Shown: positions 1-45,980, counted from the stretch's first letter. The stretch: DNA of 45,980 nt from an uncultured Nitrospiraceae bacterium (GCA_903822005.1 CAIJNL010000019.1:1-45980), one strand, 5' to 3'. Notes: generated from the letters alone by a model not told the origin. Program-made: numbers and translations.

Positions 1-2
1 GG

Positions 3-86
3 CATATCGCAGGGACAAAATGGGGCCTAAAGCAGTATTTGAAGATGGATCGGCTTGAGGAGCTAGCAAAGGAAGTGGCAGCGTAG
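3..86 (+). CDS. C-terminal end of an unidentified protein (partial)
   Basis: An open frame runs from the window edge to a TAG at 84-86 and gives 27 residues ending LEELAKEVAA. The charged amphipathic end looks like real coding sequence, but the fragment is too short to name. No start is visible because the gene begins outside the window. Confidence 0.3.
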   Translation, partial: HIAGTKWGLKQYLKMDRLEELAKEVAA

Positions 87-171
87 AGAAAAACCAGATG
101 AGGTTGCCAGATCAAATGTGCGAAAGATTCTTGACACTATCTTGACCTGCTGGATAGGTGGTTGGCAATCA

Positions 172-426
172 ATGGATGCATATGCTAACGGTCTTTTTAT
201 AGCAGGTGCCATTATTGTCATTATTGGCACCCTAAGTTCTTTCGGTAGCAATAAAATAATTGGAAATATAAATTATAGAAATGCGCAAACGGTAGGTTCA
301 GAAGGATTAACAAAAAGATATTATAGGGATATCAAGATGATTGATGACAGTTACGGATTTGTTGTATTCGCGTCGATTTGTGGCGGAGCGTTAATGTTAC
401 TTTCCGCTCTTATTCAAGCGAAGTAA
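172..426 (+). CDS. small membrane protein, unknown function
   Basis: About 84 residues with two hydrophobic segments: one near the N-terminus (LFIAGAIIVIIGTLSSFG) and one at the C-terminus (YGFVVFASICGGALMLLSAL). A charged stretch rich in Lys, Arg and Asp lies between them. This suggests an inner-membrane hairpin. The frame also allows a GTG start at 118, which would add 18 residues. I prefer the ATG at 172 because an AGGTGG lies about 12 nt upstream and the extra residues look unstructured. I recognise no family. It faces the minus-strand GH13 gene and shares no operon with it. Confidence 0.45.
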   Translation: MDAYANGLFIAGAIIVIIGTLSSFGSNKIIGNINYRNAQTVGSEGLTKRYYRDIKMIDDSYGFVVFASICGGALMLLSALIQAK

Positions 427-504
427 ACGTAACAGAGAATTTCCAGATATTGCCATTACTTTATGTGCAGACGGATTGCGAATGGAGTGAGCGGCGTTGT
501 GTAA

Positions 505-1830
505 TCAATCTACCGGTATCTCGTCTCTTGTCGTAGTCAGCACTATCCCCTGCCCCGGTTTCAGGCAGTAATTGAACGGAACGGATATGTATTCCAGCTG
601 CTCGCCGGGGGATACATCTGTAAGTGCGCTGCCGGCCTGGGTGTAGTTGCGCAGGTTCTCGGAATAAAAGTGCTGTTGCTCCCGAATGTCCTTGTTCAGG
701 ATGATCAGCGACTCCTCCCGCGTTGCGATGGACGCTTTCCACATAAGGAGCACGTTTTCATTGCCGTGATGAAGCATATGAGTGGGACCATCTTCCTGAA
801 ATACCGCATGCGCGCTCTTGATGGAATTAACAGCGCTGATAAAGGACGTGAGGTCAACGCCGGTCTGCTCCCAGTCTCCGGGTCTTGTGTCCGCCACATG
901 CAATCTCCTGCGGAACCCGAACTCGAAGCCCATGGGCATCATAACTCCTCCCGAGAAGAGGGCGGCAAACAGGTATCTCTGTTTAAGGCCGTCTATATTT
1001 CCATTCAGCTCCTCGGCAAGCCTTATTGTGTCATGGCTTTCAGGAAAGGCTATCGAAGGGCCGAGGTCGCGTGTAAGGGCATACTGTTCCATAAGCCAGT
1101 AATCGTAATAGTTCCACCATTTCGAACTGTTGAATATGTAATCAAAGCCAGCAGATGCCGTATTCCGCGTAAGGTCGGATGGTGATCCGAGTGTCTCCGC
1201 GAAAAAAAGGATGCCGGGATGTTTTTTCCTGACCCCGCTTATAAGTCTTTCCCATATGCTCCGGGGTATCTGATAAGCAGCGTCGCATCTGAACCCGGTA
1301 AAGCCAAGCGAAATCATATGCTCGATGATGTCGAGAAAGTACCGGATCAGCCCTTCTTTGTCTTTGGTGTTCCTGTGGTCGAATCTTGCAAGGTCTTCCC
1401 ATATAACGCGTTTACCGTCTTCATCAGCGCCCGGGTGCGAGACGCTGCCATTTTCCCACGCGAACCATTCGGGGTGAGATTTAATGAGTCCGGAATCGGC
1501 CGCGCAATGATTGATTACAAGATCGCCCATGAACTGAAGGCCCATGGCCTTTGCTTCACTGATCATATTTCTCGCCTGGGTCTCTGCGGAATGGCCGCAA
1601 TCAGTATCGATGAGCAACGGGTTGAAATCAAAATAATCCGAAATGGAATAGAGGCTGCCTGAAATGCCGGGACGCTGAATCGGGTTTATGAAAACCCAGT
1701 TGAAGCCCATGTCCGCTGCTCTTTTAAAATGAGGACCCCACTGTGAAAATTTCCCGGCAAGTAAAGGAAACAGGTTGTAAATTATCATCTTGCCAGCCCC
1801 GTTCCTCTTCATGTGCGAACTAAATTTCAT
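505..1830 (-). CDS. GH13 (alpha-amylase superfamily) glycoside hydrolase-like protein
   Basis: A 441-residue TIM-barrel enzyme of the alpha-amylase superfamily, acting on alpha-glucans or related sugars. The three catalytic positions are visible: the nucleophile Asp in GFRCDAAYQIP (about residue 183), the acid/base Glu in FFAETLG (about 212) and the transition-state Asp in FPESHDTIR (about 267). GDLVINH near residue 105 matches conserved region I. There is no signal peptide, so it is probably cytoplasmic. The start is the ATG at 1830, preceded by AGG. The frame also has a TTG one codon earlier. The gene overlaps the stop of the upstream response regulator by about 10 nt, which implies translational coupling. 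Substrate cannot be read from sequence. It resembles the maltosyltransferase side of GH13 in places but lacks enough motifs to be called GlgE. Confidence 0.8.
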   Translation of the reverse strand: MKFSSHMKRNGAGKMIIYNLFPLLAGKFSQWGPHFKRAADMGFNWVFINPIQRPGISGSLYSISDYFDFNPLLIDTDCGHSAETQARNMISEAKAMGLQFMGDLVINHCAADSGLIKSHPEWFAWENGSVSHPGADEDGKRVIWEDLARFDHRNTKDKEGLIRYFLDIIEHMISLGFTGFRCDAAYQIPRSIWERLISGVRKKHPGILFFAETLGSPSDLTRNTASAGFDYIFNSSKWWNYYDYWLMEQYALTRDLGPSIAFPESHDTIRLAEELNGNIDGLKQRYLFAALFSGGVMMPMGFEFGFRRRLHVADTRPGDWEQTGVDLTSFISAVNSIKSAHAVFQEDGPTHMLHHGNENVLLMWKASIATREESLIILNKDIREQQHFYSENLRNYTQAGSALTDVSPGEQLEYISVPFNYCLKPGQGIVLTTTRDEIPVD

Positions 1831-2614
1831 CAAGCCTGTGCAGGGATATGACTATGCCTTTATGTTTCTCGGGCGGCAAAGTCACGCCCATGGCGCAGTA
1901 GCTGACTCCATGTATCTCGAGCCTCATGACGGACTTGCCTTTCCGTCTTACTTCTTCCATGCATTTAACCAGCCCGGCGGGCAGCACTTTCTCGGCATTC
2001 TCTGATATGACCGGACTGTTGCTGCAGAGTATCTGGTGGCATCTGGTATTGCATTGCACAATAAGGTTGGTGGGATCAATCCCGATTATGCCTGTTGGCA
2101 CCGCATCAAGTATGTTCTGGAAAGCGGAAAGCATGCAGGCCTTCATTTGCAGGTAGTCTTCCTTTTCCTGCAGCAAGGTCTCCAGCTCTTTCTGGCGCAT
2201 CCGGAGCTCGGCGTTGAGTGCCAGATTCTTCCTGACGAGCTCGTATCTTTCCGCTGCATTTGCGACTGCGTCCCTGAGTTCATCATTATTCCATGGCTTG
2301 GGGACATACCTGTAAACCTGGGCTTCGTTGATGGCAGAAACTATAGAGGCTGTGTCTGAGTGGCAGGACAGCATGATCCTGACTGTATCCGGCCAACGCC
2401 TGCATACCTCCCGCAGGAAGTCGCTGCCTGACATCCCGTACATTTGCCCGTCCGAAATGATTATCTGGACGGGGGTCTGTTCGAGTATCTTCAGGCCGTC
2501 TTCTCCTGAACCTGCAGTGAGTATGCTGTAATTGTCCTCGCGGAACAGACTTTTGATGGAATTAAGGACACTCTGCTGATCATCGACGCATAGTATCCTT
2601 ATTTCACTATTCAT
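1820..2614 (-). CDS. response regulator: receiver domain, coiled coil, PAS-like domain
   Basis: 264 residues. The receiver domain (1-125) has the acidic pair Asp11-Asp12, phospho-acceptor Asp55 (IIISDGQM), Ser83 and Lys106 in YVPKPW. The YRYVPKPW motif is typical of RpfG/HD-GYP-associated receivers. A Glu/Lys-rich coiled coil follows (about 127-155, RQKELETLLQEKED), then a PAS-like domain (about 165-264) beginning FQNILDAVPTGIIGID. No DNA-binding, GGDEF or HD-GYP output domain is present, so it probably signals by protein contact or as a phosphate or ligand relay. A TATAAT box sits only 1 nt before the ATG and no Shine-Dalgarno sequence is seen, so how this start is used is unclear. It lies directly upstream of, and overlaps, the GH13 gene. 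Confidence 0.85.
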   Translation of the reverse strand: MNSEIRILCVDDQQSVLNSIKSLFREDNYSILTAGSGEDGLKILEQTPVQIIISDGQMYGMSGSDFLREVCRRWPDTVRIMLSCHSDTASIVSAINEAQVYRYVPKPWNNDELRDAVANAAERYELVRKNLALNAELRMRQKELETLLQEKEDYLQMKACMLSAFQNILDAVPTGIIGIDPTNLIVQCNTRCHQILCSNSPVISENAEKVLPAGLVKCMEEVRRKGKSVMRLEIHGVSYCAMGVTLPPEKHKGIVISLHRLDEI

Positions 2615-2701
2615 TATTATATCCAGTAATCAGGCACTCCGATGGTGTCATTTCCGTCTCTTTCCAGGTATGTTAGCTACTAATGAAGTATCGCAGATTG
2701 G

Positions 2702-2743
2702 ATTCTGCCTGTCAAGGGCAAATACCCCCCTGACAGGCAGAAT
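2702..2743. terminator. strong hairpin between leuA and the response regulator
   Basis: A perfect 13-bp inverted repeat (ATTCTGCCTGTCA at 2702-2714 against TGACAGGCAGAAT at 2731-2743), with a further AGGG/CCCC pairing in the loop. It lies about 60 nt past the leuA stop on the minus strand. No T-run follows on either strand, so it may be a weak terminator, an mRNA 3'-end stabiliser or a regulator site. Confidence 0.5.
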
Positions 2744-2803
2744 ATTCCGTAATCCGCAGGGAATATTGCGGGATCGTGAGCGCGGTCACCAAGTACCTTT
2801 CTC

Positions 2804-4486
2804 TCACAGTCGGGATTTGCCGGTCCTGTTAAGGGCGCTCAGCACGGCCTTAAAGGAAGCCCTGTCTATGTTCGGATCCGTGCCGGCCCCCCAGCGCCTT
2901 GCCCCTAGTTCATCTTCGATCTCAACATATGCGACTGCGGTCGCATCAGAGCCCTGTTCCAGCGCATGTTCGTGGTATGCTGTCAGTTTTATATCGATGC
3001 CCCTTTCCCTGCCGACCGCTTTGCAGAAAGCATCGATAGGACCATTGCCGGTCCCCTTGATTTTATGCTTTTCTCCACTTACAGCAATGACTGCGCTTAA
3101 TGAAGTTCCGCACCCGGAAGCGTCCGCTGATTTGGAATCTATCTTGCAATCGCCAAGACTGTATTTACCGCCTGTTTCGAGGTACTCAGTCCTGAAGGCA
3201 TCCCATATCATGGCGGCGCTGACCTCTTTGCCTGTCGAGTCCGAAATGCGCTGCACAGTAGCGCCGAATTCCACATGCATTTCCTTTGGAAGCCTCAGTC
3301 CATATTCCCGCTCCAGCACATAGGCCACACCACCCTTGCCGGACTGGCTGTTGATGCGGATGATTGATTCATATGTCCTGCCAACGTCAGCCGGGTCTAT
3401 CGGCAGGTAGGGCACTTCCCACAATGCTGCGTCAGCACCGCGCGACTTCATGCCCTTGCTTATGGCATCCTGGTGAGAGCCTGAAAAAGCAGTATATACC
3501 AGTTCGCCGGCATAAGGGTGTCGCGGATGAAGCGGCAGACCGGAGCACCGCTGGTAGACCTCGGAAATGCTGTCGATATCACTGAAATCCAGGCAGGGGT
3601 CAATGCCCTGCGAGAACATGTTCATTGCGACAGTGACTATATCTACGTTGCCGGTACGTTCGCCGTTGCCGAAAAGGGTGCCCTCCACGCGGTCGGCCCC
3701 GGCAAGCAGGGCCAGTTCCGTCGCTGCCACAGCAGTGCCGCGGTCATTGTGGGCATGCAGGCTGAGGATGATATTTTCGCGTTTTTTGATATTTCGGCAG
3801 AACCATTCTATCCTGTCTGCATAAATATTCGGCGTCGTCATCTCTACGGTCGCGGGCAGGTTGATAATGACCCTGTTTTCAGGCGAAGGTTCCCATACGT
3901 CGAGCACCGCTTCGCACACCTCAAGGGCAAAATCGTTCTCCGTGCCGGTAAAACTCTCCGGAGAATATTGATAGGTCACGCGTGTCCCGTCCAGTCGTTC
4001 CGCCCCGTTTCGTACCATTTCGGCGCCCCTCACCGCCAGGTCCATTATCGCAGCCCTGTCCATCCTGAATACAACCCGGCGCTGCAGCTCGGACGTAGAG
4101 TTGTAAAGGTGCACAATGGCTTTTTGCGCACCGCGCAAGGATTCATAGGTCCTGGTGATAAGATGCTCGCGCGCCTGTGTAAGCACCTGAATAGTAACGT
4201 CTTCCGGAATAAGTCTGTTCTCTATCAGGTGGCGCATGAAATCAAGCTCGGTCTGAGATGCTGACGGGAAACCGGTCTCTATTTCTTTGAACCCCATCTT
4301 TACCAGCAGGCTGAACAGTTCGCTCTTTTCCCTGATACCCATTGGCACGATGAGGGCCTGATTCCCGTCCCGCAGGTCCACACTGCACCAGCGCGGTGCC
4401 GCGGTCATGGTCCTGGACGGCCAGCGACGGTCCGGCAGATCAGCTGCCGGATACGGATGGTATTTCTCAATAGGCATTTTCTTCAT
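2804..4486 (-). CDS. leuA: 2-isopropylmalate synthase (long form)
   Basis: 560 residues, the usual length of the LeuA type found in actinobacteria and related groups. It catalyses the first committed step of leucine synthesis, condensing acetyl-CoA with 2-oxoisovalerate in the cytoplasm. The TIM-barrel active site shows Arg39-Asp40 in SVDLRDGNQ, the metal-binding HAHND motif (His244, His246) and GNGERTGNVD. The C-terminal 130 residues form the LeuA dimer/regulatory domain with the EHALEQGSDATAVAYVEIE segment, the site of leucine feedback in this family. The start ATG has an excellent ribosome binding site (GGAGGAGG). A terminator-like hairpin sits immediately before that site, which implies control by premature termination (see the leader features). 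Confidence 0.95.
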   Translation of the reverse strand: MKKMPIEKYHPYPAADLPDRRWPSRTMTAAPRWCSVDLRDGNQALIVPMGIREKSELFSLLVKMGFKEIETGFPSASQTELDFMRHLIENRLIPEDVTIQVLTQAREHLITRTYESLRGAQKAIVHLYNSTSELQRRVVFRMDRAAIMDLAVRGAEMVRNGAERLDGTRVTYQYSPESFTGTENDFALEVCEAVLDVWEPSPENRVIINLPATVEMTTPNIYADRIEWFCRNIKKRENIILSLHAHNDRGTAVAATELALLAGADRVEGTLFGNGERTGNVDIVTVAMNMFSQGIDPCLDFSDIDSISEVYQRCSGLPLHPRHPYAGELVYTAFSGSHQDAISKGMKSRGADAALWEVPYLPIDPADVGRTYESIIRINSQSGKGGVAYVLEREYGLRLPKEMHVEFGATVQRISDSTGKEVSAAMIWDAFRTEYLETGGKYSLGDCKIDSKSADASGCGTSLSAVIAVSGEKHKIKGTGNGPIDAFCKAVGRERGIDIKLTAYHEHALEQGSDATAVAYVEIEDELGARRWGAGTDPNIDRASFKAVLSALNRTGKSRL

Positions 4487-4509
4487 ATTGGTTCCTCCTC
4501 CAAAAAAAA

Positions 4510-4531
4510 GCCACGGGTTTATGCCCGTGGC
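4510..4531 (-). promoter_or_regulatory. attenuator-type terminator directly before the leuA ribosome binding site
   Basis: On the minus strand, GCCACGGG-CATAAA-CCCGTGGC forms an 8-bp stem. It is followed at once by eight T residues and then GGAGGAGG and the leuA ATG. An intrinsic terminator placed within about 20 nt of the start can only act on leuA's own transcript. A GGCCCUGG segment about 60 nt upstream in the leader could pair with CCACGGGC, with one bulge, to form a competing antiterminator. The hairpin and T-run are seen directly; the regulatory role is inferred. Confidence 0.7.
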
Positions 4532-4560
4532 CTTCGATTAATCGTAGTTTCTAAAGTGTG

Positions 4561-4650
4561 CTAAAAGTCGACAGCAATCCTCCCAGCCAGGGCCTTTTTA
4601 TGGCTTGCTTCATTGGTAAGTCGGTTGGCTGAAAGACTTCTTACGTTCAT
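4561..4650 (-). CDS. possible 29-residue leader peptide of leuA
   Basis: An ATG at 4650 opens a 29-codon frame that begins MNVRSLSANRL and ends GRIAVDF, with its stop 30 nt before the terminator stem. It holds three leucine codons (CTT, CTT, CTG), with no leucine run. The A of the ATG falls at the predicted transcription start, so it would be leaderless. The CTG codon lies inside the GGCCCUGG stretch that could pair with the terminator. The frame continues upstream of the promoter without a stop, so the peptide could be chance. Confidence 0.35.
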   Translation of the reverse strand: MNVRSLSANRLTNEASHKKALAGRIAVDF

Positions 4651-4656
4651 AAATCT

Positions 4657-4686
4657 AATATAGATGAGAAGAGGCAATCGTGTCAA
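4657..4686 (-). promoter_or_regulatory. promoter of the leuA leader
   Basis: Minus-strand -35 TTGACA (4681-4686), 18-nt spacer, -10 TATATT (4657-4662). The predicted transcription start is at or next to the A of the ATG at 4650. That gives a leader of about 160 nt before leuA. Confidence 0.8.
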
Positions 4687-4729
4687 GAAAGTTTCTTTTT
4701 GCTGTAATCTGCAACGGCAGATAATCCGA

Positions 4730-4758
4730 TTGCAGCAGTTCCGATACTCACATATAAT
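4730..4758 (+). promoter_or_regulatory. promoter of the S26 peptidase gene
   Basis: -35 TTGCAG (4730-4735), 17-nt spacer, perfect -10 TATAAT (4753-4758). The predicted start of transcription lies about 4 nt before the ATG at 4769. No Shine-Dalgarno sequence can fit, so the mRNA is nearly leaderless. It diverges from the leuA promoter about 45 nt away. Confidence 0.7.
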
Positions 4759-4768
4759 AGTGGTTACT

Positions 4769-5266
4769 ATGAAATCCAGCGGCCGTGACATAATTGTCGA
4801 CAATGAAGCAGTTATTGAACTGCTCAGGGCCTCCATGTCAAAAGGGGCAGCTTTTTCGTTCAGGGCAGGTGGATTCAGCATGTCACCCTTCATTAAGGAC
4901 GGCGATTTGATAACCGTATCACCCTTCGGCGACATGCCGCCGGATAAAGGTGATATAGTCGCATTTTTGAGAACGACAAATAATAGCCTCACTGTGCACA
5001 GGTTAATAAAGCGGCAAGGCATTGATATCATTATGAAAGGTGATAACTCCCGGTCAGCGGACCTGCCCGTAAGCGAGTCCCAATTGTTTGGGCGTGTTAC
5101 AGGCATAAAACGCGGAGATTCGGGCAAGCGACTCGGGATCGGGCCTGAAAAGCGGATACTGGCGGGGCTTAGCCGGATGGGAATCTTGATGCCGCTGCTG
5201 CGCCTGACCAGGCTGTTTCTCCTTCCAATAATCTCAATCAAGAAAAAGTCCCAAAAAGCCTTATAA
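4769..5266 (+). CDS. S26-family signal peptidase (Ser/His type)
   Basis: 165 residues. The S26/S24 fold is marked by GGFSMSPFIKDGD, with the likely nucleophile Ser37. GDIVAF and TVHRLI follow, with His77 as the likely base, then MKGDN (about 89-93). The VHR motif in place of the bacterial SPase lysine points to the archaeal/ER-like SipW subgroup (S26B). There is no N-terminal membrane anchor. A hydrophobic stretch at 137-156 may tether the C-terminus. The frame extends 35 codons further upstream, but the ATG at 4769 fits the promoter and the family start. It heads the secreted protease/radical SAM locus. Removal of a leader from an exported protein or from the small peptide encoded at 10825 is a reasonable guess. 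Confidence 0.8.
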   Translation: MKSSGRDIIVDNEAVIELLRASMSKGAAFSFRAGGFSMSPFIKDGDLITVSPFGDMPPDKGDIVAFLRTTNNSLTVHRLIKRQGIDIIMKGDNSRSADLPVSESQLFGRVTGIKRGDSGKRLGIGPEKRILAGLSRMGILMPLLRLTRLFLLPIISIKKKSQKAL

Positions 5267-5328
5267 TCAAATATATGTGACCAGAATCACCAATACTGGA
5301 GATTCCCATTTTTGGGGGCAATGTGGTC

Positions 5329-5358
5329 TTGATTACTGACAATTGATGGCTGTATACT
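5329..5358 (+). promoter_or_regulatory. likely promoter of the C25 protease gene
   Basis: -35 TTGATT (5329-5334), 18-nt spacer, -10 TATACT (5353-5358). This predicts a 5' UTR of about 70 nt ending in an AGAGGTG ribosome binding site before the ATG at 5434. A second TATACT at 5374-5379 has no good -35. Confidence 0.5.
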
Positions 5359-5433
5359 TAAGCTAGGTTAAACTATACTCTTTAATTTATTAATAAATAA
5401 CGAAGGAATAGATAGTAAATAAGAGGTGACCGG

Positions 5434-8400
5434 ATGAAGACAACATTATTTGAGAGCAGGCTGGCGAAGATAATAATTTTAATCTGCTTTGGCATTCTGC
5501 TGGCAACGATGCTGCCGGGGACGGTTTTTTCAGGCGGCATGCCGCAAACAGAGTTGAGGACGCCGCGCGGCAGCGGCGCAGCTTTGGCAAGAGGAGACTA
5601 TGTAAGCTCCAGCGCCGGGCTGAACACTTATTATTCCTATTTTATAGAGGTGCCTCCTGGCACAAATAATCTTACTGTTGATGTATTTGATCCAGATATC
5701 TCAGGAAACTTCGACTTGCCAAATACCCCGGCTAGCAATACCACAGTAAGCTATCAAGTATTTGCTCCGGGAGCAACAACAGCAACAGCAACACTCACTT
5801 GCGGCAATGGAACATGCAGCGATAATGGCTGGCAAACCGTAGCTACAGTTCCGGGGATTGTCGCCGCTGGTCACTGGGAGTTCAGGATGAATATGTCGTC
5901 CGCTATAACAAATGGTGATGAGCTCAATGGCTTTGCGGTCAGGGCAATGGATACTAGCTCAACAAACCCTAAAGAACTGAACATGTATGCCAGATCATTT
6001 GACGCGCCCGGTCATGACGCCAGCTTCGGCACTGATAATTTAGTGGCACACGTCTATCCATATGTAACGTCCGGGTGCGGTTTTACCTTTAATGAGTTTG
6101 ACTATGACACAAGTGATACAAGGTCAGGCGGCAGTGTTCATATTGCCAGCCGGTCAGGTGGTTTTTCACAAGACTTAGCAAATGCGGATTTATCAATTGA
6201 CAGTCAATGGGGATATCATGATATTCCAGGTACTGGAACCGCTTGGAGATCGGACACATCGGCGGCTGATTATGGCATATGGTCTGCCAATTTAACAATA
6301 TTGGGAAACAACATTGTGACCTATTATTTTGGCAATTTTAACTCGACAAAAACGCCGCCGACAGCTCAGCCTCAGGCGAATACTTTTCGCACATATATGC
6401 CGACGAGCGCCGGCGGAGCGCCTGTAAAGCCTTTTGTTATGCAGGGGTTGTCATATGTATCAGGTACGAATCCTCCTGCTAATGGTTCCACTTCTTACCT
6501 CAGGGTGCAGGTGGATGTAGTGAATCCGACACCTTTTGCAATAACCTTCTCGACCAGCAATCTAGTGAGTGCTTATGTTCCGGGCGGGCAGGTGCGCTAC
6601 TACACAACTGCAAATCCCCCTACGGTAACTCAGGGGAGCATTATATCGCATCCCGCGAACCTCGCCAACGGCGGCGCAGCCATCACATGGAATCCGGGGA
6701 CACTGGCTGCCGGCGCGACAGCTAGTATGACATATGATATTAGGGTTATACCGAATTCTACAAACAGGCTAGCAGTAACCGGCACGCCCGCATCTAATGG
6801 GACGACCGCTACATATGTAGACGAGACAGGCAATACCACGCAGGTCATTGCAAAGTACATCTTTGGACCTTTGTGCGAACTGGCTGTTACTCCGGGGACA
6901 GCGGTGCCTACACTCGCCACTATTTCGTCATTCAGCACATATGCAGTTGGAGGTAAGGTGGTGGTAGACTGGCAGACCTCATCAGAGATAAACACAGTAG
7001 GTTTCAGGCTCTACAGGCTTGAAGGGGGCAATTATGTGCCTGTGAGAGATTCCATGCTGCCGGCCGGCTTTAGTCATCACAAGAAGGGCCATTACCGGAT
7101 AGTTGACAGTGGAGTAACCTCGGGGCAGAAGATTACCTATAAGCTGGTAGAGATAGAGAGCCGGGGCAAGACACGGGAATACGGGCCGTACGAAGTGACC
7201 CCTGTGAACAGCTCTTTTGCGCAGGCAATGCCAACAAGTTTCAGCAAGACCCATACGGATAGTGCCGAGGCCAAGGGGCTAAACCGCATACAGAAATTTA
7301 GAGTTGCATCGGCAACAAAATCGGGCAGTATGATCCGTATGGAAGTGAGCGAAGACGGCATATACGCGCTTGATACAGCAAAGATAGCGAGCCTGCTTGG
7401 TATGTCTCAGGCATCTGCGGCGAAGCTGCTTAGCGGCAATCAGCTTAATCTGACCAACCGCGGAAAGCAGATTGCTTATTTGCCTGACATGCAGAACAAC
7501 CGCATTCTTTTCTATGGACAGGCCATCAAGACGAACTATACCGATGAGAATGTATACTTGTTGTCCGTAGGCAGCGGCAGGCAGATGGGGCAGGGTGGAG
7601 GAGTTGCCGTGCAGCCCGGCACAGCACAGGGTAGCTTTGTCTGGACAACGCATTATGAAGAGAACAATTATATGAACACCTTTTTTGCGGATGACCCGAA
7701 CGACAGATACTGGTTCTGGGATTATGTAATAGCCGGGGACCCGGTAGACGGCGTCAAAAACTTCAACTTTCAGGTGAGCAATGTTGTGGGTGGTGATTCG
7801 AGCATATTGCTGAACCTTCAGGGCGTACTGGATGTGGGTCAGAAGGCGCTAGTGAGCCTCAACGGCACTAGCATAGGCAGTGCAGTTTGGGACGGGCATA
7901 CTGCCAAATCAGCAAAGCTGACTGCTGGTGCGGGCCTGCTTAAAGAAGGCATCAACACACTAACGGTAACAGGAGCTGACAGCAGTGTATTTTTTGTGGG
8001 GTCATTCGACGTTACATATAACAGAAGCTATATAGCGCAGGGCAACGGCCTGGCGTTCAGCGGCGGCCAGGGAGGCAAGATCACAGTAACCGGATTTACC
8101 GGCAGCGATATCAGGGTATTTGATATAACCGATCCTGCCACGCCAAAGGTTGTGCCGGTCGTAGTCAAGAACGGGAGCATAGGACTCAGGACTGATGGGG
8201 CCAGCAGCAACTACATTGCAGCAGGCAGCGGCGCGATCAAGGCAGTAGCCTCGACAAAAGCGAGCAATATCACATCGCTGAGGAATCACGGCAACCGCGC
8301 TAACTATGTGATAATCACAACTGAAGAGCTGAAGTCAGCGGCAGCATCCCTTGCAGCATACAGGAATACACAGGGCTACAGTACCATGATAGCCACAGTA

Positions 8401-9360
8401 GAAGATATAATGGATGAGTTCAACAACGGCATATACAGCCCTGAGGCCATAAAGTCTTTTATAAAAGCGGCGTATACGGACTGGGCGGTACCGCCGAAGT
8501 ACATAGTACTGGCAGGCAGCGGCTCTTCCGACTATAACGACTATTGGGGATATGGCGGGCAGCAGGTACCGCCTGCGCTGGTGACTTCGCCTGACGGACT
8601 TCTCGTGTCCGACAACTACTATGTGGATATAGACGGAGACTATGTGCCGGAGATAGCGATAGGGCGGTTGCCTGCATCCAGTGCAGCAGAGCTGACCGGA
8701 ATAATCAACAAAATAATCTCATACGAGAACAGTTCTTCAGGAGACTGGACAGCAAAGGCCCTTTTGATTGCCGACGTGCCTGATAACGGAGGTGACTTCA
8801 ATCAGGGAGTTGACGATGCAGCATCCTTGTTCCCCAACGCATATTCGCTTATCAAGCTATACGGATCAGATCTGACGGCTACAGATATGCATACTGCCAT
8901 AATGGCAGCGGTAGGCAGCGGGACCGGTATAATTGATTATTTCGGCCATGGCAATATTGATGGTTTGTCACTTGACAATATATTCACGACGGAAGATATT
9001 GCAAATATGGGCAATACAGGCCGCTTGCCTGTTATAACCGCCATGACATGTGTAGTTAATAACTTTGCATTGCCGGGGGTAACATCATTGGGAGAGGCAT
9101 TGGTGCTGAACCCGACGGTAGGCGCAGTGGCGGTATGGAGCGCTACAGGCTTATCTGATGATGGCATGGCGGTGAAGCTTAACAGGGCTTTTTACAGCAC
9201 CCTGTTTGAGGGCAAGGTGGATCTGTTAGGCGATCTGGCGATGGCAGCCATCAAGAAGGCCAATCTTGGCAAAGATAACGGATATATGAAGTACATGTAT
9301 CTATTGCTTGGAGACCCGGCAATGAAGGTAAAGGTGCCGGCAGCAGCAAAAAAGAGATAA
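5434..9360 (+). CDS. secreted C25 (gingipain-like) cysteine protease
   Basis: 1308 residues. An N-terminal signal peptide (hydrophobic 12-30, cleavage near VFSGG) sends it out of the cytoplasm. Beta-rich regions fill about 35-480. A fibronectin-III-like segment (about 495-590) reads VVVDWQTSSEINTVGFRLYR. A gingipain-propeptide-like region with EVSEDGIYAL follows. The C25 caspase-like domain covers about 949-1308 and keeps the catalytic pair: His1172 in DYFGHGN and Cys1206 in TAMTCVVNNF. C25 enzymes are extracellular endopeptidases, and the best known are the Arg/Lys gingipains. The C-terminus ends in a basic AAAKKR tail, and I see neither a T9SS sorting domain nor a PEP-CTERM anchor. It has its own promoter and ribosome binding site and is followed by a strong terminator. 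It is co-oriented with the PqqD/radical SAM genes, so it may act on, or be matured by, that system. Confidence 0.85.
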   Translation: MKTTLFESRLAKIIILICFGILLATMLPGTVFSGGMPQTELRTPRGSGAALARGDYVSSSAGLNTYYSYFIEVPPGTNNLTVDVFDPDISGNFDLPNTPASNTTVSYQVFAPGATTATATLTCGNGTCSDNGWQTVATVPGIVAAGHWEFRMNMSSAITNGDELNGFAVRAMDTSSTNPKELNMYARSFDAPGHDASFGTDNLVAHVYPYVTSGCGFTFNEFDYDTSDTRSGGSVHIASRSGGFSQDLANADLSIDSQWGYHDIPGTGTAWRSDTSAADYGIWSANLTILGNNIVTYYFGNFNSTKTPPTAQPQANTFRTYMPTSAGGAPVKPFVMQGLSYVSGTNPPANGSTSYLRVQVDVVNPTPFAITFSTSNLVSAYVPGGQVRYYTTANPPTVTQGSIISHPANLANGGAAITWNPGTLAAGATASMTYDIRVIPNSTNRLAVTGTPASNGTTATYVDETGNTTQVIAKYIFGPLCELAVTPGTAVPTLATISSFSTYAVGGKVVVDWQTSSEINTVGFRLYRLEGGNYVPVRDSMLPAGFSHHKKGHYRIVDSGVTSGQKITYKLVEIESRGKTREYGPYEVTPVNSSFAQAMPTSFSKTHTDSAEAKGLNRIQKFRVASATKSGSMIRMEVSEDGIYALDTAKIASLLGMSQASAAKLLSGNQLNLTNRGKQIAYLPDMQNNRILFYGQAIKTNYTDENVYLLSVGSGRQMGQGGGVAVQPGTAQGSFVWTTHYEENNYMNTFFADDPNDRYWFWDYVIAGDPVDGVKNFNFQVSNVVGGDSSILLNLQGVLDVGQKALVSLNGTSIGSAVWDGHTAKSAKLTAGAGLLKEGINTLTVTGADSSVFFVGSFDVTYNRSYIAQGNGLAFSGGQGGKITVTGFTGSDIRVFDITDPATPKVVPVVVKNGSIGLRTDGASSNYIAAGSGAIKAVASTKASNITSLRNHGNRANYVIITTEELKSAAASLAAYRNTQGYSTMIATVEDIMDEFNNGIYSPEAIKSFIKAAYTDWAVPPKYIVLAGSGSSDYNDYWGYGGQQVPPALVTSPDGLLVSDNYYVDIDGDYVPEIAIGRLPASSAAELTGIINKIISYENSSSGDWTAKALLIADVPDNGGDFNQGVDDAASLFPNAYSLIKLYGSDLTATDMHTAIMAAVGSGTGIIDYFGHGNIDGLSLDNIFTTEDIANMGNTGRLPVITAMTCVVNNFALPGVTSLGEALVLNPTVGAVAVWSATGLSDDGMAVKLNRAFYSTLFEGKVDLLGDLAMAAIKKANLGKDNGYMKYMYLLLGDPAMKVKVPAAAKKR

Positions 9361-9383
9361 ATAACAATACCATGTGACAAAGC

Positions 9384-9426
9384 GGCCCTTTACACAGTAT
9401 GCGGATCTCTGTAAAGGGCCCTTTTT
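9384..9426 (+). terminator. intrinsic terminator after the C25 protease
   Basis: An 11-bp perfect stem (GGCCCTTTACA at 9384-9394 against TGTAAAGGGCC at 9410-9420) followed by CTTTTT. It separates the protease transcript from the pqqD operon, which starts 34 nt later. Confidence 0.85.
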
Positions 9427-9459
9427 ATAATAATCTAAGGGCAGGGTCAATATAAAACT

Positions 9460-9747
9460 ATGGCAGATAGGGTTTATAGGCAAAAAGAGGGAATAGTTTC
9501 CAGACAGATAGCCGGGGAAACTATTCTTGTTCCGGTCATGGGCAGCCTGGCAAGCATGCAAAAAATATTCATGCTAAACGGTATTGGTGAGTTTATTTGG
9601 GATAGGCTCGACGGCTTAAAGAGTCTACGCAGTATAAGTGAAGAGATAGGAGAGCAGTTCGGTCTTGGCTCAGAGCAGGCGTTCGCTGACAGCGAGGAGT
9701 TTGTGCTGGAGTTGCTCAGGGAAGGACTGGCGGAAGAGGTGGCGTAA
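9460..9747 (+). CDS. PqqD-family peptide chaperone
   Basis: 95 residues, the normal size of a stand-alone PqqD (RiPP recognition element). The family binds the leader of a ribosomally made peptide and presents it to a radical SAM enzyme. Visible features are the N-terminal beta-rich part (GIVSRQIAGETILVPV), the conserved LNGIGEFIWDRLDG segment, and the C-terminal helices with ISEEIGEQFG and FVLELLREGLAEE. The gene ends 2 nt before the radical SAM gene, a tight coupling that supports a joint complex. HprK-related kinases with PqqD partners are a known but uncharacterised association. The ribosome binding site is weak (AGGG about 13 nt upstream). Confidence 0.9.
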   Translation: MADRVYRQKEGIVSRQIAGETILVPVMGSLASMQKIFMLNGIGEFIWDRLDGLKSLRSISEEIGEQFGLGSEQAFADSEEFVLELLREGLAEEVA

Positions 9748-9749
9748 AC

Positions 9750-10811
9750 ATGGAATGTGCTGTCAGGCCGGACAACATCTTTTTCCGCGACTTTATCGAT
9801 AAGGCCAAGCAGCAACGATTGCCACTGGCGGGGGGTATTGACCTCACATCTAGATGCAATCTGAGTTGTGTGCATTGTTATGTTCAAAGAGGTTCAGATG
9901 AGCCTGAGATGCCCACCAGCCGCATATTGGAGATTGTAGACGAGATTGCCGCAGCCGGTTGTATGGACATGCTTGTAACAGGAGGCGAACCCCTGTTGCA
10001 TGGGGATTTTGTCGAGATATACCGATACATGAAGTTTAAGGGTATGCTTGTTACGGTATTTACAAACGGTACGCTTGTCACTGATGAGATAGCAGCGCTG
10101 TTTGCGGAACTGCCGCCATATGCGGTAGAGATAAGTCTTTACGGCGCAACTGATGCAACGTCTGACAGCATAACCGGCGTCGAGGAATCCATGAGCAAAT
10201 GCCTGGGAGGCGTGAAAAAGTTGCTTGGACATGACGTAAAAAATGTGCTCCTGAAGACCATGCTTATGACCTCCAATCGGCATGAGTACTATGCAATGGA
10301 GGCATTGGCGGTCAAGATGGGCCTTAAGTGGCGTATGGATGCGGCTATTAATGCGAGAGTTAACGGAGATACGGGGCCGCTTTCTCTGCGCGTATCCGCT
10401 GAAGAGGCAATCGAAAAGGAATTTGCCCTTGAAGCTAGGTTGCTCGATATGAAGAAATATTATGAGAGCTGTGTCGCGCTGCCTGCCGGAGATCGGCTTT
10501 ATGTCTGCGGGGCGGGTGTTTGTGGTTTTCATATAGACGCCTACGGCAATCTGCTCCCATGTCTGATGCCGACAGGCATTAAATACAGGTTAGAAAAAGG
10601 CAATTTTCTCGATAGCTGGCACAGTGTAATAAATGATATACTGAATAAAAGGGCACGGAAAGACTATCCGTGCAGGGGCTGCAAGTATGTGGCGTTGTGC
10701 TGTGCCTGTCCGGCAGTTTCAGGTCTCGAAACGGGGGATGAGCAGAAGCCATCGGCATATATGTGTGAAATGGGAAAGTTGCGATTTGAGGCAATTAAAA
10801 AGTTAGCATAA
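9750..10811 (+). CDS. radical SAM/SPASM peptide-modifying enzyme
   Basis: 353 residues. The radical SAM cluster motif is Cys36-x3-Cys40-x2-Cys43 (RCNLSCVHC), followed by the GGEPLL SAM-binding motif. The C-terminal SPASM region begins with YVCGAGVCGFHIDAYGNLLPC and ends with PCRGC, LCCAC and YMCEMG, enough cysteines for two auxiliary Fe-S clusters. Family members (PqqE, AnSME, thioether-forming maturases) use a 5'-deoxyadenosyl radical to crosslink or oxidise side chains of small peptides or proteins. The neighbours, PqqD two bases upstream and a three-cysteine peptide 13 nt downstream, make that peptide the likely substrate. Thioether formation on Cys34, Cys47 or Cys52 is the obvious hypothesis; the sequence alone does not show which residues react. 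Confidence 0.92.
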   Translation: MECAVRPDNIFFRDFIDKAKQQRLPLAGGIDLTSRCNLSCVHCYVQRGSDEPEMPTSRILEIVDEIAAAGCMDMLVTGGEPLLHGDFVEIYRYMKFKGMLVTVFTNGTLVTDEIAALFAELPPYAVEISLYGATDATSDSITGVEESMSKCLGGVKKLLGHDVKNVLLKTMLMTSNRHEYYAMEALAVKMGLKWRMDAAINARVNGDTGPLSLRVSAEEAIEKEFALEARLLDMKKYYESCVALPAGDRLYVCGAGVCGFHIDAYGNLLPCLMPTGIKYRLEKGNFLDSWHSVINDILNKRARKDYPCRGCKYVALCCACPAVSGLETGDEQKPSAYMCEMGKLRFEAIKKLA

Positions 10812-10824
10812 TTAAGGAGGTTAT

Positions 10825-10995
10825 ATGGATGCCAAAAAGATCAAGAATTCGAAGGCGGCGCAATATGAGAAGCCGACCTTGAGGATAATAGAACTGGCTG
10901 CCGAACAGGTGCTGGCTGGGAAATGCAAAACGTCGCAAGGTGCGTCTAATCTCCGTGGGAATTGCGCCTTTAATACCTGCTTTGCGCGAACATAA
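10825..10995 (+). CDS. putative RiPP precursor peptide, three cysteines
   Basis: A 56-residue frame with a perfect ribosome binding site (AAGGAGG, 5 nt before the ATG), placed between the radical SAM gene and the kinase. The N-terminal half is a leader: Lys-rich, then YEKPTLRIIELAAEQVLAG. The YxxPxL pattern at Tyr14-Pro17-Leu19 is the motif that PqqD-type recognition elements bind in lasso and related precursors. The C-terminal core runs from about Lys33 and holds Cys34, Cys47 and Cys52, with Gly, Ser, Asn and Thr in between. It ends Phe-Ala-Arg-Thr56. The leader/core break is probably after LAG31-32. No known family name is certain. The arrangement leader motif + PqqD + radical SAM/SPASM strongly supports a modified peptide, and the modification itself is unknown. 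Confidence 0.85.
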   Translation: MDAKKIKNSKAAQYEKPTLRIIELAAEQVLAGKCKTSQGASNLRGNCAFNTCFART

Positions 10996-11013
10996 TAATT
11001 GCCAAGTGTCGCT

Positions 11014-11943
11014 ATGTGGGAGAATGGACAGGGGATGCCTGGTTCTTGTATTGACTTTAAGATCGCCAATATAATAATAAGGATTGAAACTGCGCAACCT
11101 GTAGAAATCTGCGTATCAGACCCGGCATATGAATCGTTTATTTCAGAGGCTGCAAGGGAGCAGGGCAGTGATTTGGAGCTTAAGGTAGACTTGGATGGCC
11201 TGCCAGATTTAAGAGGTATGTCTTCTTTTGGCGACGCGGAAGACGAGTGGGATATATATACAAGAGATGGCGACTATTTTGTAATAAAGAAGCAATATCG
11301 TGCAGATATTCAACCGTTATGGGTGTTGCAGTTGCGAAGCGATTTTGAACGTGGCACGCTTTATTGCAGGCCTGAAATAGCAGAAGCAGCCCAAAATGAC
11401 GGCTTGCTTGAGAATCCACTTTGCTATCCTCTGGACACTACGCTGATGATGTACAGGCTGACGATAGAAGGTGGAGTTATTGTCCACGCGGCGGGTATAG
11501 AGATAGACGGCAGGACATACATATTCCCCGGCAAGTCTGGAGCAGGCAAGAGCACAATATCGCGTCAGTTCAGCAATAATGAAGATGTAATATGCTTGAG
11601 CGATGACCGCATTATTGTGAGAAAAGAATGCGGTCATCATATTGCATACGGAACGCCTTGGCCGAGCGACGTGCAGATTGCGATTAACAGGGGCGCACCG
11701 CTGGCAGGTATAGTCTTTTTGTCCCACGCAACTGAAAACAGCATCAGGCGCATAACTTCTGCTGAGGCCTTGCAGAGGTTCATACCAACAGTCTCTATTC
11801 CGTGGTACGATCGGCAGGCAAGCGACATGATACTCTCTTTTTGCGATGGTCTGCTATCAAGCATTCCTCTGTATGAAATCAGCTTTTGCCCCGGCCCTGA
11901 AGTTGCTGATTTTTTTGTCGATACTTTCAGAAAGCATATTTGA
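11014..11943 (+). CDS. HprK-like kinase of the peptide locus
   Basis: About 309 residues, similar to the C-terminal kinase half of HPr kinase/phosphorylase. The P-loop is GKSGAGKS (about 173-180), followed by CLSDDRIIV (Asp197-Asp198), the HprK-type metal-binding region. VHAAGIEIDGRTYIFPG precedes the P-loop, as in HprK. The N-terminal 150 residues do not resemble the HprK N-domain and may bind the substrate. No HPr gene is nearby. In the paeninodin lasso-peptide cluster an HprK homologue phosphorylates the C-terminal serine of the precursor, so the C-terminal Thr of the peptide encoded just upstream is a candidate target (inference). The start is uncertain: TTG 10999, ATG 11014 and ATG 11035 are all in frame, and only 11035 has a GGGAG upstream. 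Confidence 0.82.
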   Translation: MWENGQGMPGSCIDFKIANIIIRIETAQPVEICVSDPAYESFISEAAREQGSDLELKVDLDGLPDLRGMSSFGDAEDEWDIYTRDGDYFVIKKQYRADIQPLWVLQLRSDFERGTLYCRPEIAEAAQNDGLLENPLCYPLDTTLMMYRLTIEGGVIVHAAGIEIDGRTYIFPGKSGAGKSTISRQFSNNEDVICLSDDRIIVRKECGHHIAYGTPWPSDVQIAINRGAPLAGIVFLSHATENSIRRITSAEALQRFIPTVSIPWYDRQASDMILSFCDGLLSSIPLYEISFCPGPEVADFFVDTFRKHI

Positions 11944-11995
11944 CTGATATGAGAACTGTGTGCGCAGGGGTTCTTTCGGGACAAGTCTGCTTCTA

Positions 11996-12024
11996 TTGCA
12001 TTTCGCTCGGAGAATGATTATACT
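11996..12024 (+). promoter_or_regulatory. promoter upstream of the small secreted protein gene
   Basis: -35 TTGCAT (11996-12001), 17-nt spacer, -10 TATACT (12019-12024). Transcription would start near 12031, leaving a 140-nt untranslated or alternatively translated region before the ATG at 12172. Confidence 0.6.
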
Positions 12025-12065
12025 AAGTTCAATTAGCCGCAAGGGATTGTTTTGTCTGGAATAAG

Positions 12066-12146
12066 TGTGACAGGCAAATGCACGGATGTCTCTGGTAAGA
12101 AAGGAAGTATTAGCGGTAACCAGTGCGGGGGGAGTGCAAAATCATC
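12066..12146 (+). other. structured or cysteine-coding leader region
   Basis: Between the promoter and the ATG at 12172 the RNA can nest two stems: TGCAC...GTGCA outside CTGGT...ACCAG. The same stretch is open in frame with the downstream gene from TTG 12052 (or a GTG at 12067). It encodes a Gly/Ser/Lys-rich segment with two cysteines (TGKCTDVSG and GNQCGGS) that resembles the GKC...GNC spacing of the peptide core at 10825. It has no leader of its own. It is therefore either a 5' UTR structure or a decayed second peptide. Confidence 0.3.
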
Positions 12147-12171
12147 GTTTCATTCGGCGCCGGAGGTGTTT

Positions 12172-12591
12172 ATGACAAAAGTATTGATGTTTAGTCTTGT
12201 TATTGCAAGTTTGCTGATACAGGAAACCACGTTTGCGGCTGAAGTGTCAAGAGACCCTTTGAAGCAGGAAATTGCACAGAAGGCAAAGGAAAATAAAAAC
12301 GATATAGATCCTGTAATAAGCGAACTCTTGAAGAAGGGCACTGAACCAAGGACGCTCGTCAGGTCATGCATTGAGATGGGATATGAAGCATGCAAGGTCA
12401 CAACCGTGGCATTGCGGGAAAAGGCCGATCGCCAGATGGTTATATTCGGCGCCCTGGATGGAGGGGCTACAAATGAGCAGTTGAGTCTATGCGAAGGCCT
12501 TGGCTACGCTTATGATCCGCCGGCCAGCATAGAGGGCCTTAATCCTACGCCCCCAAGACCAGTATCGAACGGTATACCAGGGGCAAGATAA
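12172..12591 (+). CDS. small secreted protein, unknown function
   Basis: 139 residues. The N-terminus is a clear signal peptide (KVLMFSLVIASLLIQETTFAAE, cleavage near TFA-AE), so the mature protein of about 120 residues is periplasmic or released. The mature part is helical and charged (LKQEIAQKAKENKNDIDPVISELL), with Cys residues in RSCIEMGYEACK and SLCEGLG that could form disulfides. The C-terminus is Pro-rich. The ATG at 12172 has GGAGGTG upstream and defines the signal peptide; the 40-codon in-frame extension to 12052 would bury it. It lies 57 nt before the outer-membrane barrel gene, probably in one transcript. I do not recognise a family. Confidence 0.75.
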   Translation: MTKVLMFSLVIASLLIQETTFAAEVSRDPLKQEIAQKAKENKNDIDPVISELLKKGTEPRTLVRSCIEMGYEACKVTTVALREKADRQMVIFGALDGGATNEQLSLCEGLGYAYDPPASIEGLNPTPPRPVSNGIPGAR

Positions 12592-12648
12592 AAGTAGATA
12601 ATTAAATAGATAGATAGCTAAATTAACAAACAGGGGAAAAAGGGATTA

Positions 12649-14172
12649 GTGAAAGGGTTTGCGCTATTATTGGCAATAATGGTACTTATGCCAGCAGCTC
12701 TATGGGCCGGCGATGCAGTATTGCCCGACAATATTATTATGCCTCCGGGTGGCGGCAGTCAGCCGCAGCGCGTATTGCAGGCCGGTCCTCCAGTCGATGT
12801 CTTGGCGCCCGGACAAATTACTGCTCCGCAGCAGGTTACGCAGTCTGCGGCTCCTGAGATTCCGAAATCGTCAAGTGCTCCCGCAGATGCATCTCAGTTG
12901 CCCGCTACATCTCAAGCGGCAGGCCAGCCCGAGACTTCAGGCGAAGCTCCGCCGATGGGACAATCGACCGGTTCAACCGGATCATCAGGAGATCTGCTTG
13001 AGAAGAAAAGCAACATAGTGCATCCCTTCCTTGCTGTGGGAGGATATTTCACGGACAACGTTAACAATTCTCACACGGACAGAAAGAGCGATTTCGGTAT
13101 GGTCCTGTCGCCTGGCGTATACTTCGCCCTGCCCGGCATGAGACAGCGTATTACTCCGACTGGAACGCTCAATATAGCGCCGGGTGGCGCAAATCTTACC
13201 GGTTTCAGGCCGGACTACGCAATTCCACTGCAGTCTTATCTCTATTACAGGGCCGATATAGAGGCGTTTGCCAATAACAGCTCACTTAACACTGTCAGTC
13301 ATCTTGTTGAAGGCGTGGTCCAGTCCAAATTCAGGGGCGGGCTCAATATAAATTTCGAAGATCAGTTTAAGATGACACATAATCAGCGCGGCACCGGCCT
13401 GTCATTCGGCCTGGACAAGTTTTATGACAATCTGGCGAGTATTTCGGCCAAGTATCAGCTTGGTGAAAAAACGCTCGCCAGGCTTGATTATTCGAATTAT
13501 TATCTGCATTTTCTCGGCGCGGAGAACAGTTTCAGGGACCGCGATGACAACAGGGTGGCCGCATACTTTTTTTACAAAATGTGGCCCAGGACATCGGTTT
13601 TTGCAGAGTATGAATACGTGAATTCTGCTTATAGTGATAAAACCGTATCGGGCAGTATGGAACACCATATTTTCGTTGGCGTTAGATATGATGTGACGGA
13701 CAAGACTAGGGGAATGATCAAGGTTGGATACGGTATCAAGGACTTCGAGCGCTCTTCTTTGAGGTCTCAGTCGAATATCTATGCAGAGGCACAGCTTGAC
13801 CATAAGTTTACCGAGAAGACATCAATTATCCTTACCGCTTCCAGGCGGACAGACGAAACCGATGTTGCAACGGCCTATTCGATTGTTGAAAATACGATCG
13901 ACGCGACATATCTGCAGAGATTGACAACAAAGCTTACAGCGAGTATCAACTTCAGATTTACCGATGAGAAGTACAACGGCAACGTGACTTATGCGGGTGT
14001 TACCAAGATGCTCCATGATGAATACATCAGGACTGGTGCCTCCATGCTTTATGAATTCAGAGACTGGATCAATTTTACCGTCGGATATTATTTTACGGAC
14101 AGGATGTCGAACATAAACTCACTGAGTTACACGAGCAATAATATATTCTTCAGGATATCGGCCATTTATTGA
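12649..14172 (+). CDS. outer-membrane beta-barrel protein
   Basis: 507 residues from a GTG start with AAAAAGGGA upstream. A signal peptide (FALLLAIMVLMPAALWAGD) is followed by a Pro/Ser/Gln-rich low-complexity linker (about 25-115). The rest is amphipathic beta strands with alternating aromatic residues, starting HPFLAVGGYFTDNVNNS. It ends on an aromatic (RISAIY), the usual signal of an outer-membrane barrel. The YFTDNV motif and layout match the BBP2/PEP-CTERM-associated barrel proteins found in exopolysaccharide and secretion loci. As the last gene of the peptide/protease locus it could be the outer-membrane exit or receptor, which is an inference from position. Confidence 0.8.
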   Translation: MKGFALLLAIMVLMPAALWAGDAVLPDNIIMPPGGGSQPQRVLQAGPPVDVLAPGQITAPQQVTQSAAPEIPKSSSAPADASQLPATSQAAGQPETSGEAPPMGQSTGSTGSSGDLLEKKSNIVHPFLAVGGYFTDNVNNSHTDRKSDFGMVLSPGVYFALPGMRQRITPTGTLNIAPGGANLTGFRPDYAIPLQSYLYYRADIEAFANNSSLNTVSHLVEGVVQSKFRGGLNINFEDQFKMTHNQRGTGLSFGLDKFYDNLASISAKYQLGEKTLARLDYSNYYLHFLGAENSFRDRDDNRVAAYFFYKMWPRTSVFAEYEYVNSAYSDKTVSGSMEHHIFVGVRYDVTDKTRGMIKVGYGIKDFERSSLRSQSNIYAEAQLDHKFTEKTSIILTASRRTDETDVATAYSIVENTIDATYLQRLTTKLTASINFRFTDEKYNGNVTYAGVTKMLHDEYIRTGASMLYEFRDWINFTVGYYFTDRMSNINSLSYTSNNIFFRISAIY

Positions 14173-14187
14173 GTCCTCAGACCGATT

Positions 14188-14904
14188 ATGTGGTCCCTCA
14201 TGGGCAGTCCTCGGTGTTCAGAAATGACTAGGGCAAGTACTTCCCGCACTTCAGGAGACAAAAAGATTGTCGGCAGGATATACAGGAAGCTCTTCTCTTT
14301 CTACGGCTGCCGGGACTGGTGGCCTGGTGACAGCCCTTTTGAGGTAGCTGTTGGCGCAATCCTCACGCAGAATACCAACTGGGCCAACGTCGAGAAGGCG
14401 ATTGCCAATCTGAAACATCATAGAGCATTAAGCGCAAAGGCATTGCATGAGATGCCCATTCAGGATATTGCCTCCCTGATCAGGCCCTCGGGTTATTACA
14501 ATGTCAAGGCAAAGAGACTAAAGGCTTTTATAGGGTTTCTGATGGCCGCATATGAGGGTGATATGGCCCTTATGGCCGGAACTTCAACAGAAAGGCTAAG
14601 GGTTGATCTGCTGGCCATAAATGGTGTCGGTCAGGAGACGGCTGATTCTATTCTTCTGTACGCACTCAACAGGCCCGTATTTGTTATAGACGCTTATACG
14701 AAAAGGGTCTTTTCACGTCACGGCATTATGGATGTGAGGGCGGGTTATGAGGAATGCCAGAATCTGTTCCATGGCAGCATGCAGGCAGATACCGCTGTTT
14801 ACAACGAATATCATGCGCTGATAGTAAGTGTCGGAAAGGAGTTCTGCAGGCCGGCGCCCAGGTGCGCGCGCTGCCCGCTCGAAAAAATTCCTCACGACTG
14901 TTAA
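14188..14904 (+). CDS. EndoIII-superfamily DNA glycosylase, MagIII-like
   Basis: Up to 238 residues of the HhH-GPD fold. WWPGDSPFEVAVGAILTQNT and IRPSGYYNVKAKRL match the 3-methyladenine DNA glycosylase III (MagIII) type rather than classical Nth. The helix-hairpin-helix is LLAINGVGQETAD (141-153) and the catalytic Asp is Asp168 (FVIDAY). The Nth lyase lysine is replaced by Glu150, so it should be a monofunctional glycosylase that removes alkylated bases. A C-terminal cluster Cys220-x5-Cys226-x2-Cys229-x8-Cys238 probably binds 4Fe-4S with spacing unlike Nth (x6, x2, x5). In-frame ATGs at 14200 and 14224 are possible starts, and none has a good ribosome binding site. The end lies 22 nt before the MATE start. 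Confidence 0.82.
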   Translation: MWSLMGSPRCSEMTRASTSRTSGDKKIVGRIYRKLFSFYGCRDWWPGDSPFEVAVGAILTQNTNWANVEKAIANLKHHRALSAKALHEMPIQDIASLIRPSGYYNVKAKRLKAFIGFLMAAYEGDMALMAGTSTERLRVDLLAINGVGQETADSILLYALNRPVFVIDAYTKRVFSRHGIMDVRAGYEECQNLFHGSMQADTAVYNEYHALIVSVGKEFCRPAPRCARCPLEKIPHDC

Positions 14905-14926
14905 TTTAACCGGAGAAAAAAAGACT

Positions 14927-16300
14927 TTGAACGCACAGGAAAACAGGATCGATCTGACCAAAGGCAGTCTGTGGGCAAATATCTGGCATATGTCGTGGCC
15001 GATGCTTGTCATCATGTTCCTCAATTTTTTTGTCGGGGTCGTGGATGTATATGTGGCCGGACTTATCAGCCCTCAGGTACAGGCCGCTGTCGGTTTTGTA
15101 AGCCAGATATTGTTCCTGACCATAATACTTGCCAATGCCATCAGCATTGGGGGATTGGCGCTTGTTGCGAGGGCCGAAGGGGCCGGTGATTCAGCAAGTG
15201 CCGTGGCAGTCGCACGGCAGGCCCTCATGTTCGGCTGTATTGTGGCTGTGGTGATTACTGTTGCCGTACTGCTGTTCTACAGGCAGATAGTGATGCTGAC
15301 AGGTTTCCCGGAGCAGATAGCTGAAATAGCCGGAAATTTTCTGCAAGTATATGCTGTTGCTCTGGGGTTCAGCTATATTCTCATTATCTCAAATGCGATG
15401 TTCAGGGCGAGCGGCGAGGTCAGGAAGCCCCTTATGACAATGACGGTAGTCAGCGTCCTGAATATTGCGGCCAACTTCATTTTTGTGTTTGGTATTGCCG
15501 CTTTTCCCGGACTCGGATATATCGGCATAGCAGTGGCATCGGCATTTGCAGTTGCGGTCGGTGTTTTTATAAATCTCATTCAATTCATGTTTGGCAGGTG
15601 GGCTGCCATCTATAAACGCCCGTGGTATCTCTCTTTTGATATCCTGAAAAGAATGCTCTCGATCAGCTGGCCGTCTGCCATGCTCCAGATTGCGTGGAAT
15701 GCGGGCAGTATCATCCTTTACAACATTCTTGGCAGGCTCGGTGATGCATCAATAACTTCAATTGCCGCAATGACTAACGGATTCAGGATTGAGGCTGTCA
15801 TATTCCTTCCGGCCTTCGCGCTGAATATGGCGGCATCCGTGCTGATAGGGCAGAATCTGGGGGCGGGTAACCCGGACAGGGCGGAAGAACTGGGATGGAA
15901 GATCGGGAAAACAGCTGTCGTTCTCATGAGCGCAATGGCCCTCGTCATATTCATATTTGCGGAACAGATCGCCTCGGTCTTCACTAATGATCAGGCGGTG
16001 CTTGCGGCAACGGTCATGTACTTACGGCTGAATATGCTTTCAGAACCCTTTATGGCATTAAGTGTTGTGCTCGGCGGCGGTCTGCAGGGGGCCGGAGATA
16101 CCCGCGGGACCATGTGGGTTGTGGTTACAGCAATGTGGCTGATCCGGCTTCCGATGGCTTATGTGCTTGCCCATTCGCTTGGATATGGGGCCACAGGAGT
16201 ATGGGTCGCAATGATAGTATCCATGTTTATCCAGGGAACAATGATGGCCAGAAGGTTCCGAGGCGGCAAATGGAAACTGGTCAAGATAGAGAGTATTTGA
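14927..16300 (+). CDS. MATE-family efflux transporter
   Basis: 457 residues with about 12 membrane segments in two homologous halves. It exports cationic drugs or metabolites by Na+ or H+ antiport across the inner membrane. Family hallmarks are the N-terminal GSLWANIWHMSWPMLV, the FRASGEVRKPL segment at the end of the first half and LGGGLQGAGDTRG in the second. The frame stays open back to 14828, but a TTG at 14927 with GGAG 11 nt upstream gives the family's normal length and removes a basic, non-family extension that overlaps the glycosylase gene. Substrate is unknown. Confidence 0.9.
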   Translation: MNAQENRIDLTKGSLWANIWHMSWPMLVIMFLNFFVGVVDVYVAGLISPQVQAAVGFVSQILFLTIILANAISIGGLALVARAEGAGDSASAVAVARQALMFGCIVAVVITVAVLLFYRQIVMLTGFPEQIAEIAGNFLQVYAVALGFSYILIISNAMFRASGEVRKPLMTMTVVSVLNIAANFIFVFGIAAFPGLGYIGIAVASAFAVAVGVFINLIQFMFGRWAAIYKRPWYLSFDILKRMLSISWPSAMLQIAWNAGSIILYNILGRLGDASITSIAAMTNGFRIEAVIFLPAFALNMAASVLIGQNLGAGNPDRAEELGWKIGKTAVVLMSAMALVIFIFAEQIASVFTNDQAVLAATVMYLRLNMLSEPFMALSVVLGGGLQGAGDTRGTMWVVVTAMWLIRLPMAYVLAHSLGYGATGVWVAMIVSMFIQGTMMARRFRGGKWKLVKIESI

Positions 16301-16382
16301 TCTGTTTGATGCGGAATTAAGAAATATTTAAGTATAATTAAGGGATAAGTAAATCCTAACTTTTTACATGCGGGAGAGCCTG

Positions 16383-17600
16383 ATGCTCAAATTATTTAAC
16401 ACCTTCGGCAAAAAGACAGAGACTTTCAAGCCGGTAAATCCTAAAGCAGTGAGTGTTTTTACCTGCGGACCTTCAGTTTATCAGCGGGCCCACATAGGCA
16501 ATATGCGCACCTTTCTGTTTGAGGACGCCCTCGTGCGTTATCTCGAATATCTGGGCTATAACGTCAAGCGTGGAATGAATATAACGGACGTTGAGGACAA
16601 GGCGATAAGCCAGGCGATAAAGGAAAAAATAAGTCTCAAGAAAATGACTGACAGGAATATCAAACAGTTTGTCACTGAGATGAAGATGCTTGGCATGAAG
16701 GCGCCTGATTATCTTCCGAGGGCTTCCGATCATGTTGATCGGGCCGCGGACATTATTCAGGCGCTTCTTGACAAGGGAATAGCATACAGGTATCGGGAAA
16801 ATATATATTTTGATCCGCTGAAATTCAGGGGCTTTGGAAAGCTTTTTGGCCTTGACATGTCTAAATGGCCGAAGAAAAAAATAAGATTTCACAAGGACAC
16901 ATATCCGGGCATTCAGTGGAACCTTGGCGATTTTATCTTGTGGCATGGATATGTGGAAGGAGACAGGTTTTACTGGGACACGAAGATAGGCCGTGGCCGC
17001 CCTTCCTGGAACGTACAGGACCCCAGCATGATTGTAGATTATTTCGATGAGACATTGTCGATATATTGCGGCGGGATAGATAATCTTTACCGTCATCACG
17101 ATTATCTGCTCGCGATACTCGAATCCGTAAGGCCATTCAGGATGGCGCGCTACTGGCTCCATGGCCGCCACCTGTTTGTGGACGGCAGGAAAATGTCTAA
17201 GAGTAAAGGAAGCATAATCTATACTGAAGACCTGCTGAAGCGGGGTTATTCGGCCGCTGAGGTGCGCTTCTTTTTAATATACGGGCACTACAGGAGCACA
17301 TTGAATTATTCAGACTTGCGGATGAAATCATCTGCCCGCAGGCTGTCTGATTTCAGAAAGGCCGTGGGTGTTATCCGGAAGCAGGCAGGGAATTCTGCGT
17401 CTGTTCAGAGCAGTTTGTCCGAAAGTTTAAAAAAGATGTTTGGCGGGGGCATGGACCTGGACCTCGATGTCAGGACAGCATTCGATAGCATTCATAAAAT
17501 AATAGCCGGCATCAATCCTGCTGAACTGAAGCCGGCTGAGGCAGCAGGGATTATCAGGACACTGCAAGAAATAGACACTGTTCTGAGGGTTATTATTTAG
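16383..17600 (+). CDS. cysteinyl-tRNA synthetase paralogue lacking zinc ligands and C-terminal domain
   Basis: 405 residues, class I aminoacyl-tRNA synthetase of the CysRS family. The start MLKLFNTF matches genuine CysRS and has GGGAG 8 nt upstream. The HIGH-type motif is HIGN and KMSKSKG is intact, so adenylate formation is plausible. Of the four zinc ligands of E. coli CysRS (Cys28, Cys209, His234, Glu238), Cys28 and the His are kept. The WHIECSAM block is WNVQDPSM here (Cys209 to Asp) and PHHENE is RHHDYL (Glu238 to Leu). Zinc is what selects cysteine, so another substrate is likely. The protein ends about 55 residues short of CysRS, removing most of the anticodon-binding region. It may be an amino-acid:small-molecule ligase like MshC, or a degenerate duplicate. 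Confidence 0.85.
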   Translation: MLKLFNTFGKKTETFKPVNPKAVSVFTCGPSVYQRAHIGNMRTFLFEDALVRYLEYLGYNVKRGMNITDVEDKAISQAIKEKISLKKMTDRNIKQFVTEMKMLGMKAPDYLPRASDHVDRAADIIQALLDKGIAYRYRENIYFDPLKFRGFGKLFGLDMSKWPKKKIRFHKDTYPGIQWNLGDFILWHGYVEGDRFYWDTKIGRGRPSWNVQDPSMIVDYFDETLSIYCGGIDNLYRHHDYLLAILESVRPFRMARYWLHGRHLFVDGRKMSKSKGSIIYTEDLLKRGYSAAEVRFFLIYGHYRSTLNYSDLRMKSSARRLSDFRKAVGVIRKQAGNSASVQSSLSESLKKMFGGGMDLDLDVRTAFDSIHKIIAGINPAELKPAEAAGIIRTLQEIDTVLRVII

Positions 17601-18487
17601 CTGCCGGATATTGCGCCGAGTTCGGACACCTATTCCGATCTGCTTCGGACAATATTCCAATTTAGTTTGGACCGATTGTCGGGGCGGAATTTCAACCGGT
17701 TCAGTGTCGACTTTTTCCGGAAAACAACAATGCTCGGCTTCTTTGGTTTTTGCGCATGTCTACTGACAATCTTGAATTTATGGATGCATTGTAATCTGAC
17801 AATTTCTGGAAATAATCGTCAGACACAGACAGTCCATCCTTCATGACTGCAAATTCCAGTATTTGCTGGCTACAGAAAAGTTTTGTACACGCCATCCTGT
17901 CTCTTACAAAAGGTGATAATCAACAAATCTGGCTAACCAGGAATTGCTAATTATCGAAAGAAACAATATGATTCTGCTTTAGGCAGACCGGCGGGTGTTA
18001 AAACATTATGTCGGTTCAAGACCTGAGACCATTTCCACCCTGTATATAAATTACCTACAGCATGTACTTTTTACATAAAAAAGGTAAGCATATTCTGAAT
18101 TATTCTTATTTTTCAATATGGCGATGACCGGCATTAAAATTGCCTGTCTTGTGCTGCCTGTCAAGCACGTCTCTGATAGGTGAAATTACATCATGTTGGT
18201 GTAATGGTAACGTGCAGTTTTTTTATTTATTGAGTGGCGACTGGAACGACTACGAGAGGGAGTCGTCTTATGACTCGAAAGAAAGTTTACGGCTATTTTT
18301 GAATAGACTGGGTCGGCAAGGGAAATATATTTTTTGCAAGCATGGTTTTTTTGTATTTTAGGAAATAACGTTTCGAGCGTCGCAGATGAAGGATGTATAT
18401 CATTTTGTTGAAGCTGGAATAACGAACTTATTATTGACTTGAATGGCCATATCGAAAGTTTAAACAATCGGCCAGGAGGATAGAACT
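17601..18487. other. intergenic region, left flank of the RHS cassette
   Basis: 887 nt without a convincing gene. It begins with IS21-like terminal repeats (separate entry). The rest is AT-rich, with short hairpins such as GAGTC...GACTC near 18262-18281, and I see no recognised RNA. A good ribosome binding site (CAGGAGGA) for the RHS gene lies at the end. No strong promoter was found. Confidence 0.5.
17621..17690 (+). repeat. IS21-like terminal sequence, left end
   Basis: TTCGGACACCTATTCCGAT (17621-17639), then TTCGGACAATATTCCAAT (17644-17661) and a weaker third copy TTTGGACCGATTGTCGG. Tandem copies of this kind at an end are typical of IS21-family elements. The first copy matches, in inverted orientation, the sequence at 23593-23621. 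Confidence 0.6.
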
Positions 18488-21400
18488 ATGCTAAAAAGAA
18501 AAAAGGTGGGCGAGTACGCGGGGAAGGACAAGAGAATATTGGAGCGGCCTTTTTTCGGCTCCATTGTGCCAGCGGTCAGCTCTTTCTTTATTTGTATTTT
18601 TGCGATATGCATGTTTTGTTTAATCTCTTATACATCTGCTAGTGCGTGTAGTGAGCACCCATGGGGAGGCGAAGGGGTAGCTTGTAATATCGGGCCTCAT
18701 ACTGCTTCTGATTTTTATACGAAAGGATCAATTTTACAATACTCTGTCCAAGAAAATGATCATTTGAAATACTATTCATACGTCATTCCGGAAGATGGGT
18801 ATTATGTTGCTGTAACTACCAAGACGGACATGCTTGGTGGAATAAATGGTGATATTTATTGTGAACCTGACTGCTCACATTGGTATGGGAGTTGCCAGCC
18901 ACCTGCTCCGACACAAGTTGGATGGGATGCCATTGTTGCGACTCCGACAGCCCAAGCTTCATGGTCATATGAGATATGGGGTGGAGAATGCGTAATATAC
19001 GGGACTGCTTCTAGTACATATCAAATTTACGCAAAGTTTCTTGCACGAAGCAACACCGACACCAACGACACAGGCGATCCATGTAATAACAGTGTCCCTG
19101 CCGAATCCTCAGCCAACTTGGCGAGCGGCAATCTTTATCATTCCCAGAAGGTAGCCGGGCTTGCCTTCTCTTACAACAGCATAGACCCGTACTCTGGCCC
19201 ACTGGGTAAGGGCTGGACCCACAACTTCAACCTCTCGATTACCCCGCAAAGCAACGGGACTCTTTTACTTAAAACTGGCGACGGTAACAACTTCTACTTT
19301 TCTCTTGCAATCGGTATATACACTCCCGCCGCAGGCAATGGCGATACTTCAACTATTGTCGCAAACACAGGTGGCAGTTATACCCGCACACAGAAAAACG
19401 GCATTGTCCAGACCTTTAACTCCGTCGGCAATCTAACCTCCATCACAGACAGAGATGGTAGAACCGCAACCCTTGCATATAGCGGCGGCAATCTTACGAG
19501 CGTTACAGACCCAAATGGCAGGGTGACTATATTCACATCGTCTTCCAATAAGATAACTTCAATCACCACCCCCAATGGCGGGGTTTATACTCTTGCTTAC
19601 TCTGGCGAATATCTGAGTTCAATCACCGACCCTCTCGGCAATGCATGGCAGTATACCTATAACTCCAATGGCAACATGCTCACAAAGACAGATCCTCTGG
19701 GCAATCTCGTATCTTATACCTACGACTCCACAGGCAGACTGCTGACATCCACTGACCCTGAAGGCAAGACCAGAGCCATGAACTACACCCAGTCGGGCAA
19801 TACATCCTTTACCGAAAAAGACGGCGGTGTCTGGACATATACATACGACACGACACTCCTTGCCAAGACCCAAAAGATAGACCCTCTGGGCAATATCACG
19901 AAATATGCCTATGACTTAAACAGAAACCTTATATCCGAAACTGCACCAGACAACAGCGTAACAGCTTATGCCTATGATGCAAACAGCAACCTGACCTCTT
20001 TAACCGACCCTCAGGGCAACAAGACCAGCTATACCTATAACAGCCTGAACCTGGTCACCTCCATAACAGACCCAAAGACCGTTGTTACTTCGTTGACCTA
20101 TGATGCAAAAGGCAATCTGACAAAGATAACCGACCCTCTGGGGGGATCAAGGACATTGCAGTATGACGCCAAGGGCAATGTCATCTCACTCACCGACCCC
20201 AAGGGTGCCGTCACTTCATTTGCCTATGACGCACAGAACAATCTGACCAGCATCAAAGACTCTCTGGGCAACATCACCTCATTCACCTATGACGCTGCGG
20301 GCAACAGGCTGACCATGACCGACCCTCTTGCCAATGTCACCCACTATGCCTATAACAGCCTTAACCAGATGACACAGGTCACAGACCCCAAGGGCAACAT
20401 CACCCGGTTCACTTATGACTATAAGGGCAATGTGCTCACCACCACGGACGCAAACAACAACCCGACAAACTATGCATATAACTACCGCGGGCAGGTAACC
20501 CAGATAACCGATGCCCTGAACAACATCACAAGGCTAAACTACGGGGCAACTGGATGCAGTGGCGGATGCAATGGCGGAGCAGAAAAGCTAACAGCCCTGA
20601 CCGATGCGCTAAACAACATAACCAGCTATAGCTATGACCTGTTGGGCAGATTGTCCACAGAGACCGACCCGATTGGCAACGTGAACTCATATCAATATGA
20701 TGTAAAGAGCAATCTCACAAAAAAGACAAGACCTGACGGCACCAACATTGTCTACACATATGACCTTGCAAGCAGGCTGATACAGAAAACATACCCTGAC
20801 GGTAATGTTGCAGCTTTCCAGTATGACCAGGTTGGCAATATGACCTATGCAGGCAATCAGCATATTGCATACAACATGGTTTATGACGCCAACAGGCGGC
20901 TGAGTAGCATAACAGACTCAAATGGACGAGTCATCAAATATACATACGACAGCCTGGGCAACAGGACCCAGCTAACCTATCCGGATAATACAAAAGTGAA
21001 CTATGCCTATGACACTGCAAGCAGGCTGACAGGCATTGCGACCTTGCAAGGAACACTCGGCACCCTGAACTGGACATATGCGTATGACAGCCTGAGTAGG
21101 AGGACAAAACAGACTAACCCCAATGGCACCTCTGCAAACTACGCTTATGACCAGGCAAGCGGGCTCACCAGTTTGATCAATACTTTTTCGACCGGAGCAG
21201 TTATCAGCGGCTACAACTATACCCTTGATAATGTCGGCAATCGGCTTACCAAGGCCGACCAGAACGAGCAGATTAATTATACCTACGATGCCGTATACCA
21301 ATTGACTCAGGCCCAGCCGACTGCAAGTGCCCATGAAACATACTCCTACGACGCTGTGGGCAACAGGTTAATCGGCCCCAAGCCTCATAGGAAATATACT

Positions 21401-22426
21401 TATGATCATGCAAACCAGCTTGTCACAGAGAACAAACAGCAGTTCCAGCACGACGTGCATGGAAACCTCATTCAGCACATTAACGGCACGACAACTTTCA
21501 GCTATACTTATGATTATGAGAACCGGCTTGTACAGGCAGAAAAGAACGCAAACGGGATCATAACCATGGCACAGTATAAATACGACCCGTTTGGCCGGCG
21601 TATAGAGAAGAGTGTAACAAAAGATGGCGACACTGACACGACGAAATATGTTTATGACGGTGCTAGCATTATTGCCGAATATGACGAGACTAACGCACTG
21701 GGCAATCGCTACATTCAGGGTTTGGGTATCGATGAGCCTCTTGCAGTGCTGAAGAACAAGAATGTACATTATTATCATGCAGACGGTCTTGGTTCGATAA
21801 CAGCCTTGACTGATAAAAAACAGAATGTAGATGAAAGATTTGAATACGATTCCTTCGGAAAGATGACTCATACTGGATCGGTAGATCAACCGTACGCTTT
21901 CACAGGCAGGGAGTGGGATAAAGAAATGGGGATGTATTACTATCGTGCCAGATATTATGATGAAAAAACCGGGAGGTTTATTACTAAAGACCCAATGGGA
22001 TTCGGTGGCGGTGATGTGAATCTCTACCGCATGACTGATAGTGTCGGAAAACCCGCGCCCGTTGTAAATCCATATTGGTATGTCGATAGTGTCGGAAAAC
22101 CATGGCCGCTGACGAGTATGGGGCAGTTTATAGGCAATTCGCTTATGCTGCAATCCAACTTATACATTTACGCCGCAAACAATCCGATTAATAATACAGA
22201 TTCATCAGGTATGATATTAGACAATATTAAATGTTTTTATTATATGACTAAATGTGCGCAGGAAGCTTTAAAATGCAAAGAGAAAATGGAAAAGGAATCT
22301 AAATGCGATCCAGATAATGTGGATAAAACTCCTACTTCAGATAAATTATTTAAAGAATGTTGGCAAGGCACACCCGCATGTCAAAAGCAAATTGAAGCCT
22401 GCGGATCATATGTTCTTTCTCCTTAG
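18488..22426 (+). CDS. RHS/YD-repeat protein with short cysteine-rich C-terminal tip
   Basis: 1312 residues. A basic N-terminus and a hydrophobic segment (about 30-52, SSFFICIFAICMFCLISYTS) form a signal peptide or anchor. A Cys-containing beta domain follows (about 55-185). An RHS-type entry region (NLASGNLYHSQ, GKGWTHNFNLSI) leads into about 35 YD repeats (YTYDS.GN...TDPLGN) across roughly 300-1090, which in the family wrap into a hollow shell. The conserved RHS core motif is RYYDEKTGRFITKDPMGF (about 1155-1172). The end differs from neighbours: after LYIYAANNPINNTDSSG a 71-residue, Lys/Glu-rich, AT-rich tip holds seven cysteines. RHS tips are usually toxins released by autoproteolysis; this one matches no toxin I know. 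Two small membrane proteins follow directly and could be immunity or accessory proteins. Confidence 0.92.
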   Translation: MLKRKKVGEYAGKDKRILERPFFGSIVPAVSSFFICIFAICMFCLISYTSASACSEHPWGGEGVACNIGPHTASDFYTKGSILQYSVQENDHLKYYSYVIPEDGYYVAVTTKTDMLGGINGDIYCEPDCSHWYGSCQPPAPTQVGWDAIVATPTAQASWSYEIWGGECVIYGTASSTYQIYAKFLARSNTDTNDTGDPCNNSVPAESSANLASGNLYHSQKVAGLAFSYNSIDPYSGPLGKGWTHNFNLSITPQSNGTLLLKTGDGNNFYFSLAIGIYTPAAGNGDTSTIVANTGGSYTRTQKNGIVQTFNSVGNLTSITDRDGRTATLAYSGGNLTSVTDPNGRVTIFTSSSNKITSITTPNGGVYTLAYSGEYLSSITDPLGNAWQYTYNSNGNMLTKTDPLGNLVSYTYDSTGRLLTSTDPEGKTRAMNYTQSGNTSFTEKDGGVWTYTYDTTLLAKTQKIDPLGNITKYAYDLNRNLISETAPDNSVTAYAYDANSNLTSLTDPQGNKTSYTYNSLNLVTSITDPKTVVTSLTYDAKGNLTKITDPLGGSRTLQYDAKGNVISLTDPKGAVTSFAYDAQNNLTSIKDSLGNITSFTYDAAGNRLTMTDPLANVTHYAYNSLNQMTQVTDPKGNITRFTYDYKGNVLTTTDANNNPTNYAYNYRGQVTQITDALNNITRLNYGATGCSGGCNGGAEKLTALTDALNNITSYSYDLLGRLSTETDPIGNVNSYQYDVKSNLTKKTRPDGTNIVYTYDLASRLIQKTYPDGNVAAFQYDQVGNMTYAGNQHIAYNMVYDANRRLSSITDSNGRVIKYTYDSLGNRTQLTYPDNTKVNYAYDTASRLTGIATLQGTLGTLNWTYAYDSLSRRTKQTNPNGTSANYAYDQASGLTSLINTFSTGAVISGYNYTLDNVGNRLTKADQNEQINYTYDAVYQLTQAQPTASAHETYSYDAVGNRLIGPKPHRKYTYDHANQLVTENKQQFQHDVHGNLIQHINGTTTFSYTYDYENRLVQAEKNANGIITMAQYKYDPFGRRIEKSVTKDGDTDTTKYVYDGASIIAEYDETNALGNRYIQGLGIDEPLAVLKNKNVHYYHADGLGSITALTDKKQNVDERFEYDSFGKMTHTGSVDQPYAFTGREWDKEMGMYYYRARYYDEKTGRFITKDPMGFGGGDVNLYRMTDSVGKPAPVVNPYWYVDSVGKPWPLTSMGQFIGNSLMLQSNLYIYAANNPINNTDSSGMILDNIKCFYYMTKCAQEALKCKEKMEKESKCDPDNVDKTPTSDKLFKECWQGTPACQKQIEACGSYVLSP
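22037..22101 (+). repeat. 17-bp direct repeat inside the RHS core
   Basis: GATAGTGTCGGAAAACC occurs at 22037-22053 and 22085-22101, 48 nt (16 codons) apart and in frame. It encodes TDSVGKP and VDSVGKP. The repeat sits in a segment of about 48 residues that separates the DVNLY and YIYAANNPIN parts of the usually contiguous RHS core end. Confidence 0.8.
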
Positions 22427-22497
22427 GAGGCGAAGTTGCAAGAAGCCTATTTCTTGATATATTTTCCGTGGATAGAAATAATCGAAAGGAGACTAAT

Positions 22498-22911
22498 ATG
22501 CGGTATTTTATTGCTGTACTCTCTGGTACTATAACTTCTTTTCTGATGATGGGTGTCGTAACTTTTATGGTTATGCAGTTTGATATTAAGCCATACAGCG
22601 ATTATCTTGTTGGCGAATTATATTATGAGCATATTTTCCTCATTGCCGATAGGGTGCTAATTATCGTGTATATAATCATTTTGCCTCTGATTGCTTTCAT
22701 AGCAAGTTTGGTAGCCGCTCTTATTGCAAAAAATAAAGAATATCTGATTGGGCTTCTCAGTATTTTCCCAATGGTGATTCTTTTCTTTTATGTGTCAAGG
22801 TATTATTGGGTTATGGTTTTGACCACTTCTATTTTAGCAATTACTGGCGTGCGTCTGGCTATCTTCATTAAATCTAAATTTGTTGAAGGTCATATTTCCG
22901 CGGTTCTATAA
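22498..22911 (+). CDS. small integral membrane protein, RHS-associated
   Basis: 137 residues with four predicted membrane helices (FIAVLSGTITSFLMMGVVTF; LIIVYIIILPLIAFIASLVAAL; IGLLSIFPMVILFFYVS; MVLTTSILAITGVRLAIF). The ATG at 22498 follows AAAGGAG. An in-frame GTG at 22468 is less likely. It is AT-rich like the RHS tip and lies 71 nt after the RHS stop. No family is recognised. By position it is a candidate immunity or accessory protein for the RHS tip. Confidence 0.7.
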   Translation: MRYFIAVLSGTITSFLMMGVVTFMVMQFDIKPYSDYLVGELYYEHIFLIADRVLIIVYIIILPLIAFIASLVAALIAKNKEYLIGLLSIFPMVILFFYVSRYYWVMVLTTSILAITGVRLAIFIKSKFVEGHISAVL

Positions 22912-22929
22912 AACTAGAGAGGACGGAAA

Positions 22930-23250
22930 ATGCTAATTTATTTGATTTCATATATAGGGAGCACTATATTTGCTGCAATATGTCTATGGGTAGCGGCAAA
23001 GATAAGCGCCATAGATGGATCATTTGCCGATATGGCGATAATTTCAGCTATATCAGCATTATTTACATTAATACCATATGTCGGTGCTATCTGTTCAAGC
23101 GTCGTGATGTTTGTCTTGCTTTGCAAACGGACAAATGCGGATTTTTGGCCCGATGCTGTCTTAATGGTTATTGTAAGCAAAGTAATAGGATTAATAGGAG
23201 TTCTATACATATCAAAATATTTTAATTTTGAACCGATAATTGGACTTTAA
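22930..23250 (+). CDS. small integral membrane protein, RHS-associated
   Basis: 106 residues with three hydrophobic helices (LIYLISYIGSTIFAAICLWV; MAIISAISALFTLIPYVGAI; VLMVIVSKVIGLIGVLYISK). GAGAGGA precedes the ATG. It starts 18 nt after the previous membrane gene, so the two are probably co-transcribed with the RHS gene. No family is recognised. Confidence 0.7.
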   Translation: MLIYLISYIGSTIFAAICLWVAAKISAIDGSFADMAIISAISALFTLIPYVGAICSSVVMFVLLCKRTNADFWPDAVLMVIVSKVIGLIGVLYISKYFNFEPIIGL

Positions 23251-23308
23251 TCGCCTCAGAGTAGTGATATAATTAAGTATTCATATATTGCAGGAGGTCG
23301 GTGAATGC

Positions 23309-23410
23309 TTAAATCGGACTGTCCACGGAACTGTGTAAGTTGTCATTGATTGCCAATGCTATCGTTTCTTTGTGTACATCCATGCCAATAAATGTGTTAA
23401 AATCTGTCAT
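23309..23410 (-). pseudogene. N-terminal remnant of an IS110-family transposase
   Basis: The minus-strand frame from ATG 23410 (GGAGGACAG upstream) reads FIGMDVHKETIALAIND, the N-terminal DEDD-type motif with the first catalytic Asp of IS110 transposases. It stops after 33 residues, where the full protein would have about 300-400. The last few codons no longer look like IS110, so the break is near 23325. Only the 5' end of the element survives. Confidence 0.8.
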
Positions 23411-23592
23411 AACCTGTCCTCCTTAATTGTGGCTCTGTGCCTTTGGTTCCTACCTTAAAGCTTAACCCACGTTCCTTAAGGTCGGACAGGTTTAATGCAT
23501 TCTGTCTAAAGACTTGTAGGAGTAATTCGGACGTCAAGAGGTCTCACCCCGGGAACGGAAAGCGACCGTTATATGAAATCAGCCTGTCTATC
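23411..23592 (-). ncRNA. possible IS110 left-end (bridge RNA) remnant
   Basis: About 180 nt of non-coding sequence lies between the transposase start and the IS21-like repeat. In IS110 elements the non-coding end next to the transposase start encodes the bridge RNA. CTTAAGG/CCTTAAG-type and GGTAGGA-type short pairings are present, but I cannot fold it reliably. The assignment rests on position only. Confidence 0.25.
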
Positions 23593-23621
23593 GTCTGAAC
23601 ATATCGGAATAGGTGTCTGAA
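23593..23621 (-). repeat. IS21-like terminal sequence, right end (inverted)
   Basis: The minus strand reads TTCAGACACCTATTCCGAT then ATGTTCAGAC. It matches the left end at 17621-17650 except for three G/A or C/A differences and one extra base. It abuts the stop codon of the acyltransferase gene (23623-23625). Confidence 0.65.
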
Positions 23622-23622
23622 T

Positions 23623-24429
23623 CTACCCGGCATTTCCAGCTTCCGCAGGGCTGTTCCACTTCCTGAGATGTTCCTCTATGAAAGCTATGATAGCATTGTG
23701 CTCTTCGACGCCGCGGACCGCAATTGTCATGGGTTTACCGAAATCGAAATATACTTTTTTTGAGGGGTCTATCTTGCCGAAATCCTTGAGAAGACAGCCA
23801 TTGCCCCAGGCGTCGGTCTTGAGCGCTATAGGCACGACCGGGACATCGGCCTTTTTTGCGAGTTTGACCGCGATTGTATTGAACTCCTTGGGTTTGAATT
23901 CAGGCGTCCTCGTCTTTTGCGGGAAGATAACAATGGAGCGGCCCGTAGACAATATCTTTGTTCCCTCGTCGAATACAGTCTTCAGGTCTTCACGGGGATC
24001 GTCGCGGCTGACGACTATCGGATCACGCGAACGCATAATATGCCTGAATACCGGGTAATCAATAAGGCTCTTTTTGACTACAAAAGTCGTATCTTTATAG
24101 GGTTCTATGATGCAGGGCAGTACAAATGTTTCGAGAGAGCTCATGTGATTTCCGATAAATACGCACGGGCCTTTAATGTATCTGAAGTTCTCCACTCCTG
24201 TTATTTCAAACTCTACCCCTACCTTCTCCAGTTCCCGGAAAATATCGAAGCTGCTTGTTGCCCAGCCTTCATTGCCGTAGCGGTTGCGTTTGGCACGATG
24301 ACTCGATCTGAATACGATTCTTGTGAGGCCTGCAAAGAAATGAGCTGACGTCAGCAGGCGGGCCAACAGCGATATTCGACCCTGTGCAGTTTTATAGACA
24401 CCATTTTTAAAAAGAATGGGATGTTCCAA
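23623..24429 (-). CDS. PlsC-like lysophospholipid acyltransferase
   Basis: 268 residues of the 1-acylglycerol-3-phosphate acyltransferase family, which add an acyl chain to membrane lipids at the inner face of the cytoplasmic membrane. The catalytic block reads NHMSSLE, where the classic motif is NHxxxxD, so the Asp is a Glu. The second block is FPQKTRT in place of FPEGTRS. Both changes are conservative enough that activity is plausible, but the substrate may differ. PVVPIALKTDAWGNG and the final FGKPM are typical of this branch. The stop codon touches the IS21-like repeat, so the last residues (WNSPAEAGNAG) may have been altered by insertion. Confidence 0.8.
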   Translation of the reverse strand: MEHPILFKNGVYKTAQGRISLLARLLTSAHFFAGLTRIVFRSSHRAKRNRYGNEGWATSSFDIFRELEKVGVEFEITGVENFRYIKGPCVFIGNHMSSLETFVLPCIIEPYKDTTFVVKKSLIDYPVFRHIMRSRDPIVVSRDDPREDLKTVFDEGTKILSTGRSIVIFPQKTRTPEFKPKEFNTIAVKLAKKADVPVVPIALKTDAWGNGCLLKDFGKIDPSKKVYFDFGKPMTIAVRGVEEHNAIIAFIEEHLRKWNSPAEAGNAG

Positions 24430-24677
24430 AAAATACCTCTCAAAAGTTCAGTATTGTTGCTTATAGGCGCCAGGAGGTACATTTCTCGGAGACTCTGCAA
24501 TCCGGGCTTTATATAGATTAATTTCTGGTCCGGACTGTTGTCAAATTCCGGATGCCCGTTGCAATAAATGCCTGGTTGCCGTTATGGAAGGGTGCGCAAT
24601 CGGATAATTTGGCCCGAAATAACGCGGGAAAACTTTTCAAGGTTGATCGAAGCCGCACTTTTGTGTAAAATGAATCT
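24430..24677. other. divergent intergenic region acyltransferase/nifU
   Basis: 248 nt without a gene. It contains the nifU promoter at the right end. A CAGGAGGTAC stretch near 24471 resembles a ribosome binding site but is followed by no frame of useful length. No other structure was recognised. Confidence 0.4.
24643..24671 (+). promoter_or_regulatory. promoter of nifU, leaderless arrangement
   Basis: -35 TTGATC, 17-nt spacer, -10 TAAAAT, then GAATCT and the ATG at 24678. The predicted transcription start is the A of the start codon. No Shine-Dalgarno sequence is present. Confidence 0.65.
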
Positions 24678-25508
24678 ATGTGGGAATATACCGATAAAGT
24701 AAGAGAGCTATTTTTGAATCCAAAGAACGTTGGGGAGATGGAGAATCCCGATGCCGTGGGAGAAGTCGGCAGCATTACGTGCGGCGATGCCCTGAAACTG
24801 AGCATAAAGGTGGACAAGGACACCGGGAAAATAACAGACGCCAAGTTCCAGACATTCGGCTGCGCGTCGGCCATAGCGAGTTCGTCCGCCCTGACAGAGC
24901 TTGTCAAGGGCAAGACCCTCGAAGAGGCAAGGAAGATAACCAACCAGGACATTGCGGATTACCTTGGCGGTCTGCCTGATGAAAAGATGCATTGCTCAGT
25001 CATGGGGCAGGAGGCGCTTGAAGCTGCGATAGCCCATTACAAGGGAGAGCAGGTGCCCCAGCAAACCAAAGAGAGGGTGGTCTGCAAATGCTTTGACGTG
25101 TCTGAAGAAAAGATACGTCGTGTGGCCATTGAAAACCATCTGACCACGGTTGAGGAGATCACCAACTTTACCAAGGCCGGAGGAGGCTGCGGGGCCTGTA
25201 TTCCCGACATCGAGGCCATACTCAAAGAGGTATGGTCCTTGAAGGAAGTCCCAAAGCCGGTTGAGCCCAAGAAACTCTCCAACCTGCAGAAAATAGCCCT
25301 GATACAGGACGTGCTTGAAAGAGAGATAAGGCCCCGGCTGCAGGCTGATGGCGGAGATCTTGAGCTCCTGGACATCGAGGGCAATAAGGTAGTAATCGGG
25401 CTGCGCGCCATGTGCGTATCATGCCCGATGGGCGGAGTGACCGTGCAGGGCATTGAGACGAAACTGAGGGAGCTGGTTAGCAGCGACATAGTAGTCGAAG
25501 CGCGCTGA
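24678..25508 (+). CDS. nifU: NifU Fe-S cluster scaffold, three-domain form
   Basis: 276 residues with the full NifU layout. The IscU-like scaffold (1-125) carries the cluster ligands Cys35, Cys62 and Cys106. The central BFD-like [2Fe-2S] domain (about 133-185) has Cys136-x-Cys138 and Cys171-x2-Cys174. The C-terminal Nfu domain (about 200-276) has Cys246-x2-Cys249 (MCVSCPMGG). It receives sulfur from the NifS desulfurase, assembles Fe-S clusters and hands them to apo-proteins in the cytoplasm. nifS starts 10 nt downstream, so the pair is one operon. No nitrogenase genes are in the window, so it may serve general Fe-S assembly. Confidence 0.95.
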   Translation: MWEYTDKVRELFLNPKNVGEMENPDAVGEVGSITCGDALKLSIKVDKDTGKITDAKFQTFGCASAIASSSALTELVKGKTLEEARKITNQDIADYLGGLPDEKMHCSVMGQEALEAAIAHYKGEQVPQQTKERVVCKCFDVSEEKIRRVAIENHLTTVEEITNFTKAGGGCGACIPDIEAILKEVWSLKEVPKPVEPKKLSNLQKIALIQDVLEREIRPRLQADGGDLELLDIEGNKVVIGLRAMCVSCPMGGVTVQGIETKLRELVSSDIVVEAR

Positions 25509-25518
25509 TCCATAATCC

Positions 25519-26712
25519 ATGAAACCAATCTATCTCGACAATAACGCGACGGCCGCGGTTGCTCCCGAAGTAACAGAAGCGATGCTTCCCTATCTGCAGG
25601 AATTCTACGGGAACCCCTCGAGCATGCATACTTTTGGCGGTCAGCTGCATCGGAAGGTTGAAGTTGCCAGGGCGCAGGTCGCCGCATTGATCGGGGCAGA
25701 GCCTGGAGAAATAATCTTTACGAGCTGCGGTTCTGAAAGTGACAACACCGCGCTGATGAGCGCTGCGGAGACCTTTTCGGGCAAGCGTCATATCATCACC
25801 ACCAGGGTTGAACATCCGGCGGTCCTGAATTTCGCCAAGCACCTCGCGCGCAAAGGATACCGTGTTACCTATATTCCTGTTGACAGCCAGGGAAGGCTGG
25901 ATATGGACTCATTTTATAAGTCGCTTGATGATAATGTCGCCGTTGTCTCGATCATGCATGCCAATAACGAGACAGGCGTCATCTTCCCGATTGAAGAGAT
26001 AGGGGCCACTCTCAGGGAGCGGGGCATACTTTTCCATACTGATGCTGTCCAGACTGTCGGCAAGATACCGATCAATGTAAAGGAAATGCCCCTGGACATG
26101 CTTTCATTGTCAGGCCACAAGCTGCATGCCCCAAAGGGGATTGGAGCGCTGTATGTGAGAAAAGGTACGAGGTTCTATCCATACCTGATCGGAGGCCATC
26201 AGGAGCAGGGCCGGAGGGCAGGCACAGAGAATGTACCATCAATAATAGCGATTGGAAAGGCCTGCGAACTCGCCCTCGCGAATATCAGCCAGGAAGCCGG
26301 GCATGTCGCAAAGCTGCGAGACAAGCTCGAAAAAGCGCTTCTCGCAAAATGCGAAGATACCCGTATAAACGGCGATACCGTCAATCGTCTGCCAAACACC
26401 ACAAATATCAGCTTTGAGTATGTTGAAGGTGAGGCGATCCTTCTCCGGATAGACCGCCACGGGATATGCGCTTCGTCGGGCTCGGCCTGCACATCGGGCG
26501 CGCTTGAGCCGAGTCATGTTCTCAGGGCCATGGGTGTGCCATATACCGCGATTCATGGGTCGATACGTTTTTCCCTCAGCCGCTATAATACAGAAGCTGA
26601 GATAGACAAGGTAATCGAGTTGATGCCGCCTATCATTAAAGAGCTCCGGAGCCTCTCTCCTTTCGGAAGAGGCAAGTCTGTGGCCTGCAGCATCCCTCAC
26701 TCAGCAGAATAG
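25519..26712 (+). CDS. nifS: cysteine desulfurase NifS
   Basis: 397 residues, class V aminotransferase fold with PLP. It takes sulfur from cysteine as a persulfide for NifU. The PLP lysine is Lys201 (SLSGHKLHAPKG). Substrate and PLP contacts include YLDNNATA, VEHPAV and GTENVPS. The catalytic cysteine is Cys324 in SSGSACTSG, with the short active-site loop of the NifS/IscS group rather than the SufS group. The last 15 or so residues (SPFGRGKSVACSIPHSAE) look like a tail beyond the family end. The downstream mfd frame overlaps or directly follows, without its own clear start. Confidence 0.95.
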   Translation: MKPIYLDNNATAAVAPEVTEAMLPYLQEFYGNPSSMHTFGGQLHRKVEVARAQVAALIGAEPGEIIFTSCGSESDNTALMSAAETFSGKRHIITTRVEHPAVLNFAKHLARKGYRVTYIPVDSQGRLDMDSFYKSLDDNVAVVSIMHANNETGVIFPIEEIGATLRERGILFHTDAVQTVGKIPINVKEMPLDMLSLSGHKLHAPKGIGALYVRKGTRFYPYLIGGHQEQGRRAGTENVPSIIAIGKACELALANISQEAGHVAKLRDKLEKALLAKCEDTRINGDTVNRLPNTTNISFEYVEGEAILLRIDRHGICASSGSACTSGALEPSHVLRAMGVPYTAIHGSIRFSLSRYNTEAEIDKVIELMPPIIKELRSLSPFGRGKSVACSIPHSAE

Positions 26713-26728
26713 AAAGGGCCTTTCTTCC

Positions 26729-29700
26729 CTGTCCAATACTATTAAACAGCTTCTGGCCGGCGATTCGGAAGAGCTCTTCTCAAGGCTCGATTCGGCCGCA
26801 GCCAGGCGCATTTACAATCTTTCGCTCCCGCACCTTGCCTCTCTGCTTCTGAATCAGGGCAAAAGTGTGCTTGTGGTAGAAGATACGCCAGAGCATGCAG
26901 CCATGCTCTGCAGTGACATCCAGTGCCTGGCGACCCTTTGCAATTTAATGCTCCCCCCCATAGATCATTTCCCGCCGCCTTCATCTCCTGAGCAGGTAGG
27001 AGAAAGGGCCCGCATCGTCAGCAGGCTGGCATCAGGAGAGACAACAATTCTTATCACCTCGGCTGATGCCGTGATTACCGGGTTCAGTTCCGCTATGCCT
27101 GAAAGTATGGATATTCGGCTTACCAAGGGAATGAATATTTTGCGTGCATCACTTGAAGATGTGCTGATCAGGATGGGCTATCGCAAGGTGAGCGTTGTGA
27201 TGGAAAGGGGCGAATATGCCGAGAGGGGCTGGCTTTTTGACATTTATCCCTCCACAGAGGAACTGCCTGTCAGGGTCGAACTCTTCGGCGACGAGATTGA
27301 CCTGATCAGGGCATTCGATATCGAGACGCAACAGTCCATAAAAACAATGAAGGAGCTTATTGTTTATCCCGCATCAGAAATTCTGCCGGACAACGAGAAC
27401 GGTGATGCCGGCATGTCGGGCAGTTTGCTCTCTTTTTGGAACGCTGATATTTTTCTAAATTCCGCCGCCAGTCCTGATTGTCCCGGGCTTGTTGAAATAA
27501 GTCAGCGACTGACTCTGTTCTCACATCTGGCTATTGCGGGGGAGGGGATTGATTCCGGTGAACTTTCCATCAGCGGGCTCGGTATTATTCCGGAAGAATC
27601 CCGGCCTGCGCTGGACATCGCCAGGTCTCTCGAATTCCAGAATAAGAAAACCGCAATAGTGCTGCCATCAGCAGCCCAGGTCGAAAGATTCAAGGACATA
27701 ATTTCGACAAGCAACCTTGTCGCCCCGGTGATATCAACGGAAAAGTCATCTTTGTATGAAGGGTCTGTCTTCGTTACCCAGGGCAGACTTTCGTCGGGAA
27801 TGCATCTTCCGGGCCTGCTGCTGCTCACAGGCAGAGAAATATTTGGCGAACAGCCGGCTTATAGGCCCATAAAAAGATCAAAGGTATCAAAGCTGCTGCT
27901 TACCATGGACGATTTGAAGCCCGGCGACTTTGTTGTCCACAGGGACCATGGCATAGGCAAGTTCGTGGGACTGCACAGGGAGCGCATAGAAGGATCTGAA
28001 GAGGACATCATCACGCTCGAATATGCGGGCAGTGACAGGCTTTATATACCTTTTCAGGGCATAGACAGGCTCAGCAAATATAGCGGCGGCGAGGGCAATG
28101 CGCCCGTGCTGGACAGGCTCGGCAGCAAACGGTGGCAGAATACCAAAAGGCGGGTCAAAAAAAGCGTAAAGGAGATGGCGGAAAAACTGCTCAAGCTGTA
28201 TGCCGAGAGGAGGGTATCAAGGGGATATTTATTCAGCGAAGATACTCCCATGCATGCGGAATTTGACGATTTCTTCCAGTATGAAGAGACCGAAGACCAG
28301 ATAAAGGCGACAGAAGCCATAAGGAAACATATGCAGTCGGACCAGCCGATGGACTTGCTCATATGCGGTGATGTTGGTTATGGCAAGACCGAGGTTGCCA
28401 TCAAGGCGGCATTCAGGGCAGTTTATGACGGAAAGCAGGTTGCCGTGCTGGTGCCCACGACATTGCTGGCAGAGCAGCACTACAGGACCTTCAGGTCCAG
28501 GTTTTCTGCCTTTCCTGTAAAGATAGATTATCTTAGCCGCTTCAAAGGCGTCAGGGAAGCCAAAGAGACCATTGCGTCCCTTGCAAAGGGCGAGGTGGAT
28601 ATTATAATCGGGACACACATGCTTCTGGGGAAAAAAGTGCAGTTTCAGGACCTTGGCCTGATCATTATAGACGAAGAGCACCGTTTTGGCGTAGCACAAA
28701 AGGAACGACTTAAGGAATTGCGGCTGGGTGTGGATGTTATCACGCTCACTGCCACGCCGATCCCTAGGACACTGCATATGTCGCTTTCAGGCATACGCGA
28801 GATGGAGACGATAGAAACACCGCCTGAGGAAAGACTGGCGGTGCGGAGCGTGGTCTCAGGGCATAACGACAGAACGATCAGGGAGGCGATTGAAAGAGAG
28901 CTGAAGCGGGCGGGGCAGATATTTTTTGTCCATAACCGGATCCATGATATCGAGAAGGTGGTTGTATATCTCAAAAAACTGGTACCGGCTGCCCGCATAG
29001 CTTATGCTCACGGCCAGATGGCGGAGCACCAGTTGGAGAAGATGATGCTCTCCTTTCTGAACAGGGAGATAGACCTGCTTGTCAGCACCGCCATCATAAG
29101 TTCAGGTCTTGACATCCCGACCGCAAATACCATCATTATCGACAGGGCCGACACCTTCGGACTGTCTGATCTTTACCAGTTAAGGGGACGCGTAGGCAGG
29201 GGCAGTGTGCAGGCCTACGCATATTTCCTGGTCCCCGGCGAGGACATAATGACAGACGATGCGAAGAAGCGGCTTCAGGCGATACAGGAGATGAGTTATC
29301 TTGGCGCCGGTTTCAGGCTTGCGCTCAAAGACCTTGAAATCAGGGGCGCGGGCAACCTGCTGGGCGGCGAACAGTCGGGGCATATTTACAAGGTCGGATT
29401 TGACATGTATATGGAGATGCTTGAAAATGCGGTGTCGGAACTGAAGGGACGCGAAGTGACTGAAGACTTTGAACCGCAGATAAAGCTTCCCCTTGCGGCC
29501 TTTATCCCCGAAGAGTATGTGCCTGATATCACTCTTAGGCTGAGTCTTTATAAACGGATTGCATCACTTAAAGCGAATGATGCCGTAGAAAGTTACAGCG
29601 CCGAGATGACCGACCGGTTTGGCAGAATGCCTGCTGAAGTTGAAAATCTGCTTCATGTGATCAGGATAAAACTCTTCGCGAAGCAGCTCTTTATGTCTAA

Positions 29701-29944
29701 AATCGTATTTACCGGCGGATATTACCGGTTTATTTTCAGGGGCGCAGAGGAACAGCAACTGCCGGCAGGCTTTGCTGAAAGAGTGCTCGATAAACTGTTT
29801 GTGGTGCAGAAAGGCATGGGCAAGGGACATGTTTTGAGATTTCTGCAAAATGGATTTGAGTTCCGACTGGAGGGCCAGGCCAATGAAAAATCAATGGATG
29901 CAGTTGAAGATCTGCTGAAGGAGCTGGCCGATTCGACGCGTTAG
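26729..29944 (+). CDS. mfd: transcription-repair coupling factor
   Basis: About 1072 residues from a CTG at 26729. Mfd releases RNA polymerase stalled at lesions and recruits UvrA. Domains in order: UvrB-like N-terminal module (about 1-340); CarD-type RNA polymerase interaction domain (about 395-490, LKPGDFVVHRDHGIGKFVGL); RecG-like translocase with Walker A GDVGYGKT (about 547) and DEEH (about 648) plus SGLDIPTANTIIIDRAD and QLRGRVGRG; C-terminal TRCF domain. The first GTG (26867) would delete about 46 residues that match the family (LLAGDSEELF...LASLLLNQGKSV). No ATG, GTG or TTG exists in that part of the frame. A CTG at 26729 has AAAGGG about 10 nt upstream and is the best available start. 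The stop touches the convergent gene's stop. Confidence 0.92.
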   Translation: MSNTIKQLLAGDSEELFSRLDSAAARRIYNLSLPHLASLLLNQGKSVLVVEDTPEHAAMLCSDIQCLATLCNLMLPPIDHFPPPSSPEQVGERARIVSRLASGETTILITSADAVITGFSSAMPESMDIRLTKGMNILRASLEDVLIRMGYRKVSVVMERGEYAERGWLFDIYPSTEELPVRVELFGDEIDLIRAFDIETQQSIKTMKELIVYPASEILPDNENGDAGMSGSLLSFWNADIFLNSAASPDCPGLVEISQRLTLFSHLAIAGEGIDSGELSISGLGIIPEESRPALDIARSLEFQNKKTAIVLPSAAQVERFKDIISTSNLVAPVISTEKSSLYEGSVFVTQGRLSSGMHLPGLLLLTGREIFGEQPAYRPIKRSKVSKLLLTMDDLKPGDFVVHRDHGIGKFVGLHRERIEGSEEDIITLEYAGSDRLYIPFQGIDRLSKYSGGEGNAPVLDRLGSKRWQNTKRRVKKSVKEMAEKLLKLYAERRVSRGYLFSEDTPMHAEFDDFFQYEETEDQIKATEAIRKHMQSDQPMDLLICGDVGYGKTEVAIKAAFRAVYDGKQVAVLVPTTLLAEQHYRTFRSRFSAFPVKIDYLSRFKGVREAKETIASLAKGEVDIIIGTHMLLGKKVQFQDLGLIIIDEEHRFGVAQKERLKELRLGVDVITLTATPIPRTLHMSLSGIREMETIETPPEERLAVRSVVSGHNDRTIREAIERELKRAGQIFFVHNRIHDIEKVVVYLKKLVPAARIAYAHGQMAEHQLEKMMLSFLNREIDLLVSTAIISSGLDIPTANTIIIDRADTFGLSDLYQLRGRVGRGSVQAYAYFLVPGEDIMTDDAKKRLQAIQEMSYLGAGFRLALKDLEIRGAGNLLGGEQSGHIYKVGFDMYMEMLENAVSELKGREVTEDFEPQIKLPLAAFIPEEYVPDITLRLSLYKRIASLKANDAVESYSAEMTDRFGRMPAEVENLLHVIRIKLFAKQLFMSKIVFTGGYYRFIFRGAEEQQLPAGFAERVLDKLFVVQKGMGKGHVLRFLQNGFEFRLEGQANEKSMDAVEDLLKELADSTR

Positions 29945-32011
29945 CTATCTCCGGGAAAGGTAATCAGCGTATTTGCGCGCCTCCGCATAATCAGGGGCAA
30001 TGGCAAGGGCAGCATTAAATTGCTGAAGGGCATCGTTAAACGCCTTCTTTTTCAGATAGCACATGCCAAGGCCGAAACGCGTGCCGGCATCAGCGGGATT
30101 TAGCCTGGCAGCAGTGAGGTAAGCACCGATAGCATCATCTGACCGGTTAAGTTTATTGTAGATGAACCCAAGATCTTTATACGGCTCGGCATTGTCGGGG
30201 TCGAGCGCTGCCATTGTCAAATATTCATTTATGGCCTCGGCAGGTTTGCCCTGCGTATTGTAATAAATGGCGAGATTGTTATGCGCTTCGATATTGGACG
30301 GGTTTATTTCGAGCGCATTAAGAAATTCAGCATGAGCCTTCGCAAACCGGTTTTGCCTGTAAAGCGCAATACCGAGATTTAAATGAGCATCATCAGAATC
30401 AGGATTGGCCTCTATCGAAGCGCGGAACTCGCCCGCGGCCTCATCGAGCAGATTGCGACGGAGATAAACGATGCCCATATTGTAGTGGGCCTCTTCATCG
30501 TCGGGCTGAAGGTTTATTGCCGACTGGTATTCATTAATCGCAGAGTCGATATCGCCGGCGCTGAAATAAGCATTTCCAAGATTATTGTGAGGTCTGGCCT
30601 TCAAGGGGCTTTTTTTGACAACATCTTCCCACAATGAAAGAGAACTGCCCCATACCGCATTCCTGGCATATGCCGCGCCCGCAAGTATCATTATGACAAT
30701 CAGGAAGGCGGGCAAGAGCGCCCTGTTAAACTGTCCGGGCATCCTGGTTTTAATCAGCATGATGCTCACAGTGATACAGACGAAAAAGCCGAAAGAGGGC
30801 AGATATACCCTGTGCTCAAAGATCACATCCTTTATTGGTATAAGGCTCGATTCCACAGAGAGTGCTGTGAAAAAATAGAGAAGGCCGAAAGAGATAAAGC
30901 GGAAACCCCATGAGCGGGCAGTTTCCCTCCGTGAGCGATAAAGCAGGTATACAGCAAGGATGAAAACCGACAAAAGGAAGAGAAAAGGCACCCAGACCTG
31001 AGGAATGAAGAAAGAGCTATAGACAGGATAGTCATAATCGAGGTTCTGACCGACCGGCAAAATGAGAAGCCTGATATAGGTGGCTATCACGCTGAATTGC
31101 GTAAACAGGTAATCAGGGCGGGAAATATCGGCAGTCTCCTGCGATACCTCAGAAACATCCTTAATCATGGAATCCGGGGTGCCTGGATAAAGCAGGGTCA
31201 GAGGTATAATAGCCAGTGTCAGCAGGAAAGGCGAGAGATAGACAATTCTCTTTATAAGACGACCCCTCATGAACATGAACTCATAAAGGCAGACTATTAC
31301 GGGCAGGGTGAAGGAGATCTCCTTTGTCTTCATTGCAAGGACAGCCGAGAAAAGAGATATAAAAAAACATGCGTAACGGTGCGGAGACCGCTCTGAAAGT
31401 CTGGCTTTAATATAAAAAGCGAGTGAAAGCAGATAAAAGAGGGTGACAAGGGAAGTGAATCTCTGGGTAATGTAGGTGACTGCCGCGGTCTGAATCGGAT
31501 GGACTGCAAACAGAAGGGCGCACAGAAAGGCAAGCATCTTAGGGGTTTCAGCATTAAAAGAGGGATCAGAAGCAGTCCTGTCTTTTAAAAAAGGTGTTCT
31601 GAAGGTCAGGATCATCAGAAGGTAAACAAGCAGGGAGTTCAGCAAGTGAATCAAGAGATTGACCAGATGATATCCTCTCACGTCGAACCCGTTGATCCAG
31701 TAATTCAGGGCAAAGGAAAAATGTCCGATTATCCTGTTTCTGAATTGTTCTTTTAGGGTGCCCAGGCTGTTGGGCAATAAATCGGCCTTTGCAGAGGATG
31801 TAAAATAAGAGAAATCCTTCAGGGCCGGATTGCCCTGTATATATGTTTCATCGTCAAAGATAAAAGGCGAATTAAAGGTATTGGAATATACAGCAATGCA
31901 GAGTATTATTATGCAGACAATCCGGATAGTTGTCCTTGAGAAGACAGGATGTTTTTCGATCCTGCCGGATGCCTTATTTGCCGTCTCTTCAGGGCCTGTA
32001 TAGCTTTCCAT
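29945..32011 (-). CDS. TMTC-like GT-C membrane glycosyltransferase with C-terminal TPRs
   Basis: 688 residues. About ten membrane helices (35-470) are preceded by a short cytoplasmic tail. The first periplasmic loop holds the acidic motif FIFDDETYI, where GT-C enzymes keep their catalytic or metal-binding Asp. YHLVNLLIHLLNS and AVHPIQTAAVTYI are shared with the two tandem homologues at 37-41 kb. From about 480 to 688, five to six TPRs follow (YNMGIVYLRRN, LNLGIALYRQ). Eukaryotic TMTC proteins with this layout O-mannosylate secreted proteins using dolichyl-phosphate mannose. A bacterial role in protein or polymer glycosylation is inferred. No Shine-Dalgarno sequence is visible: TAATAT lies 6 nt before the ATG. 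Confidence 0.8.
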   Translation of the reverse strand: MESYTGPEETANKASGRIEKHPVFSRTTIRIVCIIILCIAVYSNTFNSPFIFDDETYIQGNPALKDFSYFTSSAKADLLPNSLGTLKEQFRNRIIGHFSFALNYWINGFDVRGYHLVNLLIHLLNSLLVYLLMILTFRTPFLKDRTASDPSFNAETPKMLAFLCALLFAVHPIQTAAVTYITQRFTSLVTLFYLLSLAFYIKARLSERSPHRYACFFISLFSAVLAMKTKEISFTLPVIVCLYEFMFMRGRLIKRIVYLSPFLLTLAIIPLTLLYPGTPDSMIKDVSEVSQETADISRPDYLFTQFSVIATYIRLLILPVGQNLDYDYPVYSSFFIPQVWVPFLFLLSVFILAVYLLYRSRRETARSWGFRFISFGLLYFFTALSVESSLIPIKDVIFEHRVYLPSFGFFVCITVSIMLIKTRMPGQFNRALLPAFLIVIMILAGAAYARNAVWGSSLSLWEDVVKKSPLKARPHNNLGNAYFSAGDIDSAINEYQSAINLQPDDEEAHYNMGIVYLRRNLLDEAAGEFRASIEANPDSDDAHLNLGIALYRQNRFAKAHAEFLNALEINPSNIEAHNNLAIYYNTQGKPAEAINEYLTMAALDPDNAEPYKDLGFIYNKLNRSDDAIGAYLTAARLNPADAGTRFGLGMCYLKKKAFNDALQQFNAALAIAPDYAEARKYADYLSRR

Positions 32012-32241
32012 CCAGATATATTATCATAGATTTTATCATATAAATAAACAGGAACAAACAGCATCGTGTGATGACTGGCGGCGCGGCAAAAGACGCTGCA
32101 GCCACCCTTGCTGCAGAACAGCCCGTTATTATGTATAATAAGCTTATGCTGATGAGTGCGCCTATGCTACCCTGGTATAACGAAGAAAAAACAATTGCAA
32201 GGGCTTAGGAAGGCAAAGAAAAGCGTTAAATGGGGGCAGTG

Positions 32242-32964
32242 ATGAAGAGAGGGACGATGAAATCCATATATGTACTTTTAACGATCGTTATTCTTGCGGC
32301 AGGAGGCTGTTCTTCCTCACATATAGCTTCTGAGAATGATGCGAATTACCACAACAAGATGGGCATGGCTTTCCTGGGTGAAGGAAAGATACAGCTTGCC
32401 TACGTAGAATTCCAGAAGGCCATGCTGAAAGACCCTGACAACAAAGATGTCGCATACAATCTGGGCCTGACATGTTTTCAGCTTGAGGATTATGAGAACT
32501 CAAAAAAATATTTTCTCAAAGCCGTAAGCCTTGCTCCGGATTTTCCGGATGCGTACAATAATCTCGGTGTCACTTATATGCAGCTCGGACAGTGGCAGCC
32601 GGCAGCCGACTCGTTCCGCAGGGCCCTCGCAAATCCGCTTTACGGCACCCCTGAGCTGGCATTTTACAGTCTGGGCATGGCGCTGTACAGGATGGGTCTT
32701 TATGAAAAGGCCATTGACTCATTCAAGGATTCAGTGCGCCGTGACAGGGCGTTTTCGCTGCCCTATTACGGCATGGCCCTCGCATACAATAAATTGGGTA
32801 GGTACGGAGAGGCCTCCGAGCTAATGGACAAGGCGATACAGACAGATACTGATTATAAGGGCGACAGGGTGAAGAAGACGGCCAATCTCAGAGAGCGGTT
32901 GTACACTGCAAAAGGAGAAGAAGAAAAAGACCTCAGGGATTTTCTTGAGATAATGCAGTATTGA
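32242..32964 (+). CDS. PilW/PilF-like TPR lipoprotein
   Basis: 240 residues. The signal peptide ends in a lipobox (LAAGGC, Cys near residue 23), so it is an outer- or inner-membrane lipoprotein. Five TPRs follow (YHNKMGMAFLGEGKIQLAYVE; VAYNLGLTCFQ; AYNNLGVTYMQLG; FYSLGMALYRMG; YYGMALAYNKLG). The ANPLYGTPELAFYSLG stretch matches the PilF/PilW type IV pilus stability proteins that help multimerise the secretin. No other pilus gene is in the window. Starts at 32230, 32242 and 32257 are in frame; GGGGG 5 nt before 32242 favours that one. A TATAAT at 32134-32139 may be its promoter. Confidence 0.75.
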   Translation: MKRGTMKSIYVLLTIVILAAGGCSSSHIASENDANYHNKMGMAFLGEGKIQLAYVEFQKAMLKDPDNKDVAYNLGLTCFQLEDYENSKKYFLKAVSLAPDFPDAYNNLGVTYMQLGQWQPAADSFRRALANPLYGTPELAFYSLGMALYRMGLYEKAIDSFKDSVRRDRAFSLPYYGMALAYNKLGRYGEASELMDKAIQTDTDYKGDRVKKTANLRERLYTAKGEEEKDLRDFLEIMQY

Positions 32965-33014
32965 AAAAAAGGCAAAACAGGCGGGCGGCAACATTTGGCT
33001 GTCCCTGCATTATA

Positions 33015-33052
33015 AAAAGAGAGCGGCTGCCCGAAGGCAGCCGCTCTCTTTT
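33015..33052. terminator. bidirectional intrinsic terminator
   Basis: A perfect 17-bp stem (AAAAGAGAGCGGCTGCC against GGCAGCCGCTCTCTTTT) with a CGAA tetraloop. A T-run on both strands serves the convergent TPR lipoprotein and porin genes. Confidence 0.95.
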
Positions 33053-33086
33053 GCTTCATTCATACGGCCTAAGCCGCATGGCTCAT

Positions 33087-34547
33087 TTAGAAGTTGAGCT
33101 GTATTCCGTGCCTGATTGCCCAAGGATCTGAATATCTGTCAGTCCCGCGGGTACCAGCGGTTGCATCCTTGAAGAAGCGGCCTGCAAAGAGGTAGCCGCC
33201 TTCTACGAAGTACTTAAGGCCCTTGTCGATCTGATAGGTAAGCGTAGTGTCGATTTCGGTACCGATGTACTTGTGTGTTACTGATGTTCCTGCATTCGTG
33301 GTCAGGAGTCCGCCGCCAAATGCGCTCTTGGCTGCGTTAAGCAGTGTCAAGGAACCAGCGATATTGAGTCCCTTCATAACATCTGCACCTGCGCCAAGCT
33401 TTACGAACATGGTGTTCTGAAGTCCGCCTGCGATGTTGCCTGCAGCATTGGCGGTCATGTAGTCATATACGAAAGTATAATGCACAACATCTGACTGTGA
33501 GGTAAGGAAAGTTCCTACCTTGTTATCAGTTGCGCTGTCGCCGCTGCCATAGCCCAGGTCAAGAGACAGGGTTACAGGAGCAAATGTGTAGGCTGCGCCG
33601 GCTGTTAAAGCAAAGCCTCTGTAATGCCATTTCGGCGGAACATTGTCGCCACCGGTCTGGAAGTCAGCAGTACCATACAGTTTGAAACCCTGGATGTTGG
33701 CCTTTGCATTTACGCCGATGTTATAAAGATTTGAATAAAGGGCTTTTGTCTGTAATGCGCCTGAGCTTAAGCCCCATGCGCCGGGAGCGCCGCTGGTACC
33801 GTTCTGGCTCTGAATCATGCTGACATCAGCGCCGATTGATACGTCTTTGTTGATGGCATAGTTAATGCCCAATGAATACATGTCCTGATCGTCAGCAGAG
33901 TTTGTGTTGCCTTCCCACAACTTTACGGTTGTGAAAGAAATGTCAAGACCCTTAATCGGGTTGATTCCGACTACGATGGCATCATCGCCCTGCAGGGAGT
34001 GGCTATAAAATACGCCTGCGCCTACAGTAATCATCTGATGACCGATCTTGATATAGGCAGGAATTCCAAAGAGGCCTGAACCAGAGTGCTGAATCCATGC
34101 CTGAAGAACGCGCATTTCATTCTGCTTCTGGTCGCCCAACCTGAAAGTTCCGCCGTAGCTCCTGGCTGCCACGCCGCTGTCGGCCGCGCCCCAAGTCGAG
34201 TTTTCACCGGTGTTTTTGCCGGTGTCGGCTGCTTCGAGCTGGATGAATCCGATTGTGTTCGGAGACACTTTGGCTTCTACATTGAGCCTGTACCTGGAAT
34301 CATAGAGCATATGCTCGCTTTTTCCAAATGTGGTGTTCGATGTGGTCAGAGCCTGGTTGCGGTCAAAGTCACCCGGGTTCTGCCTGATGGACCCGCGGAT
34401 CCTGAGCTCGCCGCCGATGGTTACCTGCGTGCCGCCCGTTGCGATGGCTGCTGTGGTGTCAGCCGGGATTTCGGCCTGGATTGCGAACGAGCTTGCCGCA
34501 AAACCGAGCACGAAAAGTGCTACTGCAAAAATAATGAATTTTTTCAC
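33087..34547 (-). CDS. outer-membrane porin
   Basis: 486 residues from a GTG start with GGGGG and AGGA upstream. Signal peptide KKFIIFAVALFVLGFAASSFA, then beta strands throughout: GGELRIRGSIRQN, YRLNVEAKVSPNTIGFIQLE, AYIKIGHQMITVGAGVFYSH and others. It ends in an aromatic residue (GIQLNF), the BamA recognition signal. The length and the GELRIRG start fit large general or alginate-type porins common in Nitrospirota and Deltaproteobacteria. The substrate cannot be inferred. It has a strong promoter about 170 nt upstream, a long 5' UTR and a strong terminator, consistent with an abundant protein. Confidence 0.88.
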   Translation of the reverse strand: MKKFIIFAVALFVLGFAASSFAIQAEIPADTTAAIATGGTQVTIGGELRIRGSIRQNPGDFDRNQALTTSNTTFGKSEHMLYDSRYRLNVEAKVSPNTIGFIQLEAADTGKNTGENSTWGAADSGVAARSYGGTFRLGDQKQNEMRVLQAWIQHSGSGLFGIPAYIKIGHQMITVGAGVFYSHSLQGDDAIVVGINPIKGLDISFTTVKLWEGNTNSADDQDMYSLGINYAINKDVSIGADVSMIQSQNGTSGAPGAWGLSSGALQTKALYSNLYNIGVNAKANIQGFKLYGTADFQTGGDNVPPKWHYRGFALTAGAAYTFAPVTLSLDLGYGSGDSATDNKVGTFLTSQSDVVHYTFVYDYMTANAAGNIAGGLQNTMFVKLGAGADVMKGLNIAGSLTLLNAAKSAFGGGLLTTNAGTSVTHKYIGTEIDTTLTYQIDKGLKYFVEGGYLFAGRFFKDATAGTRGTDRYSDPWAIRHGIQLNF

Positions 34548-34575
34548 TTCCTAACCCCCATGGTTAGTTCAGTTT

Positions 34576-34592
34576 ACTCTGCCAAGGGCAGA
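34576..34592 (-). promoter_or_regulatory. hairpin in the porin 5' UTR
   Basis: CTCTGCC-CTT-GGCAGAG on the minus strand forms a 7-bp stem with a 3-nt loop, about 30 nt upstream of the porin start. It could stabilise the mRNA or bind a small RNA. The structure is seen; the role is a guess. Confidence 0.45.
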
Positions 34593-34716
34593 GGTACTAA
34601 AGCTTTTACAACTTTGCTAAAAAGTCTACTGTCTACTATGCCCTTCCTTCTATCACCCCCTTCTCTAGACTGCAAGAATAGGCTCCCGAAATGGGGTCTT
34701 TTAAAACTTGTGATAG

Positions 34717-34745
34717 TTTATACTAACTGCTTGATACAATGTCAA
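34717..34745 (-). promoter_or_regulatory. porin promoter
   Basis: Minus-strand -35 TTGACA (34740-34745), 17-nt spacer, -10 TATAAA (34717-34722). It predicts a 5' UTR of about 160 nt. The stretch from here to 34937 holds no other recognised feature. Confidence 0.85.
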
Positions 34746-34937
34746 GCAAAAAATATCAAAAACAGTAATGTAAAAAAAGCAATAAATATGCCACAAGTAA
34801 CATTGTTGATGTGTAAGGCTAATCCCCAGCGAAGCAAGGGGTTGATTGTGGTCATATGACAACAGAATGTGAAATAAAACCGCGCTTTCAATATACCCGG
34901 CTGCAGACTGTGCCCAATACAGACAGCTGACACCATT

Positions 34938-36239
34938 TTAGCCTCTGCCCACGCAGTAATAAGTAAACCCCAGTCCGCGCATTTTTTCCGGGGAGTAGAT
35001 GTTTCTAAGGTCAAAAAACAGAAGGCCTTTCAAAAGACGCTTGATACGGTCCATATCCAGGCTTCTGAACTGGTTCCATTCCGTCACAATCACGAGCGCG
35101 TCGGCGCCCGCGCATGCATCATAGGCATCCGCGCAGAAGGTGATTCCGGATATCTCTTTTTTTGCGTTCTCCATGGCCACAGGATCATATGCCCTTATTT
35201 TCAGGCCCTGCTTCAGCAAATCTCTTATAATGTTGAGGGATGGCGCATCCCGCATGTCATCCGTATTAGGCTTGAATGACAGACCGAGAATGGCGATCGT
35301 CTTTCCACTGCTGTCGGGGATGGCCGCTTTTATCTTTTCACTCATCCACTCTATCTGCCGGCTGTTTGCCTTTACGGCTGCATCCACTACTGACATGTCG
35401 ACCCCGTGTGCGCTTCCTATACTGATAAGCGCCTTTGTGTCCTTCGGAAAACAGGACCCGCCGTACCCCGCGCCCGCATGCAGGAACTTGGGGCCTATCC
35501 TGTTGTCGAGGCCCATTCCCTTGGCAACAACATTTACATCAGCGCCTACCTTTTCACAAAGCCTTGATATCTCATTTATAAAGGATATCTTGGTTGCGAG
35601 AAAGGCATTGGCAGCGTATTTTATGAGTTCTGCCGTCTCTATGTTGGAAATGACGATCGGAGTCTCTATCAGATAAAGCGGCTTGTACAGATCTTTCATG
35701 ATGGCTATGGCCTGCTGGCTGTCGGCGCCTATGACTACCCTGTTGGGCCTCATGAAGTCTTCGATGGCCGCGCCTTCACGCAGAAATTCGGGATTCGAGA
35801 CAATGTCGAAATCAACCGGCTGCTTAAGGTTGTCAGAGATGATCTTTCTCAGCCGTTCGCCTGTTCCGACCGGCACCGTGCTTTTTGTAACTATTACCTT
35901 GTAGCTTTTGATGTGCTGCGCTATCTCTTTCGCGACAGCATCCACGTAGCTCAGGTCGGCAGAGCCGTCGCTGAGTGGCGGGGTGCCCACGGCTATAAAG
36001 ACCACAAGCGCTTCCTCGATGGCCCCGGCTATTTCAGAGGTGAATTTGAGTCTGCCTTCGGCATGGTTCCTCTTGACCATGTCGTCCAGCCCCGGCTCAT
36101 AAAAAGGCACCACGCCCTTTTTCAGCGACTTCACTTTTCCCTTGTCATTATCGACGCATGTCACATTTACACCGAACTCCGAAAAGCAGACGCCTGTGAC
36201 AAGACCTACATAACCTGTTCCGACAACCGCGACATGCAA
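34938..36239 (-). CDS. ugd: UDP-glucose 6-dehydrogenase
   Basis: 433 residues. It oxidises UDP-glucose to UDP-glucuronate with two NAD+, in the cytoplasm, feeding capsule, exopolysaccharide or LPS synthesis. The N-terminal Rossmann motif is VAVVGTGYVGLV. The catalytic cysteine lies in GYGGSCFPKDTKAL, with NPEFLREG and the central helix KYAANAFLATKISFINE. The C-terminal UDP-binding domain has ILGLSFKPNTDDMRDAPS. I chose a TTG start at 36239 because GGAGGTGGGA precedes it and the protein then begins MHVAVVGTG. The frame itself extends six codons further. It is divergent from the TPR gene at 36397. Confidence 0.95.
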   Translation of the reverse strand: MHVAVVGTGYVGLVTGVCFSEFGVNVTCVDNDKGKVKSLKKGVVPFYEPGLDDMVKRNHAEGRLKFTSEIAGAIEEALVVFIAVGTPPLSDGSADLSYVDAVAKEIAQHIKSYKVIVTKSTVPVGTGERLRKIISDNLKQPVDFDIVSNPEFLREGAAIEDFMRPNRVVIGADSQQAIAIMKDLYKPLYLIETPIVISNIETAELIKYAANAFLATKISFINEISRLCEKVGADVNVVAKGMGLDNRIGPKFLHAGAGYGGSCFPKDTKALISIGSAHGVDMSVVDAAVKANSRQIEWMSEKIKAAIPDSSGKTIAILGLSFKPNTDDMRDAPSLNIIRDLLKQGLKIRAYDPVAMENAKKEISGITFCADAYDACAGADALVIVTEWNQFRSLDMDRIKRLLKGLLFFDLRNIYSPEKMRGLGFTYYCVGRG

Positions 36240-36284
36240 ATCCCACCTCCAGAACAAATAGAATCAAGTTATTTTGATAAAACT

Positions 36285-36296
36285 GTTAATATTAAC
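36285..36296. promoter_or_regulatory. palindrome between ugd and the TPR gene
   Basis: GTTAATATTAAC is a perfect 12-bp palindrome, 46 nt upstream of the ugd start and 31 nt from the -35 of the divergent gene. It could be an operator. Confidence 0.3.
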
Positions 36297-36326
36297 TGTC
36301 AGCAAGGCGCACTGGCAAAATCGGCC

Positions 36327-36355
36327 TTGACATTTTGTATATCTTAACATATATT
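36327..36355 (+). promoter_or_regulatory. consensus promoter of the TPR gene
   Basis: -35 TTGACA (36327-36332), 17-nt spacer, -10 TATATT (36350-36355). Transcription would start near 36362, giving a 35-nt leader with GAGGGG before the TTG start. Confidence 0.85.
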
Positions 36356-36396
36356 TTTAACGTCGTATATAAATAAGGACTTCTCAGAGGGGTGTC

Positions 36397-36960
36397 TTGG
36401 ATATAGATCGTAAACGCGACCCTATAGGTTACTACAGTCACCTGATCAAGAATAATCCGCAGGATTACCGGGCGCTCAATAACCGGGGAAATGAATATGA
36501 AAAGCGCGGGCATCACGACCTGGCTGTCGCCGACTACAATCGGGCACTCGAAATCAGGCCGGACTTCACCATTGTATACATAAACCGCGGGAACGCGCAT
36601 CAGAAGGTGGGTGAATACGAGAAAGCCCTGCAGGACTACAGCAGGGCCATTGAACTTAACCCGCACAGCGACATGGCATATAACAACCGCGGCTTTCACA
36701 AGATCTTGATGGGCGATCTTGAAGGCGCTGAGCGCGATATAATCAGCGCGCTCGAAATAAGTCCAAACAATATTTATGCCCTGAACAGCATGGCAGAGCT
36801 CCTTGCGGCCAGAAATGAGCCGGAGAGGGCATGCCAGTGCCTGAGAGATGCTATAGAAAAAGGGTACAATAACTGGAACTATATAAAGACATCCAGGACT
36901 TACGAGAATATCCGCACTTCAGAGTGTTTTCGCAAAATAGTTGAAGAAAAGTTGGCATAG
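36397..36960 (+). CDS. TPR protein
   Basis: 187 residues from a TTG start with GAGGGG 6 nt upstream. Three to four TPRs (YRALNNRGNEYEKRGHHDLA; FTIVYINRGNAHQKVGEYEKAL; DMAYNNRGFHKILMGDLEGAE) are followed by a C-terminal part with YNNWNYIKTSRTYENIRT. It has no signal peptide, so it is cytoplasmic. The repeat style (NNRGN...YSRAIELNP) is that of the TPR tails of the two GT-C proteins downstream. It may be a detached adaptor for them. Confidence 0.8.
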   Translation: MDIDRKRDPIGYYSHLIKNNPQDYRALNNRGNEYEKRGHHDLAVADYNRALEIRPDFTIVYINRGNAHQKVGEYEKALQDYSRAIELNPHSDMAYNNRGFHKILMGDLEGAERDIISALEISPNNIYALNSMAELLAARNEPERACQCLRDAIEKGYNNWNYIKTSRTYENIRTSECFRKIVEEKLA

Positions 36961-37082
36961 CCCTCCCCGGAAGTCCGCTTTGCTCTGTTCATTGTTTGTC
37001 CGCATTTCAGCTGACGCGTCTGTAACTGACAGTTTTGTTATAATATTCTGCGGCTGCATATATGGGGGCATGATTACCGGCA

Positions 37083-39044
37083 ATGAGCAAATCAAAGAAG
37101 AATATGGCAGTTATTCCGCCAGAAAGACCTGGTGACAAAATTAAAGGTGGCTTATTCCCCGTATTGCCGCTTGCAAGGGGCAGGACTATTCTTGTTTTGG
37201 CCATTATTTTATTGCTTGCCACGGCTGTTTATTCCAACTCAATAAACAACGGTTTTACCAACTGGGACGATCATAAGAATGTCTATGAAAATTATGCCAT
37301 AAGGGATTTCAGCGCAGCGAACATAAAGCACTGGTTTACGAAACCTCTTTCCGGCATGTATACGCCGTTGGCCTATATTTCCTTTGCGATCGACTACAAG
37401 TTAGGCGGGCTCGATCCGCGCATTTATCACCTTGTTAATCTGATCCTTCACCTGCTGAATATAAGTCTCGTTTATTTTATAGCCGGGCGGTTCGCACGGG
37501 GAAAAGAGATCGCCGGAGTTGTAGCCCTGCTTTTCGCCATACACCCTATGAATGTGGGTGCCGTGGCATGGGTTTCGGGCAGGAGCACGCTTCTCTTTTC
37601 GTCATTTTACCTGGCGGCTTTCTACAGTTATTTGCTTTATCTGGACCATAAATTCAGGAACAGGTATCTCGTTTATGCGCTGATCTTATTTATTTTGTCA
37701 CTATTGTCCAAATCTGCTGCGGTTACCCTGCCGGTGCTGCTGCTTTTAACAGACTATTATTTCGGCAGAAAGATTGATAAACGGGCCGCGGCAGAGAAAG
37801 TGCCATTTTTCGTGCTTTCAGTTATATTTGGTGTGCTGACTTTTATATTCAGACAGGATGCGGGAACCCTGGCGAGCATATATGTTTATTCATTTATCGA
37901 GAGGGTGTTTCTTGTTTGTTATGCGCTGGCATTTTATATAGTCAAGCTGTTTCTGCCAATAAATCTCTCGCCGTACTATCCATATCCGGATAAAGTCGCC
38001 GGTTTATTGCCCTGGGAATTCTACCTGTCGCCGCTGGTTCTGGCGGGCATTGCCGGGTTGATCATATGGGCCCGCGATTTCAGGCGTGAGCTCATGTTTG
38101 GCGCCGGGTTCTTTATAGTGCATATAGCGTTGCTGCTGCGGATAATCCCCATGGGCGGAGATTTTGTCTGCGACCGTTATATGTATCTCCCGGGCATCGG
38201 GATTTTTCTCATAGTCGGCCTGGCTTATAGCAGGGCGAGGCAAGGTAAGGGGCCGTTCAGATCAAAGGTGTTTGTGCTTCTGTCGGCAGTGATGATTATT
38301 GCGGCACTGGCCCTGTCAATTGTGGCGTATGATAAAAACAGGACATGGAAAGACAGTCTGACATTGTGGGATGAGGTCATCAAGACGGGTGCGAAGTCCC
38401 CGCTGACCTACAATAACAGATGTGTAGCCAGGATTGCCGTAAAAGATTATATCGGCGCAATAGATGATTGCAACAGGGCACTGCTAATTGATCCGTTGTG
38501 GGTCGCTGCCTATGTTAACAGGGCGAGCGCAAAATCTTTCTTAAAAGATTATTCGGGCGCCATGGCTGATTATGAACAGGCATTGAAAATAGCCCCTGAC
38601 AGCTATGAAATATTCCATTCGCGCTGTCTTGTAAGACGTGAGGCGGGAGATTTAAAAGGCTCAATCAAGGATTGCGAAGAGGCGGCCAAATCAGATCTTT
38701 ATGACGGCAAAGCCCTCGCGGTTTTATGCAGCCTGCGTCTCGAATCCGGAGACACAGGAGGCGCCGTGGCCGACTGCTCAAGACTTGCCGCATCGCGTCC
38801 TGGTGATGTGTCTGCCATGGCAAACCTGGGCAATGCCCAGGCACTGGGCGGGATGTGCAGAGAGGCAATCAGCACATTAAGCTCGGCAGTGGCCTTAGGC
38901 GACAATGATAAGAATGCATTTTATAATCGCGCTGTGTGCCGGATGAAACTCGGCGATAATCAGGGAGCCTGTTCGGACTGGAAAGAGAGCGCAAAACTTG
39001 GTGACATTGAGAGCGCAGGATTGCTCGGGAAATACTGCAAGTAA
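37083..39044 (+). CDS. TMTC-like GT-C glycosyltransferase with TPR tail (tandem copy 1)
   Basis: 653 residues. A basic cytoplasmic N-terminus is followed by about ten membrane helices (35-430). The first periplasmic loop reads GFTNWDDHKNVYENYAI, with the paired Asp expected of GT-C enzymes. MYTPLAYISFAIDYKLGGLDPRIYH is almost identical in the next gene. Five to six TPRs occupy about 440-650 and end in GDNQGACSDWKESAKLG. The role is probably sugar transfer from a polyprenyl-phosphate donor to an extracytoplasmic acceptor. The start has a weak ribosome binding site (GGGGG 16 nt away); a TATAAT lies near 37037. Confidence 0.8.
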   Translation: MSKSKKNMAVIPPERPGDKIKGGLFPVLPLARGRTILVLAIILLLATAVYSNSINNGFTNWDDHKNVYENYAIRDFSAANIKHWFTKPLSGMYTPLAYISFAIDYKLGGLDPRIYHLVNLILHLLNISLVYFIAGRFARGKEIAGVVALLFAIHPMNVGAVAWVSGRSTLLFSSFYLAAFYSYLLYLDHKFRNRYLVYALILFILSLLSKSAAVTLPVLLLLTDYYFGRKIDKRAAAEKVPFFVLSVIFGVLTFIFRQDAGTLASIYVYSFIERVFLVCYALAFYIVKLFLPINLSPYYPYPDKVAGLLPWEFYLSPLVLAGIAGLIIWARDFRRELMFGAGFFIVHIALLLRIIPMGGDFVCDRYMYLPGIGIFLIVGLAYSRARQGKGPFRSKVFVLLSAVMIIAALALSIVAYDKNRTWKDSLTLWDEVIKTGAKSPLTYNNRCVARIAVKDYIGAIDDCNRALLIDPLWVAAYVNRASAKSFLKDYSGAMADYEQALKIAPDSYEIFHSRCLVRREAGDLKGSIKDCEEAAKSDLYDGKALAVLCSLRLESGDTGGAVADCSRLAASRPGDVSAMANLGNAQALGGMCREAISTLSSAVALGDNDKNAFYNRAVCRMKLGDNQGACSDWKESAKLGDIESAGLLGKYCK

Positions 39045-39144
39045 GTGAATACTGATATCGGAATCAGGGGTGAATGAGTCTGGTCCGGGGGTCCGGGTTG
39101 AAAAGGCATAGCTCTAAATAGTATCTTAGAGCCTGGTTAATGTT

Positions 39145-41325
39145 ATGGGAATGAAAAGAAATAAAAAAAAGGCGGGGAAGATATATGTGCCTGCAGATGC
39201 ATCCCCCGGAAGAGAGGCAGCCGGCATCAACTCGTCTGGCCTCAATCCGCGTGTTAAAACACTTTTACTGCTGTCCGCGATACTGCTGTTGACAGTCGTT
39301 GTTTATTCCGGCTCTATCAACAACGGGTTTGTGCGATGGGACGATAATCAAAACGTATACGAAAACATGGAAATCAGGACGCTTAGTGCCTCGAGTATCA
39401 AAACATTTTTCACGAAGCCATTGATCTCGATGTATACGCCGCTGGTCTATGTTTCATATGCGATAGATTATAAAATAGGGGGTCTTGATCCCCGGATATA
39501 CCATCTGACCAACCTGCTCCTTCATCTGATTAATATAGCCCTGCTTTTTTTCATTGTAAGGCAGTTTACCCAAAGGGTGGAGATCTCTGTCATTGTGGCG
39601 CTGCTTTTCGCCATACATCCGCTGAATACCGGCGCGGTCGCTCCGGCCTCGACCAGAAGCACACTGCTTTATTCGCTTTTTTATCTTGCGTCATTTTATT
39701 GCTATATTCTATACCTGAAAAAAGATTATAATGCCAGATATATCGTTTTAGCCTGTCTCTTTTTTATCATGTCCCTGTTGTCCAAGTCCGCTGCTGTTGT
39801 TCTGCCTCTTTTATTCTGCCTTGCCGATTATTATTGCAAAAGAAAATATGACGTCAGGGCAATAGCAGAAAAAATCCCGTTTTTTGCTCTTTCGCTTGTC
39901 TTCGGTATTTTGACGTTTGTTTTAAGAGCAGATGCCGGACATCTGGAAAGTCAGTATGTTTTTTCAGTATTCGAAAGGACATTTATTGTCGCATATTCCA
40001 TTGCATTCTACATGTTCAAAGTGTTGGTTCCCGTGAAACTTTCGGCCCTTTATCCTTATCCGGTCAAGATTGACGGGCTTCTTCCGTTTTGGTTTTATAT
40101 GGCCCCGCTTGCTGCCGCCGCTGTCGCGTTTTTGATTTATAGGCTTAAAAACTACAGAAGAGAGCTTATCTTCGGTGTCCTGTTCTTTTTGATTAATATT
40201 GTATTGGTCCTGAAAATAGTTCCTATGGGCGACGAAATGGTTTGTGACCGTTACGCGTATCTGCCCTATATAGGGTTTTTCCTCATTCTGGGATGGGTTT
40301 ATTGCCGCATTGCCGACAGAGCAGGCGACGGACCAGGCTGGATTAAAAAAACCTTCCTGATTTCACTTGTGGTTTATAGCATTGTCTTTTCCGCCGTCTC
40401 TTATGACAGGATTAAGGTCTGGAAGGACAGTATTGCATTGTTTAATGATGTCATTGAAAAGTATCCAAACGTGGATGCGGCATACAATAACCGGGGTAAT
40501 TTCAAAAAAGACCTGAAGGATTATTCCGGGGCGATCGAAGATTATAACAGGGCAATTGAAGCCTATCCCCGGAATTTCCTGGCATATAATAATCGCGGCA
40601 CCGCGAAAATCGAATGGAAAAAAGATTATGCGGGCGCTTTGGCCGATTACAACAGGGCCATAGAGATCAAGCCCAATTTGGCCCTCGCATTTTATAACCG
40701 TGCCAACATAAAAAAGGACCATGGAGAGCTCGAAAATGCAATCGCCGATTATAGCAGGGCGCTGGACTTTGTGCCGGAGTATGTTGCGGCATATGTTAAC
40801 CGCGGGAATGTAAAAAAAGCCCTCAGGGATTATTATGGCGCGATGCAGGATTACGATAAGGCCATAGAGTTAAATCCGGTATATCTCCAGACATTTTTCA
40901 ACAGGGCACTGCTGAAGACGGAACAAAATGAGTATGCGGGGGCGCTTTCGGATTATAACAGGATCATCGAGATAGACCCTGATAATTTCAGGGCGTATTA
41001 CGAGCGTGGGAATATAAAAATTATACAGAAAGATTACGATGGCGCAATAGCCGAGTTCAGCAGGGCAGTAGCATTAAACCCAAACTTCGCTTATGCGTAT
41101 CACAATCGGGGCACCTTATATATGATGGTGAAAAAATATGCTGATGCAGTGTCTGACTACACTGAGGTTTTGCGTCTGAGTCCTCAAAATGGCGCTATTT
41201 ATTACAGTCGGGGATGGGGGAGGCTGCAGGCAGGAGATAAAGCCGGGGCCTGTGCGGACTGGCGCAGATCTCTTGAGCTAGGTGTTAAAGAGACCGCGGG
41301 CGTGATGCGGCAGCACTGTGGCTGA
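39145..41325 (+). CDS. TMTC-like GT-C glycosyltransferase with TPR tail (tandem copy 2)
   Basis: 726 residues and clearly a duplicate of the preceding gene: GFVRWDDNQNVYENMEIR, FFTKPLISMYTPLVYVSYAIDYK and MSLLSKSAAVVLPLL line up throughout. It has about ten membrane helices, then a longer tail of eight TPRs (about 445-715) with the strongly repeated pattern AYNNRGN.K..DY.GAI.DYNRAIE. The longer tail could reach a different partner or acceptor than copy 1. The membrane catalytic part is kept, including the WDD motif. The gap to copy 1 is 100 nt with no terminator. The start codon lacks a clear ribosome binding site, and an ATG two codons later is equally possible. Confidence 0.8.
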   Translation: MGMKRNKKKAGKIYVPADASPGREAAGINSSGLNPRVKTLLLLSAILLLTVVVYSGSINNGFVRWDDNQNVYENMEIRTLSASSIKTFFTKPLISMYTPLVYVSYAIDYKIGGLDPRIYHLTNLLLHLINIALLFFIVRQFTQRVEISVIVALLFAIHPLNTGAVAPASTRSTLLYSLFYLASFYCYILYLKKDYNARYIVLACLFFIMSLLSKSAAVVLPLLFCLADYYCKRKYDVRAIAEKIPFFALSLVFGILTFVLRADAGHLESQYVFSVFERTFIVAYSIAFYMFKVLVPVKLSALYPYPVKIDGLLPFWFYMAPLAAAAVAFLIYRLKNYRRELIFGVLFFLINIVLVLKIVPMGDEMVCDRYAYLPYIGFFLILGWVYCRIADRAGDGPGWIKKTFLISLVVYSIVFSAVSYDRIKVWKDSIALFNDVIEKYPNVDAAYNNRGNFKKDLKDYSGAIEDYNRAIEAYPRNFLAYNNRGTAKIEWKKDYAGALADYNRAIEIKPNLALAFYNRANIKKDHGELENAIADYSRALDFVPEYVAAYVNRGNVKKALRDYYGAMQDYDKAIELNPVYLQTFFNRALLKTEQNEYAGALSDYNRIIEIDPDNFRAYYERGNIKIIQKDYDGAIAEFSRAVALNPNFAYAYHNRGTLYMMVKKYADAVSDYTEVLRLSPQNGAIYYSRGWGRLQAGDKAGACADWRRSLELGVKETAGVMRQHCG

Positions 41326-41375
41326 CAGGTCTGCAGGGCCAAGGTGCCTGACTTCACAGGGGAAACTGCAAGCTA

Positions 41376-42614
41376 ATGACTCCTAAAACGATAATAAAAC
41401 TTGACAGGTATGCCGGCATCCCTTTGTGTTTTTTGCTTACCGGATTTGACCGCATAATAAAATTGTTTGCCGGCAAGGTATCCGGTCAGTACGTTCCTGA
41501 AAAAATCCTTTTCCTTAAGCTTACCGAGCAGGGAGCCAGTGTGCTCGCCCATTCGGCCATCAAACGTGCCGAAGGCATGGTGGGCCGGGAAAATGTATAT
41601 TTCTGCGTATTCCGGGAGAACAGGCCTGTTCTGGACATAATGGGCCTGGTTGATTCTGCAAATGTATTTGAGGTCAGCCAGGAGAGTCTTGCAAGCTTCT
41701 GCCGTGATATGCTCAGATTCTTATTTAAAACCAGAAAGCATAAAATAGACACGGTTATTGACATGGAGTTTTTTTCAAGGGCTTCAGCCATAATTTCATA
41801 TCTTTCAGGTGCCCGTGTCAGGGCGGGCTGTCATCGTTATTCTGCCGATTTGCCGTATCGCGGGGACCTAATGACACATAAAGTGCAGTACAACCCGTAT
41901 ATACATGTGGTGCATCAGTATGACCTGCTTGTGCAGGCAGTAACGAGGCCTCTGTCCGAATGTCCCATGCTCAAAGTCACCAGTGACGAAAAGCTTCCGT
42001 TGCCCACGCTCGTTAAGCCCCCTGAGCATGTTTTTGATAAGGTTAGAACAACTCTTCAAAAGCTTGGCGTTACAGAAGGCAGCCGGATTGTTCTTTTAAA
42101 TCCCAATGCAAGTGATATGCTGCCGATCAGAAAGTGGGGGACCGAAAGATTTATCGGGCTGGCCCGGCGACTGCTTGATAGTGACAAAAGACTGATCGTG
42201 CTCTTCACCGGCGCACCCTCAGAGCAGCCGGTTTGCGAGTCAATAGCTGCCAGCTTAAACTCTGCAAGGGCTGTCTGTCTGGCGGGACATACGACACTTG
42301 AGGAACTGATTGCCGTATATTGGATTGCTGACGTGCTTGTTACTAATGACAGCGGACCGGGACATTTCGCGTCACTTACAGACATTAAGACTGTTGTAAT
42401 GTTCGGCCCGGAAACCCCGCTTCTCTTCGGGCCGCTGGGAGAAACCGCGAGTGTTATATGGAAACGTCTTGCGTGCAGTCCATGCGTAAGCGCCTTTAAT
42501 CATCGCAATACCCCATGCGAAGATAATGTATGCATGAAGATGATAACGGTTGATGAAGTGTTTGATAAAATATCCGGCATTATAGCGGCGGGAAGAGAAA
42601 AGGATCTCGCATGA
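41376..42614 (+). CDS. GT9 glycosyltransferase (heptosyltransferase-like)
   Basis: 412 residues, GT-B fold of family 9, which transfers ADP-heptose or related sugars to LPS-type cores in the cytoplasm. The family signature VLLNPNASDMLPIRKWGTERFIGLARRLL is followed by the donor-binding LVTNDSGPGHFASLTDIKTVVMFGP. CSPCVSAFNHRNTPCEDNVCM near the C-terminus is the usual GT9 cysteine patch. The N-terminal stretch before KILFLKL is about 45 residues longer than in WaaC/WaaF and partly hydrophobic, so membrane association is possible. It overlaps the next gene by 4 nt (ATGA), so they are translationally coupled. Confidence 0.88.
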   Translation: MTPKTIIKLDRYAGIPLCFLLTGFDRIIKLFAGKVSGQYVPEKILFLKLTEQGASVLAHSAIKRAEGMVGRENVYFCVFRENRPVLDIMGLVDSANVFEVSQESLASFCRDMLRFLFKTRKHKIDTVIDMEFFSRASAIISYLSGARVRAGCHRYSADLPYRGDLMTHKVQYNPYIHVVHQYDLLVQAVTRPLSECPMLKVTSDEKLPLPTLVKPPEHVFDKVRTTLQKLGVTEGSRIVLLNPNASDMLPIRKWGTERFIGLARRLLDSDKRLIVLFTGAPSEQPVCESIAASLNSARAVCLAGHTTLEELIAVYWIADVLVTNDSGPGHFASLTDIKTVVMFGPETPLLFGPLGETASVIWKRLACSPCVSAFNHRNTPCEDNVCMKMITVDEVFDKISGIIAAGREKDLA

Positions 42615-44320
42615 AACGAAAAATAAAGTCGGTGCCCAAAGATAGCGGCAAGGGCACCAAAAGTCTGTCAGCCTCTGCAGCTCCAGATGCCGCGGCATCA
42701 AAGATTCATGCAAAGCGGGATTATGTGTTATTGGGGACCGCTCTGGTATTGGCAACGGTGCTTGCGTTTATTGGATTGACTAACCATATGCTGTGGGATG
42801 ACGAGGCTAATACAGCGCTTTTCGGGCGCAGCTTTCTTAAAACTGGAACACTTACCGGTGTTGATGGGGCCAATATTATAGGTTACAGGGAAGGCGCTGA
42901 ACTGGATGAAAATCTAATCAATACTTACACGCCGCCATTGCAATACTGGGTTGCGGCTGCCGGCATGAGGCTGTTCGGAGAGACCACCTTTGGAGCGCGC
43001 TTTTTATTTGTGGCAGCAGGATTACTGGCGCTTATTCCCCTCTTCTTCTGGGTCCGCTGGCATTTTTCGGGTTCTCTGCTTCCATGGCTTCCGGTCTTGC
43101 TTGTGGCGGCCAGTCCGGCATATCTGTTGTACATAAGACAATGCAGATATTACCCGCTCGCAATGCTCTTTACTGCGCTGCTCCTGGCACTATACTCATA
43201 TCCCAAGTCATCTCTACGCAGTACTGTATTAACGGCCATTTCCGGAGCTTTCATGGCCATTCTGCTAATGTTCACCAACTATCTTAATGCTGTTGCAAGA
43301 GCAGGCGTATTGCCGTTATTTCTGATGTTGCATCGCTATCGTAATAAACAGCAAATTATTTTCCTGAGTGCAGTTTTCGGGGCTTTTTTATGCAGCGGAA
43401 TATATGTATTGATTACCGCAAATCCCCTGCTGCATGATGTTGCGGTTAAGGGGGAGATTGTTGGAATAGCCCGATATGGGATACTGCTTTGGTGGCATAT
43501 AACCGGTCTGGGCTCATTTGAATTTTTCCCGTTGCTGGTCCCTTTTATCCTTTTGACTTGTTTTGCGCTCAGGTTATTTAAAGAGGTAAGGACGCTTGCG
43601 GGTGAAGGCCTGCTTATTGTTGTCGGCATGATTATTTACATTGGAGTAACTGTAACATTTTCTCCCCAACCGGTATTCAGGGCTTCGCTGCACGCAGACA
43701 TGCGGTATGGTGTGCCGCTAATACTGATTGGGTCGGTGGTCACGGCCTGTGCTGTATATGCATTGTGGCAATGCGGCAGGTCTTTGAGTCGGGTGTTAGC
43801 TGTTGGCTTGACGTTACTCGTAGTGACAACAAATGTGGCCGCTCTTGGTTTCATTGGAGGACAGCCATTGACTTCAACTATATATAATTATGTAAGGGAG
43901 AATTTGAACCATTATACAACAGGACCCGAATCGCTTGTTATGTATATCCGGAAATTGCCTCCGGGAAAGGCCGTGCAGGTATTGCCTCCGAATATGGTTT
44001 ATCCCGCCATGTTTTATGCCCCGGGAATGCATTATTGTTGTCAGCTTGATCCTGACAAGGCCATACGCAATGATCTTGTCGGCAGATTGCCGGACTACGC
44101 CTTTACCGGACGGACAAGGCCGGATTACATATTTATTGGTACTGTTAGATCAGTCGCAGAGATACAGGCCCTTGCCGACAGGCAGTACGGCACGGGGGTA
44201 TATAAAGTAAAAGAGGTCCTCTCGGGTCACTATCGCGATTTTTCGAGGCCCGAAATACCCCATCACAAATTTGAAAGTTCGATCGGCCCCGGCTTTATAG
44301 TGCTTGAGAAGGCGACATGA
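42611..44320 (+). CDS. GT-C family glycosyltransferase (PMT/ArnT-like)
   Basis: 569 residues. A basic Lys/Ser-rich tail (1-38) is followed by about ten to twelve membrane helices and a C-terminal periplasmic domain (about 430-569). The first periplasmic loop has HMLWDDEANTALFGR, the Asp-Asp-Glu motif of PMT/ArnT-type enzymes that take a sugar from a polyprenyl phosphate. PPLQYWVAAAGMRLFGETTFGARF is the usual second conserved stretch. Its donor would be the product of the Dpm1-type gene 46 nt downstream. The acceptor (protein or lipid) is unknown. Confidence 0.85.
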   Translation: MKRKIKSVPKDSGKGTKSLSASAAPDAAASKIHAKRDYVLLGTALVLATVLAFIGLTNHMLWDDEANTALFGRSFLKTGTLTGVDGANIIGYREGAELDENLINTYTPPLQYWVAAAGMRLFGETTFGARFLFVAAGLLALIPLFFWVRWHFSGSLLPWLPVLLVAASPAYLLYIRQCRYYPLAMLFTALLLALYSYPKSSLRSTVLTAISGAFMAILLMFTNYLNAVARAGVLPLFLMLHRYRNKQQIIFLSAVFGAFLCSGIYVLITANPLLHDVAVKGEIVGIARYGILLWWHITGLGSFEFFPLLVPFILLTCFALRLFKEVRTLAGEGLLIVVGMIIYIGVTVTFSPQPVFRASLHADMRYGVPLILIGSVVTACAVYALWQCGRSLSRVLAVGLTLLVVTTNVAALGFIGGQPLTSTIYNYVRENLNHYTTGPESLVMYIRKLPPGKAVQVLPPNMVYPAMFYAPGMHYCCQLDPDKAIRNDLVGRLPDYAFTGRTRPDYIFIGTVRSVAEIQALADRQYGTGVYKVKEVLSGHYRDFSRPEIPHHKFESSIGPGFIVLEKAT

Positions 44321-44366
44321 TTCTGATTATTTTGTTAGTCATAGTTTCTTTTATTGCCGGGTCGAT

Positions 44367-45473
44367 ATGAAAAATTCGATTGTAGTTATAATAATCCCTA
44401 CCTATAACGAGCGGCAGAATATAGGCCTGCTCATCGACTCGTTGCAGTCAGAGTTTGGCAGCATTCCGCACGATATGCACATCCTTGTGGTTGACGATAC
44501 ATCGCCTGACGGCACTGCCGATGTAGTTAGAGAGAAGTGTTCGCAGTGTTCAAATCTGCGTCTTCTTCTCGGGCAAAAAAAAGGACTCGGCGCAGCATAT
44601 ATCCGCGGCATAAAGTATGCGCTCGACGTGATGAATGCCGATGTTATTATGCAGATGGATGCCGATTTTTCACATGATCCGGCAGATGTCCCCCGTCTGA
44701 TCGCGGCACTCGACGAAGGGGCCGATTTTGTTATCGGCAGCCGGTATGTGAAGGGCGGTAAAATCCCCGATAATTGGAGTCTTTTGCGAAGGATGATCTC
44801 GCGGTGGGGTAACCGGTGCGCCCGCTATATTGCGGGGCTGAATCCGGTCCGGGACTGTACTGCAGGTTTTCGTGCAATACGTGTTCCGGTTCTGCGGAGT
44901 ATTGATTTCGATAACCTGAAGGTTCAGGGATATGCTTTTCTGATGGCTCTGCTGCATGGCGCAGTGTCTCATAATGCGGTAGTTCGTGAAGTACCGGTGG
45001 TATATACAGAAAGGGCGCATGGAGAGACGAAGCTGGGTATTAAGGACATCGTGGAGTTTATTCTCAATGCCTGGTGGATCCGTTTCGACAGCAGTAAAAC
45101 ATTTATCAAGTTTGCAATTGTAGGCTCTTCAGGCGTTGTCGTTAATCTGGGCGCATTTACATGCCTTATTTACGCGGGTATAAATAAATATCTTGCATCA
45201 CCGGTCGCAATTGAGCTTTCTATAATTTCAAACTTTATGCTCAATAATTACTGGACTTTCGCGGAGAGAAATACCCGGGATAAATTCCATATAAAAGGGC
45301 TGAAATTCAACACGGTCTCCCTGTTGTCGCTCTGCATAAGCTATTCCGTTTTTGTGGGTTTGAGTCTGCTGCTGCCGTACATGGCCCCGCAGATTGCCCA
45401 GGCCGCCGGAATAGTTCCGGCAATGATGATTAATTATTTTCTTAATGCTTACTGGACTTTCAGAAAAGACTGA
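44367..45473 (+). CDS. polyprenyl-phosphate mannosyltransferase (Dpm1-like) fused to GtrA
   Basis: 368 residues. A GT2 domain (1-235) reads VIIIPTYNERQNIGLLI, VVDDTSPDGTADVV, MDADFSHDP (the DxD metal site) and VIGSRYVKGG, the set typical of dolichyl-phosphate mannose synthases. A GtrA domain with four membrane helices follows (about 245-368, FAIVGSSGVVVNLGAFTCLIY). It makes a polyprenyl-phosphate hexose from a nucleotide sugar, and the GtrA part may anchor it or help flip the product. It starts at ATG 44367; the frame extends 21 codons further into the previous gene but that part is unlike the family. It should supply the GT-C enzymes encoded upstream. Confidence 0.92.
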   Translation: MKNSIVVIIIPTYNERQNIGLLIDSLQSEFGSIPHDMHILVVDDTSPDGTADVVREKCSQCSNLRLLLGQKKGLGAAYIRGIKYALDVMNADVIMQMDADFSHDPADVPRLIAALDEGADFVIGSRYVKGGKIPDNWSLLRRMISRWGNRCARYIAGLNPVRDCTAGFRAIRVPVLRSIDFDNLKVQGYAFLMALLHGAVSHNAVVREVPVVYTERAHGETKLGIKDIVEFILNAWWIRFDSSKTFIKFAIVGSSGVVVNLGAFTCLIYAGINKYLASPVAIELSIISNFMLNNYWTFAERNTRDKFHIKGLKFNTVSLLSLCISYSVFVGLSLLLPYMAPQIAQAAGIVPAMMINYFLNAYWTFRKD

Positions 45474-45504
45474 TATAGTGAAAGGCATGCCGGGTTCTGC
45501 AAAA

Positions 45505-45576
45505 TGGGCGATGAGGGTATCGAACCCACGACCTCTTCCGTGTGAAGGAAGCGCTCTACCACTGAGCTAATCGCCC
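45505..45576 (-). tRNA. tRNA-Val (anticodon CAC)
   Basis: 72-nt cloverleaf on the minus strand. The acceptor stem is GGCGAT/ATCGCC-type (GGGCGAT with ATCGCCC), the D arm GCTC-AGTGGTA-GAGC, the anticodon stem CTTCC/GGAAG with loop TTCACAC (CAC reads GUG, valine), and the T arm has TTCGATA. The discriminator is A, and the CCA end is not encoded. Confidence 0.95.
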
Positions 45577-45585
45577 GCCCTGAAT

Positions 45586-45614
45586 GTTATAACAGATTCC
45601 ACGCTTTTAGTAAA
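45586..45614 (-). promoter_or_regulatory. tRNA-Val promoter
   Basis: Minus-strand -35 TTTACT (45609-45614), 17-nt spacer, -10 TATAAC (45586-45591), 10 nt before the tRNA 5' end. Confidence 0.7.
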
Positions 45615-45753
45615 GGAAATGCATTACTGTTCCCGCTTTTCGGGAGTATCTGTCCACGGCCTTTAATTATGCCCGAAAGCCGGGGCGTTAGCCCGCATTT
45701 TCCCATGAGTTCTTCTGATTACAATCGCGGACCGGTTAAAATTCGAAAAAGTA

Positions 45754-45800
45754 TTGACAAAAAATAAGGATTTGTTTATTATATCCATTCGCTCTTTGAT
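45754..45800 (+). promoter_or_regulatory. rRNA operon promoter with boxA-like element
   Basis: -35 TTGACA (45754-45759), 17-nt spacer, -10 TATTAT (45777-45782), then CGCTCTTTGATAAAC (about 45789-45803), which resembles the boxA antitermination element. It lies about 105 nt before the 16S 5' end. Confidence 0.85.
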
Positions 45801-45886
45801 AAACAGCTAACTAAGTGCGTGGTGATCTGACCACGAAGCTTCAAAAAGAAACACAATAGTCAACGTTTTATAAAGATGTCAGGAAA

Positions 45887-45980
45887 ACATTTGAGAGTTT
45901 GATCCTGGCTCAGAACGAACGCTGGCGGCGTGCTTAACACATGCAAGTCGAACGGGTTTATATGCTGTAGCAATACAATA
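45887..45980 (+). rRNA. 16S ribosomal RNA, 5' end (partial)
   Basis: GAGTTTGATCCTGGCTCAG at 45895 is the conserved 5' region, followed by GAACGAACGCTGGCGGCGTG and ACACATGCAAGTCGAACG. The mature end is placed by comparison with E. coli numbering. The gene runs out of the window at the first variable helix, so it gives only a loose taxonomic hint. Confidence 0.98.

Follow-up and report, generated by a model that had tools for sequence, protein, structure and literature searches.

Introduction

Linear polyphosphorylated peptides (LPPs) have been described from the lpp cluster of Paenibacillus alginolyticus, where the RRE protein LppB presents the leader to the signal peptidase LppS, which cleaves it in an RRE-dependent manner, and the kinase LppK phosphorylates the core at Ser3 rather than at the C-terminus, Thr not being accepted in that position (PMC13381572). 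The core set of LPP genes is without a radical SAM enzyme, LPPs are reportedly restricted to Bacillota, and NTP transferases are the usual partners of the HprK-like kinases in LPP and paeninodin clusters (PMC13381572). Among the lasso peptide kinases, PadeK adds phosphate to the C-terminal Ser of the precursor, and ThcoK has the same target (PMC9266682). Two further systems are close to the locus presented here: the sactipeptides, with a SPASM maturase beside a Cys-containing precursor, and SynChlorMet (NCBIfam ScmC/ScmD/ScmE/ScmF, TIGR04248-TIGR04251), a named but uncharacterised peptide-modification cassette.

The locus was found in a stretch of 45,980 nucleotides from an uncultured Nitrospiraceae bacterium (the window). 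Its genes D-E-A-K encode, in this order, a PqqD-like protein, a radical SAM/SPASM enzyme, a 56-aa peptide with three Cys and an HprK-like kinase. By analogy, the cassette resembles the LPP and paeninodin systems in recognition, kinase and cleavage, and the sactipeptide system in its maturase. The products of D, K and a signal peptidase gene (SpI) would correspond to the toolkit of the phosphorylated LPP and paeninodin RiPPs, a link that the original prediction for this locus had overlooked, here combined with a SPASM enzyme that would replace the lasso cyclase. No description of the cassette was found in open-access papers, nor any open-access paper on SynChlorMet or on HprK in connection with radical SAM enzymes and RiPPs. 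As this coverage excluded preprints and most subscription journals, an unseen report is possible.

Results

Organization of the Locus

The four open reading frames originally predicted were recovered (Table 1), although the start of K at TTG 10999 was probably wrong. The true start is probably ATG 11035, since the model gave residues 1-12, counted from the TTG, a pLDDT of less than 50, and the ATG lies close to the start of most homologues. The limits first given for the unit (9460-11943) proved too narrow, because SpI and the gene for a C25 peptidase, both overlooked, also belong to it. A hairpin of -22.1 kcal/mol (z=-4.3; 0 of 200 shuffles were equally good) separates C25 from D; given this strong structure of the rho-independent type, D-E-A-K probably form a transcription unit of their own in the window. 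No compositional anomaly hinting at a recent transfer of the cassette was found.

Table 1. Positions of the features in the window, with the evidence for each.
Feature	Position	Strand	Evidence
SpI: SipW/archaeal-type signal peptidase, S26, putative leader peptidase	4664..5266	+	PF00717, TIGR02228
C25 peptidase, secreted, gingipain/PorU-like, cassette-associated	5434..9360	+	PF01364 E=4e-88
Hairpin and T-run between C25 and D, probable rho-independent terminator	9379..9424	+	folding energy
D: PqqD-like discrete RRE, predicted leader-binding protein	9460..9747	+	PF05402, profile, AF2 model
E: radical SAM/SPASM maturase	9750..10811	+	PF04055, invariant Cys set
Ribosome binding site AAGGAGG, 4 nt 5' of the ATG of A	10814..10820	+	sequence
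A: 56-aa precursor peptide	10825..10995	+	profile of homologous peptides adjoining E and K
Leader motif YEKPTL (YxxPxL, predicted RRE-binding motif)	10864..10881	+	P17 invariant, Y/W at 14
Predicted core CKTSQGASNLRGNCAFNTCFART: Cys34-Lys35, Cys47, Cys52, C-terminal Thr56	10924..10992	+	putative cleavage point
K: HprK/PEPCK-fold peptide kinase	11035..11943 (originally from TTG 10999)	+	residues, AF2, fold match

The Precursor Peptide

Gene A translates to MDAKKIKNSKAAQYEKPTLRIIELAAEQVLAGKCKTSQGASNLRGNCAFNTCFART. The perfect ribosome binding site (AGGAGG at 10815-10820), the YxxPxL leader motif (YEKPTL, residues 14-19) and the three Cys (34, 47 and 52) claimed for this peptide were all present. 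It had been stated that the interpretation would fall if the peptide, its Cys or YxxPxL were not conserved beside homologous enzymes; this was examined and conservation was found instead. The window peptide aligned with 16 homologous peptides of relatives (alignment A3), in which Pro17, Leu24, Cys34 and Lys35 were invariant and position 14 was Tyr or Trp. When a profile was made from 17 peptides of the cassette loci in the order, each of the 17 scored below an E of 1e-13, and the profile also picked up the peptides of L055 and L056, both outside its training set; in these two loci, the two most divergent, the peptide stands upstream of D. A similar peptide-only profile matched 43 of 296 genomes of the phylum and, together with the 16 aligned homologues, places A far beyond chance. 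When A was compared with NCBIfam, no family was found, and the sole Pfam match was at chance level (THEG, E=0.14).

YxKPxL...EEvLaxxC-K and a Ser or Thr at the C-terminus are common to the precursors, which as a rule have three Cys. The leader consensus is [YW]xKPxLxxIxLxxEExLxxx, and that of the core CK(T/S/V/L)...C-x(2-7)-C-x(2-8)-[Ser/Thr]. Three Cys were counted in 48 of 58 type I cores and Cys-Lys in 47 of 58, these counts being approximate, as the core start was mis-set by the script in a few rows. The conserved last residue had been overlooked in the original prediction: of the 80 precursors from all cassette types, with related rows among them, 71 ended in Ser and 4 in Thr (75 together), whereas Ser and Thr made up 18% of the core bodies. 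The five exceptions were four Anaerolineales peptides, whose loci have the K gene, and the peptide of L114, from the cultured Desulfosediminicola flagellatus, a relative with the cassette type of more than one rSAM. Apart from the last residue, Lys35 was the only near-invariant non-Cys residue of the core. No conserved thioether acceptor was visible in the core alignment, and no Ser of the aligned precursors was near-universal except at the last position.

A second precursor with an identical core was seen in one genome about 10 kb from its cassette (L174 285-455; G034 C9:117284-117457); the 10 kb of sequence that was read showed neither D nor E nor K.

Distribution of the Cassette

A search with E alone covered 100 genomes, the window's own among them. 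Clear orthologues (32-52% identity) turned up in 17 further members of the same order; the 30 other genomes of the window's own family contained none. These loci had D upstream and, contig permitting, a small ORF between E and K. Scanning the E alignment over one genome per species yielded 80 loci, spread over more than ten phyla and also found in archaea. The loci found with E or A that contained one rSAM gene and a peptide numbered 56 after removal of duplicates, again in more than ten phyla; D and K were each present in 54 of them, SpI adjoined the cassette in 47 and C25 lay near it in 27. Loci with A adjoining E came from Nitrospirota, Chloroflexota, Planctomycetota, Verrucomicrobiota/Kiritimatiellota, Desulfobacterota, Omnitrophota, Acidobacteriota and others.

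Additionally, a related type of locus had two or more rSAM genes and peptides of the form WxKPEL...PEExVLxxCK...S. Another type, seen in family f27 of the phylum (L181 6168-6566, L182 5885-6471 and L183 7018-7375), had more than one rSAM match, an HprK-like kinase, an SpI-like gene and one to three precursors, in tandem where there were several, with EQAILSxC and a C-terminal PS.

Predicted Leader Recognition and the Maturase

D was assigned to the PqqD family (PF05402, E=2.4e-12), and its profile matched TbiB1, PbaB1 (9x90) and LppB (9x8z) best, ahead of PqqD. Its AF2 model (pLDDT 89.9) gave TM-scores of 0.71-0.84 to the TbiB1-leader and TfuB1-leader complexes; the LPP structures 9x8z and 9x90 were absent from the Foldseek list for D, though found by the sequence profile. 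A discrete RRE and a YxxP leader would thus be features shared with the LPPs, as judged from the profile match to LppB and the fold match to TbiB1/TfuB1. The LPP precursor motif YxxPxVLxHQxIxFETxxS was nevertheless not found in A, which has only its YxxP part in common.

E matched Radical_SAM (PF04055) at 4e-20 and SPASM weakly in Pfam. Both its CX3CX2C motif (C36, C40 and C43) and a complete set of SPASM Cys (C253, C271, C308, C311, C317, C320 and C339) were invariant in 19 sequences. The nearest solved sequences were the sactisynthase SkfB (1.2e-27) and then PqqE (2.5e-20). The likeness to sactipeptides lies in this maturase and its Cys-containing neighbor; the cassette differs in its separate RRE, kinase, SpI and C25, and its thioether is putative. 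The window E formed a long branch in the rSAM tree (0.84), from which it appears that the function of this copy may have diverged.

The HprK-Like Kinase

K is a P-loop HprK-like protein with GxSGAGKST and GTPW. Numbered from the TTG, H163, K184 and D202 were invariant, followed by Asp or Glu at 203, which fits the His-Lys-Asp-Asp motif of the lasso kinases (PMC9266682). In fold comparisons the AF2 model (pLDDT 88.5) matched PEPCK with a Z of about 13 and HprK/P with a Z of 11.8 across 121 residues. By predicted fold and catalytic residues, an HprK-like kinase would therefore be common to the cassette and the LPP clusters. The paeninodin-type lasso system (PadeA/K/B1/B2/C) is likewise similar in having an RRE, an HprK-like kinase and a precursor with C-terminal Ser, but the cassette has a radical SAM enzyme instead of the cyclase; a scan of the genes between 4.6 and 14.2 kb showed neither a lasso macrolactam synthetase C nor a B2 leader protease.

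The Signal Peptidase

SpI matched Peptidase_S24 (PF00717, E=9e-10) and TIGR02228 (39.7 bits), and ATG 4769 is its likely start. Ser72, His112 and Asp127 were invariant among 16 homologues, with mostly Asp or Glu near 133, so that the product appears, from these residues, to be a SipW-like putative peptidase such as that of the LPP clusters. The gene usually stands directly 3' of K, and in the window upstream of C25; it was not found in nine of the 56 loci, some of which were cut by contig ends. Fusions of SpI to a GNAT acetyltransferase (L049 5423-6418 and L052 5754-6788), to NTP_transf_5 (L068 9114-10724) or to both (L066 3892-5973) were detected. These partners are enzymes that might modify a freed N-terminus or a phosphate, and the fusions support the view that SpI acts on the A-type peptide. 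In L050 the signal peptidase was fused with a weakly methyltransferase-like domain. A further likeness to the LPP clusters is the occurrence of NTP_transf_5 and an ABC exporter in some relatives of the cassette, with polysaccharide genes recurring near some loci; the genome of the window differs in lacking an NTP transferase of this family (PF14907).

The C25 Peptidase

The C25 peptidase of the window is the only one in its genome and has an N-terminal hydrophobic, signal-like stretch. The His and Cys of the catalytic dyad were invariant in 27 of 27 sequences. Among the 100 related genomes, strong C25 matches occurred in 13 of the 18 with the cassette and in none of the 82 others (Fisher 1.2e-12, with related genomes counted as independent); the gene adjoined the cassette in most of the 13 and lay on a separate contig in G036. 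In the rSAM tree the window fell inside a supported clade of 24, and C25 adjoined the cassette throughout this clade except in L059, where the contig is cut upstream, and L076. Its position varied by lineage, either upstream of D or downstream of K, and the downstream location in other clades suggests that C25 joined the cassette repeatedly. An ABC exporter of the tested type was found within 6 kb in 0 of the 27 loci with C25, as against 8 of the 29 without it. A tight link across the whole phylum was rejected: the association was weaker than in the order, and C25 also occurred in other families, in open frames of about 750-1100 aa and mostly without a match to the precursor profile, so that the link is not absolute.

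Discussion

It is probable, in our estimation, that the cassette is a RiPP pathway comprising leader binding, modification of a Cys-containing core, C-terminal phosphorylation, leader removal and the action of C25. D, the discrete RRE, would bind the YEKPTL leader of A, and E would modify the core by means of its radical SAM and SPASM iron-sulfur clusters, a thioether formed by at least one of Cys34, Cys47 and Cys52 being the most likely chemistry. K would move a phosphate onto the hydroxyl of the C-terminal Ser or Thr; this phosphosite is favored by the C-terminal Ser that PadeK targets and by the Ser or Thr at the end of 75 of the 80 precursors. The SipW-like SpI, guided by D, would cut the leader near the conserved Cys-Lys to leave a core of about 23 residues. 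At the cell surface the secreted C25 would have the exported product as its substrate or as its partner. The genes, their conservation and co-occurrence, the catalytic residues and the predicted folds are observed; we infer in which order the steps follow, which bond is formed, where phosphorylation and cleavage take place, what C25 does and that the parts yield one product. That D, E, A and K make up one modification pathway had already been proposed, and is supported by the co-conservation of D, K, SpI and A in more than ten phyla and by the fold matches of D and K. Against this reading stand the five C-termini without Ser or Thr, the core alignment without a visible thioether acceptor, the nine loci in which SpI was not found, the long branch of the window E and the 27 loci with C25 in which no ABC exporter of the tested type lay within 6 kb. 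LppK, moreover, acts on Ser3 of its core and rejects Thr there (PMC13381572), and the window peptide ends in Thr.

Within the same pathway, K might target a Ser near the core N-terminus or regulate the enzymes, the C-terminal Ser/Thr being used otherwise. We consider this unlikely: Ser3 is the target of LppK (PMC13381572), the window core contains Ser37 and Ser41 and ends in Thr, and the five exceptional precursors would be accommodated, but only the last Ser position is near-universal in the alignment and PadeK and ThcoK act precisely on the C-terminal Ser (PMC9266682). The modified peptide could also serve the C25 protein, as maturation factor, prosthetic group or inhibitor, and not be a free secreted RiPP. 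The lone C25 of the genome beside the cassette, the strong genome-level co-occurrence in the order, the placement that differs by lineage and the distribution of the exporter point in this direction; about half of the cassettes are, however, without a nearby C25, and the C25 genes of other families in the phylum mostly lack a precursor match; such a role is held to be unlikely. A bolder form of the preferred pathway is offered as a long shot: its product would carry a radical cross-link as well as a C-terminal phosphate, and the PorU-like C25 would be a transpeptidase attaching this product to the surface of the cell or to exopolysaccharide, replacing a dedicated exporter and maturation protease.

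The best NCBIfam match of D, E and K was in each case a SynChlorMet model, and a divergent SynChlorMet cassette would share the PqqD-like, SPASM and HprK-like parts and a nearby Cys-containing peptide with a WxKP-type leader. The scores were nevertheless far under the cutoffs (ScmD 33.8/100, ScmE 94.1/400 and ScmC 34.5/125), and no ScmC above cutoff was found in fifteen genomes of the related two-rSAM type either. Genuine ScmC genes do exist (171-326 bits), in loci mostly with two rSAM genes; SynChlorMet has two rSAM families (ScmE and ScmF) as against one rSAM in the window cassette, and the peptide at the genuine loci is of another family, Cys-containing and with a WxKPxL leader but with a core lacking EEVLxxCK. 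Membership was rejected on account of the widely missed cutoffs and the different peptide, and we hold it to be very unlikely. Still more improbable is that A gives rise to a small redox cofactor similar to PQQ or mycofactocin, the peptide being cross-linked or decarboxylated by E and degraded by the proteases to a few residues. The combination of PqqD and SPASM follows the logic of cofactor pathways, the mycofactocin maturase model gave E 94 bits, and PqqE was the second nearest solved structure; but a core that varies strongly around constant Cys and a constant C-terminal Ser would be unexpected in the precursor of a cofactor, the cassette includes a kinase and a putative leader peptidase, and no obvious cofactor-using enzyme was noticed among the recurrent neighbors.

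If the preferred RiPP pathway is correct, two separately known logics would be joined, SPASM core modification and the RRE/HprK-kinase/SpI toolkit of the LPPs and lasso peptides of Bacillota, and the latter system would be extended into many uncultured phyla. Compared with the LPPs, the features of the cassette's own are the SPASM enzyme, the three-Cys cores, the C-terminal Ser/Thr and, often, C25. Furthermore, a large set of orphan SPASM enzymes would be supplied with precursor peptides, an exact phosphosite would be predicted, and a secreted C25 peptidase would be tied to a peptide pathway.

Several observations were made beside these loci. Candidate precursors of true SynChlorMet cassettes, Cys-containing and with a leader of the WxKPxL type, were seen near ScmC genes above cutoff (L171 7787-7987 and 9665-9943, L172 9033-9317 and L173 10074-10355). 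Just downstream of the cassette (window 12172-14172) are a small secreted-looking protein and an EpsL/BBP2-like outer-membrane protein, kin of which recur beside the cassette in L042, L046 and L052; Wzc/Wza-type polysaccharide genes recur close to L042 and L052. An exopolysaccharide link of the cassette, as noted for LPPs, is possible. Further downstream, window positions 18488-22426 encode a large RHS-repeat protein (PF05593, E=1.6e-114).
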